This document shows, piece by piece, positions 1 through 64,000 of a stretch of 64,000 nucleotides of DNA. Positions within the stretch are counted from its first letter, which is position 1; every line of letters begins with the position of its first letter. Location of the stretch: positions 248,001 through 312,000 of the forward strand of contig OZ024846.1 of the NCBI GenBank assembly GCA_964017145.1, in the 5' to 3' direction. The translations under genes and the position numbers were made by a program. Below the pieces are notes generated by a model. It did not search any database. It saw nothing but the letters and a program-made list of their open reading frames with translations, and was not told the origin of the DNA. Source of the stretch: Agrocybe praecox (lineage: Eukaryota; Basidiomycota; Agaricomycetes; Agaricales; Agrocybaceae).

Positions 1-16
1 GGGAGTTTGATCCTTG

Positions 17-839
17 TAACACCTCGGGGAATTCAACTTTTGAGGTCACACCAAAATTTCCTAAAAAACATAAGTTTAGTGCAAAATTTAGGACCCACGG
101 AAAACATATGTGAAATTGAAAGTTTAGCAATAAACCAAAGGTCCACCAAAATTAGAAATTTTATTTGTAATTTTGTACCACACCAAAACCTGAATGATAT
201 TATTGTTTCCGGTGGGAACAAAAATCGAGATAAATACGGAGATTTTGGATCTCGTGAAAGAAAGACAGAAACATGTAATATCAACGTGATGCAAGGCTCC
301 TACAGAACTTTAATATTTTTTCTCACTTTCTCGTAGTCCGAAATTTTGGCTATTGTGTTTATTTTGGGCACAATTGAAAATGTGACCGAAGCTCAGAGTT
401 TTTGATCGTCTGAAAACAATTAATTGAATAGGTTTTCATGGTTTCAGTCACGCTGATATCTCTCTTTTTAGCTATAGTTACGGACATGCCGAAAATTCGT
501 CTGATATTTGATGCATCCAATTGTTCGAAGTTATTGTTGAAAACATAAATTTTATTCCGGTTTTTGGAATGCATAGAGTCTATATTTTTGGACTACCTAG
601 AAATTAACTAAAACTTCTATTGTTTTTTGTAATTTTGGTCTAACTGAACATTCCATTTCGATTGAGGTTTACACGGTGACAAAAATTTTGAACAAATACT
701 TAGATTTTAATTAGAATACATGATGCCCTAAAATTTTGATTATCCTACATGATTTATAATCGGCTTAATTTATGAACCAAAACCAGGGTTTCTCGGAAGT
801 TTTGGGGTGACCTGAAAAGTTGAACTCCCCGGGGTGTAA
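17..839. mobile_element. Non-autonomous DNA transposon (MITE-like) with 45-bp terminal inverted repeats
   Basis: Bases 17-61 and 795-839 are inverted copies of each other over 45 bp with about six mismatches. Both share the core GTTCAACTTTT/ATTCAACTTTT, followed by AGGTCAC and CCAAAA. The AT-rich interior has no convincing coding region. Short variants of the terminal core, such as AGGTCCACCAAAATT near 140, recur inside, as subterminal repeats of DNA transposons often do. The element is about 823 bp. I could not define a target-site duplication, so the exact ends and the superfamily are open. Confidence 0.7.
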
Positions 840-1571
840 GTTGTTTGTTCCCGCACCTCGTGGTTTCGGCAACGCTGCAAGATTGAAAAGATGTTACTAT
901 GCTGGCCTTTACTTATCTAATCTAATCTTGGGCATGCCTCCGAAATTGGAATAAAGATCAGTGGCCAGTCAGTTGACGTTTCTCACCCGCTGCATAAGAC
1001 ATCACATTTTTCACAAAAGGTACGACCATAGCACCCATCTACAATTTACGTTTCAATGGTATCTGGGTATATATATATTATGCTCGGTTCGAATCTCGGT
1101 GCACCTCAGTTAGCTTACAACGTAAGCTCATAAGAGGGTCTATTTATAGATGTCGGGGCAAAAGGCAGTACGGTATCATGATGATAGAACTTCTTTTTGG
1201 CCTTCTTGACGTGGGTTCTCACACGTACAGAGCAATTCTCTCTGATACATAAACCTGAGCTACTAGTATTGGTGCTCAGACGAAAATCCCATCTCATGTC
1301 AATTCTGGCTGTCTTGAGTCTCTTGAAACTAGATCATTTTTGGTCGCTTTTAGCTTATTTCTCCATTTCAAAAAAGTTACCTAAAAAGATGAAAGGTTAC
1401 GCTATTTTATCATCATTTCAGCCCTAAATCTGTGCAATTTATTTCCTATTGTTTCACCAAGGAATCAACTTTTTGATTTCGGGCACCTAGGTTTCTTAAC
1501 TTGTTACTTTGACGCTTTTAGTCGCTTTTTTTGGGTTGCACAACCCCAAAAAAGTTAAATGTTAAACTTCT
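840..1571. other. Intergenic, no gene seen
   Basis: Between the inverted-repeat element and the DUF6533 duplication. It holds only short ORFs without coding character. A GGTTCGAATC string near 1084 resembles a tRNA T-loop, but the flanking stems do not pair. Confidence 0.6.
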
Positions 1572-1717
1572 GATGACGGCAGTATCCGGACGGGGTCAAA
1601 TTTATGGTTGTCAGTAAGACGGCATAGGTGCCGTGTGTTGTTAATCGAAAGACGGGACTGCAACCGTGACCCATTTAACACGGCCGGGCGCCGGTGTCAT
1701 AGTACTACCGTAGTGTA

Positions 1718-1915
1718 ATGCGAACGTCCCTGAATGTTTGCGTCCACTTAAAGCTGTCTAGAACGTTTTATGATGGCCAGCACACCTACGAGTTTGAAAG
1801 GCATCTTCGAACCCTTCTCTTCCCCCTTTCCTGCCAGTACTTTGAGCGGCACAGAGTTACCTTAGACCAGGATGGACATGATGAAGTCTGCTATGATCCA
1901 AAATTACTCGTGTAG
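1718..1915 (+). other. Overlapping upstream ORF, copy A (65 codons)
   Basis: An ATG-initiated 65-codon frame begins upstream of the DUF6533 start and overlaps exon 1 in a different frame. Its TAG stop overlaps the splice donor (GTG-TAG-TGAGT). The same ORF, with the same length and stop, is present in copies B and C. The peptide contains FYDGQHTYEFE followed by LRTLLFP, which loosely recalls the N-terminal fold of arrestin-like proteins. That resemblance is inference only. Confidence 0.45.
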
Positions 1916-3523
1916 TGAGTTGCCCCAAATATAGTATCAAAGAGAGTGGCCACCTCATTGTATATTCCACTCTATATCTTTAGTTTCAGCTCTTGTAATC
2001 CTCATCCAGGATTATTTTTATACATTTTCCGACGAGATATCGTATATCTGGAGGTATGGCACATATTTTACAATCAATTCAGATCATATATCCTCACGAA
2101 TCATTTCCTCTATGAACGTAGTCGGAGTCTGGGCCTGACCAAAGTCGTGTTTATCTTTGTTCGTTATTTTGGTCTCCTCTTTCAAATGTGCGTTTATCTC
2201 GATTCTCTACATTGAATATACACTCAATTTAATGTTCCTTGCTAGGGCAAACTGCGCCATTGCCCTTTTTCGCCAACACGGTGTACCATCATCCCCAGCA
2301 TTCTGTGAAAAATGGTTTGGCTTTCAGATGATAAGCTGCTGGACAATGATGGTGGCGAGTGAGATAGTACTCATGTGGAGAGGTGAGCAGTTCCACGCGT
2401 CATTTCAGAGTATCTATCAATTTGAACAATTTCTGCTTGGGATACAGTGTATGATATGTACGAGAGATCGAAAGCCATCAAGAACATTCTAATTACGGTC
2501 CTCGTGGTAGAAACCACAGCAATAGCCGTTGGTATTGCCCATGCAGTAGGATCTCTGGAATGTGATCCGCTGTGTAATGGCAACGCTGTTCCTCCTATGT
2601 CCGTTGGCCTTGGGTGAGCCGTGTAGAATAGCATGACTGATACCACCTGAATTTGACGGACGTCGATTGCTAGGTGTGGTGTAGTTTTTTGCCAAATGAT
2701 TGTATGGTCGTTGAGATTTGGGAAGAGCATCTCGTGTGCAAATGGAAGGGCGATTATGGATGCAGTTTCAAGCGATGGTACCTGGTTCTGGGTTGCTATA
2801 TGTGGTGAGACTCATGCTATGCGATTGATAAAAGAACTACTTGACAAGTTTTTCAGCTCTGTTGTTAGGAAGCGCTCCTACATCGTACCGTCATCAAGTC
2901 CTCCTCTCGCACATTGCGTTCTCGTGAGTACAAATCGGCTAACTGGTGTGCCGAGTTCTAATTTCCTATCCAAATAGATGGCCAATGACTCTGCTTTCAG
3001 TTGGGGTAATGCATTATTAGCCTAGCGCTCTGCTTAAGGGCACTCTCGACATTTACATGATGAGTGCTTATTGTTACTTCCGATACAGATCAGCCGTCTT
3101 TTAATCCAGCAAGAGAAACAGGGAGACAAAATCTTTGAAGAGTTCATGGAACGAGAGAGGCCTGAGTCTCACCGTCACAAGCCATTTATTCAGTCTCTTC
3201 TAGAAACATCCAGGCTTCCTGAAGCAGCGGAATCTGTGCCCAGCATAAAGGACCAACCACCACCAGCTCAAACCTCTACTCGTTTTACAGACCCCCAAAG
3301 AAAGATGTTAGATACTACCCTTACACCTTCGTTCTACCATGAGCCAACCACACCCGAGAGTACGATAAACTATTCTCCGCGCTCGACAAGAATCTCGGAG
3401 CTAACTTCAGGGTCCGAACAACATAGTAGCATAGAATATAGTGATATCGAGGTGGGAAGCACGCATCGTTGTTCGAGCATCGAATCCTTAGATGAATTCC
3501 GCAATACCTGGAATGAGTCGTGA
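1872..3523 (+). CDS. DUF6533 seven-helix membrane protein, copy A
   Basis: A DUF6533 family protein: fungal, multi-pass, probably plasma-membrane, function unknown. Exons: 1872-1914, 1990-2053, 2122-2187, 2246-2382, 2448-2613, 2674-2804, 2857-2923, 2978-3005, 3089-3523; 378 residues. Family marks are D-Y-x-Y-T-F-S-D-E-I-S-Y-I-W after helix 1, V-Y-D-M-Y-E-R-S-K (the usual RVYALYxRS position), S-D-G-T-W-F-W-V, and S-R-L-L-I-Q-Q before a Ser/Pro-rich tail of about 145 residues. The ATG at 1770, used by copies B and C, is followed here by an in-frame TAG at 1863-1865 where the sisters have TGG. I therefore start at the next in-frame ATG. If the upstream start is required, this copy is a pseudogene; every other exon is open. 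Confidence 0.7.
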
Positions 3524-3760
3524 ATTTTGTTTCTAGTTGTATATAGTTGCTAGAATAGATGATCGATTTTTCTCCACAAAACAGTCACTGCCATTGACTG
3601 ATCCGAGTAGACAGTCCCATAGGTACCTCTCACATCTTTGCGGACTAATTGAAATTCGAAGGTGCAGGGATAATAACGACAAGAGCGCCCACTGGACGTC
3701 AACCGGGAGCGCCAAGTTCGCGTTGGGAATCAACCAAACCCTGCCACGCTGACATACTAT
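3524..3760. other. 3' flank of DUF6533 copy A
   Basis: Non-coding sequence closely similar to the 3' flanks of copies B and C, including GACAAGAGCGCCCACTGGACG. It ends at CATACTAT, where the sister copies continue directly into TTAATAAATGGG-like sequence. Confidence 0.6.
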
Positions 3761-4353
3761 GACCTTGCTGTGAAACAGAAAGGTACCCCCCTGCAACCCC
3801 CCTGTCATAATTATGTAACAATCACGATAGTTTTAGCACAATATTTGACTACTCCCCCTGGACCACGCAAAAGTCTTTTAGTGGAAGGCGCAAAGAAATG
3901 ATGGGTTACGACGCGCTCTTTGATACAATGTTTGGCTACACTTTCTTGTTTATACAACCATTTTAAGCAAAGTCAGCCCAAAGGCTCTTATTCTATTACT
4001 TACTTAGTCTCTCCCTCTCTATTTCGCGTCATTTCCATTTAGTTTCCATTTACCTACCATTTATTTAAGAGTTCAATGCCCTATATTCAATCGGGCCGCG
4101 AGAAGTCAACCGAAGGTTGGTGACGAGCGGCCACAAAAAACTAGCGTATAAAATGTACAGCCCAGCCAGGGCAAGTTGACAGATGCAAAACCTTCCAGGC
4201 AGTCAGTTGGCGGTCAGCTACCTTTTTTACGTATTGGAACTGTAAAAAAGTGTAATTATTATTTGCATAAAAACAATCTTAATTGAATATGTTGTTTTAG
4301 AGTTAAAACGCGGTAGCAGTCGCAGCAAGGCTTTGGTCGACTTTAGTCAGCCC
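3761..4353. mobile_element. About 593-bp insertion in the copy A 3' flank
   Basis: Copies B and C read straight through ATACTAT-T-ATAAATGGG, whereas copy A has about 593 bp between ACTAT and TATTAATAAATGGG. A TAT (or TA) is repeated on both sides and could be a short target duplication. I see no terminal inverted repeats and no coding sequence, so the element type is unknown. Confidence 0.45.
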
Positions 4354-4551
4354 TTTATTAATAAATGGGCACAAATCCTATCTAATCTTGGCTAAACCAC
4401 GGCTGCTGAAGACGGGAATGGGATTCACGGAAACATCCGCGCCGTACATGTGCGAAGGCACGAAAATAATAGTGCCGGACGACCGATTTATCCATCAATC
4501 TGAGATTTAAAAGCCTGCGGCAGCAGGGGCAAGCACAAATCTAGGTAACCA

Positions 4552-4796
4552 TCTATGGTAGAGAATATGTCGAGATATGTTGGATAATACATCATGTTGG
4601 TAGATAAATCATATAATTGGTAGGCATATCACAAACTTGGTAGGCACATCACATCAACATCACATACTGGGTAGACATATCACACCATTTGGTGGACAAT
4701 TCACGCAACTAGGTAGACATATCACTTAAGTTGGTATACATTTCAATTAGTTTAGTAGACAATTCAGTTAAGCTGGTAGACAATTACATTATTCAT
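4552..4796. repeat. Degenerate minisatellite, about 20-21 bp period
   Basis: Around ten diverged head-to-tail units carry a TTGGTAGACATATCACA-like core. Recognisable units include TTGGTAGGCATATCACA, GGGTAGACATATCACACC, TTGGTGGACAATTCACG, TAGGTAGACATATCACTT, TTAGTAGACAATTCAGTT and CTGGTAGACAATTACATT. Spacing is mostly 20-21 bp, with one longer unit near 4640. The array ends about 140 bp before an F-box gene start and may lie in its promoter. Confidence 0.7.
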
Positions 4797-4935
4797 CTAT
4801 ATCTATCAAAAACATTTTTTATACAATCCGGCAGCCATAGCAGGTCACCTGCTTCACCGGACTAATCACACGCGCAAACAATGTGTAGTAAGAACTTGAT
4901 ACGAATATGATTTCAAATGCACAGAAAATACGATC

Positions 4936-6549
4936 ATGGCAGCCATCCACAATTTACATGTCGATATTCTCTGGGATATATTCATGCTCAATGCAAATCT
5001 CGACGACATCTCAGCCAGCTTACATACGATGTACGAACCAGGTCAAGGTTCCCCTCGATATCGATATAGCCCTCTCACCATAACACGACGGACCTCACAA
5101 GTGTGTCGCTTATGGCGAAACTTTATCCTCGGCTCCTCTTCAATTTGGGGAAGGCTGATTCACTTGGACTTTCTTAGTCAGGTGAACAATGACTGGCGAA
5201 TGGAGGTTTTGAGTAGGTCGGGAAGCGCGCCATTGACAGTCAAAGGAGAGGTGATGGGGTACATTATAGAGGACTTTTTCTTCTTCCTACTCGAGAATGA
5301 ATGGCATAGGATCAAGTGGCTCGACGTGCGGATGAATAACGACTACGAGTTTGAAGACGACGCCTGGGATGTGCTACATTGCCCCAACCCAACAGTCGAG
5401 TATTTCAACCTTCGTTATTACTCCAATGAGATACGTATTCAAGGCAGCTCGAAAATGAATTTGTTCGACGACAACGCTCCTTCATTACGAGCTTTTCATT
5501 CAACTAGCGTCAAATTCAGTCTTACGGCACCTTGGATTACCCAACTCCGCCATATCACGCTGTCATCCTTTTTATCATTGCGCGATATAGTCCTTGCCCT
5601 TAAGGACATGCCTCTCCTCGAATCTTTACAGATTGACTTTTACGGAGCTAATGCCAATAATAATGGCTTGCCGTATCCACCGCCACGCATTATCCTTCGT
5701 CGCCTACAGATGTTCACAGTGACAGGTCGTCTTGAGATGATGCTCCCATTCCTGGACTGCATAACTCATGTGGCACCAGGCTGTGGCCTATCGCTCAAAT
5801 TATCCAGTAACTCCATAAACACCATTGACATTATCAAGAAGAGTGATTGCCAGCGTATCTTTGCTTACTTTTCCAAATCATATTTCAGCAATCATAACCC
5901 TCGTGCTATCTCGATACATATAGACGGCCCACCTTCAGAATCCTTTATTTTCTCTGACCGCCTAGATGCTGTGCGCCTACCCTCATCACCAAGTTATAAA
6001 GTCGCAATAACGACAACGGAGTCGATAGTACTGTGTGTGCCATATCTGGCCGGGACGGTCCTAGCCCACCCAATGGATGCCATTTTGTCTCTCGAGCTTA
6101 CGCTCCCATCTTGCAGTACCTTCCCCGATGGTAAATTCGATGCGGACCTGGCCAACGTGCTGCGTAGTTTCACCTTTCTGACAACGCTTGAAATCAAAGA
6201 TATGACTACACTCGGCACTTTAGTCCAAATACATCAAACCGTGCCTCTCTTTCCATCCCTTCGTAGGTTAATGTTGGTCGTTCAAGAAAAACTGGACGCC
6301 CAACTTATGCAACGTTACCTCACCGTGCGGAAGAAGACCATGGGAGTGCTCGTGGAGTGCCTTGATCTAACATTTACCAGTCCACACTACTTTGGCGACT
6401 TAAAAGGACTGGTAACCTTCACTGGATTGAAAATTATATGGTCCGATGAACATAGTCCAGTAAAAAATCCGGTGGTCGAGTACATATGTGGGCATGTTAC
6501 TCCTTCAGTACTGGACTTTAGCCGCTATCCGCCCAAACCAATTTGGTGA
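4936..6549 (+). CDS. F-box protein, single exon
   Basis: A 537-residue intronless ORF. The N-terminus has an F-box-like layout: L-H-V-D-I-L-W-D-I-F near residues 7-16, then V-C-R-L-W-R-N-F and S-S-I-W-G at about 57-72. The remainder carries irregular Leu-rich segments of the kind seen in Agaricomycete F-box/LRR proteins. Such proteins act as substrate receptors of SCF ubiquitin ligases by binding Skp1; the target here is unknown. The start is the first ATG of an ORF that stays open for its full length. The family is greatly expanded in mushrooms, and two more members lie at 9648 and 51597. Confidence 0.8.
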   Translation: MAAIHNLHVDILWDIFMLNANLDDISASLHTMYEPGQGSPRYRYSPLTITRRTSQVCRLWRNFILGSSSIWGRLIHLDFLSQVNNDWRMEVLSRSGSAPLTVKGEVMGYIIEDFFFFLLENEWHRIKWLDVRMNNDYEFEDDAWDVLHCPNPTVEYFNLRYYSNEIRIQGSSKMNLFDDNAPSLRAFHSTSVKFSLTAPWITQLRHITLSSFLSLRDIVLALKDMPLLESLQIDFYGANANNNGLPYPPPRIILRRLQMFTVTGRLEMMLPFLDCITHVAPGCGLSLKLSSNSINTIDIIKKSDCQRIFAYFSKSYFSNHNPRAISIHIDGPPSESFIFSDRLDAVRLPSSPSYKVAITTTESIVLCVPYLAGTVLAHPMDAILSLELTLPSCSTFPDGKFDADLANVLRSFTFLTTLEIKDMTTLGTLVQIHQTVPLFPSLRRLMLVVQEKLDAQLMQRYLTVRKKTMGVLVECLDLTFTSPHYFGDLKGLVTFTGLKIIWSDEHSPVKNPVVEYICGHVTPSVLDFSRYPPKPIW

Positions 6550-7331
6550 CTGATTCTTCCATGACATTGACGTGCAACTTCGAGTCTACTCCTGGTGACC
6601 TCCTTATACTATATATATTTCTGCATTTCCTCTCTGTACATTTCTACTAGGGAACCGCTGCCGCAACGTACATTTTCAGATTTCAACTAGTTATACTTAC
6701 TCTGTTATACTTATTAGTACTAATCGCCGAAGCAACCGATTCAGTGTGGAAATCCACCTTTGGACAGTTGGATACATCTGACAGTTATTTTGCTGCTCTG
6801 AAATGGAAAACGAACCGTCATAGAACCACCACAGCAAATAACGAGTAGAAAATCAACTAAATAAATTGCGTATAAAGATTACTAAATCGAGGGTACCGAC
6901 GATCGATGGTCGATGACGACGCGGCACGGATATCACCGAAATTAACAGACCTGGCCAGCATGATCAAATTTTCTCGACTTCCGTCTCTGAATCACTGATG
7001 TTCAGCGTTGCAACGCTGAGATCTCACAGAGAAAAAATGTAAGTGAAAACATCTGATAGGTACACAACAAATACTGAGCTGTCGATATTTGCAGGAAACT
7101 AGGTGCAAGATTTCGTTTACGGCGGGCCTACTGTCATTGTCATAAAAGCACCCCAACTTGAATTCAGCAACGGCGGATGCATGAGGAAACCCACTATTTC
7201 TTGTTTAAACATATCGTACTATCGATATGCGGCGACACTAGTTGACATTGATACTATAAATCGTCGACCATGGGCATTCCTACCACGACCCCCAGCTCCG
7301 TTCTCTGTCCATTTTATCCGCACGAACCAAG
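6550..7331. other. Intergenic, no gene seen
   Basis: Between the F-box gene and the acyltransferase. ORFs here are short and show no family features. It presumably holds the 3' end of one gene and the promoter of the next. Confidence 0.6.
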
Positions 7332-9232
7332 ATGATTCCAGGTCTCGAGTTCGCGCCAAGGAATTTGGAGGATAAATCCGTGTACGAGCGTCGTCTGCAT
7401 GGGAACGAAAGGATGACCGCTGCAATCGCGTGAGTTGCACTACGCCCTTACAAATAAATGTATCCAGGCGTTGAGATAGTCGTCTCAGAGAACATGCTGA
7501 TGGATTTGGACATATATATGTCGGGTCTCATGTTGTATTCAAGACTTCTATTCATCGAAGGGATCTTCTTCGAGCAATGGAGAATGCATGGATACGTACT
7601 CGGTTCGCTGCACCTTGGATTGCCGCCAGAACTTCATCCCTGGAGGGAGTCCCAGGCGCGGAACCTAATTCATGGGCACAATCTTACGATACTGGAGCAT
7701 GCGCAGCAAGACGATGGTCAGAGGAGATTGTCATCTGGAGAGACGAGTTGCTGCCACTTGTAGAATGGGAAGAGAATCTGAAGAACATATTCTGGAAACC
7801 GAGCTCTGGGCAGTTTGGAATGGAGTGCCACCTAGCCAAGTCTCCTTCTGATGCGTATGGGTATTACATTATGTATGTACGTCTCTTAAGATCGTTATCC
7901 TGGTCCTTTTGCGCTTATCAGCCATAATGCATTGCATAGGTTTTCTATTGCCCACTGGCTCGCAGATGGGAGGGGGATTCTAGCGTCTATTGATCTGTTT
8001 TTCAAACACCTACAGGCTGAAGTCAGAGGCAAGCATGTACCTAGTATCAATGATCTTCCCTGGGGACAGGAGATTTCAAGACTCTCACCTGCCGTGATAA
8101 AAGCATTGGACCTGTCTTTGACGAACAAATATCCGCCGCAACCAGCACCGCTACCAACACCCGCCCATGTTCCGGTACGTAATACTTTGTTGCATAAACA
8201 GATAAGCCCCTGAATATCAAGTTATCTTTAGATTTCATTCATGCGCCCTTTGACCGAAAAGACGGATTACGCAGGACGACCCTCGAGGAAAGCCAGCATA
8301 AGTCTTTCCCAGTCAGACACGACAGCTTTCCACGAACTTTGCAAAAAGCACAAGGTCAACATAACTGCAGTCCTAAACTCCATACATATCATAGCGGATG
8401 TGAGGACGGCTCTACGCGTCTCTGCCGACTCTGCCAAGTTCGAGGACGTCCTGAGGGCGTTTGAAGACTCGGAAGTGTACCCGGTGTATACCAATGTGGC
8501 GGATAGGGTGAGCTCACCTCTCCCTTTATTTCCGACTTTACCTGATTTCCTCCAGCGTAACCTTCTATCCAAGCGCATTCCTGCCGTGACTGCTCCCGCA
8601 GGCTTTGGTAGTGTCGTAAACGACAACTTTGCCACGTTCCATGACATGAACCATGTCCGGAACTGCATAAATGTATCGTTGCACACGAAAGCGATATACT
8701 CGTCGTTAACGAAGAAGCATTTCTGGGATGGATTAGCCGCAGAGACGCAGCAGTTCATGAGAACAAATGCACAGGTTTGAAACACTAGTCTTCGTCATCT
8801 TCATCACCATCATATACTAAAGCATTTTTCTTTTAGTCAAATCCCGATTTATTCTTCTTATCCGAATCCGGAGTCGAGGCCGCCGTAGCTTCCTTCAACG
8901 CAGCGATGGCGACTATCCCTGGAATAATGTGTTCTTCTGTTGGGAACATGGCTGCACTGAAGCTGTTCGATCCCTTCCGTCCAGCTGCGGCGCTCGCGGA
9001 CCTTAACTCACCGTTCTGTATAGCACAAATGGACTTTGCAGTGCGCGCAAGCGGGGTAACTGCTGTCGTGGCTATGATGTGGGAGTATGATGGCCGCCTC
9101 GAGATCCATCTTCAGGGATCACCGCGATGGCACTCTGATGACGCTTGGGGAATCTTTGCATCGGAGGTTAAAGATGCCATCGCTCAACTGTTAAAGGAAA
9201 GAGAAGATGGTCAAACTCTGGCTAGGTTATGA
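7332..9232 (+). CDS. CoA-dependent acyltransferase superfamily protein (BAHD/condensation-like)
   Basis: Exons: 7332-7429, 7480-7872, 7940-8174, 8232-8774, 8837-9232; 554 residues. The active-site motif HxxxDG is present as H-W-L-A-D-G at about residues 169-174, followed by R-G-I-L as in fungal alcohol or secondary-metabolite acyltransferases. The His would be the general base that transfers an acyl group from CoA to an alcohol or amine. I placed the first intron acceptor at GATAG (7479), because the nearer CCAG would give a 38-nt intron and an immediate stop. The last intron has a weak donor (GTTTGA). No biosynthetic partner genes adjoin it, since both neighbours are F-box genes, so the substrate cannot be inferred. 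Confidence 0.75.
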
Positions 9233-9647
9233 AGAGTTCTTGTTTTTAAATTTTATTTAATAAATTTCTTTACTTCTCATCCTTGGCACCCCCTCTTGGA
9301 GAAATGTCTGGCCCAATCATCGCCTTTAATAGATGACACTATTCATGGACTTAACAAGGCTTGTCCATCAGAATCATGGGCGGCAAAGTCCAACCGTCCA
9401 GCCGTCGTAATCGTACTTCGTACTCGTCCTAGTCATCAGATTCAATGAATAATGATAAAAATATCTGAATTAAATGATGAGTCGCATAGATGCCGGTTCC
9501 GTATGACTGCTTACTTGTCCTTCCTATTTTTACGACGTTTCATACTCGTCCTTAAATACCTCAGTCACAGAACAATGGTCTGTCCTACCTTTCACCCCCC
9601 CATATATACGAACCACTGACGACAATTTCTCCAACATAACTATCTCA
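9233..9647. other. Intergenic, no gene seen
   Basis: About 415 bp between the acyltransferase stop and the next F-box gene. There are no ORFs of note. A CT-rich stretch directly precedes the next start codon. Confidence 0.6.
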
Positions 9648-11108
9648 ATGTCATCTCACAGGCACTCTCCACTTCAGATACACGATGTCCCCGTCGAATT
9701 GCTTCGAGAAATATTCCTGCAATGCATCCCAGCCAACAGACCAAACACCCGCAGTAAAAGTGACTTTCAACTTCCTCTTACCAGAGTCTGTCGTTTCTGG
9801 CGTTCGGTCGCGATGTCTACTCCAGAGCTCTGGAGTTCGATGCATATCATCGTTCCTCAAGGTTGCCTATGCCCTCCTGGACATCATCTGGGTAAATCTA
9901 CCCAACTCAAGAGAGCGCACGCAAAAAACGTGGAAAACACGCGGCAACGGCTACACCGCATTCGGAACTACCCTTTCGATTTCGTTCTGCAAAATGTCGC
10001 GTCGTGTTTCAAAGGAGGCTTCCTCACCGCCCAGGACAACAGCACTCCCACAGCCCTTCTCCTCGACGCTTTAATACCACGTTCATCGCAATGGAGAAAC
10101 GTCTCCTTTCGTTTGGCACACGACTTCAAACGGGTACTGGATATCCCGTCTACCGAACTTCCGCTGCTCGAGTCATTGGAAGTTTCGGTTTCGAACAGCT
10201 GGGATCCTATTGATCCCATGTTGTGGTCGAGCAGCACCCTTTTACAAGCACCGCGTTTACACTCCATCAAGCTGTCGGGGTCAATTCCTTGGGATCTATC
10301 AATTCTGCGAGTCGATTGGAAGAGAATCACCTGCTTCAGTCTTACAGACAAGACGGTAGTTTCTTTAACGAGCCTGTTGGGTGTTCTTATGGAATGCACC
10401 TCACTCGAGGAGCTTAACCTTCATGCTTCAATTACTGCTCCATTCTCCCAGGCGGACCCCACATTGGTCAAACTTGCAAACCTCAGAAGCCTATCTATCA
10501 CAGAGAACGCGACGTCGCTCGAAGTGTTATACAATGCCTTGATCGAGCTCGAGCTTCCATCTCTCCAATCACTCACATATAACCAACATCCGTATCAGAA
10601 ATTCATAAACCCACATTCTACACCTGCCATATGCAACTTAATATCCTCTGCACAGGATACGCTTCGCCACCTGACAGTTGACCCCCGTCTAATGACCAAG
10701 GCCGGATTAACGGAATGCCTCCGTCGCTGTCCCCAGATCACGTCCCTTTCGTTTACAGAAGCACCTCTAGATCTCTTTTACCCCAGCAAGCCACAAGGAG
10801 GGATGACCAAGATCCTCGATGACGAATTGCTCGACATGATCTCTGGGGACTACCTGTCCGACAAGCACACCCTACTCCCGAACCTCCAGAACTTTGAATG
10901 TTCCGTGCCTCCTAGCTTCTCCGACAGCAGGCTATTCTCGTTCATCGAAACGAGACAAGCTCCTCCAAAGGACGCGACTGTACTAGAGAAATTAAAGCGC
11001 GTTGCGGTGAACTTTTCGCGCGCCCAACAGCTTCCAGTAACTGAGCGCTTAGCGCACCTGATCGACGATGGTTTGAAGCTTACCCTATGCTACACCCTAG
11101 GTATCTAG
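9648..11108 (+). CDS. F-box protein, single exon
   Basis: A 486-residue intronless ORF. The N-terminal F-box reads [11 protein letters not shown] at about residues 14-24, then [11 protein letters not shown] and P-E-L-W-S-S-M. The rest has repeated Leu-rich strands (for example S-L-E-E-L-N-L and N-L-R-S-L-S-I) suggesting an LRR-like substrate-binding solenoid. The predicted role is an SCF ubiquitin-ligase receptor of unknown target. It is clearly distinct in sequence from the F-box gene at 4936, so this is not a recent tandem copy. Confidence 0.82.
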
Positions 11109-13331
11109 TAACGATAATGATTTACGACCCACCATGCCCATCCCACGATCACACTGTATTTTTACCCATGGACTTTCAGGTTATCATACCTCGATATTTT
11201 ATTGGCGATGCTTTTCGCCTGCTCTTCTTTAGTGTGTCTAATGATAGATCGAATAGCATTTATGTACTTTTAACAATTAAGTTTCAGCGATTTTGGAAAC
11301 ACACTCTCTTGCGTACTTTCTACATATATATCATATCGGCCTTCACCTTCAATCGTGATGATAAACGCGTTTGTATTCCTTCCGTTTCGAAGAAGCTCAC
11401 CAGTGACCATGAGACAATTTTAGCGCTGAGGAAAAGGAACGACGAGAAAGGGCTTTGATAATAAGTAAATATACCCATCTATAGAGTCAAAAATATCATA
11501 ACGAATCCATCAATCAATCAACCGTCAATCTGGTGCAGAAAACGATGTCGAAAAGCAGAAGAAGCGCCGACATTCGCGTAGTACGGGATGCGCGCTGGTC
11601 TGCCCGCTTCCTCGACGATCATCAGCGCGTCACAGATTTGATCTTTGATTAATTAATTGGACTATACTAGTTCCTTACTAGGCTGTTTCTCCTCGCTCTA
11701 GAGAAGAGGCCGTCGAGCCCCTTTCTCTAAATTCTAGTGTTTCCAACAATTATAATTATAAGGATATCAGTGGTGTTTCTTGACACTTCCAATTCCGAAA
11801 ATACAATGCATAACTTTTCATAAGAGAAAATACCGTATTTCCCCCTGCCCTACCTTTGTTTCTCACAGGTCATAGGAAATACAACCACGATGCACAAAAG
11901 CAGAAAAACCATGCAAAGAACCCACCTTAAGCGCTAGGCGAACGTGGATGTGCGTATACGTGACGTCGGGAAACTTGAAACGAGATAAATGCCGAAAAAC
12001 TTGGTAAAAATGGTTTTTGTATACGGTATGTAAGATGCGCTTGTCGGCGCCAGCGGTGAAACTTAAGCATTATCTCTTTTTTCTCTCGACTCCAAGGTCA
12101 GAATCGGAGCACACAAACCTGACCGAAACCACCGGGCATCGCAAGCGAGACGGAGAAAGAAAAAAAGATCGAAGACATAAGTAAAAGGGTAAGTGAGAAG
12201 TATGGTGATTACATCCTATATCATATATCCCAGGAAAGACACGAACCGTCACACCCCTATTTGCCGCTTATCCCTAACGACCGACCAATGCCTTGAGAGA
12301 TCTGAATGGTAAAAGTGGGTCTCCTGGCGTCGAGTTGAGGTAGGATTGCCACTTCCACCGGTGCAATAGATACTCTGATACGTAGTAATCAATGGAGGGG
12401 AATAATAATTAATGCCTGATCTCGAAGAATGATCAAGAGACAGCTACGGTATTAATTACATATACTTCAGTCTGAAGATTTTTCCTGTGTTGGTCTCTTC
12501 CATTCGAAGGCGTACGGAAATGAAAGCCCCTATCACTTACCGAGTTGAGGTGAAGCATACATCTTCAATGCCGCTTTACATTCCAGTTGACAGTGTTACA
12601 TCCGTATCATGTTAAGTGAAAGGCTCCAACGAAGCTAGGGCAGATCCAGCAGAAAGAGAGTCGCACCAAGAAATGTCTGGTCGAAACGCGATAATATAGG
12701 CTAGAAAAGGTGTTCCCCCGAGTTATTTGATTGCCGCAGTCAAGTATAGAGGTCAAGGAAAATGAGTGACTTGGGCGCAAAAAGATGGTGCTGTTCAAGT
12801 TTGAAGCCTTTAGACCAATATTTGACAGTCATACGGACGATCAATGGCGAAGACCAAGATAATCGAGAACCAGTTCGTTACAGTAGGCTTTATGGAGATA
12901 TAAAAATATAAGGACCTTAGACAAGGGAGAAAACAAGGAACACAGGGAGAACACGGTGGAATCGCAGGGAAGTGGAATACGCCAGAGGAATGTGGGGCCA
13001 GCCAGGGAGCAAATCAATGCCTATACGGTTGCGGCGCGTCGAAACATCGGTCATTACAAGCCCCGACCATAAGTTTATGTAATTTGATGCCGGCATCATG
13101 GCAAATGGGATAAAATGGAAAACGTTGTCGGGCCTTGAACTTGGTCAGGCGCAAGAATAAAAAAAAATCGAATTCTATGAGTAATATCAACTATCTACGT
13201 GTGGTGATAAACAGAGATAGAAAAAAGCAAACAGATCGCAAAATAATAAACAGAAAAATAAGAATAAAATAAAATGTCCGTGAAGTAAAAATCGCGAAGG
13301 GAGACATTACTCGCCCTCATCATAATCTGCG
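11109..13331. other. Long intergenic region between convergent genes
   Basis: 2.2 kb between the F-box gene and the 3' end of the minus-strand RhoGAP gene. I found no ORF with family features and no tRNA. Part of 12.0-13.3 kb may be 3' UTR of the RhoGAP gene. The stretch near 13150-13280 is A-rich. Confidence 0.5.
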
Positions 13332-16300
13332 TCAATTCCTCGGCGCAGGTTTTCGACTGCTAATTCCGTCAACAAAGCCGGGTTTTGGACCCATCGCTTC
13401 ATATACAGCTGCATAGCTGCGTTGAAGCTCCGATTCCTCCTCCTCGCTGTCGTCCAAATGCTCAACAAAATGGCCCACGTAAGCCGGTACGTGCCTCTCT
13501 TGCCTCTGGACTGGCGCCTTTGCAGGCGGGGAATCATTCTCCATTTCCAGTTCGCTCATCTTCGTAGCCAAAAACGCATACTCCTTGCGAGAAGTAGCCA
13601 AGTCGGCGAGGGCATCAGAGAGTGCAGCCGTACGTTCCCTGAGGTCGTTTTCAAGCAGAGTTATACGTTTTTGGAGATCTGAGTCGTTGGCGTGGTTATT
13701 AGGATGAGGCGATCGCCTCGAGGATTGAGGCTGCGGCAATGAAGAATGGTCCCGAATGACTGAACCCGTGACAGGAGGGAGAATATTCCTCATTCCTTCC
13801 TCTTCTCGAGAGTCCGATGAAGTTAGGTTATTCATTGTTGTAGTATCATTCATGAGGCAGCGAGGCATCGACACGTCCATCAAACGCTCGTCAACTAAAG
13901 AAAGTAATTAAAAGGAATTATTAGGCTATATGCATGTGTGTACTTTAGTGAATTACGCACCAGAAGGCAAAGAATAAAAGCTCTCGTCAGTGTCCGTCGT
14001 TGCACTGCAGCGACGAGCGCCAGTATCATGCAGGTAAGCTGCCCTCTCTTTCTTATCATGAGGAGAAGAGGATGTTGCACGATCCTTTGCCAGCACAACT
14101 ACAAACAGAGAAGGACCAAATCTAAGATTATGCTTCAAAATCAAAAGAAAAGAAAAAACATACCATAACCATCATCGAAGAGATCATCACGGACATCTGC
14201 CCCTCCTCTGGACACGGCTCTTGGATGTACGTGCGTCTTCTTAGGAGTCGAATGCCTCTGTGGAGCATCGACTCGAATCGTAGGTAAATTAGGCTGAGAT
14301 TGCCTACGAGTCGTTCTTGTCTGGGCCCGAGGTTGGCGTTGAATACGTAGTTGTTGGGTGTCCGGCTGGGATTGCGTAGGTGTCTTACGCCCATGACTCC
14401 CACTTGATCCACTACCCCGTCGTCTTTCTTCACGACCACGATGATGTTCAGACACTCTCGGCTCCTCGTCCTCCGAGTCTTCGTTACGCATCGTCAGCAC
14501 ATCACCAAAACTGTCCTTCCTAAGCGCAGCTCCTACTGGTCTCTGCTTCTTCTGGACCTCCTGCTCAGCGCTACAAATTGGACCAAACACCCCCATCTTC
14601 GCATCCTCGACGATGTCGTACAACGCTTCCGATATAGGGCCCCATCGACGCAAAAACCACGCCATCATGATCTCTCCTTGTCGACGTGTTTGGGTGGTAT
14701 TGAACGGCTTTTCCACCGCTTCATCATCTTCCTCCACCTCACGTATACTCCTTGATTTCGGCGGGGAAGAAGTATACGAAGGAGGAGGGGAAGGACAAGC
14801 AAACGTCCTACTCTTGTTTCTCCCGCCCATTGGTATCTTCTCCCCACCGAAGATTCTTCCTCCAAACATCCTTGCCAGGTCCTCTACTCCAAGGCCGTTC
14901 TCTTCTCTCACCAACGCAACTTGGCTGAAGAACGCCAAGAGATATAGTATCAAGGAAAAATTAGGAGAGGGAAGGAGATGCAAGAGGAGCTGGGCCAATG
15001 CGATTTGGGTGTTTTCCGAAGGGGTGGTATATGTCCGTGCAAGTGGGACGGGTATGCGAGGAGTGGAAGGAGTCGTTGGGTGGTGGCGACGACGAAATGA
15101 AGAGTCAGGTTTACGGTGCATTGCGTATCCGCCTCCTCCACGACCGCCATCGTCGCTATCATCGTCACTTTCGTCGCTGTCTTCGTCCTCGTCCTCTTCA
15201 GCGACCCCACATAAATCCCAAATTGCCTCGAACACCTTCTGGTCCATCACCGGCTCAGGAAGGGACGACAAATACGTCACCAAAAGCGCGCATATGTCGG
15301 AGGTGGACTCCAGATGCAGAGAGGTGTTGCTACCGAATCCTAGATTCGATGCCTCTGACTGGTCATTGACAGGCGGATAATGAGGAGCTTGGTGGTCTTT
15401 AGAGTGCTTTTTAATGGATGACGACTTTCGTGACCCCCCTGCCGAGGATCCAGAACGCGGAGACTCTCTTCGAGATCGAATAAAAGACCCAGGAATTTGT
15501 TCAGCCGAGTCGAAAATGTTGATGAGCTCGAGCAATCGTGCACGATTGGGCAACGTGCGGAACAAATTTGGTTGGTAGATACCTATAATTTTGTTGTTAA
15601 ATTAGAATCAATGCAAGAAAACGCAACGTACCTGTCCGATAAAGCTCTTCGACACATTGGACAACCAGGATCGGTAAATGATGTTCCTCTTTGCCAAGGA
15701 TCATAGTCGTGGAAGCATATATAAATGCTTTTCGAACGGGTTCGCCGAGTATCGCTGTTAAAGGATGATATAGGTTAATAAGGAACCACACGAGGGAGAA
15801 ATGATGGGAGTTATTATGAAAAGAAATACTTACTCAAAGCTCCAACTTTAAGACCCACAACCTCCAATCTGCCCGTCTTTTCTAACCGCTCGCCGACATT
15901 CTCCCTCTCCTCAAAGTCCAGCTGGTCAAGCTGATGCATAGCAAGTAGCTCGTCTTTGTCCAGATAATCTTTCCAATCCAAGTTCGAATCCGGATTATTC
16001 GGCGCACCCGCGGTAGCCTGCAAAATACCATTGACAGCACCGAGCAGTACGCGAGGATCAGGCTTCCTCTCAGAAGCTAGTTGTGGAGGACTAGGAGCCG
16101 GAGGAGAAACACTTTTGCCAGATGTTCGCGTCCGAGTCATGCCTTTTCTATGTAAACGCGACATGTTATCGGCCTTCGATGCTACATTCACCCCGGTACT
16201 GCCGCTTCTCATCCCTCCGCGTCTTCCATCACTCGTCCTGGAACTTCTTCGACCAGTTACCAGCCCTTCAAAGCTCTGATCTCTCGGACCACGATAGGTG

Positions 16301-16807
16301 TCCTCAAAACGGGTAAAGTCGACGATGGGCGGGCTGGCGAGGTAACTTGCAAGCCTATGGTGTTGATCATGGTGGTAATGATGGCGGTAGTGGTGGTGTT
16401 GTGAATGGAGGTCTTCAACATCAACAAGAGGCGCAGATGCTAGAGGCTGAGGCATGGATACAAAACGGCGTCCGGATTTCGATGTCGATGCCGAGTCAAC
16501 ACTATCCAAACCTCCATCTTCCCTCTCCTGCGAATGCCCTGATAAATTCTGATAAGCCGACATCTTTGACTTCCTAGAGCTAGCCCCTGTATTTCGAACT
16601 GAAATACAACATTTAAAATTAAGCCGATCGAAGCATAGCAGATTGAATAGACCTACTAGCGCTTTGTGGTTTCCGAGCTTGGACATGAACAGGAAGTGAT
16701 GCTGGTGTGTTCAAACCGAAGCTTGATTGACGTCTTCGAGGGTTTCGAAATTGGGGTTCAGAGCTGGGGAGAACCTGTTCGTCTGCTGCCGATGAAGATG
16801 GACGCAT
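13332..16807 (-). CDS. RhoGAP-domain protein with C-terminal coiled coil
   Basis: Exons (minus): 16807-16657, 16598-15834, 15754-15632, 15582-14164, 14098-13961, 13894-13332; 1052 residues. The RhoGAP domain spans about residues 307-593. It opens with I-L-G-E-P-V-R-K-A-F, carries the catalytic Arg in N-L-F-R (about residue 355, the arginine finger that stimulates GTP hydrolysis by Rho GTPases), then Y-L-S-S-L-P-E-P-V, and ends with L-A-R-M-F-G-G. Two disordered insertions interrupt the domain: a Ser/Arg-rich one at about 377-437 and an acidic, Gly-rich one at about 473-536. The N-terminus is Ser/His-rich and disordered. The tail holds a coiled coil (D-L-Q-K-R-I-T-L-L-E-N-D-L). The likely role is control of cell polarity or the actin cytoskeleton; the specific GTPase is unknown. 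Confidence 0.82.
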
Positions 16808-18209
16808 TTCTGTGATAGGTTGTAGGCGATCTTTGAGTGCGACGTTCGAGGAATGCTAAAGGCTTTGAATGACTCGGAAAGAATCTATCGTAGTGGTGGT
16901 GGTTATGTCGAATACGTGCTGATGTAGTTGAAGCGACCGAAGTGCTGGTGTCAGTGATGATAGTAGTAGCTGTGTTTGCGTTTGGTTGTTACCGATGACT
17001 GCGTTTGTCGCATATGGTTGAAGGAACTAATCGAGAGAAAAGGATAAGATTTTGGAAATGGACTGGAGTCAAGCCCAATTTATAACCCACCTGAGATGTC
17101 TCATCTCATTTCGTCTCTCGAAGGCGAGTCAAAAACAAGTCGCAGTCCCATTCATAACCTGACTGGGTTCAGGAACCAATACGTCAGATATGACATTTTA
17201 GGGGACTGTCGACTCCTTTCTGTATGAATAGTTCTGTATGAGAGAAAGGAGATCCTAAAGTCAAGAAACGAAAGTAAAAATCAGCTCTAGAATACAAAGC
17301 CGAAGAGATATTTGCTCACTAGTGCAGCCTTTTGTTGCCTTGAATAATAGTGTTTTTGTCCAGTTGGTTTGTGTCGAAAGAAAAGCAGAAAATATTGAAC
17401 AAGTAAGCAGGATTTGAGTCTTCTGAGGTTGGCCGCTGGGTTTATCAAGGCGGGTGGAAGAAAGTGATTGTCGAAGGTGCGGACCGTCGCGTACGTTCAT
17501 TCAGACCCTTTCGGACGTATTCTATCCCGATGTCTTCTTTAATAGGTCAGTTTCGTGTTCAAATGAGTACAGTCGCGTGACGTCATCATTTGTTTGTTTT
17601 TTCATTTTCATTTTTATTTTTTTCAAATTTGCCCCAAACCAGTTGACTGTTGTTGAGCTATGAACGCGACTCTTTTCGTTTTGCAAATTTAGCCTTCTCC
17701 CACGCAGGAACCTCTTTGCAGTGGGACGTCGAGTCAGCAAGTGTAAAAAGATTGTCGGGTTGACTTTAAGGATGAACCGGCCGACGAGCTGGCTCACTTC
17801 CTGCCTCTGGTCACAAACAAACTGGACTGCACCTTTTTGCCACCAATGCCTTGACCTTGACAAAACCTTTGTAATTTTGAACTCTTTTTCAAAGGGCAAC
17901 TACCTGGCGCTTCTCTCACATTCCTAAGCGGTGTAACAGTATGTCAGGTTAATGAAAAGCGGATTTATATGTCCGTGTTTTGGGTCATGAGTGGCGTCGA
18001 GATTTCTTTCACATACTTATAAGGTACGTCCGACATCAGATTACTGCAATTCCAAGTGGACTCACGGTCAGCCAGCAGTACGGCCTTTGTACAGTAATCG
18101 AAGTACAATAAAATTCGAATTGTGTTTTTCTCGGGAGTGTCCGACTGGCTCCGAATGTCTGACATTTCTTACCAAAGAATTCGTCCTTTTTCTAATCTTG
18201 ATAGTTATC
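16808..18209. other. Shared promoter region of divergent genes
   Basis: 1.4 kb between the RhoGAP gene (minus) and a MYND gene (plus). No coding sequence was recognised. It contains a poly-T/AT-rich stretch near 17590-17630 and probably the 5' UTRs of both genes. Confidence 0.55.
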
Positions 18210-19377
18210 ATGTCGAACCACCTAGACATCGAACATTTGCCAGTAGAAGGCGTCCACCTCCTGGAGGACGAAACTTATCGGGATTACCGTCGAAATTCTC
18301 CTGTGGTCCTGACTTGTGAAAGCTGTGGTAAAAAGCACGGTGAAAATGGCGAAGAAGTGAAAAGGTGCTCCGGGGTAAGCATATTCATATCCCACATTCA
18401 TTCCCTTTTGAAAATAACTGATTCGCTGTCTGTTTTGCAGTGCTACAAAGTGGGATTTTGCTCCAAGCAGGTGTGTACGTCCTATAACGAAGTTCGAAAA
18501 GCTCGTTAATCCGGCTTTGCGTCAGTGTCAAGTGGCGTTATGGTACGTGGTCATATCGTCCAAATAATTTATCTGGTTTCAATGAATTTCCTTTAGGCCA
18601 TTTCATAAACAAGAGTGCAATTCTGTGAAAGAAGGACGATTCATCAGCGAACTCGTCCAGAATTTTTATTCGAATCCACTTTTGTTGTGTCTCCTTCGAG
18701 TGGCGCTCATTCTCAAACTTGGGCTTCGCGCGTCTTCCGACACTCAGAAATCGATCCCGAACCTTGTTGTTCATCTCCACATTGTGCCAATATCAGAGGA
18801 TGACAAAAATGCCTTGGTTCACAAGGTAATCAACGTCAAAGGGAAAGAGAAAATTTCCGGATATCTCGAAGTGGGAATCAACTCTGAACCACCGCAATAC
18901 ATGCCTATCGCCAAAACCCGATCTGAAGAAGCGAAATACGGACTGACATACGTACTCTATAAACAAGCCAGGAAACATGCAAATGAACAAGGACGAGAGA
19001 AGAACCCGATCGTCCTGGTCGATTTCGGTCATAGCAGCACCTCAGTGCCGTTTGCTGTAGAAATCACTCCGGACGCATTCAAAGTCTCAACGGAAGATTA
19101 CTCTTCACTTCCTCCCATTTTCCAACAGCTTATACCAGACATCAGCTGTGGACGCCCCATTGCAGTGAATACTATTCTTGCGTGTGTTCTTTTCATTTTC
19201 CCCTAATATACTGTTTACTCAACATTACCGTCGACTAGGGTGGCAAACACGTATATTCAACTAGACGTCCGGAACGAGCTGCAGTTGCGAAGAGATATGA
19301 CTCAGGCTGACAAGGTTTTCACCCGCGACAGAGGACGTTTGGTTGTTTTTGGAGAAAAGCCTTCAGGTACTACGTAA
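18210..19377 (+). CDS. MYND-type zinc finger protein
   Basis: Exons: 18210-18374, 18441-18470, 18526-18542, 18597-19181, 19239-19377; 311 residues. A MYND finger is assembled across four exons, with ligands C36, C39, C53, C56, C62, C66, H74 and C78 (C-E-S-C-G, R-C-S-G-C, F-C-S-K-Q-C, W-P-F-H-K-Q-E-C). MYND fingers bind zinc and mediate protein contacts. The rest is a helical domain of unknown function found in many Agaricomycete MYND proteins, with no SET methyltransferase motif. Exon 3 is only 17 nt and is needed to supply C66. A related but distinct MYND gene lies at 34459-35286. Confidence 0.82.
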
Positions 19378-19508
19378 AGAGTACTTGACACGTACTAAAA
19401 ATATCATGTTTTACCCTGGTCCATGACCATATACTGATAGACATGTCAAGGCTATGGCATTGGCTACCGTGACTGTGGTTGTCGTTCTCGGGAGAATACA
19501 ACCTGGAC

Positions 19509-22193
19509 ATGAACTTACGGCCATCATATACTAACCGACCTGCACAAATACCACTGTTCTCTCCTCAGACTGTTATTACAGGTGGAACAATTACACAAGT
19601 ACTAGGAAATTACAGTCATCACCATCAATATCAACCTGGTACGTAGCATCAGGTTATAAAACGACGACGACGTTGAACGCGTGAACGCTGATCTTCATTC
19701 GTCACACTGCCACCGTGCTCTTTAGGAGGATTCGAGCGTCTTCAAGAAGCATGTTCCTCGTCTGCTTTTCATAACTCGGGTGAACGTCACGATCCTCCGA
19801 AGTGCCATCCGAATACTCGAGTTGCTGTCATACGAACCATCATGGACCTTCTCTCCCCCCAAAGTCACAATCCCAGCCTGGTATGGTTAACAGGAGCAGC
19901 TGGGGCAGGCAAATCTGCTATAGCGAACACGATTGCTGAGCGCTGTTACGAAGCAGGGCGCCTTCTTGCGAGTTTCTTCTTTGGATTAACGGATCCAAGC
20001 AGGAATAGCACGAAAATGTTCTTTCCGACCATCGCATACCAGTTGTGTCTCGCTCTGCCACAAATCCGGGATAATATCATCGCTGCGGTGGAAAGAGACC
20101 CATTGCTTTTCAAGAAGTCCCTTTCAGCACAGTTCAGCACTCTCGTCGCCGAGCCCTTTCTTTATTTGTTGAATAACGGACAGTTTAACGCCAATCATCA
20201 CCCTTCCTACATCGTGATTGATGGTCTGGATGAATGCATTGACAAAACATCTCGGTGCGAACTCTTAAAGATCATCTCTGAAGGTGTCGTCCGCCTCCGA
20301 CTTCCGCTCGTCTTCCTCATTGCAAGTCGACCCGAACACGACATTACCACTGTTTTCGAATGCACGACTCTCAAGAGCATCTCAAATCAACTTTATCTCG
20401 ACGTCAGATACCTTCCGAATAATGATATAGTGTTATACCTCCGCGATAGATTTGCAGACATCAAGAAAAACCATCCATCTAGCAGTGTTATCCCACCTCA
20501 ATGGCCCTCCGAAAAAGATATCAAGAATCTCGTTTCGAAAGCATCTGGCCAGTTCATCTACGCTGCCACTGTCATAGAATATGTTTCTTCCAGTCGACAC
20601 AACCCGATGAAACGACTCAAAACCGTCTTTGATCTTCATTCCGAACACCACGATTTGCCCTTTGCCGAGCTAGATATGCTATACACGCATATTTTATCAG
20701 GAGTAGAGAACATTGGGTCTGTTCTTCAGATTCTCAGCTTTTTCCGTCTCAACGACGGTTACTGGAATAAGGACTATGTACTCATCATGCTCCAGAGCAC
20801 GATCGAAGATATCCTCCCTCTATTTACAGACTTATCATCTCTTTTGGAAATTCAGCTATTCTTCAACGGAATTAAAGAATGCATGTTCATTGATATATTT
20901 CATGCTTCTTTTATGGACTTCCTCTGCGATAGGTCCCGCTCGGGGAAACTTTATCTTGACTTGGATTTGTGGAAATGTCATTACATCTCCGTCGCTTTTG
21001 GCCATCTTGCCTGTAAGTTGATCCTATAGATTAGTTGTTACAAGAAGCTGTCCTGACTAGACGTCAAACCTACCCACAGGTTATACACAAACTAGTGACA
21101 TTTTTACCGTGATACTAGCGCTCAACTTCATCACGGATAATATCGAGGATTTAACCATCGTGGAAAAAACCATCATCGACAATTTGGAGAACTTCTCCGT
21201 GCAACGATTATTCTCGATCCTGTCTCCCCATCCAACACTGTTCCTGCATTTCACTAACTTCGTGACCACAATTCTGGCGTTTGTCAAAGACATAGATGTG
21301 AGCTTTGACGAATTTATATTTTTCTGTCTGTAACTTATTTAATTTGATTAAAGTCTCTTCGATGCATGGATATCTATTCTAAACACCTTAGATCGTTTGA
21401 AGAAACCTTGCGAATCCGACTTCCAATTTACTATCAGACGCCAAACTTGCGTTTCTTCCTAACCATCCTTGGATATGCGAAGCAATGCGACGTAGGGCGC
21501 AGATGTGTCGTTTTCCACAGGCATGCCCAACTCTTTGATTTGACCCCAGAGCTTTCTCAAATGGATCAACAAAATCTATCGCTTTTCGAGCCTCCCAATA
21601 ACTTGGATCACGATTTCAGACTTTTCTTAGGGGACTACCTTGCAACTCCTAGTCGGTCTGGGTCATACGCTCTAAGCGGAGCTGATTATGCACAATCGGC
21701 ATTGTATTGCCTGAAATTTGTCAGTAATAAAGGGTACAGGACTGACTTCACCGCTTCCAGCAAGTACCGAGCTAAGACGAGGCGAAATACCCCCTGGAGG
21801 TCACGGTCCATTTTATCCAAGAAAGATCCTTTCTTTCTGCTATACAGAATGACGGGAGCTCATGAAAACCGACTTTTACTCCTAGCGATGCCACGCTCAT
21901 CTTCATCCCTGGATAAAGAGTGGACGTTGGGTAATCGACCACCAATATCCACAATATGGGTTAGACAGCCGCAAGCTCTACAGAAACAGATGACATCGTA
22001 TCGCGAATTTTTGCGCCAAGGATTAGCCCTGCGGTATCTCCCTTACATCTTAAAACACTCAACAAAACTCGAAGAACTGGACGTATTCGCCCGAAATATG
22101 ACATTTTCTTATGGCGCGATGCGACATCAGAAGAAATTCGCTCTAGCCCGAAAGGCTATCGTAAATTACCTGGTTCGAGGACGTCCCGTTTGA
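19509..22193 (+). CDS. NACHT-domain NTPase (STAND/NLR-like)
   Basis: Exons: 19509-19638, 19726-21012, 21080-21297, 21354-22193; 824 residues. Walker A is G-A-A-G-A-G-K-S (about 100-107) and the Walker B/NACHT signature is I-V-I-D-G-L-D-E-C (about 206-214), followed by a sensor-like I-A-S-R-P-E. Upstream of the NTPase is the family's usual F-H-N-S-G-E-R-x-D-P-P-K-C-H-P-N-T-R block. The short N-terminus contains G-G-T-I-T-Q-V-L-G-N-Y, similar to a motif often preceding NACHT domains in mushrooms. There are no WD40, ankyrin or TPR repeats at the C-terminus. By family it is a candidate non-self recognition or signalling NTPase. The start is the first ATG in the open frame of exon 1. Confidence 0.82.
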
Positions 22194-22824
22194 GCCCATT
22201 ATATAACCTAAAGATGTTAAATATTCAATCGGGTGACGTTGGTCCCCAGTTCTTTACGCGGAGATTTTAAACATCGGAGGCGTTCAGATATTCGCCCGAT
22301 AACTCTTGTATATGCACATGATTTCACCTTTTTAAAATGTACATATACTTACCTAGAGTAATAGTTGATATGTACGTTTTTGATTGAAGCAAGATAGCCG
22401 CAAGGCAATGACAATAACTCTTGTTGGCCTGGGCGCTTCGTAACTTAAGGGTGTCCAAGCCTAAAAATAAGGCTTGGGGCAAGCTTGGGCCCTGGGGCCA
22501 CTTTAAAGTATTCACTGTTGCTTAAAACGAATTCCACGCGAGCTGAGATAAAATATACTCAATGCTGAAGCAATACTGAGCCTTACGATGAGTGAGTCTA
22601 AACGAAGGGCTTCGGAACTGAATGGGCTGCGCCGGGAGTCGGTTTGTCCTTCCTTTTGAGAGCCATCTTCGGAGTTCAAAAGATAAGAGCGTCACCTGAC
22701 CTCTCATCAGAGGGGTTTACCAAAATGCCAAAATATTGTTCCCTATTATTCCTCTTTCTCTCCAACCACTCTCATAGCCATTTAGATCTTTCTACTCGGA
22801 TTTTTTCTGTTCTTTGTGATAAAA
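22194..22824. other. Intergenic, no gene seen
   Basis: About 630 bp between the NACHT gene and the Ypi1 gene. A short GC-rich imperfect palindrome lies around 22455-22500 (GCTTGGGGC...GCCCTGGGGCC). No coding sequence was recognised. Confidence 0.55.
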
Positions 22825-23438
22825 ATGGACGTAGCTACTAGACGTCGGCCAAATACTACTGCTCCAGGCGATGGATCTCGTACCTTGACAATGACTAACG
22901 ATCCTACCAAGGAAGAAGGCGAGGACGACCAAGGATCGAGCAATCCAGGCGGGGACGTCGTTGGTACGCTTAGGTTGCGAGCTACTCCCCGCACAAATAG
23001 GCCTCGCGTAGCATGGAACGAAGATGTCATTGATAACGAAGGTTGCGGGAAGAAGAAATCGAAAAGTGCGTCATATCCATGTTCTATCCAACCAAAACAT
23101 CTTGCTAACAAGTATTATTCAAACGGTAATCTGTAGTCTGTTGCATATACCATAAACCTCGCAGATTTGACGAATCTTCAGATGAGTCGGACTCTGACTC
23201 TGACTCGGATTCATCCAGCGCCTGTGGTGGCAATCACAACCACAATCACGCAAGGCACAACCATCAGCCACACGATGGTCCCACCTCGCGGTCAGATCCA
23301 GGATCCGGTGCAGTTCACGAGCTTGACAGACCGATAGAATCTGAACCGAACGCTTACGAGAAACAGCCCAAAGGAAAGCGAAAAGGTATGCCGTCTAAAT
23401 TACTGTTTGCTCGTTCCAGTTGTCTTATCGCATCATGA
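22825..23438 (+). CDS. YPI1: Type 1 protein phosphatase inhibitor (Ypi1/PPP1R11 family)
   Basis: Exons: 22825-23065 and 23137-23438; 180 residues. The joined exons recreate the conserved core V-A-W-N-E-D-V-I-D-N-E-G-C-G-K-K-K-S-K, then C-C-I-Y-H-K-P-R-R-F-D-E-S-S and an alternating Ser-Asp acidic run. This is the signature of Ypi1, which binds and regulates PP1 (Glc7), largely in the nucleus. The tail is His- and Asn-rich (H-N-H-N-H). The 3' end is slightly uncertain: a very short extra intron (GTATGC...TTCCAG, about 36 nt) is conceivable near 23386, but I judged it too short. Confidence 0.88.
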
Positions 23439-23791
23439 GCAGCCTAACGCTTCCTTCACAAGAGCCATATTCTCCTCGTGCTTTCCTCTATTCGCTATTC
23501 ATGTACTCTCAACTATCCCCATGATATTCGAATTCGTTCTTATTACACACTCGCATCACATTCCGGACCACCATTCAATGTACAACCACGCAATAATCAC
23601 ATTGTTTTATTAGAGAATTTTGCAATTATAACAGAAAGAAACAAGACTTGCATTGCAATTCGCACTCCTTGGACGACGCCCCGCACCATTAATATACATA
23701 ACTTGACCATGCCATGAATTAAGGATGTTACTATGTTACAATTGCAATGACGGTAATAAACTAAATGATGACGGAATCCTTTCCATCGAAC
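23439..23791. other. Convergent intergenic spacer
   Basis: About 350 bp between the stops of the Ypi1 gene (plus) and the TFIIF beta gene (minus). It is AT-rich, probably 3' UTRs. No gene was seen. Confidence 0.55.
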
Positions 23792-25044
23792 TCATGATAC
23801 TTCCTCCATATCGTCGTCATCGTCGTCATCGTCGTCGTCGTCACCTTCTTCATCCTTGACATCGTCATAGAAGTTGGCAGGAGGTGGAGGCGGCAACTCC
23901 GCTTGGTCCTACATGTAATTGAGTTAGGAATAACGGGAATTGAGCAAAGGACTGTAATACTGACCGCTTTGTCCTTGTATTCATTCGTTAGCTCCCACAA
24001 ACCATTGTATTCGCCAGATTTGTGCAAAAAAGCAATGCCAGAAAGCGTTTCCTTGAGGTACGCCTCTGGTTGTTGTGTCCTCTGCCGCAGAGGACGAATA
24101 CCCCATCTTGGATTCTCTTTGAATAGGGGGAAAAGCAAATCGAGAAGTTGGTTGTAAGGCATGCGGGCCATACGCTCAAAGGTGCCCTTGGCCTGTTTGG
24201 GTTTTGTTTTCTGAAGAAGAAACATAAGATCAGAATAGGAACAAATCCAACAGAATTTGTAAACGCACGACAAAGTCAGAGAACGCATTTCCAGCACCCA
24301 CGCCCACACCACTGCTCAGCCTGTTGACGCCACCTCTGCCTCCTGGTACTCCAGACGGGTCAATCATCTTGATCTGTCGTACGGGGGTATTGTATTTCCT
24401 GTGTCGCTCCTTCATCTGCCTTCGGTAGTTGGCATCGAATGCAGGTCGCAGATTACACTCATGCTTGATTCTACCTGTCAAAATCGTCGTACGTGCTCGT
24501 GTATTCACCGGAACACCGTTCGGTGTCGTTACAGGGTCTTTGGGTCTTTCAGCCACAACAATCTGGTTGTCCACGCTATCATTCACCATGTCGAGTTCGT
24601 AGCAGTCAGGTTCAGGTCCGTCGGTACGATACGATGTTACTGTGTCGAAGGTAGGCCTGTTGGGCTGTTGTTGAGGGATTGGGGCGTTTGGGTTATTTGG
24701 GTCGCGGTTGGGAGGCAAAAACAAAACGATACGCGTTTTCTGGTTCGGTTTATCCGGAGGAGGTCCATACACACGTAGAGTGGCAAGATGCATGTCTTCG
24801 ACGTTGATATTTGACCACCGTTCCATAAGAAATTTTGGGATCTATGTAGGCAGGAGCGGTCGCGAAAGACCACAGCTCAAACTCGTTTGAGAACAAGTTT
24901 GTAAAGGTTACGAACCTTGACGAGCCATACTCGTCCATTTCCTTGGTCCAACATAAGGGTTTCATCTGGATCAGGTTGTGAATCGTCTTCATGGGCAGTC
25001 TCTGCGTCGAAAGGTTTTTTCTCGTCTTCCATGGGTGCATCCAT
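23792..25044 (-). CDS. TFG2: Transcription initiation factor IIF, beta subunit
   Basis: Exons (minus): 25044-24916, 24841-24269, 24210-23965, 23908-23792; 354 residues. The N-terminal dimerisation region begins with L-M-L-D-Q-G-N-G-R-V-W-L-V-K and P-K-F-L-M-E-R-W, as in TFIIF beta. The C-terminal winged helix follows: R-M-P-Y-N-Q-L-L-D-L-L-F, Q-P-E-A-Y-L-K-E-T-L, then W-E-L-T-N-E-Y-K. The protein ends in an acidic Asp run and M-E-E-V-S. TFIIF escorts RNA polymerase II to the preinitiation complex and supports start-site selection. All three introns are phase 0 or restore conserved residues, so the model is strong. Confidence 0.9.
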
Positions 25045-25555
25045 TTTGTATACTTCTCTTTCTTGTTATAATAGAAATACTTGGGATCGAAAAGCAAACC
25101 AGAGAGTATAACGTAAAGGGTACAAAGTATGTACATACAATAACATCAAATTACTTGTTTCCAACAATATTTGAAACTCAGAAAGTCGGAGATGTAATTT
25201 AGTATGGTTCTATCACGAGTTCGGAGTCCTTGAAAGTTGGCAGCTTGCTCCCTACCTAAACGTCTCTAGAAATACTCAATTTGATCCAGAACAACCAGAG
25301 TACCAACTCTTTGAATATAAAACTTAAATTTGGATGCTTTAATACGTACTCGTTATACAGTTTTGCATATTCTAATTTTCGTATTTACTTTCTTTTCTTT
25401 TCTAAACTATTGAACATCTGATTTTGTTTGCTCAAGCCGGGTTGTTTGTTCTATTCACTTCCCAAAGTATCTTACTTCAACTGTACTGTCGAAAATTACC
25501 GTTACAGTTATAATATCATTATTGTCGTTGTCCTTCGCGTCCTCAGAAGTCACTC
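25045..25555. other. Promoter region of the TFIIF beta gene
   Basis: About 510 bp upstream of the minus-strand TFIIF beta gene, reaching the start of duplication copy B. AT-rich, with no coding sequence recognised. Confidence 0.5.
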
Positions 25556-25815
25556 AACTGGCTAAATAAACTGAGAATTGAGGACCACTATTATGGGTCA
25601 AATTCGGTCGGTTTTTGTATTGTTCGTAGGCCTTATAGAGACTAACAGTAGTATATTAGCGAATACTTGTTACAGATCGCACCTCGGAGTTTAAATTTTT
25701 TGCTTATGAATAAGGTTATACTGATTCCCGGTCTGACGGCCGTGACGGCTTAACTTGGACGGGTTAGACGGGTCAAATTTATGGTTGTCCATGAGTATGT
25801 AAGATGGCACGGGTG

Positions 25816-26175
25816 TAGTGTTGCCACGGCTTGACTCCGAACCGCGAGTTGCCGGAGTCGAGTCGAAAATGAGTCGAGTCGAGTCGAGTTACCGATTAGT
25901 TGGAGTCGTCGACTAACTCAAATGCGGTTAGCGTCAACTTCGACTCAAGCCGGTTTGGGTCGTAAACGGCATTCCATTTGGGAGCCTGAATTTTCGGCCT
26001 GTTTTTCCTTCCGGTAATCGCTGCAACGGTCAAGTCGTCGGTTAAACCGACCCGGAGTCGCAAGACGAGTAAATTAGTCACGGATGGGCGACTCGGTTGC
26101 GGCATAAAGTCGAATCGCGTCCTAAGGCGGCTTAGACTGACCGTAACCGACTGGAGTGAAACGGTGGCAACGCGA
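25816..26175. mobile_element. hAT-like MITE, 360 bp, with 8-bp target duplication
   Basis: The insert is flanked by the direct repeat CACGGGTG at 25808-25815 and 26176-26183, an 8-bp duplication as produced by hAT transposases. Its ends form imperfect terminal inverted repeats: TAGTGTTGCCACGG at the left and the complement TCGCGTTGCCACCG at the right. The interior is rich in GAGTCG motifs (for example 25857-25890) and has no transposase. Copies A and C of the duplicated unit keep the unoccupied site, so the insertion postdates the duplication. Confidence 0.82.
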
Positions 26176-26258
26176 CACGGGTGCCGTATGTTGTTGATCG
26201 AAAGACGGGACTGCACCCGTAACTCATTTAACACGGCCGGGTGTCATAGTACTACATA

Positions 26259-26456
26259 ATGCGAACGTCCGTATATGTTTGCGTCCACTTAAAGCTGTCT
26301 AGAACGTTTTATGATGGCCAGCACACCTACGAGTTTGAATGGCATCTTCGAACCCATCTTTTCCCCCCTTTCCGCCAGTACTTTGAGCGGCACAGGGTTA
26401 CCTTGGACCGGGATGGACACGATGAAGTCTGCTATGATCCAAAATTACTCGTGTAG
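26259..26456 (+). other. Overlapping upstream ORF, copy B (65 codons)
   Basis: The same overlapping 65-codon upstream frame as in copies A and C, ending in a TAG that overlaps the GTGAGT donor of exon 1. It starts 52 nt before the DUF6533 ATG and covers it in another frame, so it could reduce translation of the main ORF. Confidence 0.45.
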
Positions 26457-28062
26457 TGAGTTGCCCCAAATACAGTATCAAAGAGAGTGGCCATCTCATT
26501 ACATGTTCCACTCTATACTTTTAGCTTCAGCCCTTGTAATTCTCATCCAGGATTATCTCTATACATTTTCCGACGAGATATCGTATATCTGGAGGTATGG
26601 CACATATTTTACAATCAATTCAGATCATATATCCTCACGAATCATTTCCTCTATGAACGTAGCCGGAGTCTGGGCCCGACCAAAGTCGCGTTTGTCTTTG
26701 TTCGTTATTTTGGTCTCCTCTTTCAAATGTGCGTTTATCTCGATTTTCCACATTGATTATACACTCAATTTAATGTTGCTTGCCAGGGCAAACTGCGCCA
26801 TTGCCCTGTTTCGCCAACACGGTGTGCCGTCATCGCCAGCATTCTGTGAAAAATGGTTTGGCTTTCAGATCATAAGCTGCTCGACAATGGTGTTGGCGAG
26901 TGAGATAGTACTCACGTGGAGAGGTGAGCATTTTCACGCGTCATTTCAGAGCACCTATCAATTTGAACAATTTCTGCTTGGGACAGTGTATGATATGTAC
27001 GAGAGATCGAAAGCCATCAAGAACATTCTAATTACGGCCCTTGTGGTAGAAGTCACATTAATGGTGGTTGGTATTGCCCATGCACTAGGATCTCTGGAAT
27101 GTGATCCGCTGTGTAATGGCAACGCTTTTGCTCCTATGACCGTTGGCCTTGGGTAAGTCATGTAGAATAGCTTGACTGATACCACCTGAATTTGACGAAC
27201 GTCGATTGCTAGGTGTGGTGTAGTTTTTTGCCAAATGATTATATGGTCGTTGAGATTTGGGAAGAGAATATCGTGGGCAAATGGAAGGGCGATTCTGAAG
27301 GCTATTTCAAGCGACGGTACCTGGTTCTGGGTTGCTATGTTTGGTGGGACTCATGCAATGCGATTGATGAAATAACTACTTGACGAGTTTTTCAGCTCTG
27401 TTGTTAGGAAGCGTTCCTACATCGTACCGTCATCAAGTTTTCCTCCCGCACGTTTTATTCTCGTGAGTAAGGATCAACGAACTGCTGTGTTAGGTTCTAA
27501 TTTCCCATCCAAATAGATGGCCAATGACTCTGCTTTCAGTTGGGGTAATGCATTATTAGCCTGGCGCTCTGCTTAAGGGCGCTCTCGACTTGTACATGAT
27601 GGGTGCTTATTGTTATTTCCGATACAGATCAGCCGTCTCTTAATCCAGCAAGAGAAACAGGGAGACAAAATATTTGAAGAGTTCATGGAACGAGAAAGGC
27701 CTGAGTCTCACCGTCACATGCCATTCGTTCCGTCTCTTCCAGGAACATCCGAGCTTCCTGAAGTAGCGGAATCTGGACCTAGCACAAAGGACCAACCACC
27801 ACCAACTCAAATCTTTCCTCGTTTTGCGGACCCCCGAAGAAAGATGACAGATATCATCCTTTCACCTTCGTTCCACCCTGAGCCAACCAAATCCGAGAGT
27901 ACGATAAATTATTCTCCGCGCTCGACAAGAATCTCGGAGCTAACTTCAGGGTCCGAACGACATAGTAGCATAGAGCACAGTGATATCGAAGTAGGAAGCA
28001 CGCATCGTTGTTCGAGCATTGAATCCTTAGATGAATTCCGCAATACCTGGAATGAATCGTGA
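26311..28062 (+). CDS. DUF6533 seven-helix membrane protein, copy B
   Basis: Exons: 26311-26455, 26531-26594, 26663-26728, 26787-26923, 26987-27152, 27213-27343, 27396-27462, 27517-27544, 27628-28062; 412 residues, no disruption. Splicing restores the DUF6533 layout: I-Q-D-Y-L-Y-T-F-S-D-E-I-S-Y-I-W, then G-P-T-K-V-A-F-V-F-V-R-Y-F, V-Y-D-M-Y-E-R-S-K, S-D-G-T-W-F-W-V and W-P-M-T-L-L-S-V-G-I-S-R-L-L-I-Q-Q. A polar tail of about 145 residues is predicted to be cytoplasmic. The first intron (GTGAGT...CTTCAG) matters, because without it the sister copies would carry stops or a frameshift. Function is unknown; the family resembles multi-pass receptors without proven ligands. The start could also be the in-frame ATG 34 codons downstream. 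Confidence 0.82.
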
Positions 28063-28470
28063 ATTTTGTTTCTACTTGTATATATGTAGTTGCTAGAATA
28101 GATGATCGATTTTTCCTCGTAACAGGTCCATTGATGATTGTCCTGTCATTCCTGGAGGTGGGACCGTCCAAGTCAAGAGTCCCGTAAGTACCTCTCATAT
28201 CTTTGCGGATTAATTGGATTTCGAAAGCGCAGGGGTAATAACGACAAGAGCGCCCACTGGACGTCAACTGGGAGCGCCAAGTTCGCGTTAGGAATCCGAA
28301 AACAAATCCTCCCACGCCTATATACTATTTATAAATGGGCACAAATCTTCTCTGATCTCAGCTGAACCACGGCTGGACTGAAGACGGAAATATCCGCGAC
28401 GTACATGTGCGAAGGTCGAGTAATACACCTATGCACAAGTACAAGTACGATTATACCCTGTAATAGACCT

Positions 28471-30515
28471 CAGCTCATTCCTGCCCTCTGCCTTGGAAGA
28501 CCACGGTGGTCGATCCGGCATATCCAGGGACGACTGTCAACTGTTGAAGATGATTCGCGCTCGATCTGGCAACGAGCGATACAGTGATGCCCGGATTTAC
28601 GGTGAGGACGACTGTGTTGGGTTTTGTAGCACAAACCGGGCAGCTAGCGCTCTGACGGAGTCGATTCAAGGAGCGACAAAGTCTATTTTTTGCTCGCAGA
28701 GAAGGGAAGAAAGAGAAGTGCAGACTTGATGTGGACATACAGTGGGGTTGTTTGCGAACAACAGATATATTGGGTCGCCAGATCTCTCTCGCAGGACCGC
28801 GGGTGCCGAAAACGAACGAGTCATGAACGGCACCCGCAAGCCCAGCTCAGGCTGGAACAAGCGAAATGTATCAACTAGCTAAGAAATGAAAGAAATGAAA
28901 CTGGGAAAGCGGCAAGGGTGGGGATGAAAAAGCGACTCCAGATTAGTTGCCAAACGAGTCAAGAAATAAGAAATTTTGAGACGCGAAAAAATTCGCACCT
29001 GCAGAGGGGTTTATATACTTTACCCCTGCTGTAGGTACATTACGCAATGAACCACATAAGCTCTGTGGCTCGAGGGTAAATGCGGCCATGGCTGAATATG
29101 AGTTCTACGAAATAGCGGAAATATAAACAATGCGAGAATAATGAGGCAGCGTGAGTCGCCCATATCAGAAAAGGGGGCCCGCTGAAAATAGAACCCGAAC
29201 AAATTGCGCTGTGTTCGGTTCAGTGTTAGATTCACTGCATATACTGACCTGTATTTCCAAAATACAGGTATGGACCGTACTATATATGGAAGCACGAGCC
29301 TCCATCTTCGACATACAGGTTGATAAATGCATGCGACTTGTATTTGTTAACCTGTTTCTCCGGGAAACAAGTATCGGCGCCTGCAGTGCAAGTTCATGTC
29401 AATTTTGCACGCCAATTTGAATATTCACACGCCCAACGATTTAAGACAACTTACTACCCGAATGGGATATACCAATCGCCTGAATCATGCTGAATATGAT
29501 GCTCTTGACATAGTTTCGAGCTGATCGTAATTATTACTAATTAGACTTTCAATCAAAGCTTAATTTAATTTTTTGTAGGGCTGCCAACTTCCGTCCCGTG
29601 CACGGTGACGGCAGTGAGTGTTATTTGCTCCCCTCCCTTCCCTTCCTCTATGACCACTTTCCCGCTTTCAAATATCTGCAAATCTAAAGAAAATGAATAC
29701 CATTTGAAACCACCTACCAAGCATGTCGTCATCGCCGCCGCCGCCCAACCGCCACCATCATCGTTGTCATTACAATTAGACGCGTGCTCTCAACCCTGCG
29801 ATGAAGATCATGCACGTCACATTGGGCAGGCTAAACACATTCCTGGCTAAAATCTCAGCATACACGTCGCTCATGGTGTAATGTACACACCTAGCTCAAA
29901 CCTCGCTCAACGTCGACTCTCGCGCACTCAATACCGCATTTTGCAACCCTTGATTAAACCTCGCTCAGCGCCCGCCGTCGACTCTTGCGTATTCTCAAAC
30001 ATGTCGCTCATCTTGCATCGCTCATTTCCTTGCTCAAATCTCGCTCCTGCTTAATCGCACTTATATATCGCAAGACTCACGCTCACGCTTTTCTGGTCTT
30101 AGGTGTGTAAGTATGTATTATGCTATTTTTGGGATGCGACTCGCGCTCAATATGGATTACCTGGGTCCTGTCGTACCTTAATTACTTGTGATACGTAAAC
30201 TTTATAAATACCCTAACGGTGTGATTTTAACGAAAGGTTGTATTTATTTCTTGTACAGTACAAGACTGGTATACCATTGTATCAAGTTTATTCCATAACC
30301 TTAGCCCGGCTAAGGAGACTGATTATGAGGTTGCCAAGAGGTTGCCTATGATAGAACTATCAAGAAAAACCATGTATTTACGGCCCTTCAATGAAACTTG
30401 ACGCTTTGAAGCCTGAATTTAGAATTGTGAACAGCTGACGCACAATGAATATGATATTCTATTAAACTGATGGCTTCAGCTTACTTGCGCGTTTTACATA
30501 ACATCAATCAAATAA
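28471..30515. other. Intergenic region between DUF6533 copies B and C
   Basis: 2.0 kb without a convincing gene. A hairpin-forming pair GCGGGTGCCG/CGGCACCCGC lies near 28799-28838. Several short ORFs around 28475-28870 lack family features. A GCTCA-rich repeat-like patch is listed separately. Confidence 0.5.
29885..30085. repeat. GCTCA/CTCGCTCAA-rich degenerate repeat
   Basis: The motif CTCGCTCA and close variants recur about ten times in 200 bp. There are two longer echoes of the form AAACCTCGCTCA...GTCGACTCT(C/T)GCG at about 29896 and 29958. It looks like a decayed low-copy tandem array. No function is evident. Confidence 0.45.
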
Positions 30516-30844
30516 ACTGACTAAATAAACTGAGAATTGAAGACCACTATTGTGAGTCAAATTCGGTCAGCTTTTGTATTGTTTGTGGCATTGATAAAGA
30601 CTTACAATAGTATGCTTGTTACATATCGCACCGTGAAGAGAAAAAAATCAGTTCATGGATTGTTCATGAATAAGGTCATCCTGATTACGCGTCTGAAGGC
30701 TGTGACGGCAGTATCCGGACGGGTTAGACGGGTCAAATTTATGGTTGTCAGTAACACGGCATAGGTGCCGTGGGTTGTTGATCGAAAGACGGGACTGCAC
30801 CCGTGAACCATTTAACACGGCCGGGCGCCGGTGTCATGGTACTA

Positions 30845-31042
30845 ATGCGAACGTCCCTGCATGTTTGCGTCCACTTAAAGCTGTCTAGAACGTTTTATGA
30901 TGGCCAGCACACCTACGAGTTTGAATGGCATCTTCGAACCCTTCTCTTCCCCCCTTTCTCCCAGTACTTTGAGCGGTACAGGGTTACCTTGGACCGGGAT
31001 GGACATGATGAAGTCTGCTACGATCCAAAATTACTCGTGTAG
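30845..31042 (+). other. Overlapping upstream ORF, copy C (65 codons)
   Basis: The third instance of the 65-codon frame overlapping exon 1, with the same length and the same TAG inside the splice-donor region. An in-frame ATG further upstream (30803) would extend it by 14 codons in this copy only. Confidence 0.45.
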
Positions 31043-32652
31043 TGAGTTGCCCCAAATACGTATCAAAGAGAGTGGCCACCTCATTGTATATTCCACTCTA
31101 TACTTTTAGTTTCAGCTCTCGTAATTCTCATTCAGGATTATCTCTATACATTTTCCGACGAGATATCGTATATCTGGAGGTATGGCACATATTTTACAAT
31201 CAATTCAGATCATATATCCTCACGAATCATTTCCTCTATGAACGTAGCCGGAGTCTGGGCCCGACCAAAGTCGCGTTTGTCTTTGTTCGTTATTTTGGTC
31301 TCCTCTTTCAAATGTGAGTTTATCTCAATTCTCTACATTGATTATACACTCAATCTAATGTTCCTTGCTAGGGCAAACTGCGTCATTGCCCTGTTTCGCC
31401 AACACGGTGTACCATCATCCCCAACATTCTGTGAAAAATGGTTTGGCTTTCAGATGATAAGCTGCTGGACAATGATGTCGGCGAGTGAGATAGTACTCAC
31501 GTGGAGAGGTGAGCATTTCCACGCGTCATTTCAGAGCATCTATCAATTTGAACAAAATCTGCTTGGGATGTAGTGTATGATATGTACGAGAGATCGAAAG
31601 CTATCAAGACCATATTAATTACGGTCCTCGTGATAGAAACCACAGCAATGGCCGTTGGTACTGCCCATGCACTAAGGTCTCTGGAATGCGATCCGCTGTG
31701 TAATGGCAACGCTGTTCCTCCTATGACCGTTGGCCTTGGGTGAGTCGTGTAGAATAGCTTGACTGATACCACCTGAGTTTGACGGACGTCGATTGCCAGG
31801 TGTAGTGTAATTTTTTGCCAAATGATTGTATGGTCGCTGAGATTTGGGAAGAGAATCTCATGGGCAAACGGAAGGGTGATTCTGGATGCAGTTTCAAGCG
31901 ACGGTACCTGGTTCTTGGTTGCTATATGTGGTGAGATTCATGCAACGCAATTGATAAAATAACTACTTGACAAGTTTTTCAGCTCTATTGTTAGGGAGTG
32001 TTCCCACATCGTACCGTCATCAAGTTCTCCTCCCGCACATTGTGTTTTCGTGAGTAAAGCTCGACGAACTGTTGTGCCGAGTTCTAAATTTCTATCCAAA
32101 TAGATGGCCAATGACTCTGCTTTCAGTTGGGGTAATGCATTATTAGCCTAGCGCATTGCTTAAAGGCGCTCTCGACTTGTACATGATGGGCGCTTATTGT
32201 TATTTCCGATGCAGATCAGCCGTCTCTTAATCCAGCAAGAGAAACAGGGAGACAAAATATTTGAAGAGTTTATGGAACGAGAAAGGCCCGAGTCTCACCG
32301 TCACATGTCATTTGTTCCGTCTCTTCCAGAAACATCCAGGCTTCCTGAAGTAGCGGAATCTGGACCTAGTATAAAGGACCAACCACCACCAACTCAAACC
32401 TCTACTCGTTTTGCACACCCCCACAGAAAGATGACAGATACTACCCTTTTATCTTCGTTCCACCCTGAGCCAACCAAATCCGAGAGTACGATAAATTATT
32501 CTCCGCGCTCGACAAGAATCTCGGAGCTAACTTCAGGGTCCGAGGGACGACATACTAGCATAGAACATAGTGATATCGAGGTGGGAAGCACGCATCGTTG
32601 TTCGAGCATTGAATCCTTAGATGAATTCCGCAATACCTGGAATGAATCGTGA
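30897..32652 (+). CDS. DUF6533 seven-helix membrane protein, copy C
   Basis: Exons: 30897-31041, 31116-31179, 31248-31313, 31372-31508, 31574-31739, 31800-31930, 31983-32049, 32104-32131, 32215-32652; 413 residues. Every internal exon has the same length as in copies A and B; only the last exon differs, by one added codon. A 1-bp deletion relative to copy B falls inside intron 1 (AAATACGTATC versus AAATACAGTATC) and so does not break the protein. One acceptor has changed from ATACAG to ATGTAG but still works as AG. Motifs and the predicted topology match copy B. Confidence 0.82.
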
Positions 32653-33000
32653 ATTTTGTTTCTAGTCGTATATCGCTGCTAGAATAAATGACCATCCGAG
32701 TCCAGAGTTCCATAAGTACTTCTCACATCTTTACGGACTTTCGAAAGTGCAAGGATAATGACGATAATAGCTCTCTGGGCATCGACCGCCAAAGTTCGCA
32801 TCAGTGGGAATCAAACAAACCCTCCCACGCCAATATACTATTAATAGATGGGTCCAAATCTTATCTAAGTAATCTCGGCTGTGACTCAGACGGAAATATC
32901 CGCGACATACATGCGCGAAAGGGGGTTCCCAGGTCGAGTCATAAACCTACATATGCACAAGTACAAGTACGAGTATACCCTGTAATAGATCTATTTCAAC

Positions 33001-34458
33001 CATCCTGATTCATTTCCGTGTGAAATGCTTGGATGGGAGAGCTACTTACTATGTTGCCATAAATTTAGCATAAGTCAACATAAAGGTCGGATCAAATAGT
33101 ACAGTCACTGGCCCATGGACAAACGGATTTGGAAGGTAGTAATCACATATTATTACTTCCGCAGGCCTCTCTCAGGTTCAATGACGGCTTCGAGAATTAA
33201 TAACCATAACCTCGAAAGGACACTCCTTTATTCGTAATAGGGAATAGGAAATGAATAACCGCCTCTTCCTCTCCATTTAGCGGCCTGCCTGTGTTGAGAT
33301 CGAGTCAGCTGGGAGTACTACTATTATGCATTATCATAGTACGATTCAACGCGTCCTATACTTAAGCGCCAGGACACCGTGTAGAACATTGCTTCTGCTA
33401 TTCGAATACAAAGGGCTTCGCGATGGATGAATATATTACATGCTGAAAGGGAGGATATCCACAAATCAAGAACATATGGCCCATTTCTAACGTCAAAGTC
33501 AAAGTCATAGCCGACTGACTCCTCGATGTTCTAATTTCCGATTTCCGAGTACAGTGTAAGTGGAGGTGTACAGTCATAGATATATGAGTGTGTGATGTCA
33601 AGTCAAACTCGTTTCATTCGTGCGTAGTAGACAGCGCTACCAGTGCGCGGGTAATTACTACTGATACTCGTACTCGTACTCGTAAGTATATGTACAATGA
33701 AGATGCGAAAAATGCAAGATGATGTCGATGATGATGATGATAAATGCCAGGGTAAATAATGCAGATGACGAGAATCGAAGAAGAAAAACCACAAGTAGTA
33801 AGAACCGAGCCGAAGAGGACGAAGACGAATGGATAATGATACTAATAAATATTGCGAGAAAACCAAAGCGGCCGCAAACTAGAATAATCTGGGGTCGAAT
33901 ACGAATGCCGAAAAAAAATGGGTATGAATGCATGTGGGTAACGAGTTTGGAGGTTAATGGTGGGATATTTTGATGGAAAAATACAATGCAGGTCATGGAT
34001 GATTGATGGGGAAAGGGGAAAGTCGTCGTTATTTTTGAAATGCTGACATTGGGGCAATGCAATGCAATGCCTATGTACGAATCGTGATGGGCCACCTCGG
34101 GAAGAAAACGAAGAAGAGATCCGAGAGTGATGGCGGCATGGGTAAGCGTAAGTGAGGGTCTCCCTTCATGATGATAATGGCTGAAGGGAATTCTCTTCGA
34201 TGAATGTGTCGAACAATAGCGGAGAAGCGTGATGTTAACAGGTCGTACAAGGTGTCGTGTGCGGCGGCGAGGTATAAAGATAGATGGTTGAGAACCGTGG
34301 TAGTGCTTCTTGTCCTCCATGGTTTGACGTTTCGAGTCATTTGAATGAGAGAATGAGAATCCAATTTGCGACGACTGTGGGAGCTCAACCGTAGTAGATT
34401 CTGGAGAAGAAGACGGCAAAATTCAATGTCTGCCTTTGTTCGATAAATCCAGAGTTAC
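33001..34458. other. Intergenic and probable 3' UTR of the MYND gene
   Basis: 1.46 kb downstream of duplication copy C and of the minus-strand MYND gene. A 253-codon minus frame (34419-33658) is open but low-complexity, with long Ile/Ser runs and Tyr-Glu repeats from simple sequence. I treat it as non-coding 3' sequence. Confidence 0.5.
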
Positions 34459-35286
34459 TCACCCTCGAGAAGTAGTAGAAATGGGCTTGAAATCCGTGCG
34501 GCCACTCTCCACAAAGTGTGCGAGAACCTGAGCCCAATCGTCGCGGGAATCCCATGTAATTTTTGAAGGAGCATCGATCTCAACGGGCATAACTTCTGAG
34601 GTGCTGCCGCATTGAATAAGAACAATGAGCGTTCCTAGTCCGCCGTTTTGTCTGGAGCGTTCGTCTCGGCGCTGAATTTCGGCCAAGACAAGGGGATCCT
34701 TAATGTAGGATCTCTCCACCACATGTGTTGATGCAATGGAGAATCTAAAAAATGGGGTGATGAGTCGAATATTATGGACAAGCTGACTAACGGTGAGATG
34801 CTTACCGGCGTCGTCCTTCTGGCCCACTGCGTAAATGAAGGTCGATTAAGAGGACATTGCGCCTGATGTTTGACGGTACGCGTTTGACTTTAAGCGCTTG
34901 AAAGCCAGCCCAGCCAAGTAAGGACTCGTAGTGGGACGTGAACTTGCGTAGCAATTTAACGACGTTTTCGTCATAGTATGCATGAGATGCGCTTGAGACT
35001 TGCTTCACCTGCATAGCGGTATGCTGGCAGATGGTTTTATGTGAGGGCCAGTGCGATCGTTGGCAGTCTTGCGAGCAGTATTGTGTAGCCATCTATTAAA
35101 GGGCTCGAATATAAGTAACCATTTGGTTAATCAAGGCAAAACGAAACGCACGCATCCTCCACATAGCCTGAACTTCACCGCTGAAGTTTCAATCGCCCCA
35201 CACTGGTCGCAAACTCTGTAGCCACGCTGGCGATGAGAAGTAGGAGGGGCCGTGTGGTAGTTGGCAGCTGCTGGTTGAGAGTACAT
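34459..35286 (-). CDS. MYND-type zinc finger protein
   Basis: Exons (minus): 35286-35152, 35092-34806, 34744-34459; 235 residues. The MYND ligands are C26, C29, C42, C45, C51, C55, H63 and C67 (C-D-Q-C-G, L-C-G-G-C, Y-C-S-Q-D-C, W-P-S-H-K-T-I-C). The finger is split by a phase-0 intron after C45. The remainder is a helical region related in layout to the MYND protein at 18210. The role is probably a protein-interaction scaffold; no catalytic domain is visible. The stop codon TGA sits inside a perfect donor-like string (GGGTGAGT). Using it would replace the last codon context and add only I-Y-Y-G before another stop. Confidence 0.8.
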
Positions 35287-38200
35287 GATTGAGTAGGATG
35301 AAAACCGAGGAAAGGTTCGAGATACATACAAGTCGCATCTGGATATTATATACGAGGAAGAGGTGTGAACGGTGAAGTCAATCTGCCAGTGCATGGATCT
35401 AATGAAGGATCTGGGAAATCTCTGGTTGCAGAACAAAAAAGAAAGGAACTCTTCCGGACGGCGTATATTTTCGGCCAAGCTGGGCCCGATTTTCTTTTGT
35501 TTTATCAGTTTTCGGAACTGGACAAGGGAATTTCAGCCACCTGGCCCAGTGCGGTCGGGAGTTTTGCTGCTTTGGGATGGCTGCACAGCTTTTCTTGCCT
35601 TTTGTCTTCGGGGTTAACTTACCCACGCCCTGCCAGCAAGTGGATAAAAATGAACGGCATCCCGGACTTCTGCCCCAATCAGTGAAAGACAATTGTCGAG
35701 TACCATCATGTGCTACGCCAGAACAAAAAGGCGCAGAGTGTGGGAACTTGGCCCGCGATTCCTAACGAGGACTGAAAGACAATTAGAAGGAGCGTCGGTG
35801 CGCTTAGATTAATTTCCTGATGACAGAGACAAAAAGACCAGTGAGATAACCATTGCGCCCACGACAGCAAGGTGGCGCTTCTCGTTCAAAGCGGGATCTT
35901 GAAAGAAAGTAATGTACCCTACTTTTTTATATTGCAAACTACTAATAACTGCTATCTCAATCCCCAACGGTGATGTGTTTGCTGGCAAGAAGGTCTGGGT
36001 GCTCTTTAGCTGCTTTGATAATTCGAATCATCATCGATGTGGGGGAAGCATTCTTGAACTGGTACACGCACGAAGCGTGTCGGTGCGGTGAATAATATCC
36101 CTCTTTTTTGGCACGTTGAATTACTCCTGTGAAACATTCGTTTATTTTAGGCGAGTTACTACTCGAGGAGTCAGGGACGTCGGGCAACATTGAAAGCTGA
36201 GCTCAAGCGGTGACCGGGACCGGTTACCCCAGGCCCGCCCCAGGTTGAAAGAGTTGCAATCTAGTCGCATCCCGGAGGCTATGCACAGTCTGGTATTTTC
36301 CACAATCGTACTTGTATGCTGAATCTCACTTATGCTCAACATGAACCCACTCGGTTCCTTATGTTTTGGGCTCTAGCAACCTTATCGTCTCTGCCGCCAT
36401 GATCGATGGATAATCAACGATGATTTTGTCCTTTTCGAGAGCTTTCGTTGAACTGTTCGATGAAAAAAGCACAGGCACGACTTGATACCATATTATCTAG
36501 TGCTTCACTCAATTCATCGCTGTCATCGATAAATTTGGCCTCTTTCATGATGGTTCCGACTCGTCACCGGAGAGCGATCGGGGGCGAAGTTCGAGTTCGA
36601 ATACTAATATAACATAATGCCACCACCGTTACTATTCAATCCGGCGATTCTGGCCTCCGGTACTATGTCATGCCCGTGTAAGTGATGAGACAAATCCGAG
36701 CATCTGCTAATTTACTATATTCAAAAAACCTAGACGCCCATGACCGCTTGCTATTTATCCCTATAAAGAAGCCTCACAAAGTATAAGTGCTTTGATACCC
36801 GGGTACTGACTCTGTTGACACATTCAAAGAACTTGAATTTCGTATTATATGCCGTGGGTGCTCTGACTCTATGATAATCATATACGCCGTTCAACACCGC
36901 TTCTCAACTTCTTCGTCCTGTCACCATATTCTGTAGAATGGGTTTGTACAGCGGTTCGGATTCTCAATCGATCATGGACTCTTCCGTACCTTTTGGTGAG
37001 ATTCTTGGGTCTTGACCTATCTATGTTATCACCGGTGAAAAAGGAGAAAGGACATTCAATTTGGGTCTATTCTGTTCGCACTGAGGCTTATGTACCTCGG
37101 GTCTCCGAGAGGTTCTCGCTATCTTAATCTCCGCTTAAAATAAACACCTTATTTGTTTATCCACCAATGTAGGTGAATCTAACTAAAAAGTAGAATTACA
37201 CCCACCAATGCGCATTCAAACACCAGTAGCTCGGAGATGTACTGTCATATGGCCAACGATAACCATTTGTTGCGTCCATCGAATCCGGTCTGCGGCACGC
37301 ATCGGCACAGCTCCCGGCAAGACCTTCGGCATTCAGTCGTCTGAAGTTCCAAACACAAATCCTTACCTTCAAGTTATTTAGGTCATTGATCCTTTCTTTG
37401 CAGCCCTTTACTATCAAGCCTAGCAGATCAATGCTCATTATATATTCCTGTCTAATATCACCGCTTATATGCCACGAGAAGTCTTGATCCAATTACCTGC
37501 GGTGTGAATCTCCGACCCGAACGCTAACACTTTTTTTCTCATTGCCCATACACACGCCGGAAGTCCCGCCGCCTTATTCTGTCTATAGTTTGGCCTGCAA
37601 TGTGCTATCCTTTTACCCTCGTCAAAATCAAAACTTCAGGTTCCATCGCCACTATAGGGCACAAGGAACTCCTGAATATTGCGATTCGTTTCAAGGTACG
37701 GGCGCTTTCTTAAGCGCCTACGGCGATATCTCAGAGAATAAATGCAGGAGACGAGTTACCGGGAGATATATAGGCCCAAAACATCTCATCACGAAAGACA
37801 GAAGGTCTCCACAAGGAGACCTAAAACGTACTACAGGAATCCACGAATGTCGCGTTTTGCCTCGTTGCAACACATGTCCATCAACTGAGGTTGCATGGTG
37901 TTGGACCTACAGTGACTGATTAGCTCAGCTCCACACCGTAAGATGACATCCAAATAGCTACGTTTGGTAAAATATAATGGGCCAGAACTTTTACTAGTAT
38001 CCTGATTGGGACTGATCCTATATATGGCCTGCAATTAATATTCCTCATGTATCCCGGAATTCTATAGTACATACCAGCGTATACAAAATTATATTTGGAG
38101 CAAGTACGAATGCGACATCTTATTGGGACCACAGTCAATCAATAGGACGCTCAATTTGCCCTTGTTCTCTACTAGTTACGATTTTTCCACTAAACCTCCG

Positions 38201-38785
38201 GTCTCATTAGCGCGAATCTCTTTAAGGTCGGATCCAAGAGCAGTGGTTCTGAGTCGTATACTCATAATCTCAATTGATAGTCCTGCTAAGTAGTCCAAAT
38301 GAAATTAGTCTATAGATATGTATAAATTTATCTCATGGGCGCCATCTGGAGCACTCAAACTTCCTTTCCAATACCCATTCACTCACGGCAAGGCGATCGC
38401 GATCACCTTCTGTCATGCTCCTTATGCCCATTTTGGAAATACGACGCGCCGATGGCATTTTCCCTGTCAGGAAGGAAATTAAGCGGGTAGTCAGGATGCA
38501 ATACGTACAATGTCGATCAAATGATATGAAACGGAGTAAAATAGGCGCCTAGGCGCTAGCTACGTTATGAAATGTTTCAAGTGTTCAAGTGCGGATGATG
38601 AGGCCTTCCGGTTCGTTTTGATCTGTCGGTGCGATTAGAAGGGAGAATTGAGCCAAGGTTTTGTTATTAGAAAGGATCGAAAAGTCGTCATACTTTATAG
38701 CTTACGCTAGGCCATATCCGCACGACCGCATGATTTATCCACGTCCAAATGTAGACTGCACCATAGGACCTAGCTAGGTATTATA
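35287..38785. other. Long intergenic region, no recognised gene
   Basis: 3.5 kb with no family I can name. Only short ORFs occur; the best is a minus-strand frame at 35957-36190, listed separately. There are no terminal repeats or tandem arrays that I could detect. Confidence 0.45.
35957..36190 (-). CDS. Unassigned short ORF
   Basis: A 77-codon minus-strand frame ending in K-H-I-T-V-G-D. It has a plausible amino-acid mix (Q-R-A-K-K-E-G-Y-Y-S-P-H-R-H) but no motif I recognise. No introns extend it convincingly upstream. It could be the terminal exon of an unrecognised or decayed gene. Confidence 0.2.
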   Translation of the reverse strand: MLPDVPDSSSSNSPKINECFTGVIQRAKKEGYYSPHRHASCVYQFKNASPTSMMIRIIKAAKEHPDLLASKHITVGD

Positions 38786-40111
38786 CTAAAAATCCAGTTC
38801 TTTCAAAATCGCTTCTGTTGTATCATACAACTCCGTCGCCAACTTGTCGTTTTGGGCGCTCTTTGAAGGAGCAACCACCTGCGCAACCGGAACCAAATAT
38901 GCCCCTTTATATTTCTCTTTCTCCTGGCGTACCTCTGGAGACGCAGCGGCAAAGGCTGGGGTAAGTGCAGCGTCTGACGCAGCAGCGAAGAAAAGACGGC
39001 CAATGAGCTTGAACAAACTGCCGATATATGGGATGTTCCCTAGGAAGTTGCTCGAGCCGGGTGTGTGCACTGCTCCTGGGTGAAGGGATATACAGAGGAT
39101 ATCGGTTCCTTCTGCATCGAATCGCTTCTGGAGCTCCTTGGCATGGAGGATGTTCGCAAGTTTGGAATGTCCTGGACGAAAGAGATATATCAGTAATTCA
39201 CGAAATTTGTCTCATGTTCTGAGGGCAAACCTCACCATATGCACGGAAACCACTCCGGAACGAGTCGCCGAAGTCTTTGTTTACGTCGGCCTTGGTACTA
39301 TATGAAGTGATTTCAACCTCTGTGTGCGCTCCAGACGAAATCTAGATCAATGTAGGTGTGAGTAATTGTTTGTGTGGGACACTAATAGAACCACAAACGT
39401 TGACAATGCGCACGTCTGCGCCATCTTCTTTGGAAGTAGTTTTCATCAAAGGTATAAGCGTCTTTGTGAAGACGAACGGGCTGATATGGCTATGATACAA
39501 CACAGTCAAAAAAACTCTGTGTCCATGAACTAAGCACTGACTTCGTAACCATCATATCTGAAAGACCATTTTCGTCGGATTTAAGTGTCCCTACGGAGCT
39601 ACGACACGCAACTCGCATTTCAATCACTTACCCAGAGGGCGAGGGAGGAATCTTACATTGCAGCATTATTTACTGGTAAGAGAGTTCAGAGAACAATGTC
39701 GAGTACAATAGTAAACGAACTCACCCAGAATATCGAGTCTTTTCTCGATCTTCAGAAACTCTTCGGCAGACGCCTTCGCCTTTTCAGGATGGGAAAGGTC
39801 AAGATTTAACCACTCTATGTGTCCATCCGCTATTCCATCCGCCTCTAGTTGTTTTATCGCGTCCAATGACTTCTGCTTGTTACGTGCTGCCATATAGACT
39901 TTGGCCCCTTTCTTTGCGAGAAGTTGGACAATTGCATATCCTAGGCCTCCGCTACAGCGTGTCATTGTCAGCAGGCATCACCGCTTTCGGGTTGGAGAGT
40001 CGAAATAGTAAATATGTCTTCTCAGTGGCACACATACCTGGAACCAGTCACAATAACAACCTTGCCGTGAAGGTCATTAAGACCCTCAAGAGTTACGGTA
40101 TTACCAGGCAT
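38786..40111 (-). CDS. Short-chain dehydrogenase/reductase (SDR), copy 1
   Basis: Exons (minus): 40111-40038, 39951-39725, 39672-39657, 39598-39542, 39489-39399, 39341-39236, 39171-38786; 318 residues. The Rossmann NAD(P)-binding motif T-G-S-S-G-G-L-G (22-29) is rebuilt across intron 1, followed by L-V-N-N-A-A, a catalytic Ser in V-N-I-S-S-G, and Y-G-H-S-K (Y190, K194). This is a classical SDR layout, similar to fungal retinol-dehydrogenase/WW-oxidoreductase-like enzymes. Substrate unknown. Exon 3 is only 16 nt. The exon 5 donor is GTTTGT, chosen because it gives the conserved R-I-V-N-I-S-S. Copy 2 at 41032 shares the internal exon lengths. Confidence 0.85.
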
Positions 40112-41031
40112 TTTGGGGGGAAAGTTGTCTTCAAGATTTCTTACATATATGTTTCGTATGTTTTGATGACTCAGACCAATGCAGTAGGGGGCCGCCAAAC
40201 CCGCATGGTTGAGAGCTGGAGTTGCTGACCAATCCAGTCAAGGAGAGCTTATTAATAGAACCAGAATCAATAATAACGACATCTTAACATTCAGGAAGCA
40301 TAACTCCACTGCTACCTTCTACGGGACTATGGTGTACCGGTCAGAATGTGGGTGATTGGTGAAATTGCATAGTACCAGTATGTACTAAGGTGAACTCAAG
40401 GCGAACGCTTGAACTTCAAAATACTGTAGAGGCTCATCATCCAATATCATTCAGTTAACTGCCATCGTGACAGCACCGGAGACTGCTCTTTCTCGAGCCA
40501 AGTTTTGAGCCTGCTGTGGGACTCCTAAGTTCTTGATTTGGATACTCATTTATTTCTTCGGCGCTAATAATTAGAGAGGCTTCGGCGAAACATCTGCCAC
40601 CGGTATTGTTTGCAACTAAGCCATCACACCCACCATAGGAACTCACGGCACCATCGGGCGCGTTATACGATTTCGAAAATGTCATAAAAATATCTGGGTT
40701 TGTTTTTCCGCATTTTTTACTAGTTCGTAATCTCTTGATCGCTTCACCAAAGTTATCTCCAGTCGGGATTCATATTGGATTTATACAATACTGTCCCTTG
40801 GACAGCAAAGTTGGGAATGTTCAATAATTTTTCCAGAAAACATACGAGACTCTCGTCTGTGAATGTGACAATCGCTGATCGTCCTGCAGGACTTGGTCTT
40901 GCCAGCGCGTGGCCAAAATGAAGCGCATCAACAGAATTTCCGAGTACGGAGAGGACCAAGAACGGGCGTACATTTTATAATCGTAGTCATGATTAACTAA
41001 GTAAATACTCCGGTGTCTTCATTTTTCAAGT
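40112..41031. other. Spacer between the tandem SDR genes
   Basis: 920 bp holding the promoter of SDR copy 1 and a possible gene relic (see the entry at 40753-40988). Nothing else was recognised. Confidence 0.5.
40753..40988 (-). pseudogene. Possible RRM-like gene fragment
   Basis: A minus-strand frame reads V-L-G-N-S-V-D, then F-G-H-A-L, G-R-S-A-I-V-T-F-T-D-E-S and P-N-F-A-V-Q-G-T-V-L. This is reminiscent of an RNA-recognition-motif fold (a beta strand, a V-x-F strand and a loop before a final strand). It ends at a stop after D-W-R, and a second open piece lies at 40685-40455. No clean splice joins them. Weak evidence; it may be coincidence. Confidence 0.22.
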
Positions 41032-42386
41032 TTAAGCAGCACCAATCTCTTTTAACACCGCTTCAGTGGTTTCCCACAACTCCATCGCCAACCGCTCATC
41101 TTCCGCGTACTTGTTAGCTTTCCCAACCTTTGCAACCGGAATCATATAGGCCCCTGCATAGAGTTCCTTATTCTGTTTCACTTCCGGACACGCAGCAGCG
41201 AACACACTGGTGTAAGCACCTTGTCGCTTTGGCACAAAGATCCAGGGACCGATTATCGTCGTAAACCAGCTAATGTATGGGATAACTTTGAAGAACCGGA
41301 GTGTTCCTGGCGTAGTCACAGCCCCGGGGTGGACCGCAATGCATATTATGGGTACGTTCTCGGCGTCAAGACGTCGTTGCAGTTCTTTCATGTGTAGAAC
41401 ATTTGCGAGCTTACTTATTCCTTTCGGTTCGAAGTCAATTTTAATGGAATCGTGTGGAAAGGACTAGACGCTCACCGTATGTTTTGATCTGTTGTAATAA
41501 CGAATTGCCGTATTGCTTATTCAAGGATTCCTTTCCTACGAACGAGTCTACCTCAACTTGTAGAAAGGCAGCGGACGTGAGCTAATCAGTGTACCATGTG
41601 AGCTTACTATATTACGTATACCAAGGAAAATCTGAGGTCGATACGTACGTTGATGACCCGAACGTCAGATCCTTCTTCCTTCGATGTTTCTTTCATCATG
41701 GGCAATAATGTCTGGGTGAACGCGAAGTGACTTATATGACTACCAGAAAAGTGCGAGGCTGGTGGGTGCCAATAGGCAATAGAAGAATAGAAGAACGTAC
41801 TTGATTACCATAACATCAAGTAGACCGTCATCGTTGATATTGAACGGTCCAAGGCCGCTGCTCATCGCGTTAAAATCAAGCAATATGGGTAACGCATGCC
41901 CTTGAGCAACTCACATGGCAGCATTATTGACTAAAACAATATATTAATAAACTTCACCCGCCGAATGCAGCAGCGCAACCCACCAACAATATCCAGTCTC
42001 TTTTCCCTCTTTAAGAATTCCTCCGCCGATTTCTTCGCCTTTCTCGGGTCAGAAAGGTCCAGCTGGAGCCACTCTATACGACCGTCCTCTATGCCCTCTT
42101 CCTCGAGCTGCTTGATAGCATCAAGCGCTTTCTGTTCATTCCTTACGGCCATATATATCTTGGCTCCCTTGCGCGCGAGAAACTGGATTGTCGAGTACCC
42201 TATTCCTGTACTATTCGAAAACATGCACAGAAGTACGTTAATCAATAACATGACACGTGCGCAAACAGAAAAGAACAGAAACACCTACTTGGACCCAGTA
42301 ACAATCACGACTTTCCCATGAAGGTCTGATAAATCATCCTCGGTGACATGGCTGCGACTTTTGGAATCAGATGAAAACCAGAACAT
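41032..42386 (-). CDS. Short-chain dehydrogenase/reductase (SDR), copy 2
   Basis: Exons (minus): 42386-42289, 42210-41984, 41930-41915, 41857-41801, 41739-41649, 41581-41476, 41420-41032; 327 residues. Motifs: T-G-S-N-T-G-I-G (30-37), V-V-N-N-A-A and Y-G-I-S-K (Y198, K202). The catalytic Ser region reads V-I-N-L-T-S-A-A. Exon lengths 227, 16, 57, 91 and 106 nt equal those of copy 1, proving a tandem duplication with retained introns. The N-terminus is longer and Ser-rich (M-F-W-F-S-S-D-S-K). Protein divergence from copy 1 is considerable, so the two may have different substrates. Confidence 0.85.
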
Positions 42387-43456
42387 ATTGGAGTTACAAG
42401 TATAAATAAAGATGATAAGCCAGATTCAAGACAGGAGGATAAGGAAAATCGAGTCCTGGGAAGAACGTTGATGAGCTCGAGACTCGAATGGCCGTGCCAA
42501 AACGCAACCACTCTATAACACGAAGCTCGAAGTGCGAGGAGTCTTGTTGAGGCCGTCCAACAGAGCGACACCGTAGGTCGAAAGTCGATAGGCAAAGATG
42601 GTATTGAGGACGAGAATTGAAATTGAAAGCTAGACACAGGCGAGAAACGCGAAGATTTGAACGAGACTCGACGCGCGGGTACGAAGTGGGCACGAAATTG
42701 CTTGTTATTTCTTCCAGCTACTTGAGTTGTATATATGAGAGCTACGAGCTCCTATCTGTACTGTAACTAGCAACGAAAACGGTGTTTAGCTTGCTCAAGA
42801 ACTGAAAAAGGATAAAAAGGATACAAATTGAGCTTTTGGTATGCAAAATCAGGCGAGAAATAATGAAAAAAGAAGAGAACCGAGCGTGAATCCAATCTTG
42901 TAGCGCAAGGGTTGTGGAGTAAAGGGGAAATATGAGCCTCGAAGTTGTTCGTTGTTGAGTTCGAGATCCGCTCAGAGCACTGCCACGCTCATTAACGTGG
43001 TGAATATTTAGGCTTTCGTTCAAATTCGTTGTCATCATCAATAAGGGGTGGGAAAGTCGAAAGCGGCATAAAAATAGATATTTGAAGTATTTATGTGTGC
43101 GCTCGTATTACCCCGATTATTCCAACAATATGGTCGTGGGCGCAGAGCTAAATAGCGTAATCATTGTCTGCTGGTGCCAGTCGCTGCAGACTGTGTGCTG
43201 TCATCGTTATATACAGAAGAAAATTAGAGAGTACGTGTATTCTTTTCGCTTACATACAGCAATCATGATAATATCCCAAAGTGATGGAAACGGTATACTT
43301 ACACATGCCTTGTTCAAACTTCAAGCTCTGACTGATGGGATCATGTACTAGAAAATGGTGATCTCCGTGTTTGTACAACTTTTACTATAGGTATTTTGGT
43401 GTAACTGCCTCTCCGGTTCCCGTTGCATAAAATTCTAGGTAAGGTAATTCTATCTT
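42387..43456. other. Intergenic, no gene seen
   Basis: 1.07 kb between the SDR pair promoter and the 3' end of the fourth DUF6533 gene. Open minus-strand frames here are short and Ser/Arg- or Leu-rich, without family features. Confidence 0.5.
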
Positions 43457-44651
43457 CTACGCAAGATATATTGTCCGTGAATGAGATCTCGAATCGTACC
43501 ACACAGAGGTGGCGTGATTAATAGTGCTAAAGGAAGTTATATCCTCATTTCGTAAGCTACGCTGAAGTTCACGCAGATTGAGGACCATTCGGCTTGAGAT
43601 TATACAAGGAAAAACAATAGCAAATCCTAGAGGTGCTTCCGTGAGTTTAATCTGTATAGGGTAGATATCAGTTTGTAGCCAACGCAAGGATAATAATGGA
43701 AATTTTACCCCAAAAAACAGCCACAAGAACATGCACGCCAAATATGTCAACAACATTCTACAATTGAAGACATGCGTGAGTTGAACGAGCTCCTAACTAA
43801 AGGGAAACCACCCACGCGATGAAGTATACGGCCGAGTCTCTAAAAAAGACATCGATCATTAGCTTTCCATTCCCCATGAAAGCGGAAGTCTTTAGTCCTC
43901 TTCGTAGACTCAAGGATTTGACGATGGCGAGGGTCGATAAGAACATGTCAAATGCCATGGTGGGAATCCAGAACGCAAAATATCCACTGGGCGTACTTTT
44001 GGTTGTGAAAGAACAAAATCTCCCTGACCCAGGGACCGGTAAGGATAAACCTGCGCGATAAACATATATATATATATAGACTCCTATGTAAGGTATGAAA
44101 TCTCCGCACCGTGTAACTGGGAAAGAATACCTCCCATTATCACTGCCGATGTGACAATTGTAATGGGAAACAGGATCCACATTGACGTCAAGATGTACTT
44201 GCTCCTGCTATATAGTGCATAAATTCGGAGCTGTAAAATTCCTAAGAGATGCAGATCGACTCCCAAGTCAGAATGCATTGCATATGTCATGAAAAATAAC
44301 TATACCCTGCGTCACTATGGTGAATCCTATACATGTCCATCCTTGCCAGCGATATAGTTGTGTACCTTGTCAAGCTTTCTTCAGCCCGCAGACTTAGTTG
44401 GTATACAGGTGTGACTCACAGCTATTTGAAAGGAGCGTGTGATAAGGACAGGAATGAATTATGTAAACGGGGGAAATAATCATCGCGCCGCTTACAACTG
44501 GAATAAAGTGATGATTATCAGTCAATAATTCATCCAGCTAGAATATGGGCGCTTACAGAATCGGTCATGGTAGGTGAGAACATGGCTTATGCTGTTTTAA
44601 GTAATCTTATCGCGTAATAGACGACCTGTACACTCACAATACAAATCGAAT
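43457..44651 (-). CDS. DUF6533 seven-helix membrane protein (divergent, 5' end unresolved)
   Basis: Resolved exons (minus): 44651-44638, 44591-44557, 44497-44420, 44365-44306, 44241-44110, 44050-43816, 43757-43709, 43651-43457. Together they read I-R-F-V-F, then W-T-C-I-G-F-T-I-V-T-Q-G-I-L-Q-L-R-I-Y-A-L-Y-S-R-S-K, F-W-I-P-T-M-A-F-D-M-F, F-F-R-D-S-A-V-Y-F-I-A and F-P-C-I-I-S-S-R-M-V-L-N-L-R-E. These are the DUF6533 landmarks, closer to the family consensus than in the triplicated genes. The first exon(s), which should encode helix 1 and the D-Y-x-x-T motif, were not found, so this is either a partial model or a 5'-truncated gene. The sequence is very different from copies A-C, so it is an old paralogue. 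Confidence 0.7.
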
Positions 44652-46459
44652 CTAAAAGAAGAGTAAACATTGAGCTAACACACTGTGAGGTTGATATCGC
44701 TTGAACCCACACTGCTCCTACCAGCGCAGAATATCGGCACTATGTTAATGTTATTTGAATTGGTACGTGCGTATATATATGTGTCACTACCCACAATAAA
44801 AAAGAGGAACCCTCCCAGTGATAAAGGTCCGTGCTTGAATCGATGTCAGAGGTGTAACTGTTATGGTAGTCGAGACGTTGTACGCACCCATAGCAGCGAT
44901 ATCTATATATAAACACATTTTCCCTAGGTAATGAGCCCCCTCCTGGCCGTCATAGTACTATAACAACGAACCTCCCGGTCAATCGTAAGGACTGTGCATA
45001 ATCAGCATACACGAGTATTCACTTATACACATAGAAAAACTCACAATAATCGAAAAATAGTATGCATGCCGCTGACACTGGATTGCAACGTTCACTTAAA
45101 TGTTAGGAAGCTGCTAAGATATCCGCAGGAGATGAATCCACATACAATGCGCGTAGCGGGAACCTTGGACATCTAGGTATAGATCGACTGTTGACATCGA
45201 ATTTTGTAGGGGACTTGGTATGGACATATGGTAAGGCTAATGTGATGCTATAGCGCGGCAGGTATATATAATTCTATTCGCTTCCAAATCTGACTTATTT
45301 GATAGTCAAACATAGCCCATGGCGGTTGCATTGCCGAACTGATCCAGCAAGTAGCACTACTACTACGAGGAGCAACCATTGTCCATTGTCCATCTCTTTC
45401 TATATTAGATTGCCTCGTGGGCCGAGATATAAAAACGTGCAGTGCCTTCCGAGCTTGCCGAGTGATATAAATTGATCCATAACTGATGTTCAGGACTAAA
45501 GTACTGAAGACTCCCCTAGACTCCCGTATGACCTGGCTACGAATCTCATCAAAATGGGATCATTTGATGACGCATCGCCTTGCTGGAACGGAATCTGACA
45601 TCCATCTCGAACAGAGGTGAGGACGATCTAAAGTCAATATTGCATCCGATCTCCGGCTCTGGTTGCTTACCTCGGCGTTAGCTCAAGATAACCGTTGTTT
45701 AACATAAGTGAAAGTAAGTCCTAACTATTACTGTAATATACTTTGAATAAAGGGGCCGATCGCTCGAAATATGGGGGAAAGATTGAATAATCTCCTTGTC
45801 GGATTGTTACTCAGAAGGTTTGTCCCATGAACCATTCACCAGACCATAATCAAAACATTGCCTTTTCTCCGGTAAGTTTTCTCAAGACTGCTGACTTGAT
45901 CGCACCCACAGCCAATGTTTGATTGATATTTGAGGTATGCTATCTTTATAGTAATACGATGGAAGGAAGGTCTGAAAATGAATTTGCTTACGAATGTCTA
46001 CCACAGGTTCCTTATGAGACTCCTTACTTTCCCCTATCACCCTCTTCCCTGAAATCTGCAAGCTTGCCCGTCTTCGAGGGACTTCAGTTTGAGCAGGCCG
46101 AACACGATGAGCAACCTATTATGGCAATATATGCAGAGATATATAGTTAAGATATTTATCAAAGCCACACGAAGTATCTCTATGGAACTCTTGTTTTTTC
46201 TAACTAATCATAACTTGAGAGGTAAGATATCTTAGATATCATGACGCAAAAAGGAGAATAAGGAACGGAACAAGATGGGGTATAAATAAAAATGCTGAAA
46301 TATATGATGAAATGGGATTGATTGGATACGAATGAAATCTAAAACGGCTATAGGTAGATAGAAAATAAGATGGGTTATGATGGAAGGGAGACCGCGAAGA
46401 TGATAAGTGCTTACTCACCCCATCTAGATTCTTTCAGAAATTATACCTCCTGTATCGAC
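44652..46459. other. Intergenic region
   Basis: 1.8 kb upstream of the fourth DUF6533 gene and downstream of the IDO gene. It should contain the missing first exon(s) of the DUF6533 gene. A short ORF at 45959-46150 is listed separately. Confidence 0.45.
45959..46150 (+). CDS. Unassigned 63-residue ORF
   Basis: An ATG-initiated frame beginning M-E-G-R-S-E-N-E-F, with Pro/Tyr-rich P-Y-E-T-P-Y-F-P-L-S-P and an acidic end. There is no signal peptide, no CaaX box and no known family. It could be the last exon of an unseen gene or a chance ORF. Confidence 0.2.
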   Translation: MEGRSENEFAYECLPQVPYETPYFPLSPSSLKSASLPVFEGLQFEQAEHDEQPIMAIYAEIYS

Positions 46460-48123
46460 TCAAGCAGACGTAGAATCCGTCAACGATGGGATGGATAATA
46501 AAGCACTTCTCGTTTGATCCCTCACGTTCTTTAAAAATTGGACAAGATCTGTACCACCCGTACCCATAAGCGCTTTTTGTTGGTCACCGTCCATCTTCTC
46601 GGATGATCGTCCAACGTATTCTGATTCGATCTCTTTATTGCTCCCCATTGATGAATTTGCACTGGAAACCGATGGTAATGAATCAGAAGCGGCTCTCCGA
46701 GCTTCCCTGGCGGGATTGATGATGTACAACGTAACAATAATCATATGTGCGTCTCGGAAATCTTTCAGGGCAACGATCGCGTTATTGTATGCTTGGAGAA
46801 GGGTTTGTCCAAGCTTGCTCTCTTCGTCGGTCTTCGAATCGGAGGGGTCCGAGCCATCCATAATTAGACTTCGCAGCGGTCTAGGGTTATTGGCGAGGTG
46901 GTTGAGAAACGCACGGTGATGCCTCGGCATGTACAACTGCATGCGCTTAAGGAAGGCGGATTTCTGGGTGTGCGACTGGGTATCCGTATTGGTCGGTAGA
47001 ACTTGACCCGTCACGTCCTTTCCATGGGAATACTCGTCTACGCCTAAGAAGATATCCAGCGCATGGATTAACGAGCTCTGCCCAGCGCTCGGTCCTGAAA
47101 GTTCGACCGGCTCTTCGAGAGTAGGGTCCAGTTCGATGCCATCGAAAATCCACTTCCCAGTGGTGGTCGAATCCTCTCCTCTAAACCAAGGCCTGATGTG
47201 ATTATAAAACACCGCGGGCTCACACCCGCTTCGTACATCAAGTAACATCTCCTTTAATTTTCCTATAACTCCCGTAAGTTCTTGTAGGTACCCGGTAATT
47301 CGTCGTAAGGCAATGAGATCCCCGACGAAGACTTCGTCCATGGTGGAGCGCATGAGGTCGAGTGCTTGGACTCCCAACAGCTCAATACGACCAGATGTCA
47401 AATAAAAATGGGCTTCGTCGGTTGTAGAGGTAAACGTCGTGCTGCAAATAATAGTGGATGGAGTTGGGAGACGAAGGTCTTCCTGTGCTTCTTCCTTGAG
47501 ACAATTTTCATGTTCGAGTAAATGCCAGTTGTACAACACGTCGTCGGAGTAAGTCAACACAGGCGGTAGTTGCAATTCTCGTGAAACCTGCAAGAGGGGA
47601 ACGGTTACAGGAGGAGGGATTCTGATGGGCACGCCTGGGGGCAGAGAATGCACGTAGAAATGCATTATCCAGGCTAGTACGAGATGAGCACGACGCAGGA
47701 GAATTTCAGAGCTTCCCAGGTTTGTTATTGAAATTATTGGCAACTAAGCCAAAAGGGATCAACAATGACATATGGAAGGCATAAATGAAAATAAAGACAT
47801 ACGTTTGTGACCATTTCTCTCCATCTTTCACTCTTCTCCATCTCAATTTTCTTGGTCTCGCCTTCCAGCTTAGCAACCTCATCCCCCAGCGTCAACGCAT
47901 CCACAATGGCGCTTTTTAAAGCACTTTCCCATTCTTCCCACTCTGCGGGAAGTCTCCTTACAGGAACCTGAGGAGGCATGAAACCTGTACGTGTGTCGAC
48001 ATCGAAATCGTGAGCCGCGAGTGTCGTAGTATCTGCTACACCGTTGGGTAACGATACCGAAAACCCATCGTCACCGAAAATAGACGGACGAGGGAGAGAC
48101 AGGAAATGCGATTCTGGGAGCAT
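46460..48123 (-). CDS. Indoleamine 2,3-dioxygenase
   Basis: Exons (minus): 48123-47803 and 47743-46460; 534 residues. This is a haem dioxygenase that opens the indole ring of L-tryptophan to N-formylkynurenine, the first step of the kynurenine pathway toward NAD. Family marks: R-A-H-L-V-L-A-W-I-M-H-F-Y-V-H-S-L-P-P, V-P-L-L-Q-V-S-R-E-L, S-A-G-Q-S-S-L-I-H-A-L-D-I-F-L-G, the proximal haem His in P-R-H-H-R-A-F-L (about His383), and G-T-G-G-T-D-L-V-Q-F-L-K. An Arg in H-I-R-P-W-F (about 291) matches the substrate-pocket Arg. The extra length over animal IDO lies in a low-complexity insertion before the G-T-G-G-T-D motif, as is usual in fungi. Confidence 0.92.
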
Positions 48124-50309
48124 CTTTGCCAGTGTAGGCCTTCCTTCCTTCCTATCCTTCCAGCAGGTAAGTATGTATGTGGAAGAAAGAAAGGAGAAGA
48201 AGTAAATCTCAGTCAGCCATGTTTGTAATCTTAACCTTTCGTAATTGATTCGATTATAAAAAATGTGAGTTCCCCGAAATGGAAGTACGATCTTATCAGA
48301 TACTGATACTGGTCCTTTTCCAGCCCAAGGACTGATCGCGCTGATTGTCTCACCGGCTTAAGTACCTCATTCTTGACTCCGAAATTCCGAGTTTCTCACG
48401 ACCGTCATCGAAACAATTCCAACAGGCGCAACAAGTAATCTATGTACTAAGACGCACGACAGGTCCGAAGGGGGTTCTCTTCTACTAGTTATTAAGAGGT
48501 CTTTTAGAAAGTAAGGTATGACTGCTCATGTGACTGGGAATCAAAGTTCAAGGAAGACAATATTTCTCAACATATATAAATCAAATTTTCTCTGCAAGGG
48601 CCACGAGCCATCTTACCAAGCATCCTACACCTCGTCATCTTTCATCGATGCATCTGCCAAATTTTTGAACTCGTTTTTGCGGTCTCTCCTAACCCTCCCA
48701 TCTTTCTCTTGATTATCGTATATGATGACATCAACGTATATGACTCAAGTCTGGAATGTGTTCTAATATCGTGTCTGTAAAAATATCCGCCTATTACACT
48801 CGGAACTTGCATGACCGCACTACATAGCACTTGCAACCGGGCCTAGGGAATACCTTTGAGGTAAGCGAGAAACCTTAGCCCCGTCAATTCTGTTCGACCT
48901 GCGTGTCCCTTTGCTATGCTTATTTCCTCTTCGCCCATACGCTAAGAAATTTGATTGAGGAACGCTAATGCCCCCATTCCACAGGCTAGATAAAACATTA
49001 GACGGACAAATTGGCAGGTAATTGAAGGCACGAAACAGGACATTCCTCAAATTGGCATTATTTAGTATGTATTCATGCTTTTAGTTACAAAGTAGTGACC
49101 CTTTCATATCGCAGACTACGTTAGACGATGACTTGAGGTCGTGGGTGAGTTGACTAGGCTGGTTGGTGGAGAATCCTACTGGCACCTGGCAATCCCAGTG
49201 CTCGTTACCGCGCCATTAGGAACCTAATTGAGCACCATATAAGAGGCAAAGTTGTTGATATGTACAATTTTAATCCGTTGCTCTATATTTAGTTAGCATG
49301 TACTAGTAGCGTGTCCATGATATTCACGGCGCACGCCAACATCGCTAACCTAAATCGGTTTAAATGTTTTGACGTTTAGCCTGTCTAAAATCTAGTCGAA
49401 TTTCGGTCGAACGGCCCAAAAGTAGCACGCCATCAGCAAACGGTGTGCCTCAAGGTTCACAGGCTTCGATAATCCTTTCCCCCTCATCCGTCAGTGCACG
49501 GAGCATAGTAGGGTTAATACATAAGTACTTATTGTCTCATACAAATATTTGTGAGTATCTGTGCAGGAAAATATACCGAATATTAGAGGTAGTATCAGAC
49601 TTCCTAGTAGTATCAGGGATCATTGAATGGGTACGAAGTCATATAAGAGAAATCGTCGCCCTTGAATATTTCACGCTGAAGTTTTCCGTGTATCACAAAT
49701 TTATGGAGGCCGTCCTCGCAGCACGCGGTCCATGACAGCAAAGAATCGGCCAGCTGCTGTAACCACTTGATACCTGATATTCCGAGGAAAGAAAGCTGAC
49801 AAACAGTCGTTCTTGATTTGAGCTATGCAGGGGCGTGGCTTAGGTTGTAAAAACGCGTACAGCTGTCCCCCGCTAATTTGGGGAAGCCGCAGGCTAGCCC
49901 CAGACCGGTGTTTAGATATGGATGAGAACAAGGTACGAAGACCCAGAAACATACTAAAGTTCCTTAATTTCACATGACTTCTTCAATCATAGCCGAAATG
50001 ACGTCAAGCATTGTGTGACGTAGCAAATCCATAGTCGGGCCAATTTCAAAAAAAAAAAAATCCTCTAATAATTTTATAAGAGATGAGCGGGGTGGTTCTA
50101 CGTAACGGTATCGTCGATGTTGACGGGAACAGTGAAGAGGTTGTTGCTGTGCACGCTGGTATCAACCATGCCTGCAAGCTACGAAATGAAATAAAAAATC
50201 CACAAATTACGCCAGAGATATATAAGAGAATAAACGACGCCCGAGAAGATATTAGGTAGGTGTATATGTGGTCCGTACAAATGTCCTAGAGGGCAGGGGA
50301 TAAGGATAT
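48124..50309. other. Long intergenic region, no recognised gene
   Basis: 2.2 kb between the IDO promoter and the cytochrome c 3' end. ORFs at 49445-49735 (plus) and 49701-49973 (minus) are short, overlap each other and lack family features. A 13-nt A tract lies at about 50049. Confidence 0.5.
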
Positions 50310-50908
50310 TTAGGCGGTCTGGAAGAAAAAGTCAGTCTCAATGAAACCAAATGATGCAGATGCATGGTGTTAACTCACAGACTCCTTAAGCCAGGTGATG
50401 AGGTCGTTCCTCTCCTTCTCCTTCTTGATACCAGCGAAGGCCATCTTTGTACCGGGAATGTACTGGAACACGAAGAAAGGTTGGGCCGTCAAGGATGACA
50501 CGAACGGCGAGTGAAGAACGTACCTTTTTGGGGTTCTCGAGGTACTCAAAGAGGGTCTCCTCATCCCATGTAACACCCTTGTTCACGTTGGCGGCGGTGT
50601 ATGAAAAACCTTCGACTTGACCAGACTTGCGGCCGAAAAGGCTGGAGACCGGAAAAGATAGGAATGAGCAACAAAATTCTCCGACCCTGGCGGCGCTCGC
50701 CCCAGTAGAACTTACCCGTGCAAGTTAGGGCCGACTTTGTTGGGTTCGCCAGAACCGACGGTATGGCACTGAGCGCATCGTGTCTTGAAGAAGGAAGCAC
50801 CCTTGGCAGCGTCACCTATTCAAGAATTGAATATTGTCAGTCATATGTGGAAAGCAGCGCCAGCTGAAAGCTGCGAAAAGTTTATAACTCACCAGCAGAG
50901 TAAGGCAT
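50310..50908 (-). CDS. CYC1: Cytochrome c
   Basis: Exons (minus): 50908-50893, 50815-50716, 50641-50524, 50462-50379, 50318-50310; 108 residues, the normal fungal length. The haem-binding C-A-Q-C-H is at residues 19-23, with [16 protein letters not shown] following. The axial Met is M85 in Y-I-P-G-T-K-M-A-F. It is a soluble electron carrier between complexes III and IV in the mitochondrial intermembrane space. The last exon has only nine bases (Thr-Ala-stop). Reading through the preceding donor would give V-S-stop instead, but the S-T-A ending fits the family. An acceptor-like CCATAG just before the ATG suggests a further intron in the 5' UTR. Confidence 0.93.
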
Positions 50909-51596
50909 GTCTATGGAACAAGAATAAGAGGTAAATTATACAAGGAAGTTATAGGAGACGAGGTCTCGTTAATGGTGGCGAAGAGAAAAGGATGTGGAAG
51001 TAAATTTTGAAGGAGCCCTTTGGTCACTTTTGAATATTTCGTTGGCGCCGATCAGGTGACCATCCGATTCATTCCGTCACGATGTGGGAACCAATCATGT
51101 GCTTGTGATTTTCATGGTGGCCTGGTCCTGGTCCGGACTAATCCGGACCGGCAAGGCCCTACCCATTTACTCAGCCAATCATCATCCCCCTTTGACAAAA
51201 TCATTGCCGATGTGATCGTCGTAACTGAATTGGGAAACCGTCGCGACGCAGCGAATGCAAATTATTCGGCATGATTGTCGCTGGAGACAGTGACATCACC
51301 GAGTCGAGATGCAAGGCCACTGTTGAATGGCATTATCTAGAGTTGAATGACCCGTGAATTTTTGAACATTTAGCTAGCGTACGACAGAGAATTCCTCGTC
51401 TGATTGTGGACATGTGTCTTAAGTATGTCGTCTCAATACAGTTTAACACATAAATCGCGAAATTCTTGCCTATGGACATGTTTAGGTATTTCAACAGATT
51501 TTTGGACGATTTGAAAATAAACGTGACTGTAGCCGAAATGGTCCGACATAATATTGAAGGCCCGCCTCTGATAAAATAACTAATTACACGTGTATT
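50909..51596. other. Cytochrome c promoter region
   Basis: 690 bp between the cytochrome c start and the 3' end of the next minus-strand gene. An 84-codon plus frame at 51020 has no family features. No other coding sequence was seen. Confidence 0.5.
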
Positions 51597-52844
51597 TCAT
51601 ATCTTGCTTGGATCTGACCACCGTCTCGTCCTAACGCGCCTTCCTGAACCGTCAAATTCGTCCTTCTCCAAGAGAAAGTTGCGGATAATGCTAAAGTCGA
51701 ATTTTTGGCGCAAGTTGTTCAAAATGACCGTCCCTGCGCTGCCATTTGGGCCGAGCTCCAGATAGACTTGAAAGAAGTATTTAGAATCATCAAGGCTTGG
51801 TTTCTTGGTTATGCTATTCCTTATACGCAAAGCGCCCCCGCTGTCCAGGATATACATGGCTTCGGGTTGGGATTTGAAGTAATCATTGACGAATGGGACT
51901 AGGCTGTTAGAGATTCGAATAAGGTTATGGTGCATGTGCTCCATGGAGACCTGATAAATCTGGCCCGCAGATAGACGCAAGCTGCAACAGTCTCCTGGGA
52001 TAATGGCTTCGAGAATGCAAACGGCTGTGTCTGTGTCCGTCCCGATTTGTATCTTATTCAGAGAAGGAAGCGTCAGGGAAGGACCGTCAACTGCTTCGTA
52101 TAGAAGGCCTTCAAATTCGAGAGACTCGAGGGAGGGGGCATGAGTAAGAAAATCATACAGGCCTTTGGTACTCAGAGTATGATACCTTTCTTCGACGACA
52201 CGAAGATTCCTCAGGCTAGTCGATTGAGATGCCGAAAGGACAAAAGGTACATTCTCAATATCGACCTCTTTCAACAAATGAGCCTTGCCACCGAAGAGCT
52301 CCAACTTTTCTTCCGGAAGGCATAACCAGGCTTTATCCGATAGTTCGTAATATTGAAGCTGCAGGCACTCAAGCTTCGGTGCAGGAGAGGTCAGAAGTTC
52401 GATAATTTCGGGCTCCGACCCGCATTCAGGGTGAATCGAAAGATGGAGACCACGAATATGTGGTAAATAACGTGTAAGGATTGGACATAACCAGGTGTAG
52501 TTATGCTCGTGCAACACGGCTGTCACGGTAAGAGGGATGGCCCGCCCATTCTGAAGGCCCAAGTCCACCCTGCGGAGAACAGTGTTCATCCAGTAGAGGC
52601 TATCTTGAGTATCAAGAGTGCTGTGATGATTTCTCTTTTTCGTTCGGGGTTCCAGGACAGTGAAGTCCAGAACGGAAGCCCAAAAAGATGAAGTAGAATT
52701 CACTATTTCTCTAGAGCGTGATGATATCTGAGAAAGCCTTCTAAGAGTATCGAGAGGATGAGGATCATCAAAGTTATAAGGAGGTTCCAAAGTGGCAATG
52801 CATATTTCATGGAAAGTTTCGACGGCTAGTCCTGAGAAATGCAT
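51597..52844 (-). CDS. F-box protein, single exon
   Basis: A 415-residue intronless ORF. The N-terminus has an F-box-like pattern: L-A-V-E-T-F-H-E-I-C at about residues 5-14, L-R-R-L-S-Q-I-S-S-R-S-R-E-I-V at about 34-48, then S-S-F-W-A-S-V. It is weaker than in the other two F-box genes, because the usual V-C-x-x-W is replaced by I-S-S-R-S-R. Leu-rich strands follow (L-E-S-L-E-F-E-G, S-L-R-N-L-R-V). Probable SCF substrate receptor, target unknown. Confidence 0.7.
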   Translation of the reverse strand: MHFSGLAVETFHEICIATLEPPYNFDDPHPLDTLRRLSQISSRSREIVNSTSSFWASVLDFTVLEPRTKKRNHHSTLDTQDSLYWMNTVLRRVDLGLQNGRAIPLTVTAVLHEHNYTWLCPILTRYLPHIRGLHLSIHPECGSEPEIIELLTSPAPKLECLQLQYYELSDKAWLCLPEEKLELFGGKAHLLKEVDIENVPFVLSASQSTSLRNLRVVEERYHTLSTKGLYDFLTHAPSLESLEFEGLLYEAVDGPSLTLPSLNKIQIGTDTDTAVCILEAIIPGDCCSLRLSAGQIYQVSMEHMHHNLIRISNSLVPFVNDYFKSQPEAMYILDSGGALRIRNSITKKPSLDDSKYFFQVYLELGPNGSAGTVILNNLRQKFDFSIIRNFLLEKDEFDGSGRRVRTRRWSDPSKI

Positions 52845-53557
52845 CGCGGGCGTGAAATGAGTAATTGGCAGAGGGCCATGAGCCTTTGGCAGAATTTATA
52901 CAGGGAAAATTTATCAACGCGTCGTAAAATTGCTTCTTGTAGCATCGCGCTACTAAACAATGCCCAGTTCTGCATGCCTCAATATAGCAAAATTGACCCA
53001 CGAATTAAGCACATAACATTCAACGAGTGGCTTGCGCTATGCGAGCGCAAGGCGGTGAACCTAGAGGGAAACTGCTTTTGTTGTCAAAGTTGGACATGTC
53101 GTCGTATTGAATTTGCTTCATCCAAGATGCCCAGCAAAAAAATTAGGGCGCGAAGATGTTATCGGGAAGTTGATGGAACATAGGGCGCGTTGAGAAGGCA
53201 TTGATGTCGAAGTTGGTTTGACAATGGGCAGTCAAAGATAACAGACAGTTCGCCCAGTGGAATCAGGACTCTCCAAGGATATTTGTCACACAGGAAAGCT
53301 TGAAGGGTCAAATCAAGGAAGACAAAGAAAGAAGAAAAAGACACTACAAGAATAAACGAATTCCTTGTGCTAGAAATGTTCCCACGATTCTTTGTTGATT
53401 GGATTGAACGTGGGAGCAAAATTTCAAACCCCGCGATTCTGTTCTTGGACACCTACTCCCTCGTCGTCGCGCGCAGCGAGCTCGCCCCTTCAGTTCTACA
53501 GCGGCCAACGCCAACTGCGTGAACGGATAAACATACCGGATACCACAAATCACATTT
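52845..53557. other. Intergenic, divergent promoters
   Basis: 710 bp between the F-box gene (minus) and the Dsn1 gene (plus). No gene was recognised; both promoters should lie here. Confidence 0.5.
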
Positions 53558-55711
53558 ATGACAAGATCAGTATCTTCAACACTTGTCAATCTCACCCATT
53601 TGCAAATGCTGCCATCACAACCTCAGTTAACCGGAAAACGCAAACCAGAGGACTCAAATCCGTTGTTAAACGCGGCAGCGGCGAAGAGAGCGAAGAAGGA
53701 GGTGTGTTATACTGTAATCGTCCATATGACGCGAGCATAACTGGCATTTACGCGTTTTACAGGCTAAACTTGGCGCGACTAATAAGCGCAAATGTACGTT
53801 CAAAACTATGTTCATACCCTCAAAGATTGCTGATTTCTGTTGCTAGTGAACCCAGAAGAAGGACCAGGTAGTCTCTTAATTGTTAGAGCAACTGAATCGC
53901 AGCCACCGCACTCGCAACCTGTTACTTCAAACCACGGTGAACCTCAACGGTTTGCTTCCCAACCAGCGCACACAAACAATGCCGGTCCCTCGAAACAACC
54001 CTCCAAGAAGTTTAAGGCAGCTCCTGAAAGCTCTTTGCGGGGAAACACAGCTTCCAAATTGAAATCAACTGGTCAGGAAGGCGCAGCATATCCAGACGAG
54101 GAACAGGCGGAGAAAGATGTCAGAGCTATGGAAGATGAGGCGGACACTCTACGGCGGAACTTTAGAGCACAAAGCATGATACCCTCCTCGATATTGAATG
54201 CCGATTCCAGTGTTCAATTCCGCTCGCGGACAGAACCCAGCATAGCCAGTCGCAGTAAAGGCAAGGAAAGGATTGTCGACACGGTTGTTCCTTTGCCCGA
54301 CCACGATACGCCTACTATGGATCGCAACAAACAACTAAGGTCTGGTGCTATGGCTGCGATCACTGGTGGCAACAACGGAAACCATGCTCGTCCAGACCAC
54401 AGAAGGAGGAGCTCAGTCAGTGGGCGAGGGAAGCGGGTCAGCACATCGTTCGAAACAACGGGTATCATTGGTGAGTATACTACCCAATTTTTGTATAAAA
54501 CTCGGGTTAATTTTGCTACTCAGTGCAACCACACAACTCTGTATCCGAAACCAGCTTTTACAAGCATATTGACGCCGATCTCCCAGAACCAGAAAGAGTC
54601 CGCCAATTGCTCATATGGTGTTCTCTGCGTGCAGCATCCACTTCCAAACCTCCTTCGGTACCTCCTTCGCCTCCTTTACCGCCTCTATCTGCCGAGGGCA
54701 CGCGAGCGTTAAAAACCATACAGGATGATATCGTCCGGATGTTGGCCGAGAAACGAATAGACGTTAATACCTACTCTTCGTCAGGACCAAGCAGTAGTAA
54801 GAAGTCCCAAGAAGATTTACAAGAAAATGAACAGAATATACGGAATCGGCAGTGGGAAGTCACATATACACAGCATATCCAACAGTAAGCAGTATAAGGT
54901 TTTCGTTGATTAATTCATGATCACTTACATTCCTTGTAGAGCGCAAAGGGAAGAGGAAGGATGGAACAAAATCTCATACGAGTACGACGCCTATGCTAAA
55001 AGGCTAAAATCGTCTCTCGATAAGCGTTCTACGGGGATTCACCTTGATCCCGGACAACTTTCCGCCAAAGCCAAAGGGAAACGGCGAGCGACTGGCGAGC
55101 TAGCTGATCTTGATCTTTTCGTGCCACATGAACTTGAAGTCCCATCTGAATTCCATTCCGCTCTGCGGCTCGCCAACTCTGTGGTAGGCCATGGCGAAGA
55201 TCGAATAGCAAGTACATCGCGCAAGGCGACCATAGAAGCGGAGATAAGGGCGCGGCTGGGCGACGTGCAATACAAGGTCGACCAGATCTTCTCGTACGTG
55301 AGCGCAGCACGGACAACTGTGAACATCGCGGAGAAGGCGCTGAACGAGCGGTTCGATATCCTTTCGTCCAACCTGGCATCGAGGATGAACCCTGTTCTGC
55401 CGCAACAGAACGAGTCTGTGCCTGGCGCGCCCACGCAGATGCTCTCGATGTATGTCAGCGGAGATGTTACGCGTCCTAGGGCGGATCCTTTGGATTTAAT
55501 GCGTGCTCTTTCGCGAGTAGATAGGAAAAGGCCGCCAGCACTGGTGGGTGACGCTGCTAGGAGAGCAGCGAGAGAAGTACAGCGTGCAGAGGAGAACGGC
55601 ATTGGTGCTGTCGGCGACCGGCGGCTGACTTTGCCTCCTCCAGCTACGCCGTCGAGAAAGGCTCCAGGGACACCTAGGAGAGGAAACACGCCATCTAGGG
55701 ACCGTGTCTGA
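53558..55711 (+). CDS. DSN1: Kinetochore protein Dsn1/Mis13
   Basis: Exons: 53558-53701, 53763-53793, 53847-54470, 54524-54884, 54940-55711; 643 residues. Dsn1 is a subunit of the Mis12/MIND complex, which links centromeric chromatin to the microtubule-binding Ndc80 complex. The diagnostic block lies at about 243-300: R-R-S-S-V-S-G-R-G-K-R-V-S-T-S-F-E, then Q-P-H-N-S-V, F-Y-K-H-I, and L-P-E-P-E-R-V-R-Q-L-L-I-W-C. It is split by intron 3 and restored on splicing. The basic Ser motif is the site where Aurora B acts in known homologues. The long N-terminus is disordered. A helical region about W-N-K-I-S-Y-E-Y-D-A-Y continues the family fold, and the C-terminus is basic and Pro-rich. Confidence 0.88.
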
Positions 55712-56108
55712 TGCGAATCTTTTCGTTTGCTTCTTTTAGTTTATAGTGCCTCTCGTTCGTTCCATCTTTTTCAATGCCACGCACGATCTTGCTTTGTTTG
55801 AACTGTATATTTATGATGTATTTAGGTCACGATCGCCACATTTTCTCTTTGGTATGCGCTTCAGTTATAGTTCATCTCGTTTGTCATGATCGTTCACGTT
55901 TTATGTCATTAAGGCCTATACAGGATTGTATGTTTTTTTTTTTCAAAGGATAACAATTTCCATAATTGGAGGTCCACTGAGGCTGACGGATTGACAATAT
56001 CACTTCGTCCCAAGGTGCCTCGCACGGTTGCAGGCTCGCCTGAGAGGCTGACTATTTCACCAACGATGGTATATCACCCCGTTCTATCCTAAATATCCGC
56101 CGTTTCCG
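55712..56108. other. Intergenic, no gene seen
   Basis: About 400 bp between two plus-strand genes, with a T9-11 tract near 55932 that may belong to the Dsn1 terminator region. No coding sequence. Confidence 0.5.
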
Positions 56109-57756
56109 ATGTCTCTCACTGCGGGCAAGATGAAGTCAATAACGATGGGCGCCGCCACAATTGGCAACCTGACCCTCCGTCTCCGTCTCCTACTTTTCAT
56201 TGGGATTTTGACCATTCCTTCCATCTCTATTTCAGCACAGAATGTCTTAACTACCAACATGTTCCCGGAGATCCCGCTCCCGAGTATGTTTAGCATTCCT
56301 GCACAACCTGCGGCGTTGTCGAGTCAGCCTCCTGCAGTTCAGCCAACAACTACTCTTCCTCCTCTGAGCCAAAGCCAGACCCAAGTCGCCAGCCCATCTG
56401 CTTCTGCGAGCGCGGTCATAGTAAATACACTGGTCGCTGAAACATCACCCTCACCCTCACCAATATCCCCGGTACTTCTCGGAAACATCTTCGTATTCCC
56501 TTCTCCCCTCCCATCAGGAATCGCGAGAACAGCCTCGGGCAAACCCATCCCGTGCTCTCCAAAGAACGTCAAGTTAAATCCAACGACTCACAAACTCATT
56601 TCCGAGTGTGTAGAAACGTCTTTCTGTGCCCAGCCTCCTGATGCACCAGCCAACGCTACGGGACTTGGTATGTGTTTTCCTCGAGTGTGCACAAGGGACG
56701 AGTTTCCATTTGGCTACGGAACATTTGGCGGAGGTGTCGGGCGCAAGAAGGGTGCAACTACTATCCCAATCCCTCCAATGTGCCCCAGGGGTACTTTCTG
56801 TCCAGATAATGGAAGTGGATGCATGGGACTGGTCCAAGTTGGCGGCCGCTGTGAGCTCGCACGCGATGAACAATGCGGACCTCTTCCTCCGAATCCAAAC
56901 GTCAAGCCACAGGACAACAAGGCCATTTGTCTGAACAACATTTGCACGTATGTGATCTTCTTCGTGTACTTCATTAGAGACCCAGCGCTCATGTATCTTC
57001 GTTCCTAGACCAGCAACTCAACAGCTTGGGGAATCCTGCCGAATCGAGAATACCACATATGTCAGCGACATCATCAAAGGTGTCGCAGGTGGAGGCCAAT
57101 TCACGTCCTTTGTCATGAAACACGATTGCCAATCGCCAGAACTGTTCTGCGATCCAATATCGTTATCCCAATACCCGACTTCGATAGGTCAGGGTACTTG
57201 CCAAAAAGCAAAGGACTTGACCAAATCGTGTAAATTTGATACAGAATGTCTTTCGGTGTGTTGTGTTTTTTTTTTGTATGTCACTAATTTTTCGGAGTCA
57301 GCTAACATTAACGACATTAACGACAGAATAACTGTGCTGCCCCCGCAAATACCTGTGCCCCTGCTGTAGACAAGGCATATAAAATTCAACTATGGCAGTG
57401 GTTCGCTACTGTTTTGTTCATTGTTCTTCGTAAGCCTCCAAATCGATATTGCTCAAAATATAAAGATTGTTGACGCCTCGCGATATAGTGTTGGCTTCTG
57501 GCATGATTTTGCTGGCCTTCGTCCATCGTCGACATCGGTATGCCAGGTACCAAGAGTTGCAAGAATACTACCACGAACAGATGACGTCAGTTATCGCTCG
57601 GACTACATTGCTTAATGATATGCTGATTATCTTGGTTGCTCTTTCAGCTTGAGGCGTTCAATATTGGCATTGCATGCAGCAGCGGTGTCTGAAAAACCAC
57701 CTGGGAATAGTACCGACATTTTCACTGCCAAACACAGAGAAGCTGGTAGAATTTGA
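56109..57756 (+). CDS. Cysteine-rich single-pass membrane protein
   Basis: Exons: 56109-56947, 57009-57255, 57327-57429, 57489-57585, 57648-57756; 464 residues. The N-terminus has a hydrophobic signal segment (L-R-L-L-L-F-I-G-I-L-T-I) ending near S-I-S-A-Q. A Ser/Pro/Thr-rich linker follows. A Cys-rich extracellular part carries pairs such as S-F-C-A-Q-P, P-R-G-T-F-C-P-D-N-G-S-G-C and N-N-C-A-A-P-A-N-T-C. One transmembrane helix spans about 385-406. The cytosolic tail is basic then helical (H-R-R-H-R-Y-A-R-Y-Q-E-L-Q-E-Y-Y). This architecture recurs in basidiomycete proteins of unknown function. The start could also be M8 or M13. I spliced the last intron (GTCAGT...TTTCAG) rather than reading through to an early stop. 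Confidence 0.75.
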
Positions 57757-58189
57757 ATCGGAGAGAGTATCGTTGACCATTCGTTAAGTTTCAATATTTT
57801 GTTTTCGCGCGTGTAGAATTCCGTGCATTTCGATCAAAAGAAACTGTTTCGCCAAATTTGTGGGCATCAATGATGGTATTAGCACATTGGATAGGTAATC
57901 TATTGTGAAAAATTATTAGGTTCCAGGCAAAACGAAGCAAAGTAAAGGAAGATCAGTTAAACACTTTTGATAGCCTAAGCCAACAAGGTGAAAGAATTAA
58001 ACCGGACATAGATCACACTGCTTCCCAGAAGAAAAAATCCAACCTGACGGCTGGACTTCCATTCTCGAAGCGTCATCTGGCCCCGGCAGATTTCATCATA
58101 GAAGCAAAATCAAAAGAAAGACTCACACATTATAACCCTCTAGTAAATAAATAAATAAAAGAGCATATATAAAGATAGCAGTCAACCCA
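57757..58189. other. Convergent intergenic spacer
   Basis: About 430 bp between the stops of the Cys-rich protein gene and the DHHC gene. AT-rich, with an AAATAAATAAATAAA run near 58145 that could serve as a polyadenylation signal on the plus strand. No gene. Confidence 0.5.
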
Positions 58190-59662
58190 TTATATGTCTT
58201 CTTCTTCTTCGTCAGTGAGTTCATCTCCTTGTCGAAGACCTACGTGATTTTCTAAGCCTTCTCGTCTGGCCCACGAAAAGCCGTCAGTGTACGGGTTTAT
58301 ACGCAAGGGCACGAAGAGAGTAAGTATGGAGCTGTAACAATTAAATGAGAATTAGGGATGGGAACACGGTGCAACTGTAACGTACTAGCCATTGTCCCCG
58401 ATATTAAAGAAAAACTCGAAATTCTTCTTTTTCCTTTGAATAAATGCTCGTTAGAAAGGGTAATAAATTATTAGAAGAAACGTACCCTAAGTCGTAGGAA
58501 TTAATGAAATCCTGAAAAAATGTTAGAGGGGTATGTAGTTCCAGAATCTTCCAACACACCTCGTTCCGTGTCTTCGCCTTTTTGCGGTAATCTTCGTGAT
58601 CTTGAGCCTCAACAGTCGTCTCGCCCCAAGACACACCGTACAAGTGATATGACAACATGACTCCAACGGCAAAGCATAAAACTATACACAAAATGTAGGT
58701 CATCGCGAACATTATTTCAGGGACATGGTAATCCCATTTCTGTGCTTCTGTTAGCTGTGGCGAGTAGGAAAAATGAAGAGTTCGCACTTCGTATGTGACT
58801 CCAATGGAGTCAAAGAATTTTATGTATCCGGACAAGGAGAAACAGAATGTCGACAAGACAAGGTATGCCCTTAGTATTGTCCTATAAGTCGGCGTGTCAA
58901 TGAAGGCAAGAAGATAGGCTCACATGAACATTACAAAATGGCGCTCATTGTGTAACCCGACACATTGATTTATCCCTGCATATATCATGAGAAGAGAACT
59001 TTCTGGTCGTTTATATACTCACACTATATGAAAAAGTGAATTACTACACAGTATGGAATGAAAAACACAAAAGGCATACCGGACAGTGGTGGTCGTATTT
59101 TAGAACACATCTTTTGCATATCCGACAATGATGAGCCCTCTACAATTTATCAGGCAGAGAAAGGTAAACCACGACACAAAACACACCTCTGGCCGTTTCT
59201 GCTTGCATTTCAAGCAGTTTGTGTACGACGCTGGGGTAACTTTGATACCCCTGGACGTCCATCTCACCCCACCGGTCAATGCCTTTTGCTTTCCTTTACC
59301 ACTTCCCTTCTTTGCCCACAAGAACCCCGTTCTAGCTTCACGAGGTGGATCATCCACGAATCCCGGCGGAACAGTAACTACATAATAGTAGTGCATGATC
59401 AGATTCGTCGCAATAAGTATGCATATTGGGATTGTAAGAAGAGGATATGACAGTTCTAGGGCAATTACATCGACTATAAGATATATGTATATTAGCATCT
59501 TTTCATTGCCACTGAAAAAAACTACCCACAAAAACACACGACGCCCATGGAAATTAAAATGACTGCCAGTCCAACGAAGTAAGGTCCTGCTGCGCCGGTA
59601 ATGGCATTTCCCCACCTTTCAAGAGTCTTAAAGCAGCGAAATACGGTTCGCTGGCATACCAT
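58190..59662 (-). CDS. DHHC-type protein S-palmitoyltransferase (Pfa4-like)
   Basis: Exons (minus): 59662-59530, 59473-59187, 59139-59080, 59023 (one base), 58975-58924, 58881-58560, 58511-58486, 58433-58386, 58331-58190; 356 residues. The cysteine-rich domain reads [32 protein letters not shown], then N-E-R-H-F-V-M-F-M. The DHHC tetrad is residues 156-159, and its Cys forms the acyl-enzyme. Four transmembrane helices flank it, two before and two after. The C-terminus keeps the family's N-P-Y-D-L-G-like (N-S-Y-D-L-G), F-F-N-I-G-D-N-G and P-Y-T-D-G-F-S-W blocks. It attaches palmitate to cysteines of membrane proteins. Trp161 is encoded by T from a one-base exon plus GG from the next exon. Confidence 0.88.
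59023..59023 (-). other. Predicted single-nucleotide exon in the DHHC gene
   Basis: The base T (minus strand) lies between a 56-nt intron (59024-59079, GTATGC...CATATAG) and a 47-nt intron (58976-59022, GTGAGT...TATGCAG). Exon 3 ends ...TGT-CCG and exon 5 starts GG-ATA-AAT-CAA. Only insertion of this T gives C-P-W-I-N-Q-C. Removing everything as one intron gives CCG-GGA-TAA, a stop. Using only the first acceptor reads into a stop within 14 codons. Confidence 0.72.
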
Positions 59663-60011
59663 CGAGTAAAAATGACTTGGGGGAAGAGATTGGAGCCAAG
59701 TTCAAGAAATTGTGATTCCTGGATTCCAGTGACGACAGTGGACACACAACACAGTGATGGGGGTCGGCAACGTCACACAGGCTCGTGGCGGGTAAATGCC
59801 ACATTATGTCACACAACCCGTGCCAGAAGGTGGTACACAACTTGTTCCGCTCGTATCTCATTGAGTTCTCATTCAAATTGCTTCAATTTTGATGCATAAC
59901 ATTTTGTTTTATTGTAGTAGTACATATATTACCCTAATATAATTTTAAAAGGCTAATTACTATCAAATCCCGTATATTTATTGCTATATAATATTTATAT
60001 ACTACTTATGA

Positions 60012-60120
60012 TCATTCATCTTCGCAGCTACTTGATTCATCATCATTCAATAACTGGTCTAATCCATCAGATTCTTCCACATCCTCATCTTTTGCGGTGT
60101 CCGGGAGCGATATGGTTGAA
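60012..60120 (-). pseudogene. Acidic C-terminal coding relic (unassigned)
   Basis: A minus-strand frame ends L-P-D-T-A-K-D-E-D-V-E-E-S-D-G, then L-D-Q-L-L-N-D-D-E-S-S-S-C-E-D-E and a stop. The composition is that of an acidic protein tail rather than random AT-rich DNA, yet no upstream coding sequence is present. It may be the remnant of a gene or a transposase end. Confidence 0.25.
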
Positions 60121-61025
60121 ATTCACCTTTTGATTTTTGATTGTAATTATTGGGTTGTTGACTATCACATGATGTTTACTTTTCCGCTACTCTAATCTAC
60201 CCTCTGGTACCGTGGATTGACCTGCTACAGTGCAAAAAGAATATAATATACACACCACAGCCTTATATACCATTTCTCAATTCAGTTGCGCTCACTTTCA
60301 CCGACATTTTGCGCGTTTGGAATGTTTTCGGCAATGTCCGATAAGCGCATCAGCACGCGCATCAATGCACGCGCACTGTGCGCTCGCTAACGGCATTACT
60401 TTGCTAGCCGAAAGAGACAGTATCCAGACCTCAGTTTGGGCGTCAAACTGCTGGAAGAATATTTTATTTGCTATATAATCAATCTATAGGTGCACACAGC
60501 AAGGTAGCAGCAAGGTTTTGGAAATCTGCTCCAAAAATAGGCCAAGTAAGGGCTAAATCAACAAAAATTCACATATTTACCTACATGAAGAAAGCTGCGC
60601 GGGCTGCCACACTATTTGACGTGGTGTTACAGTGAAAGGATGGTGTCAAAATGGTATGGGTACTCTACAGTTCTTATCTGCAATATATAGGACCCATCAG
60701 GAATATTTTTATCACTTTCAAGGGGGTATTTTAGTGACCGGAGCAGTATTTCGCTATAGGCGTCCCCAGATGGCATTATCGCGGCTCCTGTCACTAAGAA
60801 AACGTTTATTATTATTAAAAACGGAACTTTTGTTCAGAACAGATTCTTTTTTCCTCTTTCCTTTTATGGAAAACAGCGCTTTTTTTTTGCGAGATCTGAA
60901 GACCGGAGACACGGAGAAAAATTCTGTCTGGAGCATTTCAAATATAAAGTGTTATAGAGCATTTTATTTCCGCAAAAGTAGTCCAAGAAACGACTTCCTG
61001 TTAAGTTCTATTCATTACAATGTCC

Positions 61026-61057
61026 CCCTGCCAAAAAATGCCCCGGTTTTGGCAGGG
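61026..61057. repeat. Perfect 11-bp inverted repeat (hairpin)
   Basis: CCCTGCCAAAA at 61026-61036 and its exact complement TTTTGGCAGGG at 61047-61057, separated by 10 nt. It stands alone in the spacer. It could be a transposon end or a cruciform. No run of T follows it. Confidence 0.5.
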
Positions 61058-61741
61058 AAAACACCAATAACTCATATATACTACTAACTATTTGATTTCT
61101 TACTTAGTTAGGTACTTTAATACATTCTTATGGATCATCACTACAATCTCAAATCGTTAAATCGACCTCAGAACCTGTATACGCTCAGTGCCGCGCGTGG
61201 GTCACTTTTATCGAGCGATCAATCGTGTCACGCGCAACATTTTGGTACAGCCGCTTAGCGGCAATTGCCGACCCCCACAACACATGCTGTAACTAAGCAT
61301 ATCACATGACGTGTGCGCGCTTCGCGCATGTGCCATGAGCACTATGTAACGCGTCGGATGCTTCTGTACCGAGAATTCCGACGACAGAGGAGATGAATGA
61401 TATCCCTGAGTCTCAATCATTTTATCACAAGGACTCATACTGACTTCAGTCTAGCTTGAATTCAAATAGAATGTTCTCGTAATTCAGTTATAACTTGCCA
61501 CCCGGATTTCCACGCCCAATTTTGGGGAAGATGCCAGATGCTTATCGGAAAGTATGAATCATTCGAAAGCGTTGGCAGACCCCCAAGAGTAGGACGAGGT
61601 GAAAGATCGACGGATGTGTACTTTCCGAGCTCGAATCTTCGTGTGTTCGCAGCTCACAGTTCGCACTATAAAGGTTGAATAGGTTCGTAGTCTGAAACCC
61701 ATCATCAGAAATACGTATCCAAGATCAAATACTCCAACAAC

Positions 61742-62610
61742 ATGGTTCTTCAACTTTACGGCAGCTATTTCTCCACCTGCACTCGCCGCGTCGCGACTAT
61801 TCTTCATGAGAAGAACGTGCCTTTCGTCCTCCATCACATCGATATGGCTAAGGGAGAACAAAAGCTCCCCGAATTTGTTAAGAAGCAACCTTTTGGACAG
61901 ATACCATACATTGTGAGTTATTTCTACAATCAATTTAATTTCCTACTGAATAATCGAATGATCAAGGACGACGACGGGTTTATTCTCTACGAGAGCCGAG
62001 CTATCTGCTACTATATAGCTACTAAATATGCCGGCCAAGGAACGCCACTTGTTCCAACTGACCTGAAAGGCATTGCTCTCTTTCACCAGGCAGCATCGAT
62101 TGAGGCTTTCAATTTCAATGTTCATGCAGAGCAGGCTATAGCCGAGATGGTTTACAAACCGTGAGTACTCTCTTGTTAAAATAGAGCTTCTCGTAACACT
62201 ATTATCTCCAGATTCTTTGGCGTCGAGCCAGACCAGTCTGTGTTTGAGCGCCATATTTCTGATCTCTCCAAGCAGCTGGAGGGATATGAAAGGATACTTA
62301 GCAAGCAGAAATATCTTGCCGGTGATGTAAGTTTTAAGACTGCCGCCAGCTGTCAGCCTCTCCTAGAGTTGAATAAATTTTGTTTTTCAGGAAATAACCT
62401 TGGTCGACTTGTATCATCTCCCACACGGTAGCACTTTAGAGAAGCTCAGTAGCGAAGTTATAGCTTCTAAGCCTAACGTAGCTAGGTGAGAAGATCTCCG
62501 GCCAAGATTAATTCTTTACTCATTATCTTCTTACCTCTAGATGGTTCAAAGATATTACCTCCAGAACTTCTTGGCAGACTGTGAAGGATGTCGTCAAGAG
62601 TACCGCATAG
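61742..62610 (+). CDS. Glutathione S-transferase, phi-like, copy 1
   Basis: Exons: 61742-61912, 61967-62160, 62212-62326, 62391-62485, 62541-62610; 214 residues, the normal GST length. The N-terminal thioredoxin fold starts M-V-L-Q-L-Y-G, with the likely catalytic Ser11 in Y-F-S-T-C-T-R-R-V-A. The glutathione-contact loop is K-Q-P-F-G-Q-I-P-Y-I, then D-D-G-F-I-L-Y-E-S-R-A-I-C. The C-terminal helical domain ends with L-V-D-L-Y-H-L-P, N-V-A-R-W-F and S-R-T-S-W. It conjugates glutathione to electrophiles in cytosolic detoxification. It is duplicated in tandem with the gene at 62941, sharing all exon lengths. Confidence 0.9.
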
Positions 62611-62940
62611 GATGTGCATATTCATGGCATTATCATAATGCACTTTTTTTGTTAATTATGTTCAACGTGGGTAAATACTGGAACAGATCAGGAATATTGT
62701 AGAAATTGAAATTGAGTTCGGGCGCAATGAGTAATCGATGAACTTAACTGCCCGATGTACTGTCAACGTGCCCGTACCACGTCTCTCGGATAATGTGATG
62801 CGATGACTATGCTTATGAATATCCTTGCAAAGGTTTCGTAATGCATGGAGGTGCGATATATAAGAGTCGACTGCTGCTATACTATCGTCACATTCGGCAA
62901 GCCCATCCTCATACATTACATCCCCACTCCTGTCAAAGTC
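62611..62940. other. Spacer and promoter of GST copy 2
   Basis: 330 bp between the tandem GST genes. It contains a TATATAAG-like box at about 62856, 85 bp before the next ATG, in a position suited to a core promoter. Confidence 0.45.
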
Positions 62941-63799
62941 ATGGTCCTTCAACTATACGGTAGTGATATTTCTCCGTTTACTCGCCTCGTGGCTGCTGTA
63001 CTCCACGAGAAACAGGTCCCCTTCGTGCTTCATCCTATCGACTTCAAGAAAAGAGAGCATAAAACACCTGAGTTCTTGGAGAAGCAGCCTTTTGGTCAAG
63101 TTCCCTACATCGTACGTTTAAACTTAGTCCTCGGTATGAGAATATATAGCAGCTGACCGCCACAGGACGATGATGGCTTTATTCTCTATCAAAGCCGTGC
63201 TATTTGCCATTACCTCGAAACTAAATATCCCAACCAAGGAGCTACACTTATTCCTAAAGACCTAGAATCCAATGCACTTTACCAGCAAGCCACATCCACG
63301 GAGGCGTTTGACTTCAATGATCCAGCGGAAAAAATTGTAGTTGAAATGGTGTTTAAACCGTATGTACATACACATATAACCTTGGTGATTCTCAACCTAA
63401 ATATTACACTAGTTTCCGTGGCCTTGGGGGTGACAAAGCTGCCATCAATCACTTCGTTGATATCCTATCCGCTAAGCTGGACGTTTACGATAAAATCCTA
63501 GGCAAGCAAAAATATATTGCTGGAAATGTGAGGCCTTTGACAATTTATAATTTATTTTAAAAATGCTAAATCGTGCTAGGAATTTACACTCGCCGACCTA
63601 TATCACCTTCCCTATGCTTCGCTCCTCCCAGTGGCGGGCACCAACATTATCAATGAAAGACCAAATGTCGCCAGGTAAGCCAATGAGCGTCAACTCCGAC
63701 TGACTTCGTGTCTAATTCATCCAATCAAGATGGTACAGGGATATCTCATCCAGACCGTCATGGAAGGCATTGGAAAATGGTATAAAAAGCACCGTGTGA
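62941..63799 (+). CDS. Glutathione S-transferase, phi-like, copy 2
   Basis: Exons: 62941-63111, 63166-63359, 63413-63527, 63580-63674, 63730-63799; 214 residues. Every exon length (171, 194, 115, 95, 70 nt) is identical to copy 1, while introns and coding sequence have diverged. Motifs: Y-G-S-D-I-S-P-F-T-R (Ser11), K-Q-P-F-G-Q-V-P-Y-I, D-D-G-F-I-L-Y-Q-S-R-A-I-C, L-A-D-L-Y-H-L-P and W-Y-R-D-I-S-S-R-P-S-W. Same enzyme class. The changed residues after Ser11 (P-F for T-C) and in the helical domain suggest a different range of electrophilic substrates. Confidence 0.9.
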
Positions 63800-64000
63800 G
63801 GCTTGAGCGCTTGAGCATTTGTCGAGAAGTAGAATGTTAAATCGCTGACTCTGATCACTACATCAACTTTCTTTGTTTTTGCTAGTTAAAAATATCGAAT
63901 ACATGAATCAACGTAACATACGACATGCCATACGTTAGTTGAAGGTCATGTATCACGAGTTGTCGTCACACCCTCAGATGCAAGTGTGGCGTAGTTGCCA
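63800..64000. other. 3' flank at window edge
   Basis: 200 bp after the second GST stop. No gene was recognised before the window ends. Confidence 0.4.

What the first reader, a model, noticed from the sequence alone, without database searches (positions are those of the whole stretch)
58924..59139. A single-nucleotide exon completes the DHHC-C-P-W core of a palmitoyltransferase
On the minus strand, exon 3 ends ...D-H-H-C-P with codon CCG and is followed by a strong donor (GTATGC). The next family residues, I-N-Q-C-V-G, resume only after GG at 58975. Between them lie CATATAG, one T, and GTGAGT. Splicing out both flanking introns (56 and 47 nt, normal sizes here) inserts the lone T and makes TGG, the near-invariant Trp after DHHCP. 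Every other canonical splice I tried gives a stop. One-base exons are very rarely documented in any organism. I know of one in plant APC11; I do not know of one in a fungal DHHC gene.
Basis: partly seen in the sequence, partly recalled or inferred. Interest (0 to 1): 0.88.

Follow-up and report, generated by a model that had tools for sequence, protein, structure and literature searches.

The report
One-letter exon shared across mushrooms
In this mushroom genome a single DNA letter lying between two introns is predicted to be a complete exon that finishes the active core of a predicted palmitoyl-transferring enzyme, and public protein records suggest that the same one-letter exon is likely shared by much of the mushroom class and missed in nearly all of the gene models examined.

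Summary
On the minus strand, GAC CAC CAC TGT CCG is followed by a 56-nt GT-AG intron, a lone T (59023), a 47-nt GT-AG intron and GG ATA AAT. Joining CCG to GG directly gives DHHCPG-stop. Of 277 enumerated splicings, only inclusion of the T yields DHHC-P-W-INQ. Among 140 Agaricomycete orthologues from capped hit lists, 115 of 118 NCBI gene models lack DHHC-P-W-INQ, at least 110 of them through a change at this junction. All 22 clusters without an NCBI source (uninterrupted frames on 1.1-2.4 kb contigs, probably cDNA) read DHHCPW and nest among the broken models. Fifteen of 15 Tremellomycete models are intact. I conclude that a one-nucleotide exon, likely old within Agaricomycetes, supplies the first base of the Trp codon. 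Precedents: APC11 and VPS55 (conserved across land plants) and Fusarium CYP621A. It is thus a new member of a known kind, not the first in a fungus nor the first widely conserved one. No RNA from this species and no relative's genomic DNA was available.

The parts
58190..59662 (-). predicted DHHC palmitoyltransferase gene, 10 exons counting the 1-nt exon, 336 aa
   Evidence: Spliced model open from ATG to TAA; Pfam PF01529 111.6 bits, cut-off 28.7; full-length relatives from Agrocybe, Galerina and others
59530..59662 (-). exon 1
59187..59473 (-). exon 2
59080..59139 (-). exon 3, ends ...K-Y-D-H-H-C-P (codon CCG)
59024..59079 (-). intron 3, GTATGC...CATATAG, 56 nt
59023..59023 (-). predicted one-nucleotide exon T, first base of the Trp codon TGG
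   Evidence: only splicing of 277 that gives DHHC-P-W-INQ; W in 22 of 22 transcript-like relatives
58976..59022 (-). intron 4, GTGAGT...ATGCAG, 47 nt
58924..58975 (-). exon 5, begins GG ATA AAT CAA TGT ((W)INQC...)
58788..58869 (-). exon 6; acceptor AAG|GGC chosen because relatives read FMAYL
58560..58739 (-). exon 7
58486..58511 (-). exon 8 (26 nt)
58386..58433 (-). exon 9
58190..58331 (-). exon 10 with stop TAA

Best explanation
The lone T at 59023, which lies between two canonical GT-AG introns of 56 and 47 nt, is predicted to be spliced in as a one-nucleotide exon that would complete the TGG codon of the Trp right after DHHC-P in a predicted DHHC palmitoyltransferase gene. Shown: the sequence, the frame and the uniqueness of this splicing for the motif. 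Inferred: the two introns are removed one after the other, because one base cannot plausibly hold the acceptor and the donor machinery at once; removing intron 3 first would give CCG-T|GTGAGT and removing intron 4 first would give ATATAG|TGG, and both orders end in the same mRNA. Skipping the T would truncate the protein at DHHCPG. Inferred from relatives: the arrangement is old, shared by the Agaricomycetes sampled, with no sign of it in Tremellomycete models, and it persists because the Trp is functionally constrained (in human DHHC20 the equivalent Trp158 is described as gating the acyl-chain cavity in simulations).
For: Sequence and gene model. Enumeration: 1 of 277 splicings gives DHHCPW-INQ; direct joining gives DHHCPG-stop at 161 aa. 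Both orders of removal give the same product. NCBI Agaricomycete models: 3 of 118 have a clean PW (P0014, P0058, P0094), whereas 22 of 22 clusters without an NCBI source read PW. Length-broken NCBI models at this junction: 106 of 118, against 0, 14, 3, 2, 8 and 2 of 118 at own introns 1, 2, 5, 7, 8 and 9. Tremellomycetes: 15 of 15 PW. Transcript-like sequences sit inside the Agaricomycete clade, most beside broken models. The commonest error, PVR (52 of 118), is what a donor moved 4 nt down a GTNNGT gives, which places GT directly after CCN and the acceptor directly before GG (my decoding). Read-through models: P0061 and P0137 begin with a peptide compatible with T-GTRNGY; P0129 and P0139 allow AG-T-GTRNGY only at splits 52/47 and 47/46 nt. 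The two Agrocybe pediades models P0001 and P0008 fit TTCAG-T-GT and exon GGATTAATCAATGC (my decoding; translations checked). Trp158 gate: PMC9105814 passages; the DHHCPW of relative P0009 aligns with DHHCPW of 6bmm.
Against: No RNA from this species. No genomic DNA of a relative was available, so AG-T-GT elsewhere is decoded from proteins only. The closest transcript-like / broken-model pairs that I compared are 82% identical, not the same species. The intron 3 donor ends GC and its branch site is not a perfect CTRAY (recalled consensus). The bare AGTGT is reached in 1,992 of 20,000 shuffles. Three NCBI models with clean PW could mean intron loss in some species, or correct annotation. At least five of the 115 deviating models (P0008, P0011, P0016, P0054, P0119) are garbled over a wider stretch, so their fault is not specific to this junction.
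Confidence: 0.93

Rival explanations
1. A single intron with a different donor is used and the protein carries extra residues before W (PVW through a GC donor, or PVCLLW through a GT donor further down).
For: Both are open in this genome and score 587.1 and 583.2 bits against 593.7 for the T exon; database models use such shifts in many species.
Against: 0 of 22 transcript-like relatives have any insertion here; Tremellomycete models read PW in 15 of 15; the cryptic donor GTGTTT is poor and GC donors are rare (recalled).
Confidence: 0.03
2. A sequencing or assembly error: a T has been lost next to the donor or acceptor and one intron of about 104 nt is real.
For: One missing base is the simplest local edit; the DNA search found the locus once in the assembly, so there is no second copy to compare.
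Against: A deficit at the same place appears in models from many separately sequenced species; it is not in a homopolymer; the other introns of this gene are 47-56 nt.
Confidence: 0.01
3. The two introns form a stwintron (nested introns) rather than flanking a separate exon.
For: Nested introns removed one after the other are known in fungi as stwintrons (PMC9024468, passages).
Against: The [D1,2] form, whose external donor would be made of the last G of CCG plus TGTGA, was spliced in silico and stops after 169 residues. Here the second donor GTGAGT is intact and uninterrupted.
Confidence: 0.02
4. The gene is a pseudogene and the frame break is decay.
For: Direct joining stops at once.
Against: With the T included the whole 336-codon frame is intact and matches its family; most relatives' models deviate at the same place.
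Confidence: 0.01

Closest known systems
Arabidopsis APC11 single-nucleotide exon (PMC4674806, part 1 of 3 read)
   Same: A lone base (A) between AG and GT, needed for frame; shown by cDNA and by mutating the base in reporter constructs.
   Different: Plant gene, lone base in a 422-nt interval, 333 nt after the upstream junction.
1-nt microexons of plant APC11 and VPS55 (PMC8831610, passages)
   Same: [quoted passage not shown] VPS55 has transcripts with and without the base in several plants.
   Different: Plants, other genes. They show that deep conservation of a one-base exon, as inferred here, already has a precedent.
Fusarium CYP621A single-nucleotide exon (PMC12940212, parts 1-2 of 3 read)
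   Same: Fungal, one base in a conserved motif codon, frame otherwise broken, public models wrong, SRA reads confirm.
   Different: Ascomycete P450, reported in Fusarium species; base G; interval 139 nt. Here a basidiomycete DHHC gene, base T, inferred in at least nine orders of one class.
Single-nucleotide exon between mitochondrial group II introns of Ophiostoma and Ceratocystis (PMC12308204, passages)
   Same: One base between two adjacent introns, in fungi.
   Different: Self-splicing group II introns in mitochondrial rRNA genes, not spliceosomal introns.
Stwintrons (PMC9024468, passages only)
   Same: Two short introns in one place that need consecutive splicing; distal joining gives a frameshift.
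   Different: No exon between them; one intron interrupts a splice site of the other, which fails in frame here.
Trichoderma Xlr2 microexon switch (PMC11121469, start of abstract in listing)
   Same: Fungal microexon whose inclusion decides which protein is made.
   Different: Alternative and glucose-dependent; no such regulation is shown here.
Recursive-splicing ratchet points (recalled)
   Same: An acceptor next to a donor, used stepwise.
   Different: AG|GT with no base in between; here one base is kept.

Membership tests
Single-nucleotide exon (APC11 / VPS55 / CYP621A kind) | one base flanked by canonical AG and GT, both introns of ordinary length | tested here: met
   56 nt and 47 nt, GT-AG; the gene's other introns are 47-56 nt
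Single-nucleotide exon (APC11 / VPS55 / CYP621A kind) | the base is required for frame and for a conserved motif | tested here: met
   1 of 277 splicings gives DHHCPW-INQ
Single-nucleotide exon (APC11 / VPS55 / CYP621A kind) | mature mRNA of the same gene contains the base | not testable with these tools
   no RNA data for this genome; 22 of 22 transcript-like relatives contain the Trp
Single-nucleotide exon (APC11 / VPS55 / CYP621A kind) | AG-N-GT conserved in orthologous genomic DNA | tested here: inconclusive
   no relative's DNA could be fetched (searches found none); protein models of Agrocybe, Mycena, Marasmius and Gloeopeniophorella are compatible
[D1,2] stwintron | internal intron splits the external donor after its first base and removal of both keeps the frame | tested here: not met
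   product stops after 169 residues
DHHC palmitoyltransferase (PF01529) | Cys-rich DHHC domain above curated cut-off | tested here: met
   111.6 bits, cut-off 28.7, residues 130-251
DHHC palmitoyltransferase (PF01529) | DHHC catalytic motif followed by P-W | tested here: met
   predicted protein DHHCPWINQCVG; relative P0009 aligns with human DHHC20 chain 6bmm there
DHHC palmitoyltransferase (PF01529) | palmitoyl transfer activity | not testable with these tools
   none

The most novel reading that the evidence does not exclude
A one-nucleotide exon arose once in an early Agaricomycete ancestor, probably when a second intron was gained one base away from an existing one, and has been kept through the radiation of mushrooms as the first base of an active-site-adjacent Trp codon. 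Because skipping it truncates the enzyme immediately after DHHC, it can act as an all-or-nothing splicing switch for palmitoylation.
Probability: 0.5. Interest if true: 0.85.

Novelty: new member of a known kind. Interest (0 to 1): 0.75.

Why it matters
In the papers found here, one-nucleotide exons of nuclear genes are described in detail for three genes: plant APC11 and VPS55, and Fusarium CYP621A. This would add one in another fungal phylum. On protein evidence it is spread over at least nine orders of mushrooms, so it could be dissected in cultivable species. It makes a long-standing question testable in fungi: how the spliceosome defines an exon too short to be bound from both sides, and whether the order of intron removal solves it. 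It also exposes a systematic error: 115 of 118 sampled public Agaricomycete models of this enzyme lack the DHHC-P-W-INQ core.

Tried and rejected
Rejected after tests: GC-donor and cryptic-GT single introns (best rivals); [D1,2] stwintron; pseudogene; assembly error. My first gene model had two wrong junctions, near 58870-58881 and 58740-58787; relatives showed this and one search corrected it. The T was unaffected.

Led nowhere: one scan each of viral contigs and genome contigs for relatives' DNA; a second copy in the own genome (one search found only the gene itself); NCBIfam (no match); a paper search for DHHC palmitoyltransferase + basidiomycete + exon (0 papers). Intron 6 was examined as a control junction but is naturally length-variable (94 of 118 models and 13 of 22 transcript-like sequences differ there), so it is no control.

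Results against the reading: 3 of 118 NCBI models have clean PW; the bare AGTGT pattern is common by chance (1,992 of 20,000 shuffles); residue-shuffled P0129 allows the decoded pattern in 215 of 5,000 cases (P0139: 47 of 5,000); of ten inserts tested, P0001, P0003, P0037, P0042 and P0118 allow no AG-T-GTRNGY and do not start like T-GTRNGY; they seem to hold only part of the interval. P0140 allows the pattern but with a first part of only 20 nt, so its model must have cut something out. One of the 22 transcript-like sequences (P0074) has as nearest NCBI neighbour a model with intact PW (P0058).

Rows dropped: P0171 (no DHHC) and P0195 (truncated after DHHCPVRRL), both Mycena, are in no count; with P0195 the tally would be 116 of 119. 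The tree left out 6 of 118 garbled models (P0008, P0011, P0016, P0054, P0119, P0137) and masked the junction; the profile was built from the 22 alone.

Full report
What is there. On the minus strand, exon 3 (59139-59080) ends TAC GAC CAC CAC TGT CCG. Then come GTATGC...CATATAG (59079-59024, 56 nt), a single T (59023), GTGAGT...ATGCAG (59022-58976, 47 nt) and GG ATA AAT CAA TGT GTC GGG. The whole gene model runs 59662-58190: ten exons counting the T, nine introns of 56, 47, 56, 47, 54, 48, 48, 52 and 54 nt, 336 residues. It matches Pfam PF01529 with 111.6 bits. The DNA search found it once in the 59-Mb assembly. The family search found four other loci in the genome. Three of them carry the next Trp codon intact after the DHHC codons (CCT TGG, CCA TGG, CAG TGG); in the stretch fetched for the fourth (L004) no DHHC motif was found.

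Is the T needed? I enumerated single and double removals of GT/GC-AG introns of at least 30 nt between the start of exon 3 and the end of exon 5: 277 combinations, 44 open to the normal stop, the T splicing among them (157 and 26 with GT donors only). But just one of the 277 gives DHHC-P-W-INQ: the one with the T. It also scores best against a profile of the 22 transcript-like relatives (all PW, so partly by construction): 593.7 bits, then 587.1 for a GC donor giving PVW, and 583.2 for a cryptic GT donor giving PVCLLW. Joining CCG straight to GG gives DHHCPG and a stop. AG-T-GTRNGY with both flanks of at least 40 nt appears in 96 of 20,000 dinucleotide shuffles; looser forms are common.

What relatives say. 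Three protein searches, each listing only its best 120 of several hundred hits, gave 255 distinct records. The 140 Agaricomycete orthologues P0001-P0140 (class by their names or, for the unnamed, by the tree; two further Mycena fragments were left out) were sorted only by whether NCBI is among the sources. All 22 without NCBI are uninterrupted frames on contigs whose longest is 1,095-2,393 bases; for a gene with nine introns these are probably cDNA (inference). All 22 read DHHCPW. Of the 118 NCBI gene models, 3 read PW, 52 PVR, 8 PG, 4 PVW, 40 another insert between DHHC and NQC, 3 join DHHCP to CVG, 6 are otherwise broken (three of them read DHH-WINQ or DHH-WVNQ, losing C and P) and 2 lack the core. 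So 115 of 118 lack the intact core, and at least 110 of these are changed within this junction. Length errors at this junction affect 106 of 118 models, against 0, 14, 3, 2, 8 and 2 of 118 at own introns 1, 2, 5, 7, 8 and 9 (intron 6 lies in a region of natural length variation and is no control). Tremellomycete models (class recalled from their names) read PW in 15 of 15, and 97 of 98 further records, which include other DHHC families, have HHC-x-W; the exception, P0215, has no such motif.

The tree (164 sequences, junction masked, 6 garbled models left out) puts this gene beside Agrocybe pediades (support 0.993) and scatters the 22 transcript-like sequences over the Agaricomycete clade (support 0.929, no outgroup inside): P0038 beside Agaricus bisporus (PVR), P0036 beside Piloderma (PVR), P0064 with two Boletus models (PVR and an insert), P0121 and P0122 with Schizopora (PVR). 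One, P0074, is beside a model with intact PW (P0058). The broken models cover Agaricales (recalled) and, by lookup of one species each, Hymenochaetales, Russulales, Boletales, Polyporales, Gloeophyllales, Jaapiales, Atheliales and Amylocorticiales.

The errors are informative (decoding is mine). PVR arises if a predictor moves a GTNNGT donor four bases down (CCN GTN N|GT) and joins to GG: CCN GTA CGG or AGG. It therefore places a canonical donor directly after CCN and the acceptor directly before GG, with one base missing; PVW is the same with GTNTGT. Models that retain intron sequence show more. P0061 (Mycena maculata) reads PCAYPSIAYDIALRYPGVNQ, as expected if intron 3 is removed and T-GTGCGTAY... 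(a 45-nt intron 4) is read through. P0137 (Marasmius) starts PCTL, compatible in the same way. P0129 (Gloeopeniophorella) and P0139 (Mycena indigotica) seem to read through the whole interval, and each allows AG-T-GTRNGY at one place only, giving introns of 52 and 47, and 47 and 46 nt. Residue shuffles allow such a place in 215 and 47 of 5,000, so each alone is modest evidence. Two separate models of Agrocybe pediades (P0001 ...LPFR-INQCVG, P0008 ...LPFSGLINA) both fit TTC-AG-T-GT followed by an exon GG ATT AAT CAA TGC.

How it likely works. Both orders of intron removal lead to the same mRNA. A single base is unlikely to be bound from both sides at once, so I infer stepwise removal. The [D1,2] stwintron reading was spliced in silico and fails after 169 residues. 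The Trp is worth keeping: in hDHHC20 the conserved Trp158, two residues after the motif, is described as gating the acyl-chain cavity in simulations (PMC9105814, passages). Two halves of ordinary intron length suggest an intron gained one base from an older one, rather than rescue by a chance AG-N-GT in a long intron as its authors propose for Fusarium (PMC12940212); this is inference.

Known and new. One-nucleotide exons are reported for Arabidopsis APC11 (PMC4674806, part 1 of 3 read); for APC11 and VPS55 across land plants, missing from the reference annotations and confirmed by RNA-seq and RT-PCR (PMC8831610, passages); and for Fusarium CYP621A (PMC12940212, parts 1-2 of 3 read; its authors call it the second example and the first in a fungal gene, although the VPS55 paper is earlier). 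A 2011 comparative paper notes 1-bp exons in some annotations without experimental support (PMC3064661, one passage). Mitochondrial cases exist in placozoans (PMC5436844, listing) and in Ophiostoma and Ceratocystis (PMC12308204, passages). A plant microexon database holds exons of 1-15 nt (PMC12409088, passages). My searches showed none for a DHHC gene or for mushrooms; two searches listed only 20 of 5,432 and 20 of 133 papers, and the library lacks most subscription journals and all bioRxiv preprints. So this is a new member of a known kind; its inferred spread over a whole class has a precedent in plants.

Limits. No RNA of this species, no genomic DNA of a relative, protein clusters at 90% identity that may hide same-species cDNA, and only the best 120 hits per search. 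I recognised no Auriculariales, Cantharellales or Dacrymycetes among the listed names, so how far back the exon goes is open.

Noticed in passing
58881-58870 (-): Intron 5 has a TAG acceptor 12 nt before the acceptor that relatives imply; its use would add TILR in frame (FMTILRAYL), a possible alternative form.
   Followed up: partly
58787-58740 (-): Intron 6 is 48 nt with no in-frame stop, so its retention would simply add 16 residues; the site is also length-variable in relatives.
   Followed up: partly
L002, minus strand, about 1563: A paralogous DHHC gene of the same genome seems to have an intron directly after the Trp codon (CCATGG|GTACGT), close to but not the same as the split here.
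   Followed up: no
L003, minus strand, about 1572: Another DHHC gene of the genome reads DHHCQW instead of DHHCPW.
   Followed up: no
Database records P0007, P0021, P0025, P0027, P0035, P0075, P0087, P0114: Eight NCBI models read DHHC-PG-[IV]NQ, which would need a GT-CA or similar odd junction; possibly cDNA reads forced to align with one mismatch over the missed T.
   Followed up: no
Database records P0029, P0067, P0078: Three models read KYDHH-W[IV]NQ, losing C and P: a different workaround that deletes the catalytic Cys.
   Followed up: no
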